Source: Lachnospiraceae bacterium (GTDB lineage: Bacteria > Bacillota > Clostridia > Lachnospirales > Lachnospiraceae). Taken from it: 40,568 bases of DNA. Location of the stretch: NCBI GenBank assembly GCA_017405805.1, contig JAFQZU010000004.1, forward strand, positions 70,379 to 110,946. Reading direction: 5' to 3'. Of this stretch, positions 1 through 40,568 are shown in pieces; the stretch's first letter is position 1, and the number at the start of each line of letters is the position of its first letter. A model generated the notes under the pieces. The model was not told the DNA's origin. It searched no databases and saw nothing but the letters and a program-made list of their open reading frames with translations. Position numbers and translations under genes: made by a program.

Positions 1-174
1 CTTCTTAGCAAATTAGAAAAGACTAACCATACTTATAAGATAATTGCATTCTTCGTTTTTGGCTGAGGAGAGCTGCTAAAAAGGCTGTTTTACCTGTCTT
101 TGGCTGAAGCAGGAAACCACTGCCCGGCTCCCACCCCCCAGATTTCAGATCACGGCTCAGACCTCCCTTCAATG

Positions 175-195
175 TGCTACAATATTACTATTGTA
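175..195 (+). promoter_or_regulatory. Extended -10 promoter with overlapping inverted repeat
   Basis: An extended -10 (TG-C-TACAAT, 175-183) lies about 40 bases before the GTG start at 223. No good -35 is visible. A 7-bp inverted repeat, TACAATA-TTAC-TATTGTA (178-195), covers the -10 and start region, which suits a repressor operator. The regulator is unknown; the LacI protein encoded at 4384 is one candidate. A start site near 190 also argues against translation starting further upstream. Confidence 0.4.
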
Positions 196-222
196 TATTG
201 TCAATCTCAGGGGGATAACATC

Positions 223-2343
223 GTGTACAGCACAAAAAGAGAAGAAAACAAACCGAAACCCGTCACCGCCCCCCGCCTCGACCTGCGGGCGCTGCACACC
301 GACCAGACTGCCGCCTACGTGATCCCGCAGGAGTCGGGCAAGGACGGGAGCCTGCGGATCAGGCTGCGCACGGGGCGCAGCGATGTGGATGACTGCCTGC
401 TCATCGAGAATGGGAACAGGATCCGCATGAAGCGCACGAGGTCAACGGCCCATTTTGACTATTATTCTGCCGGCTTTCAGACGCGGAAAGGGCCGGTGAA
501 GTACATGTTTGAGCTGGTCATGGGAAGCCGCCATGTGTTTTATACCGCCAGAGGACTGAAGGAGGAGGCGGAGCAGGAGGACTGCTGGGTGTTCTCTCCG
601 GATTTTCATATTCCCCACTGGCTCAGGGGCGCGGTCATGTATCAGATCTTTGTGGACCGCTTCTGCAACGGCGATCCGTCCAACGATGTGCTCACGGGAG
701 AGTACGCCTATCTCGGGGACCGGGTCGAGCGCGTGGAGGACTGGGAGGAACTGCCGAGGCCTTATGATGTTCTGCGGCATTACGGCGGCGACCTGCAGGG
801 CGTGATCGACAAGCTGGACTATCTCAGGGACTTGGGGATCGAGGCCATCTATCTCAATCCCATCTTTTTGTCCCCTTCCAATCATAAATATGACACACAG
901 GATTACGGTCATGTGGATCCGCATTTTGGCAGGATCGTGAGAAAGACGTATCCGCTCTCCAGCGTCCTGCCGGAGGGAGAAACGGACAACCGCCGCTCTC
1001 CCGTGTATCTGGAGCGCGTTTTGAGCCCGGAAAATCTGGAGGCGGGGGACCGTCTTTTTGCCGAGCTTGTGAAACAGGCGCATGCCAGGGGGATCCGCGT
1101 GATCCTGGACGGCGTCTTCAATCACTGCGGTTCCTTCCACAGGTGGATGGACCGGGAGCGGATCTACGAGAACCGGAAGGCGCATGTGCCGGGCGCTTTT
1201 CTGCGGGAAAATTCTCCCTTCCACGATTATTTCACCTTCCCGGGCAAGTACTGGCCGGCCCACGCGGAGTACGAGTCCTGGTGGGGCTTCGATTCTTTGC
1301 CCAAGCTCAATTACGAGGGCTCAAAAAGGCTGCAGGAGGAGATCCTGCGGATCGCCGCCAAGTGGGTCTCTCCCCCCTACGGGGCGGACGGATGGAGACT
1401 GGACGTGGCTGCGGATCTCGGACATTCGGAGCGCTTTAACCATCTGTTCTGGAGGCAGTTCAGAAAGACCGTAAAAAAAGCCAACCCGGAGGCGGTCATC
1501 ATCGCGGAGCACTACGGAAATCCCGCCGCATGGCTGCAGGGAGACCAGTGGGATACCATTATGAACTACGACTATTTCATGGAACCGGTGTCGTGGTTTC
1601 TGACGGGGATGGAAAAGCACAGCGATTATTATGACGCTGAGAGGCGCAATGATCCGGAGGCCTTCTGGGCGGCTATGGACAGGATCGGCGAGGGAATGCC
1701 CCGGCTGCCCTTTTTGTGCAGCATGAACCAGCTCTCCAACCACGACCATTCCCGCTTTCTCACGAGGACTTCCGGCAGAACAGGCAGACTCACGCAGGAG
1801 AAGGGCGCCCCGAACTGGGCGGACGCAGCGAAGGGCGTCAGCAAAGCAGTCATGCGCGAGGCAGTCCTGATGCAGATGACCTGGCCCGGCGCACCCACGG
1901 TATATTACGGGGATGAGGCGGGGCTTTGCGGTTTCACGGATCCCGACAACAGAAGACCGTATCCGTGGGGAAAGGAAGACAAGGGCATACTGGAGTTCAC
2001 CCGCAGCGCGATCATGATGCGGCGCGGCAGTACGGCGCTCCGAAGAGGTTCACTGGTCAGGCTGGCGGATCACGGCGGATTCCTCTCCTACGGGCGATTC
2101 GACAGGAGGGAGTCGGTCGTGGTCCTGATCAACAACGAAGACAGCCGCGTGGAGTGCGAAGTGCCCGTGTTTTACGCCAATGTCCCGGACGAGGCGGAGA
2201 TGGAGATGCTGCTGGGGACAGACGCGAGGGGAATGACGGGGGGAAGAACGCTGCCCGTGCACGGCGGGATCCTGAAGGTGCAGATGCCGGCGACGGCCGG
2301 CATGGTGCTCTGCTGGAAGAGGGATCGGCAGGAAACAGAGTGA
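223..2343 (+). CDS. Neopullulanase-like alpha-glycosidase (GH13), cytoplasmic
   Basis: Predicted glycoside hydrolase family 13 enzyme acting on alpha-glucans or maltodextrins in the cytoplasm; no signal peptide is seen. An N-terminal domain of about 130 residues resembling the CBM34/N-domain of neopullulanases precedes a (beta/alpha)8 barrel beginning at VMYQIFVDRF. The catalytic set is complete: nucleophile Asp394 in GWRLDV, acid/base Glu429 in IIAEH, and stabilising Asp508 in SNHDHSR. The GTG at 223 is chosen because AGGGGGAT lies just upstream and the probable promoter leaves no room for a longer protein, although the frame is open back to 100. The 706-residue length is somewhat above the usual 580-600, partly from an insertion between the first barrel strands. 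It is followed by an amylosucrase-like gene with its own promoter. Exact substrate (pullulan, cyclodextrin, maltodextrin) is not certain. Confidence 0.85.
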   Translation: MYSTKREENKPKPVTAPRLDLRALHTDQTAAYVIPQESGKDGSLRIRLRTGRSDVDDCLLIENGNRIRMKRTRSTAHFDYYSAGFQTRKGPVKYMFELVMGSRHVFYTARGLKEEAEQEDCWVFSPDFHIPHWLRGAVMYQIFVDRFCNGDPSNDVLTGEYAYLGDRVERVEDWEELPRPYDVLRHYGGDLQGVIDKLDYLRDLGIEAIYLNPIFLSPSNHKYDTQDYGHVDPHFGRIVRKTYPLSSVLPEGETDNRRSPVYLERVLSPENLEAGDRLFAELVKQAHARGIRVILDGVFNHCGSFHRWMDRERIYENRKAHVPGAFLRENSPFHDYFTFPGKYWPAHAEYESWWGFDSLPKLNYEGSKRLQEEILRIAAKWVSPPYGADGWRLDVAADLGHSERFNHLFWRQFRKTVKKANPEAVIIAEHYGNPAAWLQGDQWDTIMNYDYFMEPVSWFLTGMEKHSDYYDAERRNDPEAFWAAMDRIGEGMPRLPFLCSMNQLSNHDHSRFLTRTSGRTGRLTQEKGAPNWADAAKGVSKAVMREAVLMQMTWPGAPTVYYGDEAGLCGFTDPDNRRPYPWGKEDKGILEFTRSAIMMRRGSTALRRGSLVRLADHGGFLSYGRFDRRESVVVLINNEDSRVECEVPVFYANVPDEAEMEMLLGTDARGMTGGRTLPVHGGILKVQMPATAGMVLCWKRDRQETE

Positions 2344-2406
2344 AATTGCAGCCGGATATGGTCAATATTCCCAAAAAACAGGTTAAAAAATTGGCAATGT
2401 CATAAA

Positions 2407-2435
2407 TTGCCCACAAAAGCGGCGTAGCCTATAAT
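2407..2435 (+). promoter_or_regulatory. Sigma-A promoter of the amylosucrase/LacI operon
   Basis: TTGCCC (2407-2412) and a perfect TATAAT (2430-2435) are separated by 17 bases. The predicted start lies near 2442, inside the cre-like box that follows, so binding there should block initiation. Confidence 0.75.
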
Positions 2436-2443
2436 AGTCCGTG

Positions 2444-2457
2444 TGAAAACGATTACA
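2444..2457 (+). promoter_or_regulatory. cre/LacI-family operator
   Basis: TGAAAACGATTACA matches the catabolite-responsive element consensus TGWAANCGNTNWCA at every position. It sits just downstream of the -10, a position typical for repression. The central CG is diagnostic of LacI/CcpA-family proteins, so either CcpA or the LacI-type regulator encoded two genes down could bind. Confidence 0.75.
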
Positions 2458-2489
2458 AAACCTTGAAACACTTGAAAGGGCGAAGAAAA

Positions 2490-4376
2490 ATGGCAGAGGC
2501 AGATACGCGCGCCGCAGAGTTTACAAGGCGGCTGCAAGTGCATTACGACGAGATGAAGTGGCTGTACTGTGAGCTATATCACGGGGATATACAGGCGTTT
2601 GATTATTACTGCGATATGCTTTACAGATGTTATGAAGCCCGCCCTAAGAAGCTCCGCGCGTGGGACAGGAAAAGAGAGAAGAACCCCGCCTGGTATAAGA
2701 GCGTCGATCTGCTGGGCATGATGCTTTACGTCGATGCGTTTGCGGGAGATCTGCAGGGCGTGCGCGCACATCTTGACTATCTGCAGGACTGCGGGATCAA
2801 TTATGTGCACCTGATGCCTCTTCTGGAGAGTCCGGCCGGGCGGAGCGACGGCGGATACGCCGTTTCGGACTTCCGCAAGGTCCAGCCGGCGCTGGGGACC
2901 ATGGAGGACCTGGCAGCGCTGTCGGAGGACTGCCACGACCGCGGCATGTGTGTCTGCCTGGATTTCGTGATGAACCACACGAGCGAGGATCACGAATGGG
3001 CAAAGCGCGCGAAGGCGGGCGAGAAAGAGTATCAGGACAGGTATTTCTTCTATGACGACTGGACGATCCCCAACCGGTTCGAACAGACCGTACCGCAGGT
3101 CTTCCCCCAGACGGCGCCCGGCAGCTTTTCCTGGTGCCCGGAGGCGGGAAAAGTCGTCATGACGACCTTCTATCCCTATCAGTGGGATCTCAATTACGCC
3201 AATCCGGTCGTCTTCAACGACATGACCGAGAATATGCTCAATCTGTGCAATCACGGGGTGGATGTGGTGCGCCTGGACGCGACGCCGTATATTTGGAAGG
3301 AACTGGGGACCAACTGCCGGAACCTTCCGCAGGTCCACACGCTCGTGCGTCTGATGCATATGGCCGCCGAGGTGGTGTGCCCGGGAACGCTTCTTCTTGG
3401 CGAAGTCGTGATGGAGCCCTCCAAGGTGGTGCCATACTTCGGCACGCTGGAAAAGCCGGAATGCCATATGCTCTACAACGTGACCACCATGGCCAGCACC
3501 TGGCACACCGTGGCCACGAGGGACACGAGGCTCCTGCGGCACCAGATGGACACGGTTTTCGAGCTTCCCAAGGACTATACTTTCCTGAACTATCTGCGCT
3601 GCCACGACGATATCGGCTGGGGACTGGATTATCCCTTCCTGCAAAAATACGGCATGGAGGAGGTTCCCCACAAGAAGTATCTCAACGACTATTTTACCGG
3701 GATATTCGAGGGGAGCAGCGCGAGAGGAGAATTGTACAACGACGCGCCCCAGCTCGGGGACGCCAGGCTGTGCGGCACGACGGCCTCCCTGTGCGGGATC
3801 GAAGCCGCGGAATACGAGGGGGACGGGGACAAGCTCGACAGGGCGATCCGGCTGGATATCATGCTGCACGCGTTCCTTCTGACGCAGAGCGGGATCCCGG
3901 TTCTCTATGCGGGGGATGAGATTGGGCAGCTGAACGACTATGACTATCACCGCGATCCGCTCAAGCTGGATGACAGCCGGTACCTGCACAGGGGCCGTAT
4001 GGACTGGGAGAGCGCGGAGAGGCGAAAAGTACCCGGCACCAGGGAAAACAGGATCTTTACGGCGCTGCGCCGGCTGGAGACCCTGCGCAGGGAGTACGCT
4101 GTTTTCGACAACAGCGCCGACATGTGGAGCATCGAGCCCTACAACGATCACATCCTGGGGATCGGAAGATATTACGAGGGACAGAAGCTCCTGGCGCTGT
4201 TTAATTTCAGCGAGCAAGACCAGACGGCATGGATCAATGAGGACGGCAGGTATTATGACCTGTGCACCCTTGAGGAAGCGAGCGCCAGGGCAGTCAATGT
4301 GCGCGCCCATGATTTCGTCTGGCTGATCACGGCCTTTGAGAAGCCGCTCAAAAAGAAAAGAAAGAGCAGAAAGTGA
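2490..4376 (+). CDS. Amylosucrase-like GH13 enzyme (GH13_4 type)
   Basis: Resembles amylosucrase, which splits sucrose and transfers the glucosyl unit to an alpha-glucan, releasing fructose. An all-helical N-terminal segment (about residues 1-85) precedes the barrel. Family hallmarks are visible: HLMPLLESPAGRSDGGYAV, FVMNHTSEDHEWA, FYPYQWDLNYANP, nucleophile Asp263 in VRLDA, acid/base Glu305 in LLGEVV, and Asp373 in CHDDIGW. The 42-residue gap between nucleophile and acid/base equals that in Neisseria amylosucrase (286/328). The 628-residue length fits. ATG 2490 is chosen for AAAGGG at 2475-2480; a TTG at 2463 lacks a site. No signal peptide, so it acts on cytoplasmic sucrose. The LacI gene starts 7 bases downstream. 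Related subfamilies include phosphorylases, so hydrolysis or phosphorolysis of sucrose cannot be excluded. Confidence 0.85.
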   Translation: MAEADTRAAEFTRRLQVHYDEMKWLYCELYHGDIQAFDYYCDMLYRCYEARPKKLRAWDRKREKNPAWYKSVDLLGMMLYVDAFAGDLQGVRAHLDYLQDCGINYVHLMPLLESPAGRSDGGYAVSDFRKVQPALGTMEDLAALSEDCHDRGMCVCLDFVMNHTSEDHEWAKRAKAGEKEYQDRYFFYDDWTIPNRFEQTVPQVFPQTAPGSFSWCPEAGKVVMTTFYPYQWDLNYANPVVFNDMTENMLNLCNHGVDVVRLDATPYIWKELGTNCRNLPQVHTLVRLMHMAAEVVCPGTLLLGEVVMEPSKVVPYFGTLEKPECHMLYNVTTMASTWHTVATRDTRLLRHQMDTVFELPKDYTFLNYLRCHDDIGWGLDYPFLQKYGMEEVPHKKYLNDYFTGIFEGSSARGELYNDAPQLGDARLCGTTASLCGIEAAEYEGDGDKLDRAIRLDIMLHAFLLTQSGIPVLYAGDEIGQLNDYDYHRDPLKLDDSRYLHRGRMDWESAERRKVPGTRENRIFTALRRLETLRREYAVFDNSADMWSIEPYNDHILGIGRYYEGQKLLALFNFSEQDQTAWINEDGRYYDLCTLEEASARAVNVRAHDFVWLITAFEKPLKKKRKSRK

Positions 4377-4383
4377 AGAGACT

Positions 4384-5388
4384 ATGACAATTAAGGAAGT
4401 CGCGCGTCTGGCAGGTGTCTCTTCGGCTGCGGTGAGCAGATACATGAACGGCGGTTCCGTGAGCGAGGAAAAAAGAGCCAGGATCGCCAGAGCCATTGAA
4501 GAGACCGGATACCGGCCGGACATGACGGCACAGACATTGCGTACGGGGAGAGTCCGGCAGATCGGCGTGATCGTGCCGAAGATCTTTTCGGAGTCGGTCA
4601 GCCAGATCATGGACGGGATCTCCGAGTGTCTGGCCGAGAAAAACTATATGACGCTGCTGGGCTGCGCCGGGATCGACGACGCCCAGGAGATCCGTTATCT
4701 GGATATCATGGAGCGGAACCGGGTCGCCGGGATCATCCTGATGGGGACGACCATGGATCCCGTCAAAGAGAAGCGGCTGCGCGAATGCAGGGTCCCCCTG
4801 GTCGTCACGGGACAGAATTTCGAGGGGTTCCCCTGTGTGTATCACGATGATTTTCACGCCGTGAAAGCCCTCACCTCCCTGGTGCTGGAAAAGGGAAGGC
4901 GGAGACTGGCCTACATCGGCGTCACGGAGAGGGACTTTGCCGCCGGCAAAGCCCGCAGGGAGGGCGCACAGGCCGCCCTGCTCGCAGCCGGGATCGATCC
5001 GGAGACAATGCCCTGTACGGAGACCTCCTTCGATGCTGAGGGCGGATTTCAGAGCGCGCGGTTCCTTCTGGCCCAACACCCGGATCTGGACGGCTTTATC
5101 TGTGCCACGGACAATGTGGCGCTGGGCGCCATGATGGCGGTGCGGGAGAGCGGACGATCCGTTCCCGCGGACGTCAGTATTGTGGGCGTGGGCGACTGCT
5201 GGGCCGGGACGATCTCTGCCCCGCCGCTGACGACGGCGCATCTCAGATACAGGCAGTGCGGCGTCGACGCAGTGAGGATGCTCCTGCAGCGGATCGAACA
5301 GGAAGACCCGGAGCAGGGGGAGGCACAGCCTTCGCAAATCAGGCAGATCCGTCTGCCTTACACAATTATAGAGAGGGGGAGCGTGTAA
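4384..5388 (+). CDS. LacI-family transcriptional repressor
   Basis: Sugar-responsive repressor of 334 residues. The N-terminal helix-turn-helix (MTIKEVARLAGVSSAAVSRY) and hinge (TAQTLRTGRVRQIGVIVP) are classical for LacI/CcpA relatives, followed by a periplasmic-binding-protein-like effector domain ending near YTIIERGSV. The ATG at 4384 is chosen because the helix-turn-helix starts there, with GTGAAGAG upstream; the frame is open to 4336 but that stretch overlaps the preceding gene. It lies in one operon with the amylosucrase-like gene and the HAD phosphatase (7-base gaps), so local autoregulation through the box at 2444-2457 is likely. The inducer, perhaps sucrose, its phosphate or another disaccharide, is inferred only from neighbours. 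Confidence 0.9.
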   Translation: MTIKEVARLAGVSSAAVSRYMNGGSVSEEKRARIARAIEETGYRPDMTAQTLRTGRVRQIGVIVPKIFSESVSQIMDGISECLAEKNYMTLLGCAGIDDAQEIRYLDIMERNRVAGIILMGTTMDPVKEKRLRECRVPLVVTGQNFEGFPCVYHDDFHAVKALTSLVLEKGRRRLAYIGVTERDFAAGKARREGAQAALLAAGIDPETMPCTETSFDAEGGFQSARFLLAQHPDLDGFICATDNVALGAMMAVRESGRSVPADVSIVGVGDCWAGTISAPPLTTAHLRYRQCGVDAVRMLLQRIEQEDPEQGEAQPSQIRQIRLPYTIIERGSV

Positions 5389-5395
5389 GGAAGGT

Positions 5396-6232
5396 ATGGC
5401 GAAAAAACTGATCTTTTTGGATATCGACGGGACACTTACCGAGCCGGGCTCCAATGAGCCGCCGGCCAGCGCGCTGGAGGCCATTCGCGCCGCCAGAAGG
5501 AACGGGCACAAGGTGTTTTTGTGCTCGGGACGCAATCCCGGTATGCTGGCACCGCTCCTGCGGTTTGATTTTGACGGGTATATCTCGAGCGCGGGCGGCT
5601 ATATCGTGGTCGGGGACCAGGTGATCTATGACTGCCCGATGCCAGGAGAGGAGTCGGAGAGGGCGCTGGAGCTGCTTCACGAAAGCGGCGTCTTCTGCAC
5701 GGTAGAATCCCGCGACAAAACATGGGGAGACGAGGATCTCGGCGACTTTTTGAGCGGCGCCGGGGCCGGCGGCGGCAACAGCGAGATCGAGCGCTGGAGA
5801 AAGGCGCTGGCGGGAAGTCTGAATATCCGCCCCATGCATGAGTATGCGGGAGAGCCGCTCTACAAGATCGTGGTCATGTGCCTGTCGCCCGAACAGCTGG
5901 CGCCGGCAAGGAAGGAGCTGGAGGACCGCTACAACTTCTGCATCCAGGAGATCACGGATCCCGCCCACCCGTGTCTCAACGGGGAGCTGATCAACCGGCA
6001 GTTCGACAAGGGGCGGGGCGTCCTGCGCGTCTGCGAGTATCTGGGGGCGGACGTAAAGGATACGATCGGTTTTGGCGACAGCATGAACGACCTCGAGATG
6101 ATCGAGACCGTGGGCACCAGCGTGTGCATGGACAACGGCAGCAGCGCGCTGAAGAAGATCAGCGACCGGGTCTGTCCGGCCGTCTCGCAGGACGGGCTTG
6201 CCCGGGAGTTCGAGGCGCTGGGACTGGTCTGA
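5396..6232 (+). CDS. Cof-type HAD-superfamily phosphatase
   Basis: Magnesium-dependent phosphatase of the HAD class IIB (Cof) group, 278 residues. Motif I is FLDIDGTL with Asp9 as nucleophile and Asp11 as acid/base; motif II is LCSGR; the conserved Lys lies in the cap/core junction (about residue 200); motif IV is GFGDSMNDLEM. The C2-type cap domain lies between motifs II and III. Family members dephosphorylate sugar phosphates or flavin and pyridoxal phosphates; sucrose-phosphate and trehalose-phosphate phosphatases belong to the same class. It follows the LacI gene by 7 bases with AAGGAAGG as ribosome site and precedes a disaccharide-type PTS permease, so a sugar-phosphate substrate is likely. 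Substrate is not readable from the sequence. Confidence 0.85.
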   Translation: MAKKLIFLDIDGTLTEPGSNEPPASALEAIRAARRNGHKVFLCSGRNPGMLAPLLRFDFDGYISSAGGYIVVGDQVIYDCPMPGEESERALELLHESGVFCTVESRDKTWGDEDLGDFLSGAGAGGGNSEIERWRKALAGSLNIRPMHEYAGEPLYKIVVMCLSPEQLAPARKELEDRYNFCIQEITDPAHPCLNGELINRQFDKGRGVLRVCEYLGADVKDTIGFGDSMNDLEMIETVGTSVCMDNGSSALKKISDRVCPAVSQDGLAREFEALGLV

Positions 6233-6267
6233 GCGCGAAGTCAGGCGATTGCATTTTCGGAGGAACA

Positions 6268-6291
6268 GATCCCGCAAAGAGGGGCGGGATC
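6268..6291 (+). promoter_or_regulatory. Hairpin in the leader of the PTS gene
   Basis: A perfect 8-bp inverted repeat, GATCCCGC-AAAGAGGG-GCGGGATC, lies in the 122-base gap between the phosphatase and the PTS gene. No T-run follows, so it is not a standard terminator. It may affect RNA stability or processing, or partly attenuate transcription. Role unknown. Confidence 0.35.
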
Positions 6292-6354
6292 CTGCGGCGC
6301 CGGATGTAATGATAAAGCAACTATGAAACAATCAGGGAAAGAGGAGGAAAGAAA

Positions 6355-8235
6355 ATGGCTCTGGATTACCGTAAATGCGCCCAGGAAATCTCCGACAACA
6401 TCGGAGGCGGCGCAAACGTAGTCTCGGCAGCGCACTGCGCTACGCGCCTTCGCCTTGTTATCGCGGATAACGGAAAGGTAAACAAGGCGGCGCTGGAGGA
6501 GGTCGACGGCGTCAAGGGTATGTTCGAATCCAACGGACAGCTCCAGCTGATCATCGGCACAGGTACAGTTAACAAGGTTTTTGATGAATTTATTGCGATC
6601 ACGGGCGTGGCGGCCGGCACCAAGGACGATGTCAAGGCGGCTGCGGCGGCCAAACAGCCCATCTGGAAACAGGCACTGAAAACGGTCGGCGACGTCTTCG
6701 TCCCGATCCTGCCCGCCATCGTGGCGTCCGGTCTGATGATGGGTCTGGTCGAGGCACTCGGTAAAGCGATCCCGTCTTTTGCCGGGTCCGACTGGTACTC
6801 GTTCCTGGATACCGTGGCAAATACCGCTTTCGCGTATCTGCCCGTCATTGTGGCCATTTCCGCGGCCCGCGTATTCGGCGGCAACCTGTTTTTGGGCGCC
6901 GTCATCGGTCTTCTCATGATCCACTCCGCCTTCCTGAACGGCTGGAACGTGGCAAATACGGAGGCCATCAACGCCTTCTTCGGCGTGACGGACGGCGTGA
7001 TCCCCAAGTGGCACCTGCTCGGGAATATCGTCACGATCCAACAATCAGGCTATCAGGGCCACGTCATACCGGTCATTATTGCGGTATTCCTTATGAGCAA
7101 GATCGAAAAGTGGCTGCATAAGCATGTGCCGGAGATGATCGATCTTTTCGTTACGCCTCTCACCACTGTTTTTGTTACGGCCCTCCTCACGCTCTGGATC
7201 ATCGGCCCCATCTTCGCAAAGGCCGAGACTCTGGTGCTTGCAGGCGCGCAGATCCTTGTCAGGAACCCGTTCGGAGCCGGTGTCATGGGTGCCCTTTATC
7301 CCTGGACCGTGGTCATGGGTCTGCACCATATGTACAACGTCATTGAGGCAGGCATGCTTTCCGTCGAGGGCGGCCTCAACACCTGGATGCCCATCGCCTC
7401 GGCAGCCAACTTCGCCCAGTTCGGCGCGTGTCTTGCCGTAGGTATCAAGTGCGTCAGCCAGAAGACCAAGTCCGTGGCAGTCCCTTCGTCCCTGTCCGCG
7501 GCGCTGGGCATCACGGAACCCGCGATCTTCGGTGTGAACATGCGCTTCTTCAAGCCCTTCATCGCCGGTATGATCGGCGGCGCCATCGGCGCGCTCGTGG
7601 CTGCGTTTATGGGAATCGGCGCCTCCGCTTACGGCGTGACCGGCATTCCGGGCTATCTGACCATCAATAACCCGCTGCTTTACACGATCGTTCTGGCCAT
7701 CTCCGGCGGCATCGCTTTCGTGATCACGACCGTGATCTGGAAAGAGGAAGTGAAGCCGGTCAAGGCGGCCGAGCCCGCACCGGAGGTCAAGGCTCCCACG
7801 GAAGCGGTCATCAGCTGTGAAGCGGGCAAAGTCATTGCCCCTGCCATCGGCGAAGTGATCGCCAGAGAGGACATCCCGGATGACACCTTCGCATCCGGCG
7901 TCCTGGGTGACGGCGTCGGGATCAATCCCACCGAGGGCGTCATATTTGCGCCTTTTGACGGAGAAGTCACCTCTGTCGCGGAATCCAGGCATGCGATCGG
8001 CCTCTCCAACGACGCGGGCATGGAAGTGCTGATCCACGTCGGCGTGGATACGGTGGCCATGAACGGCGACGGCTTCGCGCCCACGGTCGAGGAGGGCGAC
8101 AAGGTCAAGGCGGGAGATCTGATCATGACCTTTGACCGCGACAAGATCAAAGCGGCTGACCATCCGGACTGTGTAGTCGTGCTGCTGACCAACTCCGACG
8201 ACTACAGCGATGTCAAGGCGGGCGCAGGCGTCTGA
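6355..8235 (+). CDS. PTS EIIBCA permease, sucrose/trehalose/beta-glucoside type
   Basis: Membrane permease that imports and phosphorylates a sugar. Domain order is B-C-A in 626 residues. IIB (1-85) has the phosphorylated Cys28 in AHCATRLRL; IIC (about 105-465) has some ten membrane segments and the signature GITEPAIFGVN; a Pro/Ala/Glu-rich linker precedes IIA, with His546 and phosphorylatable His561 in LIHVGVDTV. The 15-residue spacing of the two histidines equals that of His75/His90 in E. coli IIAGlc. The ribosome site is GAGGAGG. The sequence style fits sucrose or trehalose permeases, and the upstream amylosucrase-like gene favours sucrose, but specificity is an inference. Genes for HPr and EI follow directly, so the whole phosphorelay is encoded here. 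No GH32 sucrose-6-phosphate hydrolase is present in the window. Confidence 0.9.
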   Translation: MALDYRKCAQEISDNIGGGANVVSAAHCATRLRLVIADNGKVNKAALEEVDGVKGMFESNGQLQLIIGTGTVNKVFDEFIAITGVAAGTKDDVKAAAAAKQPIWKQALKTVGDVFVPILPAIVASGLMMGLVEALGKAIPSFAGSDWYSFLDTVANTAFAYLPVIVAISAARVFGGNLFLGAVIGLLMIHSAFLNGWNVANTEAINAFFGVTDGVIPKWHLLGNIVTIQQSGYQGHVIPVIIAVFLMSKIEKWLHKHVPEMIDLFVTPLTTVFVTALLTLWIIGPIFAKAETLVLAGAQILVRNPFGAGVMGALYPWTVVMGLHHMYNVIEAGMLSVEGGLNTWMPIASAANFAQFGACLAVGIKCVSQKTKSVAVPSSLSAALGITEPAIFGVNMRFFKPFIAGMIGGAIGALVAAFMGIGASAYGVTGIPGYLTINNPLLYTIVLAISGGIAFVITTVIWKEEVKPVKAAEPAPEVKAPTEAVISCEAGKVIAPAIGEVIAREDIPDDTFASGVLGDGVGINPTEGVIFAPFDGEVTSVAESRHAIGLSNDAGMEVLIHVGVDTVAMNGDGFAPTVEEGDKVKAGDLIMTFDRDKIKAADHPDCVVVLLTNSDDYSDVKAGAGV

Positions 8236-8329
8236 GATTTACGCAAATGAAAAAATGTCAGATTGGTGTAATTGTTTTAAATATCTGTAAAAGTTGCACA
8301 CAATAACTGCTAAACAAGGCGATTTATAG

Positions 8330-8335
8330 TATAAT
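8330..8335 (+). promoter_or_regulatory. -10 element of ptsHI promoter
   Basis: A perfect TATAAT lies in an AT-rich stretch 74 bases before ptsH, contrasting with the GC-rich coding sequence around it. No convincing -35 is seen 16-18 bases upstream. It implies that ptsHI can be transcribed separately from the permease gene. Confidence 0.5.
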
Positions 8336-8408
8336 ATTTTTGGATTTTTGGAAATTCGGAGAAAAATTCCGGGTTAGTAGCAGTGATTTTACAAAAAAGG
8401 AGAAAAAA

Positions 8409-8666
8409 ATGAAAGAAATTCTTTTCACAGTAACAGATCCTCTCGGAATTCATGCGCGTCCCGCTGGCATTCTGGTAAAAGAAGCGAAGAAATTCGGCAG
8501 CTCGATCACTGTTTTCAAAGGCGACAAGAGCTGTGACATGAGAAAGCTTCTTGCCCTGATGGGCCTGGCAGTCAAGCAGAACGACGAGATCACTGTCCGG
8601 ATCGAAGGCGACGATGAAGAGGCCTGCGCGGCAGCGATCGAGAAATTCCTGAAAGAGAATTTCTAA
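8409..8666 (+). CDS. ptsH: HPr phosphocarrier protein lacking Ser46
   Basis: Cytoplasmic phosphocarrier of 85 residues that passes phosphate from EI to EII proteins. His15 lies in the canonical GIHARPAG motif. The second signature normally reads with a serine at position 46 (as in NLKSIMGVMSLG), the HPr kinase target; here it reads DMRKLLALMGLAV, placing Lys at position 46. The protein should therefore do phosphotransfer but not the Ser-phosphorylated co-repressor role with CcpA. ATG 8409 is set by AAAAAAGGAGAA and by the start of the HPr fold; the frame is open upstream to 8340. ptsI follows after 27 bases. Confidence 0.95.
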   Translation: MKEILFTVTDPLGIHARPAGILVKEAKKFGSSITVFKGDKSCDMRKLLALMGLAVKQNDEITVRIEGDDEEACAAAIEKFLKENF

Positions 8667-8693
8667 GAGAATTTCTGATTGGAGGAAAGAAGC

Positions 8694-10319
8694 ATGATTG
8701 TTGCAACCGGCAAAAGCATTTTGAACGGCATTGCGATCGGCAGGATCAAGATCTACAAGACGCCTGTCTTCGAGATCAACGAGGGAACGGCAGAGGATCC
8801 GGATGCGGAACTCAAGCGGTTCGAGGTTGCGCTGATGAAGGCGATCGAACAGCAGGGTACTCTCTATGAGAAGGCGCTCAAGGACGCCGGCGAAGAGAGC
8901 GCGGCGATTTTTGAAGCGCACCAGATGATGCTGGAGGACGACGATCTCCAGGATTCCACAAGGGAGATCATTACCGATCAGAAGCACACGGCGGAATATG
9001 CCGTCAAGACTGCTTTTGACAGCTATGCGCAGATGTTTGCGGAGATGGACGATCCCTACATGAGAGCGAGAAGCGCCGACCTGATCGACGTGGAGAACTC
9101 CGTGCTGGAATTCCTTATGGGAATGGATACGAGCAGCCTGCAGGGAACGGAGCCTTCCATCCTGGTGGCGGAAGATCTGGCGCCCTCGGAGACGGTCAAG
9201 CTGGATAAGTCGCTGCTTCTGGGCATGATCACCCGCGAAGGAAGCTCCAACAGCCACACCGCGATCCTTGCCAGAAGCATGAATCTCCCCTCGCTGATCC
9301 AGTGCAAGGAGATCGACGACAGCTGGGACGGCAAGATGGCCATCCTCGACGGCTATAACGCATGCGTTTACATCGATCCCACAGAGGAGATCATGAAGGA
9401 ACGCTCGGCCAAATACGAAGAGGATCTTCGCATGCGGAAAATGCTCCAGGAGCTCAAGGGGCAGGAGAGCGTTACCGCGGACGGCAGAAAGGTGCGCGTC
9501 TATGCCAATATCGGCGGACCGGAGGATATCGAGCGCGTCAATGAAAACGACGCAGAGGGCGTAGGCCTGTTCCGCTCCGAGTTCGTGTATCTCAACAGCA
9601 ATGAGGAGCCCTCCGAGGAATTCCAGTTCAACGCCTACAAGCGTGTAGTCGAGGCGCTTGCGCCCAGAATGGTCATCATCCGCACCTGCGACATCGGCGC
9701 GGACAAGACCATCGATTACATGAACCTGGACAAGGAGGAAAATCCTGCCCTCGGCTTCAGGGCCATCCGCATCTGCCTGACCAGGAAGGACTTCTTCAAG
9801 ACACAGCTCAGGGCGCTGCTGCGGGCAACCGCCTACGGCAATATGGGCATCATGTTCCCCATGATCATCAGCCGCTGGGAGCTGGTGGAAGCGAAGGAGC
9901 TTCTCGAGGAGTGCAAAAAAGAGCTTCTGGCGGAAGGCCATAAGATCGGCGAATATGAGCTGGGCATCATGGTCGAGACGCCTGCCGCCGTGCTCTGCGC
10001 GGATGAGCTGGCGGAGGAAGTGGACTTCTTCTCCCTGGGCACCAACGACCTGACGCAGTACGTGTGCGCGATCGACCGCCAGAATGCCAAACTGGAGAAA
10101 TTCTCCGACACACATCATCCTGCGGTCCTGAAGGCGATCCAGATGACCGTCGACGCCGGCCACAGGCACGGCACGTGGGTCGGAATCTGCGGCGAGCTGG
10201 GCGCGGACCCCACCCTCACGGAGACCTTCCTCCGCATGGGCGTGGACGAGCTCTCGGTCAACGCCACAAGCGTTCTGCCGCTGAGAAAGATCATCCGCAG
10301 CGCAGATCTGTCAAAATAA
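8694..10319 (+). CDS. ptsI: Phosphoenolpyruvate-protein phosphotransferase (Enzyme I)
   Basis: First enzyme of the PTS; takes phosphate from PEP and gives it to HPr in the cytoplasm. The N-terminal domain carries the active-site His188 in SSNSHTAILAR. The C-terminal PEP-binding barrel carries GVGLFRSEFVYL, the metal-binding stretch ELGIMVETPAA, FSLGTNDLTQY, and catalytic Cys499 in GICGELGADP. The length of 541 residues is slightly below the usual 570. ATG 8694 is chosen over the TTG at 8679 because GGAGGAAAG (8681-8689) then lies at correct distance. A short direct repeat, GAGAATTTCT, occurs twice in the gap after ptsH. A strong terminator follows. Confidence 0.95.
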   Translation: MIVATGKSILNGIAIGRIKIYKTPVFEINEGTAEDPDAELKRFEVALMKAIEQQGTLYEKALKDAGEESAAIFEAHQMMLEDDDLQDSTREIITDQKHTAEYAVKTAFDSYAQMFAEMDDPYMRARSADLIDVENSVLEFLMGMDTSSLQGTEPSILVAEDLAPSETVKLDKSLLLGMITREGSSNSHTAILARSMNLPSLIQCKEIDDSWDGKMAILDGYNACVYIDPTEEIMKERSAKYEEDLRMRKMLQELKGQESVTADGRKVRVYANIGGPEDIERVNENDAEGVGLFRSEFVYLNSNEEPSEEFQFNAYKRVVEALAPRMVIIRTCDIGADKTIDYMNLDKEENPALGFRAIRICLTRKDFFKTQLRALLRATAYGNMGIMFPMIISRWELVEAKELLEECKKELLAEGHKIGEYELGIMVETPAAVLCADELAEEVDFFSLGTNDLTQYVCAIDRQNAKLEKFSDTHHPAVLKAIQMTVDAGHRHGTWVGICGELGADPTLTETFLRMGVDELSVNATSVLPLRKIIRSADLSK

Positions 10320-10345
10320 AGGTACGGTCAGTACTTTCTGTAAGC

Positions 10346-10377
10346 GCCATATCGGGGAGGCATCTCCCCGATATGGC
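10346..10377 (+). terminator. Terminator of ptsHI
   Basis: A perfect 14-bp stem (10346-10359 with 10364-10377) closes a four-base loop GCAT and is followed by ATTTTAC. The T-run is short, but the stem is long and GC-rich and sits 26 bases after the ptsI stop. Confidence 0.8.
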
Positions 10378-10385
10378 ATTTTACT

Positions 10386-10423
10386 ATACCGGCTCCCGCT
10401 CCACATATGGAGCGTTCCGGTAT
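10386..10423 (+). repeat. Second imperfect hairpin after ptsI
   Basis: ATACCGG (10386-10392) pairs with CCGGTAT (10417-10423), and inside it CGCTCCA pairs with TGGAGCG around a CATA loop. No T-run follows. It may be a 3'-end stabiliser or back-up terminator. The next 140 bases are AT-rich and hold the upstream side of the sigma-54 promoter; nothing else was seen there apart from a TTTACGGGCAAAA at 10531-10543 that resembles the operator half-sites further on. Confidence 0.4.
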
Positions 10424-10565
10424 CAAAACACTCATATTTGAAGCACTTCTCATAAAATTCCACAATTTTCCGGAAAAATTAATAGTCATTTTATAAAATT
10501 TTCCCAACTAAAAATGCGATGAGGACGGCGTTTACGGGCAAAATAGGCAGTTACGGCGCCTTTTT

Positions 10566-10581
10566 TGGCATGCCTATTGCT
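10566..10581 (+). promoter_or_regulatory. Sigma-54 (-24/-12) promoter of the CoA operon
   Basis: TGGCAT-GCCTA-TTGCT closely matches the RpoN consensus TGGCAC-N5-TTGCW, with the invariant GG and GC doublets exactly 12 bases apart. Predicted start is near 10592, giving a leader of about 75 bases before the crotonase gene. Such promoters need an AAA+ activator; two are encoded at 32523 and 34289. Confidence 0.8.
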
Positions 10582-10605
10582 ACTAATTACCATGAAACCT
10601 TTTGC

Positions 10606-10631
10606 TGCCCGTAAAAATGGGTATACGGGCA
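10606..10631 (+). promoter_or_regulatory. Palindromic operator-like site TGCCCGTA-N10-TACGGGCA
   Basis: A perfect 8-bp inverted repeat with a 10-base spacer. An extra half-site, TACGGGCA, occurs upstream at 10533-10540. The spacing suits a dimeric helix-turn-helix protein such as the Fis-type domain of a sigma-54 activator. The palindrome lies just downstream of the predicted transcription start, an unusual place for an activator site, so it could instead be repressive or work on RNA. Confidence 0.55.
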
Positions 10632-10667
10632 ATGTGTAATCAGTTCTACTGAAGAAAGGGGGACATT

Positions 10668-11474
10668 ATGGGTAAATTATTTGAACAGGCAGCTGCAAGC
10701 GCGCAGAACGTTGCCGGAGCAATGGACGGGGCGGTCGCGATCCTGACGATGAATCGTCCGAAAGCGATGAACGCATTGAATGACCAGACCCTCGGCGAGC
10801 TCGACGCGTATTTTACGGCGATCGCTGAGGATGAGGATATTCTGGGTGTAATTATCACCGGAAACGGAAAAGCTTTTGTCGCGGGCGCGGACATCAGCCA
10901 GATGCAGCCCTATGGCGCTGCGGAAGGCAGAAAGTACGCAGATCGCGCACAGACCCTTTTCAGCAAGATCGAGTGCACTGAGAAGCCCGTCATCGCTGCG
11001 GTCAACGGCTATGCGCTTGGCGGCGGGTGCGAGCTCTCCATGAGCTGCGATATCAGGATCGCTTCCGAGAAGGCAGTCTTCGGACAGCCGGAAGCCAACC
11101 TCGGCCTGATCCCCTGCTTCGGCGGCACGCAGAGACTTTCCAGACTTGTCGGCACGGGCATCGCAAAAGAGCTGATCTATACCTGCCGTCAGGTCAAGGC
11201 AGATGAGGCAAAAGAGATCGGCCTCGTCAACAAAGTCGTTCCTGCGGATGAGCTTATGAACGAAGCAAAGGCCATGATGGACATGATCCTTCTTCGCTCC
11301 CCTGTTGCGATCGCGTACTGCAAAGTCGCCATCAACCGCGGCGTGGACACCGACCTGCGCAATGGTCTCGAGATCGAGAAGGACTGCGCGGCAGTCGTAT
11401 TCAGTACCGAGGACAAGCAGGAAGGCGTCAATGCATTCCTGGAGAAGAGAAAACCCGTGTTCAAGAACCGCTAA
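10668..11474 (+). CDS. Enoyl-CoA hydratase/3-hydroxyacyl-CoA dehydratase (crotonase family)
   Basis: Interconverts a 3-hydroxyacyl-CoA and a 2-enoyl-CoA in the cytoplasm. The 268-residue protein has the crotonase fold: oxyanion-hole segment KAFVAGADISQM, then ALGGGCELSMSCDIRIA and FGQPEANLGLIPCFGG. Both catalytic glutamates are present, Glu122 and Glu142, with the 20-residue spacing of classical hydratases (144/164 in the rat enzyme), so hydration/dehydration is expected rather than another crotonase chemistry. GAAAGGGGG precedes the ATG. First gene of the sigma-54 operon; a permease, CoA-transferase and acyl-CoA dehydrogenase follow. Role is comparable to CaiD of carnitine metabolism or Crt of butyrate formation; the acyl group is unknown. 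Confidence 0.9.
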   Translation: MGKLFEQAAASAQNVAGAMDGAVAILTMNRPKAMNALNDQTLGELDAYFTAIAEDEDILGVIITGNGKAFVAGADISQMQPYGAAEGRKYADRAQTLFSKIECTEKPVIAAVNGYALGGGCELSMSCDIRIASEKAVFGQPEANLGLIPCFGGTQRLSRLVGTGIAKELIYTCRQVKADEAKEIGLVNKVVPADELMNEAKAMMDMILLRSPVAIAYCKVAINRGVDTDLRNGLEIEKDCAAVVFSTEDKQEGVNAFLEKRKPVFKNR

Positions 11475-11562
11475 TCGTTTTGAAAGTCATTTGAAAATCA
11501 CTCATTAATTTGACACGGCAGGTTTCACTACAGAATATAACAGAGAAATGGAGTAAAACTAT

Positions 11563-12879
11563 ATGAATACACTAGGCATTATTGGTATAGTGCTTGCCTT
11601 TGCTTTGCTGATGTTCCTTATCATGCGAAACCTCAATCTGTATCTTACGGTTTTCATCTGCGTGGTAGTCGTTATCGTCTTCAACACGCTTTCTCCTTAT
11701 GAGACTTTCAAAGATACATACATGACCGGTTTCGTAGGATTCTTTAAGAATTATTTCTTACTGTTCCTGGCAGGCACAGTTCTTGCGAAATTCATGGACA
11801 TCACCAACGCCGCGAGAAGTATCGCCCAGACCATCATCAAGAAAATCGGTAAAGACTGGGCCTTCGTATCCGTCCCGATCGCATGCGCGATCCTTTCCTA
11901 CGGCGGCGTTTCCGCACACGTCGGTGCGTTCTGCGTCTTCGCGATCGCTCTGGAGATCTGGCGTGAAGCGGATCTTCCCAGACGCGCCCTTCCCGGCACC
12001 CTGTTCTTCGGCGTTGCGACCTTCGGTATGATCGCGCCCGGCGCGGTGCAGATCCACAACGCGGTTCCGGCGACCAACCTCGGCACCAGCTACATGGCAG
12101 GCGCGGTAGTCGGTTTCATCTCCATCGCCTTCATGGGTATTGCAGGTATCGCTTACCTTAAGTTCTGGCTTGACAAAGCTGTCAAGAACGGCGAGCATTT
12201 CGTGGAAAGAGCGGACGACGATTTCACGACGGACGACGCCGCAGCGCTTCCCAATTTCGGTATTGCGCTGCTCCCGCTCATCATTTGTATCGTCCTGGTC
12301 AATGTCAAGATCGGTGGAAACAGCTTCCCCGTAGAAGCGGCTGTCTTTATCGCAGCTCTGTCTGCGCTGGCGCTTATGTGGAAGTATATCGATAAGAAAA
12401 AGCCCCTTCAGACTTCCTTCCAGGAAGCGCTGACGACGGCCATCATCTCCGTTTCCAACACCTGCTGCGTCGTTGGTTTCGGTGCTGTCGTTTCCTCGAC
12501 CGAAGCGTTCCAGGATATCGTTCAGATCATGCTTAACATCCCCGGCCCCAGGCTCCTTTCGCTGCTCATCGGTACCACCGTTATCTGCGGTATCTGCGGA
12601 AGTGCTTCCGGCGGTCTGGGCATCGCGGTTCCGATCCTCGGTCCCGTGTACACGCAGATGGGAATTTCCCCTGCCATCGTACACCGCGTCATGAGCCTTT
12701 CCTCTTCGGCTCTCGACTCTCTGCCGCACAACGGCGTCGTCGTCACGATCACGACCGGTCTTTGCAAAGAGACCCATCGCGATTCCTACGGCCTCACCTG
12801 TGTCCTCAGTGTCGTGATCCCGTTCATCGGCTCGCTGATCGGCGTCATACTGTTTACATTGTTCCCCGGTCTGCCGTAA
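11563..12879 (+). CDS. GntP-family carboxylate permease
   Basis: Integral membrane symporter of 438 residues with about twelve hydrophobic segments; the family carries gluconate and related hydroxy- or keto-acids, and some members carry 3-hydroxybutyrate. Visible family features include the N-terminal MNTLGIIGIVLAFALLMFLI helix, SYGGVSAHVGAF, FGMIAPGAVQIHNAVPATNLGTSYMAGA, and SSSALDSLPHNGVVV near the C-terminus. GGAG lies 10 bases before ATG 11563. It sits between the crotonase and CoA-transferase genes, so it most likely imports the acid that the transferase activates. The hydroxycarboxylate substrate is inferred from this context. Confidence 0.85.
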   Translation: MNTLGIIGIVLAFALLMFLIMRNLNLYLTVFICVVVVIVFNTLSPYETFKDTYMTGFVGFFKNYFLLFLAGTVLAKFMDITNAARSIAQTIIKKIGKDWAFVSVPIACAILSYGGVSAHVGAFCVFAIALEIWREADLPRRALPGTLFFGVATFGMIAPGAVQIHNAVPATNLGTSYMAGAVVGFISIAFMGIAGIAYLKFWLDKAVKNGEHFVERADDDFTTDDAAALPNFGIALLPLIICIVLVNVKIGGNSFPVEAAVFIAALSALALMWKYIDKKKPLQTSFQEALTTAIISVSNTCCVVGFGAVVSSTEAFQDIVQIMLNIPGPRLLSLLIGTTVICGICGSASGGLGIAVPILGPVYTQMGISPAIVHRVMSLSSSALDSLPHNGVVVTITTGLCKETHRDSYGLTCVLSVVIPFIGSLIGVILFTLFPGLP

Positions 12880-12978
12880 TTCCAGACCCGTCATATTGAT
12901 TGATGCTTGCTGCGGGGTCCGCTTCGGAATGCGGCGGACTCCCGCGATATGTGCAGTATTCCGGAAAGAGAGGTTATA

Positions 12979-14214
12979 ATGTTCCAGCCGTTAAAAGGTG
13001 TTAAGGTTATCGATCTTACTTATTTTGTCGCAGGACCCGGCGCAGCCAGAATCCTTGCGGACTGGGGCGCAGACGTCATCAAGGTAGAGCCCGGCTTCGG
13101 TGATCCCGGACGCGGCACCGGCGCTACCATGTCCTGCCCGACCGAGAAGGACTGCAACCCCTTCTATACCATTTATAATATGAACAAGAGAGGCATCGCT
13201 CTCAACCTCAAGAAAGAGGAAGGAAAAGCTATCCTCGACAAAATTCTGGAAACAGCAGATGTTTTCGTGAGCAGCTACAGGACGGGCGCCCTGAAGCGTC
13301 TGGGCCTGGATTATGACTCACTGAGCAAGAAATTCCCGCACCTGATCTGGGCGCAGATCAATGGTTTTGGCGATTTCGGCCCCGCCAAGGACAACGCCGG
13401 ATTTGATACGGTCGCGTTCTGGGCGCGCTCCGGCGCAATGATCGACCTCACGGAGAAGGACACGAGCCCCATCAACCCGCTGATCGGCTTCGGCGACGCT
13501 ACGACCTCCTGCTCGCTGGCAGGCGGCATCTCCGCAGCGCTTTATCAGAAGGCCAAGACCGGCAAGGGCTGCAAGGTCATGATCTCCCTGTTCGGCCAGG
13601 CGATCTGGAGTGAGAGCGCGGGCATGGTCTCCGTCCAGTACGGCGACGAGTATCCCAAGACCCGTCTCAATCCCGGCAGCCCCGTCATGGACACCTACTG
13701 CAGCTCCGACGGCAAGTGGTTCTACATGAGTATCCTGGAGCCCGACCGCTACAACAACAAGCTCTTTGAAGAGCTGGGCCTCAATGACCTGATCGACAAT
13801 CCGGATTACTGCACGGCAGCCGGATCCAAGGCTCATTCCAAAGAGCTGGTCAGCATCCTGGCTCCCGCTTTTGCCAAGTTCACAATGGAACAGATCGAAG
13901 GGATCTTCGCACGTGCCGACATCGCGTACGACCACGTCCAGCACATCAGCGAAGTCGTGAACGATCCGCAGGCGCTGGAGAACAAGTACATCGTACCGTT
14001 CGCCAACAATGACGGAACCATCACAAAGCAGCCCACGACTCCCATCCGCTTCACACTCACTGAGCCCAAGAGCGTTGAGGACATCGCTCCCACGCTGGAC
14101 CGCCAGGCTCCCATGATCGGCGAGCATACGGTCGAAGTCCTCAAGGAGTACGGATATGCGGACGACGTCATTCAGAAATATATTGAAGACGGCGTTGTGA
14201 CTGTGACAAAATAA
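12979..14214 (+). CDS. Class III (CaiB/BaiF) CoA-transferase, FldA/HadA-like
   Basis: Moves CoA between an acyl-CoA donor and a carboxylic acid. The 411-residue protein begins FQPLKGVKVIDLTYFVAGPGAARILADWGADVIKVE, the family N-terminal signature, and has the catalytic aspartate candidate Asp173 in GFGDATTS, matching the GLGDHQAG region of phenyllactate CoA-transferase FldA. The C-terminal part (IGEHTVEVLKEYGY) is also typical. ATG 12979 follows GAAAGAGAGG; the frame is open to 12907 but without family similarity. No 2-hydroxyacyl-CoA dehydratase gene (HadBC/FldBC) follows, so the partner chemistry here is the crotonase and acyl-CoA dehydrogenase, as in the Cai pathway. The acid is not identified. 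Confidence 0.88.
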   Translation: MFQPLKGVKVIDLTYFVAGPGAARILADWGADVIKVEPGFGDPGRGTGATMSCPTEKDCNPFYTIYNMNKRGIALNLKKEEGKAILDKILETADVFVSSYRTGALKRLGLDYDSLSKKFPHLIWAQINGFGDFGPAKDNAGFDTVAFWARSGAMIDLTEKDTSPINPLIGFGDATTSCSLAGGISAALYQKAKTGKGCKVMISLFGQAIWSESAGMVSVQYGDEYPKTRLNPGSPVMDTYCSSDGKWFYMSILEPDRYNNKLFEELGLNDLIDNPDYCTAAGSKAHSKELVSILAPAFAKFTMEQIEGIFARADIAYDHVQHISEVVNDPQALENKYIVPFANNDGTITKQPTTPIRFTLTEPKSVEDIAPTLDRQAPMIGEHTVEVLKEYGYADDVIQKYIEDGVVTVTK

Positions 14215-14261
14215 AAGTGTCACTGTAAGACTTGGACCTCAGAAAGGAGGCGGAATACCCT

Positions 14262-15401
14262 ATGGCAATTATTATGACTGAAGACCAGAGGACAATGGTC
14301 GAACTCGCGAAACAGTTTGCGGAAAAAGAGATCGCTCCCTATTCCCAGGAGATGGACGAGACCGGCGTAATGCGCCACGAGATCGTCGAGAAGATGGCCG
14401 AGCTTGGCTTTATGGGCATCAACATCCCCGAGGAGTACGGCGGAGCAGGCCTTGACGAGATCACCAAGGTCCTGGTCATCGAGGAGATCGCAAAGGTCGA
14501 CGCATCGGTGGCGGAGCTCCTTTCCGTGCACACTCTGGTCAATGACATTTTCCTGAAACAGGCCAACGAGGAGCAGAAGAAGAAATATCTCGCGATGGCC
14601 AGCGAAGGCAAGATCGGCGCTTTCGCGCTGACAGAGCCCGGCGCGGGTTCCGACGCGGCGGCAGCCAAGACGAAAGCGATCGTCGACGGCGATGACTATG
14701 TCATCGACGGCACAAAGTGCTTCATCTCCAACATGGGCCCCAACGAGGGCGACTATGTCGTGGTGATCGCGCTGACAGAACCCGAGAAGAAGACAAAAGG
14801 CATGTCTGCCATTATCGTCGACCGCGGTACGCCCGGCTTCTCCGTCGGCAAGACAGAGAACAAGATGGGCCTTCGCGCAGCACCGGTATCCGAGCTGATC
14901 TTCGAGAACTGCCGTGTTCCCAGATCCAATCTGATCGGACAGGAAGGCAGAGGCTTTATGATCGCCATGGCAGCGCTTGACGGCGGCCGTATCGGCATGG
15001 GCGCGCAGGCAGTCGGCATCGCGGAAGGCGCGATCGAGGCAGCCGTGAAGTATTCCCACGAGCGTATCCAGTTCGGCAAACCGATCAACGCAAACCAGGG
15101 TATCCAGTGGTATCTGGCCGACATGGCGACCACGACCGAAGCTGCCAAGCTCCTTGTCTGGAACGCAGCCAATCTCCGTCAGAACGGGATCAACATCAAC
15201 AAGGAAGCGGCAATGGCGAAATACTATGCCTCCGAGAACGCGGTGGCAGTCTGCCACAAGGCCCTTCAGATCCACGGCGGCTACGGCTACATGAAGGACT
15301 ATGCGATCGAGCGCATGTACAGAGACGCACGTATCGTTCCTCTGTACGAAGGAACTTCCGAAGTGCAGAAGATGGTCATTTCCAGGGCGGTCATCAAGTA
15401 A
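14262..15401 (+). CDS. Acyl-CoA dehydrogenase / enoyl-CoA reductase
   Basis: FAD enzyme of 379 residues that oxidises acyl-CoA or, with low-potential electrons, reduces enoyl-CoA. FAD-binding stretch ALTEPGAGSDAA, substrate-loop CFISNMG, and ALQIHGGYGYMKDY are present; the catalytic base is Glu363 in LYEGTSEVQ, the position used by short-chain dehydrogenases. AGAAAGGAGG (14241-14250) supports ATG 14262. It is last in the sigma-54 operon, 47 bases after the CoA-transferase. No etfAB genes are in the window, so electron-transfer flavoproteins must be encoded elsewhere. The analogy is CaiA (crotonobetainyl-CoA reductase) or butyryl-CoA dehydrogenase. Confidence 0.92.
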   Translation: MAIIMTEDQRTMVELAKQFAEKEIAPYSQEMDETGVMRHEIVEKMAELGFMGINIPEEYGGAGLDEITKVLVIEEIAKVDASVAELLSVHTLVNDIFLKQANEEQKKKYLAMASEGKIGAFALTEPGAGSDAAAAKTKAIVDGDDYVIDGTKCFISNMGPNEGDYVVVIALTEPEKKTKGMSAIIVDRGTPGFSVGKTENKMGLRAAPVSELIFENCRVPRSNLIGQEGRGFMIAMAALDGGRIGMGAQAVGIAEGAIEAAVKYSHERIQFGKPINANQGIQWYLADMATTTEAAKLLVWNAANLRQNGININKEAAMAKYYASENAVAVCHKALQIHGGYGYMKDYAIERMYRDARIVPLYEGTSEVQKMVISRAVIK

Positions 15402-15433
15402 AGCTGAGAACGCCGTAAAGTAAAAACAGCCCG

Positions 15434-15484
15434 GAACGGTTCGGCATTTCCCCCTTTTTGGAAATGCCGGGCCGTTCTTTTTTT
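15434..15484 (+). terminator. Terminator of the CoA operon
   Basis: An 18-bp stem (15434-15451 with 15460-15477), continuous if two G-U pairs are allowed, closes an 8-base loop and runs into eight T residues. It lies 32 bases after the acyl-CoA dehydrogenase stop and closes the four-gene unit. Confidence 0.92.
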
Positions 15485-15628
15485 AAAATCATTAATTTTT
15501 TAAGAAGTCCATCTTTTTCTGTATCAAAAACGATAAAATTGCGTTAGAATTAATAAGGCGTAAGCACACGGCGACTGCCTGTTGTGAGGATGTATTTCGA
15601 GATTTGAAAAGTGAAGGAGGATACTTCA

Positions 15629-16066
15629 ATGGCAGAAAAAGGTAATAAGCTCAGTGACGGCCTCAAGAAATTCTTACTGGTAGGCATCGGCGCAGCGGCG
15701 ACCACGGTGGAGAAATCCCAGGAGATCATCGAGGATCTGGCAAAGAAGGGCGAGATCACGGTAGAGCAGAGCAAGGATCTGCAGCAGAACATGCGCAACA
15801 TGTTCGAGAAGACCGGCAACGACGCCGAGGAGCTGGCAAAGAAGCTGGCTAAGCTTCCCGAGGAGCAGCTCGACAACGTGAGAAAGCTCATGGAGGACAT
15901 CAAGAAGAAGGCGGAAGAAGCCAAGGCTGAGGAAGAGGCGGAGCTCGCTGAGGAAGAGCTCGAGAAGGCCGAGGAGGAGATGTACAAGGAAGAGGGCGCT
16001 CCTTCGGTGCCGCTTGAAGCGCCGGCAGAGGAGAAGCCTGAGGAAGAGGAGAAGGCTGAGGCCTGA
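15629..16066 (+). CDS. Phasin-like acidic coiled-coil protein
   Basis: Protein of 145 residues resembling the short Firmicutes proteins annotated as polyhydroxyalkanoate-synthesis regulator/phasin. A small hydrophobic patch (KFLLVGIGAAATTVEKSQE) leads into an amphipathic helical region (to about residue 90) and then a Glu/Ala/Lys-rich tail. GAAGGAGG lies just before ATG 15629; a TAGAAT at 15545-15550 may be its -10. It is flanked by terminators on both sides, so it is a single-gene unit. No PHA synthase is in the window, so a granule role is not supported here. A membrane- or surface-associated helical protein is as much as the sequence shows. Confidence 0.65.
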   Translation: MAEKGNKLSDGLKKFLLVGIGAAATTVEKSQEIIEDLAKKGEITVEQSKDLQQNMRNMFEKTGNDAEELAKKLAKLPEEQLDNVRKLMEDIKKKAEEAKAEEEAELAEEELEKAEEEMYKEEGAPSVPLEAPAEEKPEEEEKAEA

Positions 16067-16100
16067 TCGGATCCGTATCGGATATTTGGATAAGATGTGA

Positions 16101-16132
16101 GCAGGGGGTGCCGGACGGCACCCCCTGCTTTT
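16101..16132 (+). terminator. Terminator of the phasin-like gene
   Basis: A perfect 12-bp stem, GCAGGGGGTGCC with GGCACCCCCTGC, closes the loop GGAC and is followed by TTTT. It lies between the convergent phasin-like and murG genes. Confidence 0.9.
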
Positions 16133-16169
16133 GCGTTGGATCTCTGCTTTGGATTGACCGGCGCATTCA

Positions 16170-17252
16170 TCAGCGTTTTCCGGTCACTTCCCGGATCAGC
16201 CCCATAATGATGGGGATCGCCTCGCTCTGGCTGCTCTTTGCCATGGCTTCTTCATAGCGCTCGCGCCCGCTGTAGAGCTCGTCGAGTTTTTGCACGATAC
16301 AGCCCTCCAGCGCGGCATTTTCCACCACCATGCTGTAGCCGAGCTTTTCGAAGGAGCGCGCGTTGAGGATCTGGTCTCCGCGGCTGCCGCCTGTGGGGAG
16401 CGGCACGAGAAGATTGGGCTTGCGCAGGGCCAGGATCTCGCAGATGGCGTTGGCGCCGGCCCTTGAGAGCATGAGGTCCGCGGCTGCGAAGAGATCCGGC
16501 AGTTCGTCGGAGATGTACTCGAACTGAACATATCCGGCGCGGTCCTTCAGGGCCTCGTCCAGCTTGCCCTTGCCGCACAGGTGCACGATCTGAAAGCGCG
16601 CAAGCAGTTCGTCCAGGTGCGCGCGCACGGCGTCGTTTACGGCGGCGGCGCCCTGGCTGCCGCCCATGATCATGAGGACGGGTTTATCTTCGGTAAAACC
16701 GCACATGGCAAGGCCTCTGCGCCTGTCTCCGTGAAAGAGACCCTCGCGGATGGGCGTCCCGGTCAGGACCGCCTTGCCGGGGGGCAGCATTTCCACGGTT
16801 TCGGGAAAATTGCAGCAGATCTTTTCGGCACTGCCAAAACAGAGTTTGTTGGCCAGACCCGGCGTCATGTCCGACTCGTGGATGATGCAGGGGATGCGCA
16901 GGGCGTGGGCCGCGCGCACGACGGGCACGCTGACGTATCCGCCCTTGGAGAAGACGACGTCCGGCTTATACTGTTTGAGAAAGCGCTTTGCCTCCCTGTA
17001 TCCGCGGATCACGCGGAAGGGATCCGTGAAATTCTTCCAGTCAAAATAGCGGCGCAGCTTTCCCGTGGAGATGCCGGTATAGGGGAGCTCCGGAAGATCC
17101 GCCAGGATCGTCTTCTCGATCCCGGTCTTGCTGCCCACGTAGGCCGCCTCGAAGCCCTCTTCGAGCAGATGGGGAAGAAGGGCGAGGTTGGGCGTGACAT
17201 GACCGGCGGTGCCGCCGCCGGTCAGAACGATCTTCGGGTGGTTTGCTGACAT
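16170..17252 (-). CDS. murG: UDP-N-acetylglucosamine transferase MurG
   Basis: Peripheral membrane glycosyltransferase that adds GlcNAc to lipid I to make lipid II in peptidoglycan synthesis. The 360-residue protein has the N-terminal glycine-rich loop TGGGTAGHVTPN, VVFSKGGYVSVPVV and IIHESDMTPGLANK in the acceptor domain, and MGGSQGAAAVN plus LSRAGANAICEILAL with LVPLPTGGSRGDQ in the UDP-GlcNAc domain. ATG at 17252 is chosen because GAGGGGGGA lies 7 bases before it; the frame extends to 17276 within the upstream gene. It is 16 bases after the TSCPD gene, likely one transcript, and lies outside the usual division/cell-wall cluster. Confidence 0.95.
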   Translation of the reverse strand: MSANHPKIVLTGGGTAGHVTPNLALLPHLLEEGFEAAYVGSKTGIEKTILADLPELPYTGISTGKLRRYFDWKNFTDPFRVIRGYREAKRFLKQYKPDVVFSKGGYVSVPVVRAAHALRIPCIIHESDMTPGLANKLCFGSAEKICCNFPETVEMLPPGKAVLTGTPIREGLFHGDRRRGLAMCGFTEDKPVLMIMGGSQGAAAVNDAVRAHLDELLARFQIVHLCGKGKLDEALKDRAGYVQFEYISDELPDLFAAADLMLSRAGANAICEILALRKPNLLVPLPTGGSRGDQILNARSFEKLGYSMVVENAALEGCIVQKLDELYSGRERYEEAMAKSSQSEAIPIIMGLIREVTGKR

Positions 17253-17268
17253 AGGACATTCCCCCCTC

Positions 17269-17514
17269 TCACGCACCGATTGCCTTTCGGAGCGCCTTGG
17301 ACAGCTGGTCGGGGCAGGAGGTGCTCTTGAAGCCGCAGCGGGTTCCCTCGAGTGTCTCGATGACCTCTTCCGCCTTGCGGCCTACCACCAGTTTGCTGAT
17401 CCCCTGCAGGTTGCCGTTGCAGCCGCCGTGGAAGGCGACGCTCCGGATGATGTGATCCTGATCCACGTCGAGGTCGATCAGGGAAGCGCAGGTTCCTCTT
17501 GTTCTGTATAACAT
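17269..17514 (-). CDS. TSCPD-domain protein (TIGR03905-type)
   Basis: Small protein of 81 residues containing the TSCPD motif as STSCPDQLSKAL near the C-terminus. Upstream it has FHGGCNGNLQGISKLV, and both cysteine-bearing blocks match short stand-alone TSCPD proteins common in Clostridia. The domain also occurs at the end of some ribonucleotide reductases, where cysteines bind metal or undergo redox changes; the function of stand-alone proteins is not established. AAAGGAATGG precedes ATG 17514. It heads a two-gene minus-strand unit with murG. Confidence 0.75.
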   Translation of the reverse strand: MLYRTRGTCASLIDLDVDQDHIIRSVAFHGGCNGNLQGISKLVVGRKAEEVIETLEGTRCGFKSTSCPDQLSKALRKAIGA

Positions 17515-17564
17515 GGGTGATCCATTCCTTTCGTTTATGGTGAATCGTCTGTTTTTGCGGTTAC

Positions 17565-17592
17565 ATTGTAACAGATTACTCCGTCTTTGCAA
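17565..17592 (-). promoter_or_regulatory. Promoter of the TSCPD-murG unit
   Basis: On the minus strand TTGCAA (17592-17587) and TACAAT (17570-17565) are 16 bases apart. The -10 lies within a small palindrome, GTTACATTGTAAC (17560-17572), which could be an operator. Confidence 0.55.
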
Positions 17593-17600
17593 AGGCGGGG

Positions 17601-17629
17601 TTCACAGGGGACGAAATATCCAGTAAAAT
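17601..17629 (+). promoter_or_regulatory. Promoter of pyk
   Basis: TTCACA (17601-17606) and TAAAAT (17624-17629) are separated by 17 bases, each five of six to consensus. Start is expected near 17636, about 50 bases before pyk. The divergent TSCPD promoter lies immediately to the left. Confidence 0.65.
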
Positions 17630-17687
17630 ATTACTACTATGGTTAAATATGGTAAAAGGGGTATTATCGGTATAAAAGGAGAGGACA

Positions 17688-19106
17688 ATGAGAAAAACGA
17701 AGATTATCTGCACGATCGGTCCGTCGTCTGAGAGCGAGGAGATGCTTGAGCAGCTCATGAAAGCAGGCATGAATGTCGCCCGTTTCAACTTCTCGCACGG
17801 CACGCACCAGGAGCATGAAGCAAAATTCCGGCGCGCAGTGAAAGTGCGCCGCAGACTGGGGCTGCCCGTGGCCATGCTGCTGGATACCAAGGGACCGGAG
17901 ATCCGGCTGCGCGATTTTGAAAACGGAAAGGTCACACTGCTTGAGGGGAATACCTTTACGCTTACGACCGAGGAGATCATGGGCACCGAGGAGCGCGCGT
18001 CCATTACCTATAAAGGGCTTCCCGGCGATGTGCACGAGGGGATGACCATCCTGATCGATGACGGCCTCATCGAACTGCAGGTGGACAGCGTGACCGATAC
18101 GGATATCGTCTGCACCGTCATCAACGGCGGCCCGGTCTCCAACCACAAGGGGATCAACGTGCCCGGCGCGGAGCTTTCGCTTCCTTTTGTCAGCAAACAG
18201 GACAAGGAGGATATCGAGTTCGGCTGCAGGATGGGCTATGACTTCATCGCCGCTTCCTTTACCCGCACGGCGGACGACATCCGGGAGATCAAGGCGATCC
18301 TGAAGGCCAACAGGAGCCGGATGAAGATCATCGCCAAGATCGAGAACATGCAGGGCGTAAGAAATCTGCACGAGATCCTGGAGGAGGCGGACGGCGTCAT
18401 GGTCGCGCGCGGCGACCTGGGCGTCGAGGTTCCGCTGGAAGAAGTCCCGGTCATCCAGAAGCGGATGATCCACATCGCGGACGACATGGGCAAGATCGTC
18501 ATCACGGCCACCCAGATGCTGGATTCCATGATGCACAATCCCCGACCCACCCGCGCGGAGGCGACGGACGTGGCCAACGCCATCTATGACGGCACGACGG
18601 CCATCATGCTCTCGGGAGAGACGGCGGCAGGAAAGTATCCGCTGGAAGCGGTGCGCACCATGGCCAGGATCGCGGAGCGCGCGGAGAAGGATATCCGCTA
18701 CCAGGAGATCGCAAGGCATTCCTTTAAGGACGAGCTGACCGATATCACCACGGCGATCTCCCACGCCACCTGCACGGTGGCCCAGGACATCGGGGCCCAG
18801 GCGGTCATCACCGTGACCATGTCCGGCTTTACCGCGGAGAGAGTTTCCAGATTCCGTCCCACCTGCCCGATCATCGCCTGCGCCACCAACGAGAGAGTGG
18901 CCAGCCAGATGAACCTGCTTTTTGGCGTGCATCCGCTGCTGATCCCGGAGGAGGACAGGGAGGAGATGCTTTTTGACGCGGCAGTCTGGGCGGCGAGAAA
19001 CGCGGGCTATGTCAGCGTGGGAGACAAGGTCGTCCTCACGGCAGGCGTGCCGCTGGGCGTGGCAGGCAACACCAACATGACGAGGGTCATTGAGATCACC
19101 GACTGA
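17688..19106 (+). CDS. pyk: Pyruvate kinase
   Basis: Glycolytic enzyme that turns PEP and ADP into pyruvate and ATP. The 472-residue protein has MRKTKIICTIGPSS at the start, RFNFSHG, LLDTKGPEIR, the catalytic-lysine stretch KIIAKIENMQG, VMVARGDLGVE, and TATQMLDSM with PTRAEATDVANAI. Glu in TKGPEIR predicts a potassium-dependent enzyme. It lacks the extra C-terminal PEP-utiliser-like domain of Bacillus-type enzymes, ending after the regulatory domain. AAAGGAGAGG precedes the ATG. The guanylate-kinase-like gene starts 53 bases later with no terminator, so it may lead the holB-ricT-rsmI transcript. Confidence 0.96.
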   Translation: MRKTKIICTIGPSSESEEMLEQLMKAGMNVARFNFSHGTHQEHEAKFRRAVKVRRRLGLPVAMLLDTKGPEIRLRDFENGKVTLLEGNTFTLTTEEIMGTEERASITYKGLPGDVHEGMTILIDDGLIELQVDSVTDTDIVCTVINGGPVSNHKGINVPGAELSLPFVSKQDKEDIEFGCRMGYDFIAASFTRTADDIREIKAILKANRSRMKIIAKIENMQGVRNLHEILEEADGVMVARGDLGVEVPLEEVPVIQKRMIHIADDMGKIVITATQMLDSMMHNPRPTRAEATDVANAIYDGTTAIMLSGETAAGKYPLEAVRTMARIAERAEKDIRYQEIARHSFKDELTDITTAISHATCTVAQDIGAQAVITVTMSGFTAERVSRFRPTCPIIACATNERVASQMNLLFGVHPLLIPEEDREEMLFDAAVWAARNAGYVSVGDKVVLTAGVPLGVAGNTNMTRVIEITD

Positions 19107-19159
19107 GAAAGCGGTGCAGAAGGAACGAAAACGCAAGGACAGCCGGGGGGACGGGCATT

Positions 19160-19756
19160 ATGCGCAACAGACTATTCTGTATTATGGGAAAGAGCGCCAG
19201 CGGGAAGGATTCGCTGTGCCGGGAACTGATGCATGACGAGTCCCTGCCCTTCACCCCGGTCGTCACGTATACCACGCGGCCCATACGGCGCAGGGAGCTC
19301 GAGGGAAGAGAGTACCACTTCTGCACGGAGAAGGAATATCTCCGGATGAAGGAGGAGGGGCGCATCATCGAGGAGCGCTGCTATATGACGGAGTACGGTC
19401 CCTGGCGCTATTTTACGGCCGAGGACGGGCAGATCGATCTTCGCAGGAACAGTTCCCTCGTGATCGGGACGCTTCAGTCGCTGGAATCCTTCCGGAAATA
19501 CTACGGAAAGGACATGGTGGTCCCGCTCTACATCGAAGTGGAGGACGGGGAGCGCCTGGAGCGCGCGCTGCGCAGGGAGCGCAAGCAGGAAAATCCGGGC
19601 TATGCGGAGATGTGCAGACGGTTTCTCGCCGACAGCGAGGATTTTTCCGAGGATAAGCTGGCGGCCGCCGGCATAAAGCGCAGATTCGAGAACATTATCA
19701 AGGAAGACTGCCTGTGGGAGCTGCGGACCTATATCAGGGAAAAAATGAGGGGATAG
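19160..19756 (+). CDS. Guanylate-kinase-like P-loop kinase
   Basis: Nucleoside-monophosphate-kinase-fold protein of 198 residues. It starts FCIMGKSASGKDSL, a P-loop, followed by VTYTTRPIRRRELEGREYHFCTEKEYLRM, which aligns with the GMP-binding TTRxxRxGExxGxxYxF region of guanylate kinase. The GE-x-x-G element is altered (RELEGRE), so it is divergent from standard Gmk and its substrate may differ. It sits immediately before holB, the place where many Firmicutes have thymidylate kinase (tmk). CGGGGGGA lies upstream of ATG 19160. GMP kinase activity is likely but not certain. Confidence 0.7.
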   Translation: MRNRLFCIMGKSASGKDSLCRELMHDESLPFTPVVTYTTRPIRRRELEGREYHFCTEKEYLRMKEEGRIIEERCYMTEYGPWRYFTAEDGQIDLRRNSSLVIGTLQSLESFRKYYGKDMVVPLYIEVEDGERLERALRRERKQENPGYAEMCRRFLADSEDFSEDKLAAAGIKRRFENIIKEDCLWELRTYIREKMRG

Positions 19757-19786
19757 AGACTGCGGCAGGAGGCACCGGGAGCAGGA

Positions 19787-20803
19787 TTGTATACGTTTAA
19801 AGAAATCATCGGCCAGGAAGGAATAGTCAGCCATCTGCAGAACGCCCTGCGGACGGGGAGCATCTCGCACGCCTATATTCTGAACGGGGAGACCGGGACC
19901 GGGCGGCGCACCATCGCGCGCACCTACGCGGCGGCGCTGCAGTGTGCCTCGCTCACGGAGAAGGACGGGCTCCTGGAGCCCTGCGGGAGCTGTATCTCCT
20001 GCATGCAGCTGCAGGGGGACAACCAGCCGGATATCATCACGGTGCGGAAGGACCCCGACAGAAAGAGCGGCCCGGGCGTCGATCTGATCCGCAGGATGCG
20101 GAGCGACATCCAGGTCAGGCCCTATGCCGGACAGTACAAGATCTACATCGTGGAGGACGCGCAGCAGATGACCGTGCAGGCGCAGAACGCCCTGCTCAAA
20201 GTCCTCGAGGAGCCGCCGTCCTACGCCGTGATCATGCTGATCGCGGACGGGCTGACGGGGTTTCTGCCGACCATCCTGAGCCGCTGCGTCGTGCTGCAGG
20301 TCAGACAGCTCAGGGACGAGGACGTGGTAAACGCGCTTTTGGAGCGCACTGACGCAGACCCGGAACGGGCCAGGATCACGGCCCGGAGCGTGGGCGGCAA
20401 TCTCGGAAGGGCGCTGCAGCTGTGCGGGGACGAGGCCTTTATGGAGCGGCGCCGGCACACCGTCGGCCTTTTGAAAAAGCTCCGCCGCGCGACGGCACAG
20501 GATCTGCGGGACTTTGCTTCGGAGCTGGACGCGGGGGCAAGGAGCGACTTTCTTTCTTTTGCCGCTATGTGGTACAGGGATATCCTCGTGTGCAAGAGCA
20601 CAGGGAACGCGGATCACTTGATTTTTGAGGAAGAAGTACAGTATATTAAGGAGAATGCTTCGCGCCTTTCCTACGAGGCGCTTTCACAGATCCTGGAGGC
20701 TATGGATTCCGTGGACCGGAGCCTCAAGGCAAACGTCAATCCGGAGATGGTGATGCAGGTGCTTCTGCTCAGACTTCGGGAAGCCGAACGCGGACAGCAG
20801 TAA
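19787..20803 (+). CDS. holB: DNA polymerase III delta' subunit
   Basis: Clamp-loader subunit of 338 residues. The AAA+ core has IIGQEGIVSHLQNALRTGSISHAYILNG, a Walker-A-like loop with Arg replacing the usual Lys (GETGTGRRT), as expected for a non-hydrolysing delta', a zinc-binding cysteine set around CGSCISC, and QNALLKVLEEPP with ILSRC. The start is TTG 19787; GGGAG/CAGGA lies upstream and no better start codon exists near the conserved TFKEIIGQE. Placed between the guanylate-kinase-like gene and ricT, as in the tmk-holB-yaaT order of Firmicutes. Confidence 0.88.
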   Translation: MYTFKEIIGQEGIVSHLQNALRTGSISHAYILNGETGTGRRTIARTYAAALQCASLTEKDGLLEPCGSCISCMQLQGDNQPDIITVRKDPDRKSGPGVDLIRRMRSDIQVRPYAGQYKIYIVEDAQQMTVQAQNALLKVLEEPPSYAVIMLIADGLTGFLPTILSRCVVLQVRQLRDEDVVNALLERTDADPERARITARSVGGNLGRALQLCGDEAFMERRRHTVGLLKKLRRATAQDLRDFASELDAGARSDFLSFAAMWYRDILVCKSTGNADHLIFEEEVQYIKENASRLSYEALSQILEAMDSVDRSLKANVNPEMVMQVLLLRLREAERGQQ

Positions 20804-20829
20804 GTGCCGGATCCGGAGGAGATGATAGT

Positions 20830-22032
20830 ATGGAAGAAAATATAAGAACGGATGAGAGCGTTGAGACGCTGGAAATAACGGAAGAAGAGGTCACGATCGT
20901 GGAAATGGCGGAGGAGGTACTCCCCGCTGACGAGACGGAAGCCGGGACGGACGGGGAAGAGCAGAATGAAAACGGCGTGACAGTCATCGGCGTGCGGTTC
21001 AGGACGGCGGGCAAGGTGTATTTTTTCGATCCCGGAGAGTTTACCGTAAAAAAAGGCATGCACGTGATCGTGGAGACCTCCCGCGGCATCGAGTACGGGA
21101 CGGTCGTCTCCGCGGCCATGGAGGTGCCGGGCAGGAAGATCACGCAGCCGCTGCGCCCGGTGATCCGGATCGCCACGCAGGCCGACGAGGAGCGCGAGAG
21201 CGCCAACCGGGAGAAGGAGCGCGACGCCATCCGTGTCTGCAAGGAGAAGATCCGCCTGCACGAGCTGGAAATGAAGCTGATCGACGCCGAGTATACCTTT
21301 GACAACAGTAAGCTGCTGTTCTATTTTACCGCCGACGGAAGAGTGGACTTCCGCGATCTGGTCAAGGACCTGGCCAGCGTTTTCCGCACGAGGATCGAGC
21401 TGCGGCAGATCGGCGTACGCGATGAGACGCAGCGGCTCGGCGGATACGGCAGCTGCGGAAGGCCCCTGTGCTGCCACACCTGGCTGACCGAATTCATTCC
21501 CGTATCCATTAAGATGGCCAAGGAGCAGAATCTGTCCCTCAACCAGAGCAAGATCTCCGGCGTTTGCGGCCGCCTCATGTGCTGCCTCAAGAATGAGGTG
21601 GAGACCTATGAGGAGCTGAACCGCAATCTCCCCAAGCAGGGAGACGAGGTGGAGGGCAATGACGGGCTCACAGGCATCGTGGAGAGCGTGAATGTGCTGC
21701 GGCAGACCATCCGGATCCTGGTGGAGGTCAACGACGAGAAGGAACTCCACGAATACGGCGTCGGTGAGTTTACCATCGTGCGCAGGCGCCGCAAGGGCGG
21801 CAGCAAAGCCCGCACACAGAATCAGGGCGGACAGGGCAAGAAGGAAGGCACCAGGGAAGACGCTTCCGCCAAGGAGAAGAATCACGCCGGGCGGGAGCGC
21901 GCCGAGAAGAATGCGGACGGTAAATCCGGGACCAAAGAGCGCAGCGGCCGGAACGGGCGCGGGCGCAGCCGGGAAGGAAACCGCGAGCGGAGCCGTGAGG
22001 ATTCGGGGAAGGAACACAGAAAGAAGAGCTGA
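20830..22032 (+). CDS. ricT: RicT (YaaT/PSP1) RNase-Y-complex protein
   Basis: In Bacillus the homologue forms the iron-sulfur RicAFT complex that steers RNase Y in mRNA maturation and affects sporulation and biofilm. The PSP1 C-terminal domain spans about residues 55-320: VIGVRFRTAGKVYFFDPG, GIEYGTVV, FYFTADGRVDFRDLVKDLA, and the cysteine-rich GSCGRPLCC with GVCGRLMCC, which carry the cluster ligands. Unlike the roughly 275-residue Bacillus protein it has an acidic N-terminal extension (1-50) and a basic Lys/Arg/Gly/Glu low-complexity tail (from about residue 320), which may bind RNA. GGAGGAGAT precedes the ATG. Total 400 residues. Confidence 0.9.
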   Translation: MEENIRTDESVETLEITEEEVTIVEMAEEVLPADETEAGTDGEEQNENGVTVIGVRFRTAGKVYFFDPGEFTVKKGMHVIVETSRGIEYGTVVSAAMEVPGRKITQPLRPVIRIATQADEERESANREKERDAIRVCKEKIRLHELEMKLIDAEYTFDNSKLLFYFTADGRVDFRDLVKDLASVFRTRIELRQIGVRDETQRLGGYGSCGRPLCCHTWLTEFIPVSIKMAKEQNLSLNQSKISGVCGRLMCCLKNEVETYEELNRNLPKQGDEVEGNDGLTGIVESVNVLRQTIRILVEVNDEKELHEYGVGEFTIVRRRRKGGSKARTQNQGGQGKKEGTREDASAKEKNHAGRERAEKNADGKSGTKERSGRNGRGRSREGNRERSREDSGKEHRKKS

Positions 22033-22035
22033 GCA

Positions 22036-22779
22036 TTGAATAAAGAAGAGTATCTCCTGCCGGGGGAGCGGATCGACGACCTGCAGCTGAAGGGGCTGCA
22101 GATCATACAGAATCCGGAGTGGTTCTGTTTTGGCATGGACGCGGTGCTCCTGTCGGGCTTCGTGCCGGACGGGGCAAAAGGAAATCTGATGGATCTGGGA
22201 TGCGGCAACGGCATCCTTCCCATCCTTCTTTCCGCCAAAACCCGGTGCAGCACGCTCACCGGGCTCGAGATCCAGGGCCGGGTGGCGCAGATGGCGCAGC
22301 GGAGCGTCCGCATGAACGGATTGGAGGACAGAATATCGATCCTGGAAGGGGATATCAGGGAAGCGGGCCGAGCGTTTGCGCCTGCTTCTTTTGATATTGT
22401 GACGTCCAATCCACCCTATATGGTCAAGGAGCACGGCCTGTTGACCCGGGAGGGACCCAGGGCGGCCGCGCGGCACGAGATCTTTTGTACCTTTCGGGAC
22501 GTGGCCCGCGCGGCGCGCCATCTCCTTAAGCAGAAAGGCCATTTCTATCTCGTCCACAGGCCCTTCAGACTGGTGGAGATCCTTTTGCAGCTCCGGGAGG
22601 CGGACTTGGAGCCCAAACGGCTCCGCATGGTGCATCCCTTCGCGGACAAGGAGCCAAACATGGTCCTCATCGACGCGGTGCGGGACGGGCGGCCCGGAAT
22701 AACGGTGGAGCCGCCGCTTTTCGTCTTTGACCGGGAGGGCGTCTTTACGCCCGAGCTGCGGGAGATTTACGGCAGTTAA
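22036..22779 (+). CDS. tRNA1(Val) (adenine37-N6)-methyltransferase-like protein
   Basis: SAM-dependent methyltransferase of 247 residues of the TrmN6/YabB group. Motif I is LMDLGCGNGILPILLS, and the N6-adenine motif is TSNPPYM. The beginning (LLPGERIDDLQLKGLQIIQNPEWFCFGMDAVLLSGF) is characteristic of the group. Start is TTG 22036, four bases after the ricT stop, with GAAGAG upstream, indicating translational coupling. It lies between ricT and rsmI as in other Firmicutes. Target tRNA is assumed from the family. Confidence 0.85.
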   Translation: MNKEEYLLPGERIDDLQLKGLQIIQNPEWFCFGMDAVLLSGFVPDGAKGNLMDLGCGNGILPILLSAKTRCSTLTGLEIQGRVAQMAQRSVRMNGLEDRISILEGDIREAGRAFAPASFDIVTSNPPYMVKEHGLLTREGPRAAARHEIFCTFRDVARAARHLLKQKGHFYLVHRPFRLVEILLQLREADLEPKRLRMVHPFADKEPNMVLIDAVRDGRPGITVEPPLFVFDREGVFTPELREIYGS

Positions 22780-22799
22780 AACGCAATAAGAGGTGACAT

Positions 22800-23654
22800 A
22801 TGTCCGGAACATTATATCTGTGCGCGACGCCCATCGGAAATCTGGGAGACATCACCCGGCGCGTCCTTGAGACGCTGGAGGAGGTCGACCTGATCGCAGC
22901 CGAGGACACGCGCAATACGCTTCATCTCCTCAACCACTTCGGGATCAAAAAGCCCCTGATCAGCTATCACGAGCACAACCGCTTTACGAGGGCGGAGGAG
23001 CTGGTGGGACGGCTCCTGCAGGGAGAGAATATCGCAGTCGTGACGGACGCGGGGACGCCCGCGATCTCCGACCCCGGCGAAGTGCTCGCGGCCAGATGCC
23101 TGGAGGAGGGGATCCGGGTCACATCGCTCCCCGGCGCCTGTGCGCTGATCACGGCGCTGACCATGTCGGGCATGCCCGCCCGGCGCTTCTGCTTCGAGGG
23201 CTTCCTTCCCTCCGACAAAAAAGAGAGACGGCGGATCCTGGAGGTCTTAAAGACAGAGGAGCGGACCATCATCCTGTATGAGGCGCCGCACCGGCTGCGG
23301 GCCACCCTCCGGGAACTGGCGGACACCCTCGGTGACAGGAAGGTGACGCTGTGCAGGGAACTGACCAAGCGCTATGAGGAGGCACTGCCGATGACCCTGG
23401 AGAGCGCGTGCAGCTACTATGGGGACCAGGGGAATGAACCCAGGGGAGAATATGTGCTGGTGCTGGCGGGAGCGGATCCGGCACAGCTCGAACGGGAGAA
23501 GCAGGAGGCTTTCTCGGATCTGGACCTGGAGGAGCATATGGCCCGGTATACAGACAGGGGCATGACGCGCAAGGAGGCCATGAAGCAGGTGGCCGCGGAC
23601 CGGGGCGTCTCCAAAAGGGAGATCTACCAGGCGCTTCTGGAGAGGGAGAAGTAA
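22800..23654 (+). CDS. rsmI: 16S rRNA (cytidine1402-2'-O)-methyltransferase
   Basis: Methylates the ribose of C1402 in the decoding centre. The 284-residue protein shows the tetrapyrrole-methylase fold signatures GTLYLCATPIGNLGDITRRVLETL, IAAEDTRNTLHLLNHFGI, YHEHN, VVTDAGTPAISDPG, and FEGFLPSDKKERR. AGAGGTG lies just before the ATG. It is the last gene of the holB-ricT group, 20 bases after the methyltransferase gene. Confidence 0.95.
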   Translation: MSGTLYLCATPIGNLGDITRRVLETLEEVDLIAAEDTRNTLHLLNHFGIKKPLISYHEHNRFTRAEELVGRLLQGENIAVVTDAGTPAISDPGEVLAARCLEEGIRVTSLPGACALITALTMSGMPARRFCFEGFLPSDKKERRRILEVLKTEERTIILYEAPHRLRATLRELADTLGDRKVTLCRELTKRYEEALPMTLESACSYYGDQGNEPRGEYVLVLAGADPAQLEREKQEAFSDLDLEEHMARYTDRGMTRKEAMKQVAADRGVSKREIYQALLEREK

Positions 23655-23668
23655 AGGAAAGATTGCCG

Positions 23669-23696
23669 TTGCCGCGCAAATGGTGTAAGGTATATA
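23669..23696 (+). promoter_or_regulatory. Probable promoter of map-metG
   Basis: TTGCCG (23669-23674) and TATATA (23691-23696) are 16 bases apart in the 89-base gap after rsmI. The match is moderate. Confidence 0.4.
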
Positions 23697-23743
23697 GATA
23701 AGCGGTTTGACCGGAATATCAATCAGAATAAGCAGGAATCATT

Positions 23744-24655
23744 ATGGAATGGAACAGAAGAACAGCGTCGATCTTGAAGCGATCCGAAAAGATCGAACGC
23801 AACGCGCCGTGCTGGTGCGGGAGCGGCAGGAAGTACAAGACCTGCCACATGCAGTTTGATGAAAAACTCAGAAAGTTTGCGCTGGAAGGGCACACCGTTC
23901 CCGACCGGAGCCTGATCAAGACCCCGGAGCAGATCCGGGGGATCAAGGAGAGCGCGAAGATCAATATGGCTTGCCTGGACGCAGTGGCGGAGAAGATCAG
24001 GGCGGGCATGTCCACGGAGGAGATCGACCGGATCGTCTATGATACGACGGTCTCCATGAACGGCATCCCGGCGCCGCTTCACTACGAGGGCTTTCCGAAG
24101 AGCGTGTGCACCTCCATCAACGAAGAGGTCTGCCACGGGATCCCGGATGAGAAACATATTCTAAAGGACGGAGACATCATCAACGTCGATTGTTCCACCA
24201 TCTACCACGGATATTATTCGGACTCCTCCCGCATGTTCTGCATCGGGGACGTGCCGCCCGAAAAGCGGAAGCTTGTGGAGGTGACAAAGGAGTGCGTGGA
24301 GATCGGGATCGACAAGGTCGTGCCCTGGACCTTTCTTGGCGATATGGGGCACGCGGTCCACATGCACGCCGTGGAGAACGGATACACGGTGGTCCGGGAG
24401 ATCGGCGGCCACGGATGCGGCCTGGAGTTCCACGAGGATCCTTTCGTCAGCTATGTGAGCAGACCGGGCGAGGAGATGCTGATGGTCCCCGGCATGGTCT
24501 TTACCATCGAGCCCATGGTCAATATGGGAACGGACGATATCTATCAGGACGAAAAGAACGGATGGACCATCTACACGGCGGACGGAAAGCCTTCCGCCCA
24601 GTGGGAGGTGCAGATCCTTGTGACGGAGACCGGACACGAACTTCTTACCTGGTGA
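23744..24655 (+). CDS. map: Methionine aminopeptidase type I with N-terminal SEC-C motif
   Basis: Removes the initiator methionine from new proteins. The 303-residue chain begins with a SEC-C zinc motif, NAPCWCGSGRKYKTCH (residues about 20-36), which may aid ribosome or SecA contact. The peptidase domain follows with metal ligands in NVDCSTIYHGYYSDSSRMF (two Asp), GGHGCG (His), FTIEPMV (Glu) and QWEVQILVT (Glu). The Cys in the YEGFPKSVCTSINEEVCHGIP stretch marks type I. A weak AGCAGGA precedes ATG 23744. metG begins 35 bases downstream. Confidence 0.94.
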   Translation: MEWNRRTASILKRSEKIERNAPCWCGSGRKYKTCHMQFDEKLRKFALEGHTVPDRSLIKTPEQIRGIKESAKINMACLDAVAEKIRAGMSTEEIDRIVYDTTVSMNGIPAPLHYEGFPKSVCTSINEEVCHGIPDEKHILKDGDIINVDCSTIYHGYYSDSSRMFCIGDVPPEKRKLVEVTKECVEIGIDKVVPWTFLGDMGHAVHMHAVENGYTVVREIGGHGCGLEFHEDPFVSYVSRPGEEMLMVPGMVFTIEPMVNMGTDDIYQDEKNGWTIYTADGKPSAQWEVQILVTETGHELLTW

Positions 24656-24690
24656 GCCGGACATGCATGAAAGAGCAGGAGAACAGGATA

Positions 24691-26718
24691 ATGCAGAATA
24701 AAGGAAAATATTACATCACCACAGCGATTGCCTATACTTCGGGAAAACCCCATATCGGCAACACCTATGAGATCATCCTGGCGGACTGTATCGCCAGATA
24801 CAAGAGAGCGGACGGATATGACGTCCACTTCCAGACCGGAAGCGACGAGCACGGCCAGAAGATCGAATCCCGCGCGAAGGCGGCGGGCATCACGCCCAAA
24901 CAGTTCGTGGACGAGACGGCGGGAGAGATCAAGCGCCTGTGGGATCTCGTGAACACCTCCTATGACCGCTTCATCCGCACGACGGACGAGGACCACGAGA
25001 AGCAGGTGCAGAAGATCTTCAAGAAGCTCTATGACCAGGGCGACATCTATCTCGGCCATTACGAAGGGCTTTACTGCCAGGAGTGCGAGGCCTTCTACAC
25101 CTCCTCCCAGATCGTGGACGAGGACAAGTGCCCCGTCTGCGGCAGCACCGTACATCCGGCCAAGGAGGACGCGTACTTCTTCAAGATGAAGAAATACGCC
25201 GACCGCCTGATCGAGCATATCAACACCCATCCGGAGTTCATCCAGCCCGTATCGCGCAAGAACGAGATGATGAACAACTTCCTGCTGCCGGGACTCCAGG
25301 ACCTGTGCGTGTCCAGAAGCTCCTTTACCTGGGGCATCCCCGTGGATTTCGCGCCCGGCCACGTCATCTATGTCTGGCTCGACGCGCTGACCAACTATAT
25401 CACCGGGATCGGCTACGACGCGGACGGAAATTACAGCGACCTCTATAAGAAGAACTGGCCCGCGGACCTGCACCTGATCGGCAAGGATATCATCCGCTTC
25501 CACACGATCTACTGGCCCATCTTCCTGATGGCGCTCGGCGAGCCTCTTCCCAAGCAGGTGTTCGGCCACCCCTGGCTTCTGCAGGGCGGCGAGAAGATGA
25601 GCAAGACCAAGGGCAACGTCATTTATGCCGACGACCTGGTGGACATCTTCGGCGTCGACGCCGTGCGCTATTTTGTCGTGCATGAGATGCCCTACGAGAA
25701 CGACGGCGTGATCACCTGGGAGCTGGTGACGGAGCGCATCAACACCGATCTGGCCAACACGCTGGGGAACCTCGTGAACCGCACGATCGCGATGAGCAAC
25801 AAGTATTTTGACGGGGTCGTGGAGGACCGGCACGCGGCAGAGGCCGTGGACGAGGACCTGAAAGCGGTCTGCACGGGCGCTTACGAGAAGGTCGAGGCCA
25901 AGATGGACGAGCTGCGCGCGGCGGACGCCCTGACAGCCATCTTCACGGTCTTCAAGAGACTCAACAAGTACATCGACGAGACGGAGCCCTGGGTGCTGGC
26001 AAGAGACGAGGCGAAAAAAGACCGCCTTGCCACCGTGCTCTACAATCTCGTGGAAGGCATCATGATCGGCACCTCCCTGGTGGCGCCTTTCATGCCCGAT
26101 ACCGCTGACAAGATCGCGAAACAGTTTGGTACGCAGCTGCGCGATTTCGATACGCTGGGACAGTTCGGCCTGTATCCGTCCGGCAGCAAGGTGACGGATA
26201 AGCCCGAGATCCTCTTCGCGCGTCTCGACAAAAAAGCGGTCATGAAGGACGTGGACAAGATCATGGAGAAGCAGCGCAAGGAGGCCGAGCGCCAGCAGAA
26301 GATCGCCGAGAAGACCGAAAAAAAGGCGGAGAAGGCAGAGGAGAAGAAGGCCGCTGCGGCACAGAAGCCTGCTTCCGAGCCCAAAGCGCAGGTCTCCATC
26401 GATGATTTTGACAAGCTCGAGCTGAAGGTAGGTGAAGTGCTGGAGTGCTATGCGGTGCCCAAGTCCAAGAAGCTCCTGTGCATGCAGGTGCGGATCGGCT
26501 CTGAGGTGCGCCAGATCGTCTCCGGCATTCAGAAGTATTACACGCCCGAGCAGATGGTCGGCAGGAAGGTGGCGGTGATCACCAATCTCAAGCCTGCCAA
26601 GCTCGCGGGCCTTATGTCCGAGGGCATGATCCTGAGCGCCGAAGGTCCGGACGGCGCGCTGGGCCTGCTCACACCGGATCCCGAGAGGGAGATCCCGGAC
26701 GGATCGGATATCGCGTAA
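24691..26718 (+). CDS. metG: Methionyl-tRNA synthetase with C-terminal tRNA-binding domain
   Basis: Charges tRNA-Met. The 675-residue protein has the class I motif as AYTSGKPHIGN, one zinc knuckle (CQECEAF ... CPVCGS), the KMSKS motif as EKMSKTKGN, an anticodon-binding helical domain, then a highly charged Lys/Glu/Ala linker (about residues 520-565) and a C-terminal OB-fold dimerisation/tRNA-binding domain (KVGEVLECYAVPKSKKLLCMQVRIG). ATG 24691 is chosen for AGGAG at 24677-24681; an in-frame ATG at 24667 has a poorer site. The open frame further upstream overlaps map and is not coding. Confidence 0.95.
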   Translation: MQNKGKYYITTAIAYTSGKPHIGNTYEIILADCIARYKRADGYDVHFQTGSDEHGQKIESRAKAAGITPKQFVDETAGEIKRLWDLVNTSYDRFIRTTDEDHEKQVQKIFKKLYDQGDIYLGHYEGLYCQECEAFYTSSQIVDEDKCPVCGSTVHPAKEDAYFFKMKKYADRLIEHINTHPEFIQPVSRKNEMMNNFLLPGLQDLCVSRSSFTWGIPVDFAPGHVIYVWLDALTNYITGIGYDADGNYSDLYKKNWPADLHLIGKDIIRFHTIYWPIFLMALGEPLPKQVFGHPWLLQGGEKMSKTKGNVIYADDLVDIFGVDAVRYFVVHEMPYENDGVITWELVTERINTDLANTLGNLVNRTIAMSNKYFDGVVEDRHAAEAVDEDLKAVCTGAYEKVEAKMDELRAADALTAIFTVFKRLNKYIDETEPWVLARDEAKKDRLATVLYNLVEGIMIGTSLVAPFMPDTADKIAKQFGTQLRDFDTLGQFGLYPSGSKVTDKPEILFARLDKKAVMKDVDKIMEKQRKEAERQQKIAEKTEKKAEKAEEKKAAAAQKPASEPKAQVSIDDFDKLELKVGEVLECYAVPKSKKLLCMQVRIGSEVRQIVSGIQKYYTPEQMVGRKVAVITNLKPAKLAGLMSEGMILSAEGPDGALGLLTPDPEREIPDGSDIA

Positions 26719-26749
26719 TCGTACACCTGCACATTGCTGGGAGGAGATA

Positions 26750-27187
26750 ATGAGAAAGAAGACTGCCATTGCATGTACGGCCCTTTGCTTTATCGTGGCG
26801 GCAGGCGCCCCTTCCCTGGAAACCCTGGCTGCGGAGGAAGTGATAGAGAACATTGAAAAGGGCGCCGGCGATCTCTATGACCAGGTCGATCACATGGTCG
26901 ACAACGTGGACACGGAATCCATCAAAGGACAGATCCGCCTCGCGCTGGAGAGCCTGGACGCCATGGGTCTCTCGCCGACGGTCATCGCGCGGGAGCACTT
27001 CGGCATTCAGTTAAATCCCATGTCCGGCGTGGCTTCGGGGATCACCGGAGACATAGTGGACCAGGCGGAAAAAGCGGTCAAGGAACAGTCGGACGGAAAA
27101 CTCCAGACGCTTTTTGACCAGATCTTCGGCGGCGTGAGCGACTTCGTCACATCGATCGTCGGACTGGTCGAGGGACTGATGAAGTGA
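26750..27187 (+). CDS. Small secreted protein of unknown function
   Basis: Unrecognised protein of 145 residues. It starts with a clear signal peptide (Lys-rich start, hydrophobic core TALCFIVAAGAP, cleavage likely after LAA near residue 29). The mature part is acidic and helical, with VEGLMK at its end and a conserved-looking middle (AMGLSPTVIAREHFGIQLNPMSGVA). No cysteines remain after cleavage and no lipobox is present, so it is probably exported to the cell surface or medium. GGGAGGAG supports the start. It is 31 bases after metG and 31 bases before the YesL-type gene, so all are probably cotranscribed. Confidence 0.75.
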   Translation: MRKKTAIACTALCFIVAAGAPSLETLAAEEVIENIEKGAGDLYDQVDHMVDNVDTESIKGQIRLALESLDAMGLSPTVIAREHFGIQLNPMSGVASGITGDIVDQAEKAVKEQSDGKLQTLFDQIFGGVSDFVTSIVGLVEGLMK

Positions 27188-27218
27188 CGCAGGCTCCTGC
27201 CGCGAACAGGGTATATGC

Positions 27219-27842
27219 ATGAATCTGTTTGATATGGACAACCCGGTCCTTGTTTTTCTGGGGCGCGTGGCGGATCTGATGATCCTGAACATGCTGACGC
27301 TGGTGCTGTGCCTGCCGGTCGTTACGGCCGGCGCGGCGCTTACCGGCATGCATTATGTCGCCCTCAAGATCTATCGGGACGAGGACTGCTGGATCATACG
27401 GTCTTTTTTTCACTCTTTTAAGGGAAACTTCAGGCAGGCGACGGTCATCTGGGGCATTTTTCTCGCCGCCGGCGCGGCGGCAGCCTACTGCCTCATGCTT
27501 GTCCTTTCCGGTGAAGGCCCCCTTCGCCTTGCCGCAGTGCTTTGCGCGGGCATGTGCCTGGCGGTCCTGTTCATGATCGGGACGACCGCCTTTACGCTGC
27601 TGGCAAGGTTCGACAATACGGTGAAGGGCACGCTGTACAATGCGGCGGTGCTGACCTTTACGCTGCTTCCCAGGAGCATCGCTGTACTTTTGCTCCATGC
27701 GGCGCCGGTCCTGGCAGCCATGTACGTGCCGGCGCTCCTTCCTGTTGCGGTATTGTTCTTCCTCTCCGTGCCTGCGCTGGGGACGGCCTGGCTGTACGAT
27801 CCGGCCATCCGCAGGCTGGAGGATCAGGCCCGCAGCGCGTGA
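27219..27842 (+). CDS. YesL-family membrane protein (DUF624)
   Basis: Membrane protein of 207 residues with five or six hydrophobic segments. The start, MNLFDMDNPVLVFLGRVADLMILNML, with LCLPVVTAGAALTGMHYVALKI, is the hallmark of YesL/DUF624 proteins, often found beside carbohydrate ABC transporters; function unknown. An AACAGGG lies before ATG 27219. A terminator follows and then an MsmK-type ATPase gene, which fits the family's habit of lying near sugar transport genes. Confidence 0.8.
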   Translation: MNLFDMDNPVLVFLGRVADLMILNMLTLVLCLPVVTAGAALTGMHYVALKIYRDEDCWIIRSFFHSFKGNFRQATVIWGIFLAAGAAAAYCLMLVLSGEGPLRLAAVLCAGMCLAVLFMIGTTAFTLLARFDNTVKGTLYNAAVLTFTLLPRSIAVLLLHAAPVLAAMYVPALLPVAVLFFLSVPALGTAWLYDPAIRRLEDQARSA

Positions 27843-27875
27843 CAGGGACCCTTTCGGCAGATTGACGAAAAAAAC

Positions 27876-27922
27876 AGGATTATTCGGTCATTTTTACAAA
27901 GACGGCCGGATGATCCTTTTTT
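27876..27922 (+). terminator. Terminator after the YesL-type gene
   Basis: AGGATTATTCGGTC (27876-27889) pairs with GGCCGGATGATCCT (27904-27917), 14 bp with three G-U pairs, around a 14-base loop and is followed by six T residues. It separates the map-metG unit from the ABC ATPase gene. Confidence 0.8.
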
Positions 27923-28049
27923 GATTCCAGGAAAGGTGTCAAAGAAAGAAGCAATTCTTTGTGGAAGCTGGGCATGGGAAAGAAGGCGGAAGACCGGTAT
28001 ACTCTTTTTCAGAACGAAAACTGAGATTCCCGTTTGAAAGGAGCCCATG

Positions 28050-29150
<1,101 letters not shown>

Positions 29151-29156
29151 GCGCAG

Positions 29157-29188
29157 CCCTGTCTGACAGGGTTCGGAGATGATATAAT
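29157..29188 (+). promoter_or_regulatory. TATAAT promoter element with 15-base palindrome
   Basis: A perfect palindrome, CCCTGTCTGACAGGG (29157-29171), lies just after the ABC ATPase stop and is followed by a perfect TATAAT (29183-29188). The best -35, CTGACA (29163-29168), is within the palindrome but only 14 bases from the -10. This suggests a promoter for the regulator gene, with the palindrome as operator. Confidence 0.5.
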
Positions 29189-29261
29189 AGGCAGTGTGCG
29201 GACATTCCGTGCGCTGCCTTTTTCTGACGGGACCGGAATGGGACAGATGGAGAGAAATGGA

Positions 29262-30341
29262 ATGATTTCATCACAGGTCATAAGGGAATGTATTGAAAAG
29301 CTGCATGCGATCACGAGGATCGAATTCAGCGTCCAGGACACGGCAGGAGCGGCCGTTGCCGCCACGCCCGGCATGGAGCCGCCGGACAGGGAGGTCGTGC
29401 AGGGTTTTGCCGGATCTCCGGCGGACAGCCAGATCATGGGCAGCCGGTATCTTCTGAAGGTAATGGAAGGGGAGACGATCCGTTTTATCCTGACGGCCAT
29501 GGGCGGGCAGGAGCACGCCTTCATGATCGGGAAGGTGGCGGTGAGTGAACTGGAGCAGCTGATCGCCGCTTATCAGGAGAGATACGACAGGAACGGGTTC
29601 TTTCAGGATTTGCTGCTGGACAACCTGCTGCCGGTGGACATCCATAACCGCGCAAAAAAGCTGCACATCGGCACGAGCGCCGCAAGGGCCATCATCCTGT
29701 TCGAACTTCCCTCGCAGAAGGATCTGCCGGCGGCGGAGTTTTTGAGCCACCTCTTTTCTTCCAGAACGGGAGATTATCTGACGGCCATCGACGAGAACCG
29801 GATGATCCTGATCAAGTCCCTCCCGGAGCAGGATCCTGTCCCGGAGCGCAAAAAGGCGGCGGAGACGGCAGTCGATATGCTGAACATGGAGGCCATGATC
29901 CGGACCAGGGCGGCCTGCGGATCCATCGTGCACGAGCTCAAAGACCTGTCCCGCTCCTACAAGGAAGCCGTCATGGCCATGGAGGTCGGCAGGATCTTCT
30001 ATCCGGAGCAGCGGATCCTGACATACGAGGAGCTGGGGCTCGGAAGGCTCATCTACCAGCTGCCGCCGACGCTCTGCAGGATGTTTATCGCCGAGATCTT
30101 CGGGAGTGCCGAGCCGCTGACCCTTGACCAGGAGCTCCTGACGACCATCCACGTCTTTTTTGAGAACAATCTCAATGTGTCGGAGACGGCCCGCAAGCTC
30201 TATCTGCACCGCAATACGCTGGTGTACCGGCTGGAGAAGCTGCAGAAGAGTACGGGGCTGGATATTCGTAAATTTGAAGATGCGATGACGCTGCAGATCG
30301 CCATGATGGTCAGCAACTACCTGAAAGAACAGAATAATTAA
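29262..30341 (+). CDS. CdaR/PucR-family transcriptional regulator
   Basis: DNA-binding regulator of 359 residues. The C-terminal PucR-type helix-turn-helix is clear: FFENNLNVSETARKLYLHRNTLVYRLEKLQKSTGLDIR. The N-terminal half resembles the sugar-diacid-recognition region of CdaR proteins, with a GGDEF-like middle domain (about residues 125-250). ATG 29262 is chosen for GGAGAG 7 bases upstream; ATG 29247 and earlier starts are possible. It follows the MsmK-type ATPase gene by about 110 bases and may control sugar uptake genes. The effector is unknown. Confidence 0.82.
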   Translation: MISSQVIRECIEKLHAITRIEFSVQDTAGAAVAATPGMEPPDREVVQGFAGSPADSQIMGSRYLLKVMEGETIRFILTAMGGQEHAFMIGKVAVSELEQLIAAYQERYDRNGFFQDLLLDNLLPVDIHNRAKKLHIGTSAARAIILFELPSQKDLPAAEFLSHLFSSRTGDYLTAIDENRMILIKSLPEQDPVPERKKAAETAVDMLNMEAMIRTRAACGSIVHELKDLSRSYKEAVMAMEVGRIFYPEQRILTYEELGLGRLIYQLPPTLCRMFIAEIFGSAEPLTLDQELLTTIHVFFENNLNVSETARKLYLHRNTLVYRLEKLQKSTGLDIRKFEDAMTLQIAMMVSNYLKEQNN

Positions 30342-30344
30342 AGG

Positions 30345-30572
30345 ATCCATACAGGGGAGTAACTATTTTTGAGCGAGTGTTAGTCTCACTTAGGCCGTTT
30401 GCGTACGGCGGGGAGGCCGAGGGTGCGCGGCTCCCGCGTGCCCGAGTGGAGGGGTGTCTGAGCCCTCCGGTCATCAGAGCGGAGGGCGAGTTCCCGACTT
30501 GCCTCCCCGCCGTGCGGAAAGGGTCTTAGTGAGACTTACGCTCGCGATTGATAGTTACTCCCCTGTATGGAT
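30345..30572. repeat. 228-bp imperfect palindromic element
   Basis: The outer 22 bases (30345-30366, beginning ATCCATACAGGGG) are a perfect inverted repeat of 30551-30572. Moving inwards, 30373-30393 pairs with 30524-30544 with three mismatches, then TACGGCGGGGAGGC near 30404-30417 pairs with GCCTCCCCGCCGTG at 30501-30514. The centre holds further GC-rich hairpins (GGAGGG with CCCTCC). It lies between convergent genes, starting three bases after the CdaR-like stop, and its right part encodes the last 15 or so residues of the radical SAM protein. It has no gene of its own. A non-autonomous mobile element or large structured RNA/terminator are the main options. Confidence 0.8.
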
Positions 30573-31545
30573 TGTCCAATCCGGTTCCGTCGAAGGTAGG
30601 CGTATAGGCAAGTGACTGCGATTCGGCGCCCTGGATGAAGCCATTGGTAATTCCGAGAGAGATGGCGTAATCCACCAGGTCATCGTACTCCTCTTCCGTC
30701 AGGCGCCTGCCGATCAGAGGGTCGGAGACGGCTTCCGCGGCGGGCGTGTATTGATTGAGAAGACTGATGAAGATGGAATCCCCGTAGGTACTGTAAAGAT
30801 AGGAGAGGATCCGGCGGGAATCTTCCGCGCAGCCGGGGAGGGCCAGATGGCGCACGATGACGCCCTTTATCATAAGGGGATCGTCGGCGTCATCCGGCGC
30901 GTCGATGGCGTGCGTGCCGTCCGAAAAAAGGGGAACGGGGCACTGGCGGACCATCTCGGCCAGTGCGGCCGCGGCAACCTCCGGATAATCCGGCGCCTTT
31001 GAATAGCGGCGTGCGAGCTCGGGAGAGAAATATTTGAAGTCGGGAAGCCATACGTCCACGAGTCCTTCCAGGGCACGGATCGCTTCCACGCGTTCATAGG
31101 AGCTGGTATTGTAGACGACGGGGATCGAGAGACCCTGTCGTTTCGCCGATTCCAGGGCAGGAATCACGCGGGGCAGGAAGTGGGCGGCGGTCACCAGGTT
31201 GATGTTCGCGGCACTCTGCTCCTGGAGAGAGAGGAAGACTTCTGCCAGCCGGGAAGGGGAGAGCGTGCGGTGCGCGGCAGTCCCGGCACTGCCCAGGAGT
31301 TTATAGTTCTGGCAGTAGCTGCAGCCGACATTGCATCCGGAGAAGAAAACGGTGCCGCTGCCGGTCTGTCCGGAGATCACCGGTTCCTCGCTGTAATAGA
31401 GCGCGGCGCGGGCGGCACGGATCTCGCCGGCTTCCCCGCAGAATCCCGAAGCGCCGGACAGCCTGTCGGCATGGCAGGCACGGGGGCAGAGAATGCAGTC
31501 GGAAAGGTCAAAAAAGGAATTCGTTTTTATAAGGGAGTTGGCCAT
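30526..31545 (-). CDS. Radical SAM protein, PflA-like (COG1313 type)
   Basis: Radical SAM enzyme of 339 residues related to pyruvate-formate-lyase-activating proteins. The cluster motif is Cys71-x3-Cys75-x2-Cys78 in FFSGCNVGCSYCQN. An N-terminal cysteine set (CILCPRAC at 17-24 and Cys36) may bind another cluster or metal, as in this subgroup. Later parts (VVYNTSSYERVEAIR, VDVWLPDFKYFS, LMIKGVIVRHLALPG) match the family, whose substrate is unknown. The family normally ends near the FDGTGL seen here; the extra tail NPYRGVTINRERKSH is encoded by the palindromic element. ATG 31545 lacks a clear ribosome site; longer frames would run into the SRP RNA. Confidence 0.85.
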   Translation of the reverse strand: MANSLIKTNSFFDLSDCILCPRACHADRLSGASGFCGEAGEIRAARAALYYSEEPVISGQTGSGTVFFSGCNVGCSYCQNYKLLGSAGTAAHRTLSPSRLAEVFLSLQEQSAANINLVTAAHFLPRVIPALESAKRQGLSIPVVYNTSSYERVEAIRALEGLVDVWLPDFKYFSPELARRYSKAPDYPEVAAAALAEMVRQCPVPLFSDGTHAIDAPDDADDPLMIKGVIVRHLALPGCAEDSRRILSYLYSTYGDSIFISLLNQYTPAAEAVSDPLIGRRLTEEEYDDLVDYAISLGITNGFIQGAESQSLAYTPTFDGTGLDNPYRGVTINRERKSH

Positions 31546-31590
31546 AGTTAAACCATATAAGCATCTTTTGCGGATGTGCTGTTTCGGCTG

Positions 31591-31816
31591 AAAAAAAAAG
31601 AACACCCTGCTCCGTACGGCGGAACCCTGACACGGTACTGCGTTTCCAGCTCCGCCAGGCACCCTCACGGCACATGAAAGGGCCCGCTTAGTGCTGCTTT
31701 GTTCCCAATCTGACACGGTTCACAGGGATTCATTGCGTGAGACCCGAGCTTCAACACGGAAAACGGCAGGCAGCTGTCAGGATTCCGCCCTGCAGAGCAG
31801 GGCTGTTTTATTTTGT
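31591..31816 (-). ncRNA. ffs: Signal recognition particle RNA
   Basis: RNA scaffold of the SRP that targets membrane proteins. On the minus strand the conserved S-domain reads GTGTCAGATTGGGAACAAAG then CAGCACTAAG, with a GGAA tetraloop closed by UUG/CAA, a covarying version of the usual CCGGAAGG, and the Cys-loop-like ACAAAGCAGCAC side. The flanking GTGCCGTGAGGGTGCCTGG is also typical. The 5' and 3' ends pair (CCCTGCTC with GAGCAGGG, and GGCGGAATCCTGACA with TGTCAGGGTTCCGCC), giving the long Firmicutes form with an Alu domain, about 225 bases. It ends in a run of nine T residues. It lies directly downstream of tadA, the usual place in Firmicutes. Ends are estimated to within several bases. 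Confidence 0.9.
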
Positions 31817-31822
31817 ACGAAT

Positions 31823-31851
31823 ACTATAATCAAATAGGGGAGGAAAGTCAA
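31823..31851 (-). promoter_or_regulatory. Promoter of the SRP RNA
   Basis: On the minus strand TTGACT (31851-31846) and TATAGT (31828-31823) are separated by 17 bases, a strong sigma-A promoter. The -35 overlaps the last codons of tadA. Confidence 0.8.
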
Positions 31852-32345
31852 GACTGATCCGCCGCCGCCCGTTTCCTCATTTTCTCCTCCTTGTTGCGCC
31901 TTCGAAGATCTTTGAAAAAGCGTTGCAGGATCTCCGTGCACTCTTTTTGCAGGACGCCGGACGTGATCTCCGCCTGATGGTTGAAGTCCGGATTCTGCAG
32001 GATGTTGAGGAGCGTGCCCGCGCAGCCTGATTTGGGGCTGCCGGCGCCGATCACCACGCGGTCGATCCTGGACTGGACCAGCGCGCCGGCGCACATGGGG
32101 CAGGGCTCCAGCGTACAGTAGAGGGTGCAGCCCTCCAGACGCCAGTCACCCAGCTTCCGGCAGGCCTTGCGGATCGCCGTGATCTCGGCGTGGGCCAGTG
32201 TGGTGTGGTCGGTGTTGCGGCGGTTATAGCCTCTGCCGATGATCTTCCCATCGCAGACGATGAGTGCGCCGATGGGGACTTCGCCCAGCGCCAGGGCTTT
32301 TTCGGCCTGTTTGAGGGCGAGCTTCATATAGTGGGAATCGTCCAT
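31848..32345 (-). CDS. tadA: tRNA adenosine(34) deaminase
   Basis: Converts A34 to inosine in the tRNA-Arg(ACG) wobble position. The 165-residue protein has the zinc/catalytic motif HAEITAIRKA and the PCPMCAGAL zinc ligands of the cytidine-deaminase fold, with the tRNA-binding SRIDRVVIGAGSPKSGCAGTLLNILQ stretch typical of TadA. ATG 32345 follows GGAGGAAGC at ideal distance; the frame is open to 32381. The C-terminal tail is basic (RRRNKEEKMRKRAA). The SRP RNA promoter overlaps its 3' end. Confidence 0.94.
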   Translation of the reverse strand: MDDSHYMKLALKQAEKALALGEVPIGALIVCDGKIIGRGYNRRNTDHTTLAHAEITAIRKACRKLGDWRLEGCTLYCTLEPCPMCAGALVQSRIDRVVIGAGSPKSGCAGTLLNILQNPDFNHQAEITSGVLQKECTEILQRFFKDLRRRNKEEKMRKRAAADQS

Positions 32346-32421
32346 GCTTCCTCCGGAATGCTGAGATACAAAAATGATCAATAAACATCATAGAAGAAAC
32401 AGAAAGAAAAGACAAGGTATA

Positions 32422-32450
32422 TTCAGAGAACCGCATATTTGTGGTAGAAT
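32422..32450 (+). promoter_or_regulatory. Extended -10 promoter of the first sigma-54 activator
   Basis: TTCAGA (32422-32427), 17 bases, then TAGAAT (32445-32450) preceded by TGG, an extended -10. It is a housekeeping-type promoter, unlike the sigma-54 promoter of the second activator gene. Confidence 0.6.
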
Positions 32451-32522
32451 ATTACGTGTGACATTTTTTTGCCTCGTAAGCAGGAGCTTTTTCACTGCCA
32501 CGGTATCAATAACGGAGGGAAT

Positions 32523-33980
32523 GTGAGACGGACAGAATTCTACAAAAGAGTTTTCGATGAAATGCTGCGGCTTTCGGATGACGGTTTTATCGTCGTTGAC
32601 AATCATTCGATCGTCACGGATATCAGCGACCGATACAGCGCCTTTTTGGGCAAACCAAAGGAGGAGATCATCGGCAGACCCATTACGGACGTCATTCCCA
32701 ACAGTAAGATGCCCGATATCATGAAAAACAAGTACCAGGAGGAACTGGCACTGCACAAATTTGTGCCCGGCTACGTCCGAGACGCCAAGAATGATTTCGT
32801 GCTGGTCAGCCGTACTTACGTCGAGGACTCCAGAGGAAACGTCATAGGCGGCGTGGCGCAGGTCCATTTTCGTGAGCAGTCGATCGAATCGGCGCGCCGC
32901 ATGCTCAAGGAGTACAACGAGCTGGAATTCCTTCGCGAGCAGTATGCCAGGTTCAACGAATCGCAGCCGAGCTTCAACGATATCATCGGAAACAGCTGCA
33001 TTATCCGCCAGAAGAAAAGAGAGGCCATTCAGGCCTCCAAGACCAATTTCTCCGTGCTGATCACGGGGGAGAGCGGAACGGGCAAAGAGGTTTTCGCGCG
33101 GGCGATCCACTATGCCAGCGCGCGCAACCACAGGCCTTTTGTCAGCGTAAACTGCGCCGCCATTCCGGCGGAGCTTCTCGAATCGGAGCTCTTCGGATAT
33201 GAAGAGGGGGCCTTTACGGGCGCCAAAAAAGGCGGGCGCAAAGGCAAATTCATCCAGGCGGACGGGGGGACCATTTTCCTCGATGAGATCGGTGACATGC
33301 CCCTTGTGATGCAGGCCAAGCTCCTGCGCGTTCTGCAGGAACGGGAAGTCGATACCGTGGGCGGCAGCACACCGGTGCCGGTCGACATACGTGTGATCTC
33401 GGCGACCAGAAAGAACCTGGAGCAGATGATCCAGGAGGGAAGCTTCCGCGAAGATCTGTATTACCGTCTGAACGTCATCAATATCAATCTTCCCCCGCTG
33501 CGGGAGCGGCAGGAGGATATACCGCAGCTGGTCGCCTATTACATGGAAACGCTCAATCGGGAATATCACCGGAATGTGGCGATCACGAAAGAGGCGGTAG
33601 AAGTCCTCTGCTTTCACAACTGGACGGGCAATGTGCGCGAACTCGACAACGTGATCAAGGCTGCGTATGCAGTTTGCGACGGGCTGGAGATCGTGACGGC
33701 CGACCTGCCCGTGCGTCTTAAGTCCGAGCAGGAAGAAGTGGAGGAGGGCAGGAGAGGATCGGTCCGCCAGCTGAAAGACGAGAACGGATGGCATGCGGCA
33801 GAACAGCTGGAGATCGCGCATGCTTCGGGATCTGTCAAAAAGTATATGGAGAGGATTGAAAAAGAATTGATACTGACGGCTTACGATAAGTTTCACAGTG
33901 TTCGAAAGGCTGCAGAATATCTTGGGATGAGTATGCCGACCTACGTGCGCAAACGGCAGGCGTATCTCAAGGAGGAATAA
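32523..33980 (+). CDS. Sigma-54-dependent activator (PAS-AAA+-HTH), paralogue 1
   Basis: Enhancer-binding protein that uses ATP to open sigma-54 promoters. An N-terminal PAS domain (about 10-120: [32 protein letters not shown]) senses a signal. The AAA+ domain has Walker A GESGTGKE (from residue 182), the sigma-54 contact loop GAFTGA (229-234), Walker [12 protein letters not shown] and the R-finger region [13 protein letters not shown]-terminal Fis-type helix-turn-helix is [24 protein letters not shown] 32523, with GGAGGGA just upstream, is favoured by alignment to its neighbour; a TTG at 32469 has no ribosome site. It shares order and roughly half its residues with the next gene, a tandem duplication. 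Confidence 0.9.
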
Positions 33981-34024
33981 GAAAAAACGATCGTACAGTA
34001 CAGATACGGATGTTTTGAAATTGG

Positions 34025-34070
34025 AACGCTCCGAAAATGATCATATCATTTTTGGAGCGTTTTTGTTTTT
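34025..34070 (+). terminator. Terminator between the two activator genes
   Basis: A 17-bp stem (34025-34041 with 34045-34061, one G-U pair) with a CAT loop is followed by TTTTTGTTTTT. It shows that the two activators are separate transcripts. The rest of the 308-base gap (33981-34288) is AT-rich and holds the sigma-54 promoter of the second gene; no gene was seen. Confidence 0.9.
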
Positions 34071-34218
34071 ATCCATGTTTTGGCGAAGGTTCGATGAACA
34101 GGATTATACATATTGCACAAAAAAAGCCTGTGTGATAGAAATAACAAAGGGCTCATAATGATCAAATTTTTATATGAATATCACAAAAGTGAATTTTTTT
34201 GCCCAGTTAAGGCATTTA

Positions 34219-34234
34219 TGGCATAGAGATTGCC
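34219..34234 (+). promoter_or_regulatory. Sigma-54 promoter of the second activator
   Basis: TGGCAT-AGAGA-TTGCC has the RpoN GG and GC doublets 12 bases apart and shares its -24 hexamer with the CoA-operon promoter at 10566. Start is expected near 34245, with ATG at 34289. TTTGCCCAGTTAAGGCA just upstream (about 34198-34215) may be an activator site; the half TGCCC is shared with the CoA-operon palindrome. Confidence 0.75.
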
Positions 34235-34288
34235 TATATAAAGAAGAGGATAGATTTGAGATTTTTATGATTTGGAAAGAGGGAGCCT

Positions 34289-35797
34289 ATGACGAAGTAC
34301 GGGATAGACCCCGGTGATTATATCCATATTTTCAGGGAGATGCTCCACGTATCCAGCGACGGATTCATCGTAGTCGACCGCGGCAGTATCGTGACGGATA
34401 TCAGTGAAAAGTACTGTGAATTTCTCGGAAAGCCCCGGAAGGAGATCGTCGGATATCACATAACCAAGACCATCCCCAACTCGAAGATGATGGACGTGGT
34501 CGAATACGGCTACGCCGATGAGCTTGCGCTGCACCACTATGTCCCCGGCTACACCAGGGACAATGAAGACGCCTTCGTCCTGGTCAGCCGCTCGGCCGTC
34601 AGGAACGGGAAGGGCGAGATCGTCGCCGGGATCGCCCAGGTCTATTTTCGCGATCAGTCCTTAAAAGTCGCGAAGAGTATGATCAGAGAAGTGCAGGAGA
34701 TGGAACTGTACAAAGAGCTCTACGAGAACATGGACGGACAGAACTTCTCCTTTAAGGACGTGATCGGAAGCAGCGCGATGTTTCAGGAGATCAAGAAGCA
34801 AGGCGTCAAAGCTGCGCAGAACGCGTTCCCCGTGCTGATCACGGGCGAGAGCGGGACGGGAAAGGATGTTTTTGCGAGGGCCATTCACAAGGCAAGCAGC
34901 CGGGCAGGCCGTCCCATGGTGGCGGTCAACTGTGCCGCGATCCCGAACGATCTTCTGGAAACGGAACTTTTCGGGTATGACGAGGGTGCCTTCACGGGCG
35001 CCAAAAGAGGCGGAAAGCCCGGTAAATTCCAGCTCGCGGACCGAGGGACGCTGTTTTTGGACGAGATCGGCGATATGCCGCTGCTGATGCAGGCAAAGCT
35101 CCTCAGGGTGCTGCAGGAAAAAGAGATCGATCCCATCGGCGGCAGCAGGACGATCCCCGTGGACGTGCGCATCATCGCCGCCACCAACAAAAATCTGGAA
35201 GAGATGGTAAAGCGGGAGGAGTTCAGAGAGGATCTGTACTACAGACTTAACGTCATTACCATCAATATGCCGCCGCTGCGCGAACGCAGGGACGACATCG
35301 AAGAGCTGTCCCGCAAGTTCCTTTCGGACCTCAATAAGGAATATCACAAGAGCATTGTTTTCTCGGAAGATGTCATTGAGCAGTTCATGAAATACGACTG
35401 GCCGGGGAATATCCGGGAGCTCTACAGCGTGATCGCGGCCGCGTATGCCACCAGCGACGGGCTCACCATTGACCTGCACGACCTGCCCGGGAAATTCTAC
35501 TCGGAGCACTACACCTCTTCGCTGGCGGCGAGAGAAAAGGCGGAAGCAGCTTTTGGCGAGAACGACAGCGGCGGGAGATCCGATCTCACACCGGACCCGG
35601 AGCAGGCGCCGGCATTCATAACGGAGGAAGAGTTCAAAGCCCTTCCGATCAGGGAGCGGATCGAGAGGATCGAGTATTATTTTATAAAAGAAGCGTATGA
35701 AAAGAAGCGCAGCATGAGAAAGGCGGCGGAATACCTGGAGATCCCGCTGGCCACCTACGCGAGAAAAAAGAAGCATTACGAGGAAAAATTCGGATAA
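34289..35797 (+). CDS. Sigma-54-dependent activator (PAS-AAA+-HTH), paralogue 2
   Basis: Paralogue of the preceding activator, 502 residues. The PAS domain (about 15-125: [32 protein letters not shown]) and AAA+ domain are intact, with [32 protein letters not shown] and [12 protein letters not shown] longer acidic linker (about 410-450) precedes the helix-turn-helix [30 protein letters not shown] precedes the ATG. Its own promoter is of the sigma-54 type, so it is either self-activated or switched on by paralogue 1, giving a cascade or positive loop. The CoA operon at 10668 is the only other sigma-54 target visible in the window. Confidence 0.92.
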
Positions 35798-35809
35798 AGA
35801 GTCAGAAAA

Positions 35810-35874
35810 ACAGCCATCTATAAGTATCTTGGACCGTATTCACTTAAAGTCCTGCGATACATATAGATGGCTGT
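35810..35874. terminator. Bidirectional terminator
   Basis: ACAGCCATCTATA (35810-35822) is a perfect inverted repeat of 35862-35874, with additional pairing inside (GTATC with GATAC; GGAC with GTCC). It is flanked by AAAAA on the left and TATTT on the right and lies between convergent genes, so it can serve both strands. Confidence 0.75.
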
Positions 35875-35892
35875 ATTTCCTATGTTAATCTG

Positions 35893-36744
35893 TCATTCGG
35901 GAGCCTGCGCCCGCTCTTCCCTGATGGAGGGCCTGAGCGCGCCGTCTTCTCCGAATTCATATTCCCGTCCGTCGATGGTCTGGGTTCCGGTCTGCATGAC
36001 GCCCTCTTCATTCAGGTAATACTGCTTTCCGTCATCCATGATCCACCCGGTCTGCATGTCTCCGAAGACACTGAAGAAATACCATTTCTCATCCTGCAGC
36101 ATCCATCCGGTCTGCGCCGCACCGCTCTTTGTCAGGTAATACTTCCGGTTTCCGGCATTGATCCAGCCGGTCTGCATGACGCCGCTTCGGTCCAGATAGT
36201 AGAGGGCGCCGCCGATCCGGTTCCAGCCGGTCTGCATCTTACCGCTGACGTCATCCATGTAATACCATCTCTGGTTGTTGGAGAGCCATCCCAGATGCAC
36301 GCTGCTGTCCTCGCGGATGAAGTACCAGTCTCCGCCGGGGCAGATCCATCCGCCCTGCATCCGCCTTCCCTCATCGGAGAGGTAGCACAGCCTGCCGTTT
36401 ATGCTGACAAATCCGCTTGCGGGTTCGCCCGTCGCATTGACATAGATATCGCCTTTGCGGGTGACGCGGGGCGCCGAGGAAAGTCTGCCGTCCGCGGAGT
36501 TCGCGGAGATCCCGTCTGCAGCTTCCGTTCCTCCCTCGCCCTTGAGGTCCTCTTCACCGGGGGCCTCTTCGCCGGGATCCGCTTCACTGAGGTCCGCTGC
36601 CGTCTGTTCCGCCGCTGCCGCCTGTTCCGCTGCTGCCGCCGCGGTGTCACCGGCCTCGGCGGCCATGGAAACCATGGAAGGTGCCGCCGCTGCCAGAAGG
36701 AAAGGGAGAATTGCTGTTATAAATGCCTTGTTCAAACGCTTCAT
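35893..36744 (-). CDS. Secreted cell-wall-binding repeat protein
   Basis: Exported protein of 283 residues. A signal peptide (MKRLNKAFITAILPFLLAAAAP, cleavage near MAA) is followed by an Ala/Glu-rich low-complexity linker (about 30-80), then about eight choline-binding/glucan-binding-type repeats of roughly 20 residues (WYYMDDVSGKMQTGW, YYLDRSGVMQTGW, KYYLTKSGAAQTGW and so on). The repeats would anchor it to wall teichoic acid or polysaccharide; no catalytic domain is present. It lies 62 bases downstream of the large glucosaminidase gene with the same repeat type, and could be cotranscribed with it. Confidence 0.85.
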   Translation of the reverse strand: MKRLNKAFITAILPFLLAAAAPSMVSMAAEAGDTAAAAAEQAAAAEQTAADLSEADPGEEAPGEEDLKGEGGTEAADGISANSADGRLSSAPRVTRKGDIYVNATGEPASGFVSINGRLCYLSDEGRRMQGGWICPGGDWYFIREDSSVHLGWLSNNQRWYYMDDVSGKMQTGWNRIGGALYYLDRSGVMQTGWINAGNRKYYLTKSGAAQTGWMLQDEKWYFFSVFGDMQTGWIMDDGKQYYLNEEGVMQTGTQTIDGREYEFGEDGALRPSIREERAQAPE

Positions 36745-36806
36745 AGAATTGCCCTGCGCCTTTTGAATGCTTTACTTGCCGCTGTCTGTGTGTTTGATCC
36801 GCCGGA

Positions 36807-39800
36807 TCAGTCATCGTACTGGGTGAGGTTGTAGCGGTTCACGACGTTCATGCAGTTCGTCACATAGTGATAGGAAGTCGCGTAGCCGTCAGCCTTGATG
36901 TTTTCGAGGTAGGTCCTGGGATCGGTGACGCCGAGCAGGTTGTTGTACCGCGTGCGTCCGTCAAACAGGAAGATGAAGTAACCTTCCACGCCCTGCTCCA
37001 CACTGTCGTATACGCGGAAATTCGCGGAGATCGTCGTGTAGCTGCCGGGGGAGTACTCCTCGCCGGTGCGCAGGCTCACGGACTTGCCGGTCCAGAGGGT
37101 GCCGCACTTGAGGCCGAAGAAGTTGTTGTATTTTTTGCCGAGGGAGGACTCACCGTACGCGCTCTCCAGGATGGCCTGCGCGATGATGGGGGAGTAGACC
37201 TTTACGCCCCACTTGGGAGCGTATTTGCGGACTAGTCTCGCCATCAGGGTGATGAATTCCTCTCTGCTGTTGTAGCCCTGGGAGAAGTCTGTCGTGCAGA
37301 CGCCGTTTTTGTCGAAGGTGTAGGACTGACCGTCGATCGTGACGGTGCCGGTCTGCATGACGCCCCACTCGTTGACATAGTACCACTTGCCGCCCTTGCT
37401 GATCCAGGAGCTGATCTTCATAAATCCGTTGGAGTCCATGTAATAATATTTGTCATAGACCTTGACGAAATTGTTCTGCACCATGGCGCCGTCCGAAGCC
37501 AGGTAGTACCAGTGTCCGTCCAGATTGAGCCAGTCGGATTTCCTCATTCTGCAGTTGCTGTTGAAGTAGTACCACTTGCCGCCGATCTGCTTGAAGCCGG
37601 TCACGGCGATGCCGTATCCGTCGACATAGTACTGATATCCGTTGGAGTTCACAAGCCGGTTCGTCTGCATGACGCCGAGGCTGTTGAAGCAGTAGATATT
37701 CTTGTCGATGGTCTTGAGGCCCGTGGTCATGGCGCCGTTCTTTGCGGGATCCAGATAATACCACTTGCCGCCGATCCGCTGGAAGCCCTTGTGCACGATT
37801 CCGCTGGTATTGAGGTGGTAGCGGTGTCCGCCGACATTGATCCAGCGGGTGTGGAGCTTCACGCCGCTCGCGTCAAAATAGTAGGTCTTTCCGCCGATGG
37901 TCTGCAGTCCGCGGACCATGGCGCCGTTCCTTGCGGGATCCAGGTAGTAGGTCTTGTCGTTCAGGGTCTTCCATCCGGTCTCCATGACGCCGTTTCTGCC
38001 GGCGTAGTACCAGGTCTTGCTGACCTTGATCCATCTGGAAGTGAGCATGGCGCCTGCCGCGTCAAAATAGTACCGCTTCCCGCCGACCATCTTCCAGCCT
38101 GTCAGCGCTGCCCCCTTCGCGGAGGGGTTCAGGTAATAGGACTTGTTTCCGAGCTTGAACCATCCGGTCTGCACGGTGCCGTCGCTGCCGAGCCGATAGC
38201 GGGCGCCGTTCACGGTGACCCACATGTTGTAGCGCTTCGCGCCGCTTCCGTCAAAATAGAAAGTCTTCCCGCCGAGCGTCTTAAACCCGGTATGCATGGC
38301 GCCGTTCTTCGCGGGATCCAGATAATAATACTTGCCGCCGATCTTGCGCAGGCCCGTCTGGATCACGCCATAACCGTTCACATAATAGTAGGTGCCGTTG
38401 CGCTTGCACCAGCCGCCCTTGAGCATGGCGCCGTTGCTGTCCAGGAGATAGGTCTTGCCGCCCAGGGTCAGGAAAGGGCCGGTCTCCATGGCACCGTTCT
38501 TTGCAGGATTCATATAGTACCAGTATCCGCCGTCTTCGATCCAGCCGCTGCGCATGGCGCCGCTCAGATCAAAGAAATACCAGTCGTCGCCGACCTGCGT
38601 CCAGCCGGTCTGCATGATACCGTCTTTGTTGAAATAATAAGTGCTGCCGTCCACCTTGAGGAAGCCGGTCACAGCTTTATTGTTGGAGACGAACTTCCAG
38701 CCGACGCTGCTCTGGATCCAGCTGTTTCCGGCCGCGGTGCCGTCTGCCGTGAGGAGCTGCTCAAGCACGCCTGCGGGCGCATTTACGTTCTCTTCGACGC
38801 CGGCCTTCTTCGCTTCATCCTCCGCTGCCTTCTTTGCTTCATCCTTTACTGCCTTCTTGGCCTCATCCTCTGCTGCCTTCTTTGCCTCAACATCGGAGAT
38901 GGTCTGCGCGCCCGCCGCTTCCTCCGTGACCGCCGCCGCTTCCTTCGTGCCGGCTTCGGCCTTCAGCGCGGGGTCAGCAGCTTCATCACCGGTCAATCCG
39001 TCGATGGAGACAGCAGAACTTGCCATGGCCTCGCCTTCCTCTGCGGCGATTCCAAGGTCTTCCTGCGCGGGGGCTGCTGCTGCTTCTGCTTCGGTTGCTT
39101 TAGCGGCTGCCTCTGCGGTATTTTCTTCAGAACCTTCTTCGGGTTTTTCGGTGGTTTCCGCTGCGGTTTCTTCAGCTGCCTTGGCGGCTGCTGCGTCTTC
39201 AGCAGCTTCAGTGGTTTTGTCTTCGGCTGCTTTGGCTTCTTCGGCTGCTTTTGCTTCTTCGCCTGCTTTTGCTTCCTCGGCTGCTTTTGCTTCCTCAGCT
39301 GCCTTGGCGGCTTCTGCCTCAGCTGCCGCGGCCTCTTCCGGCGTAACGGCGTGTTCTTCGGCGGGCGCCACGACCTGTACTGAGAGAGTGATTGTTACAG
39401 GCTCCTTGTCGAGCAGGAAGGAAGCGTAAACTTCTGCTTCGCCTTCCTTCTCGGCGGTGATGGTTCCATTCTCATCCAGGGAGAGGATCTCCGGGGCACT
39501 GCACTCCCAGGTCACTTCCTCAGGCAATTTGATTTCAGTATTACCGGCTGCTTCCTCCGAGAGAGAAAGAGCCAGTACACGTTCGCTTCCGGCCTCGATC
39601 TCCAGCGGTGCATCCGTATTGATAGGTGTCTTGTCTGCATCATCCGCGTCGACCAGGCAGATGCTGTCTGCCGTGGCGATCGCCTGTGCGGCCTGTTCTT
39701 TTTCGGGGGACGTTCCGCCCGCTGCGGGGGAAACTTCCTCGTCGGGAATAACCATTGCTTCAGGTGTGGGGGACTCGCCGTTGGGATCGGACTCCTCCAT

Positions 39801-39935
39801 TACATATTGTGCTGCTTCCGGTTCCATTTCTGCCGTTTCTGCAGTGACAGAGGTGTCGGCATAGACGTTCATGTTGGCAGTGACAGGTGTAATGGCCAGG
39901 GTTCCGGCCAGCAACAGTGCGATTCTACGCTTCAT
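36807..39935 (-). CDS. Large secreted N-acetylglucosaminidase with cell-wall-binding repeats
   Basis: Probable autolysin of 1042 residues. Order: signal peptide (1-27, ending VYA); a Ser/Glu/Pro-rich stretch; a BIG2-like Ig domain (about 130-190: VTWECSAPEILSLDENGTITAEKEGEAEVYASF); a long Ala/Glu/Lys low-complexity region (about 195-395) with repeated KAAEEA units; about twenty choline-binding-type repeats (about 410-865: WYYLDPAKNGAM, TGWKTLNDKTYYLD and so on); and a C-terminal GH73 glucosaminidase domain (about 880-1042) with catalytic Glu in AILESAYGESSLG and the NNFFGLKC motif. GAAAGGAGT supports ATG 39935. It would cut GlcNAc links in peptidoglycan, probably for daughter-cell separation. 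Confidence 0.9.
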   Translation of the reverse strand: MKRRIALLLAGTLAITPVTANMNVYADTSVTAETAEMEPEAAQYVMEESDPNGESPTPEAMVIPDEEVSPAAGGTSPEKEQAAQAIATADSICLVDADDADKTPINTDAPLEIEAGSERVLALSLSEEAAGNTEIKLPEEVTWECSAPEILSLDENGTITAEKEGEAEVYASFLLDKEPVTITLSVQVVAPAEEHAVTPEEAAAAEAEAAKAAEEAKAAEEAKAGEEAKAAEEAKAAEDKTTEAAEDAAAAKAAEETAAETTEKPEEGSEENTAEAAAKATEAEAAAAPAQEDLGIAAEEGEAMASSAVSIDGLTGDEAADPALKAEAGTKEAAAVTEEAAGAQTISDVEAKKAAEDEAKKAVKDEAKKAAEDEAKKAGVEENVNAPAGVLEQLLTADGTAAGNSWIQSSVGWKFVSNNKAVTGFLKVDGSTYYFNKDGIMQTGWTQVGDDWYFFDLSGAMRSGWIEDGGYWYYMNPAKNGAMETGPFLTLGGKTYLLDSNGAMLKGGWCKRNGTYYYVNGYGVIQTGLRKIGGKYYYLDPAKNGAMHTGFKTLGGKTFYFDGSGAKRYNMWVTVNGARYRLGSDGTVQTGWFKLGNKSYYLNPSAKGAALTGWKMVGGKRYYFDAAGAMLTSRWIKVSKTWYYAGRNGVMETGWKTLNDKTYYLDPARNGAMVRGLQTIGGKTYYFDASGVKLHTRWINVGGHRYHLNTSGIVHKGFQRIGGKWYYLDPAKNGAMTTGLKTIDKNIYCFNSLGVMQTNRLVNSNGYQYYVDGYGIAVTGFKQIGGKWYYFNSNCRMRKSDWLNLDGHWYYLASDGAMVQNNFVKVYDKYYYMDSNGFMKISSWISKGGKWYYVNEWGVMQTGTVTIDGQSYTFDKNGVCTTDFSQGYNSREEFITLMARLVRKYAPKWGVKVYSPIIAQAILESAYGESSLGKKYNNFFGLKCGTLWTGKSVSLRTGEEYSPGSYTTISANFRVYDSVEQGVEGYFIFLFDGRTRYNNLLGVTDPRTYLENIKADGYATSYHYVTNCMNVVNRYNLTQYDD

Positions 39936-39951
39936 TGATGGATACTCCTTT

Positions 39952-39970
39952 CAAATGTTAACAACATTTG
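39952..39970 (-). promoter_or_regulatory. Inverted repeat in the autolysin leader
   Basis: CAAATGTT-N3-AACATTTG, a 19-base palindrome, lies between the promoter and the ribosome site of the glucosaminidase gene. It may be a repressor operator or a small leader hairpin close to the AAAGGAG. Confidence 0.5.
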
Positions 39971-39975
39971 TCCCA

Positions 39976-40004
39976 AGTATACAGCAAGAAGTGACATAAT
40001 GCAA
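39976..40004 (-). promoter_or_regulatory. Promoter of the glucosaminidase gene
   Basis: On the minus strand TTGCAT (40004-39999) and TATACT (39981-39976) are separated by 17 bases. The start would be near 39969, giving a leader of about 35 bases. Upstream of it, 40005-40102 is AT-rich with nothing recognisable. Confidence 0.7.
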
Positions 40005-40102
40005 ACGAAAATATTAAGTTTATGTAATAAATTTTTAATATTTTACGAGAGAAGGGGATAAAGAGAGGAAAAAGAGCATCGATTCTGGTGTGAAAAAGGT
40101 GG

Positions 40103-40568
40103 GGGATCAGGTTTGTAGGTGGTCACAGAGCGAGCTTCCGTGGTCAGCATGCCCACAAACCTAACTGCTGTGACTACGGCAGGGGATCAGGTTTGTAGGT
40201 GGTCACAGAGCGAGCTTCCGTGGTCATCATGCCCACAAACCTAACTGCTGTGACCACGGCAGGGGGTTAGGTTTGTAGGTGGTCACAGAGCGAGCTGCCG
40301 TGGTCAGCATGACCACAAACCTAACTGCTGTGACCACGGCAGTGGATCAGGTTTGTAGGTGGTCACAGAGCGAGCTGCCGTGGTCAGCATGACCACAAAC
40401 CTAACTGCTGTGACTACGGCAGTGGATCAGGTTTGCAGGTGGTCACAGGGCGAGCTTCCGTGGTCATCATGCCCACAAACCTAACTGCTGTGACTACGGC
40501 AGGGGATCAGGTTTGTAGGTGGTCACAGAGCGAGCTTCCGTGGTCATCATGCCCACAAACCTAACTGC
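40103..40568. repeat. Tandem array of 80-bp repeats, running off the window
   Basis: Six head-to-tail copies begin at 40103, 40183, 40263, 40343, 40423 and 40503; the last is cut by the window end. The period is exactly 80 bases with no insertions or deletions and only a few substitutions. Each unit contains nested inverted repeats: AGGTTTGT with ACAAACCT, GGTCACAG with CTGTGACC, and in copy 3 CTGCCGTGGTCA (40295-40306) with TGACCACGGCAG (40331-40342), besides the hairpin GTGGTCA-GCA-TGACCAC (40300-40316). There are no unique spacers, so it is not a CRISPR array. No open frame or known element is recognised. Confidence 0.9.

Follow-up and report, generated by a model that had tools for sequence, protein, structure and literature searches.

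The window analyzed here (40,568 nucleotides from a contig of a Lachnospiraceae bacterium) carries a four-gene unit encoding a crotonase, a GntP-type permease, a class III CoA-transferase, and an acyl-CoA dehydrogenase (ACD) behind a -24/-12 promoter. Our reading, to which we give an even chance of being right, is that this unit serves to ferment a short-chain 3-hydroxy acid, most probably 3-hydroxypropionate, under sigma-54 control. Operons of this kind occur in several families of anaerobes, and Clostridioides difficile is among the carriers. If the reading is true, a gut-type anaerobe has a switchable set of genes for reducing a hydroxy acid to a short fatty acid, which would allow it to dispose of electrons.

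Gene content and boundaries of the operon

All four genes are on the forward strand. The first gene (10668 to 11474) encodes a crotonase-family enoyl-CoA hydratase/dehydratase (PF00378, 249 bits) with Glu122 and Glu142. The permease (11563 to 12879) scores above the gathering score of the GntP family (PF02447, 38.7 bits; cut-off 22.5), but it is a distant member because it reaches only 35.8 bits with the gntP subfamily model (cut-off 293). The CoA-transferase (12979 to 14214, with the ATG at 12979 as the best start) belongs to class III by its PF02515 score (296.5 bits; gathering score 23.3) and its catalytic Asp173. In the ACD (14262 to 15401), whose nearest curated model is acryloyl-CoA reductase, Glu363 sits within YEGTSE, together with Tyr362. 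A preliminary description had assigned these four catalytic positions (Glu122/Glu142, Asp173, and Glu363) and a promoter-to-terminator layout; the residues were confirmed by index, and the layout by gene, promoter, and terminator checks.

The genes are bracketed by the -24/-12 site (10566 to 10581) and a strong intrinsic terminator on the same strand (15433 to 15478), and they probably form a single transcript. The terminator has 19 pairs followed by a T-run and folds at -33 kcal/mol, compared to -15.8 for shuffled sequences (z -5.9). The remaining plus-strand terminator-like sites within the operon have just 5 to 7 pairs and are weak; there are 10 terminator-like sites in total, where shuffled sequences average 6.0 (sd 3.0). 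The four-gene unit encodes no CoA ligase, as described earlier, and it encodes no electron transfer flavoprotein (ETF), which the ACD requires. Two ETF pairs are encoded in the host genome, both on contigs other than that of the window, and an RnfD homologue is also present. The host has RpoN and seven strong matches to sigma-54 activators (EBPs).

Promoter, palindromes, and sigma-54 activators

The promoter TGGCATGCCTATTGCT (10566 to 10581, forward strand) differs from TGGCACGN4TTGCW at a single position, in agreement with its description as near-consensus, and it is also conserved 5' of orthologous operons. Pattern TGGCAYGNNNNTTGCW occurs four times in the 2.05-Mb assembly, and the reversed pattern used as a control does not occur. 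Controls in the promoter scan and in the GTCTC scan were mononucleotide shuffles.

An exact palindrome, CGCTCCACATATGGAGCG (10397 to 10414, forward strand), lies 151 bp 5' of the -24 box and is the predicted activator binding site. Similar sites precede the operon in relatives whose EBP shares the HTH type. Its core pattern (CGCTCCA) occurs at one place in the assembly, but this rarity is no evidence alone because the reversed control pattern has two forward matches. Palindrome patterns were composed after inspection of the sequence, and their shuffle controls are therefore illustrative rather than blind; the scans covered 22 regions including the window, leaving out L059, L061, L069, L070, L077, and L081. 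A second palindrome, TGCCCGTA-N10-TACGGGCA (10606 to 10631, forward strand), is found at this sole place in the assembly, and a half site TACGGGCA is at 10533 to 10540. These repeats were set aside as the activator site because the palindrome is 3' of the promoter and is not conserved, being absent from the relatives inspected save for L059, which has a partial match; the CGCTCCA palindrome is the better candidate. An exact search of 109 loci with the 22-bp arm of the palindromic element gave no match.

Activators of sigma-54 promoters are encoded in tandem further along the forward strand of the window. EBP1 (32523 to 33980), which carries a PAS domain and is a homologue of YctR family activators, is 17 kb from the operon; its GTG start at 32523 was chosen by inspection, and the mechanical open reading frame begins at 32469. 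The EBP1 orthologue adjoins the operon in three relatives (L060, L091, and L093), and EBP1 and the operon co-occur in same-genus genomes. Activator type and palindrome type also covary across relatives. Judged from this linkage, the tree, and co-occurrence, EBP1 is the likely regulator of the operon and would act through the predicted palindrome. Neither EBP1 nor its predicted site was noticed in the preliminary description. The second activator, EBP2 (34289 to 35797), has a doubtful role in the operon. It is the less likely cognate regulator because a search with EBP1 as query (E<=1e-130) found it only in its own genome among 61, and because no supported branch of the tree places it with an operon-linked EBP (nearest L062, 59%).

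Relatives and described systems

Conservation of linkage was assessed in 27 orthologous loci besides the window, after eight of the 35 retrieved loci (L084-L090 and L092; 27-28% identity) had been dropped ahead of all counts. The order crotonase, permease, CoA-transferase, ACD is common to the window and four Clostridioides loci (L074, L075, L082, and L083). The ACD gene follows the transferase gene in 18 of the 23 loci where this is visible. A -24/-12 site precedes the crotonase gene in 21 of the 26 regions scanned for promoters, which did not include L070 and L077; no such site was found before this gene in L080 and L081. Unlinked genes or an unconserved motif in close relatives had been named beforehand as counting against the module, and the opposite was seen. 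A sigma-54-controlled CoA-loop module of import, CoA transfer, dehydration, and reduction, as first described, is supported and conserved in relatives. Apart from L077, where the contig starts just upstream, every orthologous locus includes a crotonase gene, and PCFGGTQRL is common to 25 of the 27 module crotonases. In L091, the activator and the first three genes occur with no ACD behind the transferase, indicating that reduction is not a fixed part of every module. Transferases of four further loci (L051, L052, L056, and L058) and those at C3 and C21 of the host genome were rejected as orthologues, being paralogues by tree.

The four-gene set is not new, since it is already in print as a predicted C. 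difficile regulon. The predicted YctR regulon comprises CD0800/crt1-CD0801-catB-bcd-etfBA2 and the EBP CD0806 under sigma-54, and where the two papers list it, it bears only the name-based label "butyrate/butanol synthesis" (PMC6615313; PMC7438776). Gene content and order of the four genes agree between the two units, as does the presence of a sigma-54 promoter, and the linked PAS/AAA+ activator of C. difficile belongs to the family of which EBP1 is a homologue. The window crotonase, transferase, and ACD are 60-68% identical to the Clostridioides proteins, and the permease is about 50% identical. In contrast to the C. difficile regulon, the window unit lacks etfBA, its likely activator is 17 kb away and has another HTH type, and the palindrome is a different one. 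The ACDs also fall on different sides of the acryloyl-CoA reductase cut-off. No etfBA follows the ACD gene in the window, L060, or L093, and at least in L093 the sequence is long enough to see this. Linked ETFs occur in some relatives, and for the C. difficile EtfA the nearest match (418 bits) is CarE, a component of the caffeyl-CoA reductase complex.

The caffeate reduction operon of Acetobacterium woodii (CarCDE) is a CoA-loop electron sink with an ACD-type reductase. It shares this loop with the window unit but differs in substrate, and it is not known to include a crotonase or a GntP permease. The Cai carnitine operon, to which the unit had initially been likened, has the same three reaction types. 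The window transferase and ACD have closer relatives than CaiB and CaiA, the CaiD model is not among the best 25 of 73 families for the crotonase, and transporter and regulation differ.

A similar composition is found in Anaerostipes rhamnosivorans, where AR1Y2_1112-1117 encode a permease, class I CoA-transferase, dehydratase, ACD, and EtfAB for conversion of 3-hydroxypropionate to propionate (PMC7618129). Compared by description rather than by sequence, this operon and the window unit share permease, CoA-transferase, dehydratase, ACD, and reaction logic. They differ in the transferase, which is class III in the window and of the oxoacid (class I) type in A. rhamnosivorans, and in the window unit's lack of EtfAB.

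Substrate and proposed pathway

The best curated model for the ACD is acryloyl-CoA reductase (NF042972; Clostridium propionicum AcrC), with a score of 554 bits that misses the cut-off of 640 and is the highest among the six ACDs scored from its own genome. ACDs from C. difficile (692) and CE91-St61 (694) pass the cut-off, and those from L068 (586) and L093 (547) do not; among the ACDs scored, only the former two, from the etfBA-bearing clade, pass. The top rank of this model may reflect a missing competitor, because no butyryl-CoA dehydrogenase model is among the library matches listed. Overall, the ACD family points to a C3 substrate and not to an aromatic or branched acid. A 3-hydroxy acid, as previously proposed, still stands, but the branched or aromatic analogue suggested with it is less likely. 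Based on the ACD scores and a make-up resembling the A. rhamnosivorans operon, our best guess is conversion of 3-hydroxypropionate to propionate.

In the proposed mechanism, EBP1 would use its PAS domain to sense what is presumably the acid or a related signal, bind CGCTCCA-N4-TGGAGCG, and open the -24/-12 promoter; comparison among relatives supports this site and regulator. The acid would be imported by the GntP-type permease, and the class III transferase would move CoA onto it from the end product propionyl-CoA, so activation would cost no ATP. Crotonase would then dehydrate the product to acryloyl-CoA, and the ACD would form propionyl-CoA from it by reduction, drawing electrons from an ETF whose genes lie outside the unit, elsewhere in the host genome. 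With CoA handed to the next substrate and propionate leaving the cell, the net effect would be an electron sink.

The main rival, to which we give about one chance in four, is a butyrate branch. After import, 3-hydroxybutyrate (or crotonate) would be activated by means of butyryl-CoA, and dehydration and reduction would then lead to butyrate. This rival agrees with the published label "butyrate/butanol synthesis" (PMC6615313), with the best model for the crotonase (short-chain-enoyl-CoA hydratase, 353 of 394 bits), and with the closeness of Bcd-type enzymes in sequence (392 bits for C. difficile Bcd chain 5ol2_C). However, two ACD orthologues pass the acryloyl-CoA reductase cut-off, and the orthologues separate in the tree from the host's own Bcd-like C23 enzyme (98/95). 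They are also one residue shorter after LSxHT than this enzyme and the five best PDB matches, at a place that we take to be near the acyl pocket.

Acrylate as the true substrate is unlikely. It would enter through the permease, receive CoA from propionyl-CoA, and be reduced, leaving the crotonase only stray 3-hydroxypropionyl-CoA; the module would then serve for detoxification and as an electron sink. The ACD family and CoA loop suit acrylate and 3-hydroxypropionate equally, but the crotonase gene heads the operon and is the most conserved companion, which suggests that dehydration is required.

Slightly less probable still is another 3-hydroxy acid, branched or not, for example 3-hydroxyisobutyrate reduced to isobutyrate via methacrylyl-CoA. 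In CE91-St61 and Dorea D27, the genes adjoin a beta-hydroxyacid dehydrogenase gene whose product reaches 199 of 292 bits with the 3-hydroxyisobutyrate dehydrogenase model and is matched best by that of 2-hydroxy-3-oxopropionate reductase (240 of 341). Against a branched acid, the ACD model indicates C3, and the neighborhood is an inositol cluster (IolN and IolG over their cut-offs, IolO below its own) rather than one for valine metabolism. This inositol context was also considered as proof of malonate semialdehyde, and hence of 3-hydroxypropionate, but it is weakened by the presence of IolN and IolO. Presumably these belong to a route through 5-keto-gluconate and tagaturonate, in which cleavage would give tartronate semialdehyde. 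Cai-type carnitine or crotonobetaine metabolism is very improbable despite the common reaction types, and it is rejected on the CaiA (206 of 540) and CaiB (133 of 413) model scores, with a GntP-type permease and a unit without a ligase also against it, in line with the earlier view that the substrate is probably not carnitine.

If the 3-hydroxypropionate assignment is true, it ties the operon family to published gut cross-feeding on that acid (PMC7618129), and the C. difficile sigma-54 regulon, so far predicted only, becomes a simple question of growth and products. Counted in favor of a 3-hydroxypropionate module, besides the ACD scores and the A. rhamnosivorans operon, were the shortening common to the orthologous ACDs, the PCFGGTQRL of the crotonases, the host module at C17 with the A. 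rhamnosivorans make-up, the CarE-like EtfA of C. difficile, the conserved promoter, the regulator linkage, and the ETF pairs and RnfD homologue of the host. Observations counted against it were the cut-off missed by the window ACD and by those of L068 and L093, the possible want of a competing model, the L091 module without ACD, the redundancy with the C17 module, the ambiguous CE91-St61 inositol context, and the lack of a -24/-12 site before the crotonase gene in L080 and L081.

More tentatively, the window and its relatives may have a second route for converting 3-hydroxypropionate to propionate, one that was assembled separately, uses a CoA-transferase of class III in place of class I, and is under sigma-54 control. 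Several such modules might then operate side by side in the host (the window, C21, two at C10, and C17), with sigma-54 largely switching interchangeable electron sinks for hydroxy acids or enoates, and the orthologous operon could give C. difficile an unrecognized means of using 3-hydroxypropionate from gut neighbors. A second 3-hydroxypropionate module would be redundant because the host genome already has the C17 module, which encodes a permease, class I CoA-transferase, dehydratase, ACD, and EtfAB. The composition of this module equals that of the A. rhamnosivorans operon, with the order of the crotonase and transferase genes swapped.

Operon layout, kind and distribution

The source assembly is 2.05 Mb in size and 84% complete, and the window lies on its contig 19 (bases 70379-110946). 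Four plus-strand genes encode a crotonase (10668-11474), a distant GntP-family permease (11563-12879), a class III CoA-transferase (12979-14214), and an acyl-CoA dehydrogenase (ACD; 14262-15401). They are bounded by two terminators, one after ptsI (10346-10377) and one at the end of the operon (15433-15478; -33 kcal/mol, z -5.9). Checking by index located every catalytic residue named in the preliminary description at its assigned position. The genome also encodes rpoN, an RnfD homologue, and two pairs of ETF, the electron carrier partner of ACD, both on contigs other than the window's.

The operon belongs to a known but experimentally untried kind. In Clostridioides, the YctR regulon crt-gntT-caiB-bcd-etfAB is filed under butyrate/butanol synthesis in the portion available of one paper (PMC6615313). 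The accessible part of another gives CD0800/crt1-CD0801-catB-bcd-etfBA2 the promoter TTGGCATAGTACTTGCTAT and the activator CD0806/YctR; its table carries "NR" in the sigL-mutant column for this operon, plus a # mark (PMC7438776). A literature search whose coverage mostly excluded subscription journals found no further title on the operon. To this we add a likely regulator, a candidate binding site for it, and a narrower substrate hypothesis.

A scan of named genomes, for which the window transferase was aligned with a relative 71% identical to it, gave 35 loci. Eight at 27-28% identity were excluded, and the other 27 were compared together with the window. An ACD of at least 56% identity follows the transferase in 18 of the 28, and in four (L069, L070, L072, and L077) the linked ACD is another one, at 40-47%. 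The fetched locus L091 has none after the transferase, and in five (L061, L062, L064, L066, and L067) the contig ends too early to see one. Genes for a sigma-54 activator (EBP) are within the fetched stretch in 17/27 loci. The ETF genes etfBA lie 3' of the ACD in all four Clostridioides loci and in C. cadaveris, Anaerovorax, Peptoniphilus stercorisuis, E. yurii, UBA6113, CE91-St61, Dorea D27, and L065 (there cut by the contig end); L072 has a more distant etfBA, and at this place the window and L093 have none. Orthologous transferases form a single group separate from seven paralogues (support 95/90). Orthologous ACDs also form one group (98/95), which includes the genome's own C21 and C10 enzymes and leaves out those of Megasphaera and its own contigs C14, C17, and C23.

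The module is patchy and accessory. Its own genome aside, 60 genomes of the genus include five with it: four at 94-96% and a fifth, in a different context, at 52%. In the family sample, 1/119 has an orthologue-level match (71%; remaining matches 35-42%), and in the class sample 1/390 has a match (61%). By coordinates and gene order, the four close same-genus matches are loci L059, L060, L061, and L093, and genome G071 is L091, so the same-genus and named sets are not independent. Compared with the window, these four loci have transferases 94-96%, crotonases 78-95%, and EBP1 proteins 77-80% identical, an unevenness possibly reflecting gene replacement or recent transfer.

Promoter and candidate activator

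The sequence TGGCATGCCTATTGCT at 10566-10581 departs once from TGGCACGN4TTGCW. The pattern TGGCAYGN4TTGCW has four matches in the assembly (reversed control, 0), and two of the other three (C10:8454 and C10:18746) precede permease/class I CoA-transferase/ACD modules. For each region we scored the closest -24/-12 match in the roughly 400 bp upstream, with T at position 6 counted as half a mismatch. A score of 2.5 or less was reached in 21/26 orthologous regions; those missing it were L059 and L061 (only 185 and 201 bp of sequence), Megasphaera L069, L080, and L081. With three paralogous modules from the window's own genome added, 24/29 reached it (200 shuffles: mean 0.8, maximum 4).

The palindrome CGCTCCACATATGGAGCG (10397-10414) is a candidate activator site. 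Its core occurs at one place in the assembly and the reversed control at two, so it is the location and the comparison with relatives that carry the argument. Among 22 upstream regions, CGCTCCA-N4-TGGAGCG was found in five with up to three mismatches (shuffles: mean 0.17, maximum 3) and in six with up to four (mean 1.4, maximum 5), and GTCTC-N6-GAGAC in 12 with up to one (mean 0.08, maximum 2). Which palindrome is present tracks the HTH of the linked EBP, which comes in two types. Seven operons have the SVRKAA...VRKR type (L060, L062, L063, L065, L091, L093, and the window); six carry the CGCTCCA palindrome (up to four mismatches) and none the GTCTC palindrome (up to two). Repeats resembling the former lie slightly past 400 bp in L093. 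The GTCTC palindrome (up to two mismatches) is present in nine of ten operons with the GIHRS-like type (L068, L071, L074, L075, L076, L078, L079, L082, and L083), L072 being the exception. L073 also has it, with an unreadable HTH.

EBP1 (32523-33980, +) is the likely activator of the window operon, despite its position 17 kb downstream, because it clusters with the operon-adjacent EBPs of L093, L060, and L091 (99/100) and co-occurs with the close transferase. Across 61 same-genus genomes, it is found (80-100% identity, E<=1e-130) in 4/5 with that transferase and 0/56 others; the fifth transferase carrier, G551, is an assembly 82% complete. Similar palindromes directly 3' of the EBP gene, in L093, L060, and the window between EBP1 and EBP2 (34289-35797, +), could serve as terminators too. 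In the window, the stretch ahead of EBP2 (34024-34234) contains a GCTCC...GGAGC hairpin with a T-run, which may be the EBP1 terminator, an activator site, or both, as well as a -24/-12-like TGGCATAGAGATTGCC (34219-34234).

Substrate and direction

We propose that the window module most likely takes 3-hydroxypropionate, its main rival being 3-hydroxybutyrate; the proposal draws on model scores, motifs, and similar operons. The ACD's top curated model is acryloyl-CoA reductase, which had no competitor from a butyryl-CoA dehydrogenase model among the matches listed. C. difficile L075 (692 bits) and CE91-St61 (694) exceed its cut-off of 640; the window (554), Intestinimonas L068 (586), L093 (547), and Megasphaera (495) score under it. 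The genome search for ACD gave 10 matches, counting the query itself and a 43-residue piece. Five other ACDs of the genome score 418-509, so the window enzyme is the top scorer of six, yet below the cut-off. Compared with the top five PDB matches and with the genome's own Bcd-like enzyme, orthologous ACDs are one residue shorter after LSxHT, in a stretch that presumably lines the acyl pocket, as in other ACD structures. PCFGGTQRL is common to 25/27 module crotonases; in Megasphaera and in the paralogues on C17 and C21 it is replaced by PGFGG or PGFAG.

In the part of the source available, an A. rhamnosivorans operon that converts 3-hydroxypropionate to propionate, and itself rises as much as 19-fold in co-culture, is alike in make-up except for transferase class (PMC7618129). 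Earlier work on inositol is in PMC8355322. The C17 module has the composition of that operon. We infer that the reaction runs toward reduction, given a presumed anaerobic life, the ETFs linked in relatives (the nearest to C. difficile EtfA is CarE), and the CoA loop.

Sister modules and other features of the window

Four more CoA-transferase and ACD modules, with crotonase and/or GntP permease, are present in the genome: L040 9400-12661 (C21), L041 3166-8396 and 13440-18642 (C10), and L044 5099-12414 (C17). The C21 and both C10 modules adjoin an EBP gene, each with an upstream -24/-12 match. CE91-St61 (L080 6105-20672) and Dorea sp. D27 (L081) have crotonase, transferase, ACD, and etfBA orthologues within an inositol cluster, without the GntP permease. 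The cluster encodes IolN and IolG over cut-off and IolO-like, transaldolase-like, and 2-hydroxy-3-oxopropionate-reductase-like genes, and is possibly an unusual inositol route.

A palindromic element at 30345-30572, flanked by the genes for a PucR-type regulator and a radical SAM protein, has outer arms of 22 bp that pair perfectly and inner arms of 45 bp (84%). It looks like a miniature mobile element, and its exact arm is absent from 109 fetched loci. The bacterial large SRP RNA is encoded at 31605-31802 (-; 100 bits). Adjoining EBP2, at 35896-39938 (-), are genes for two proteins with choline-binding repeats, one of which also has a glucosaminidase domain.
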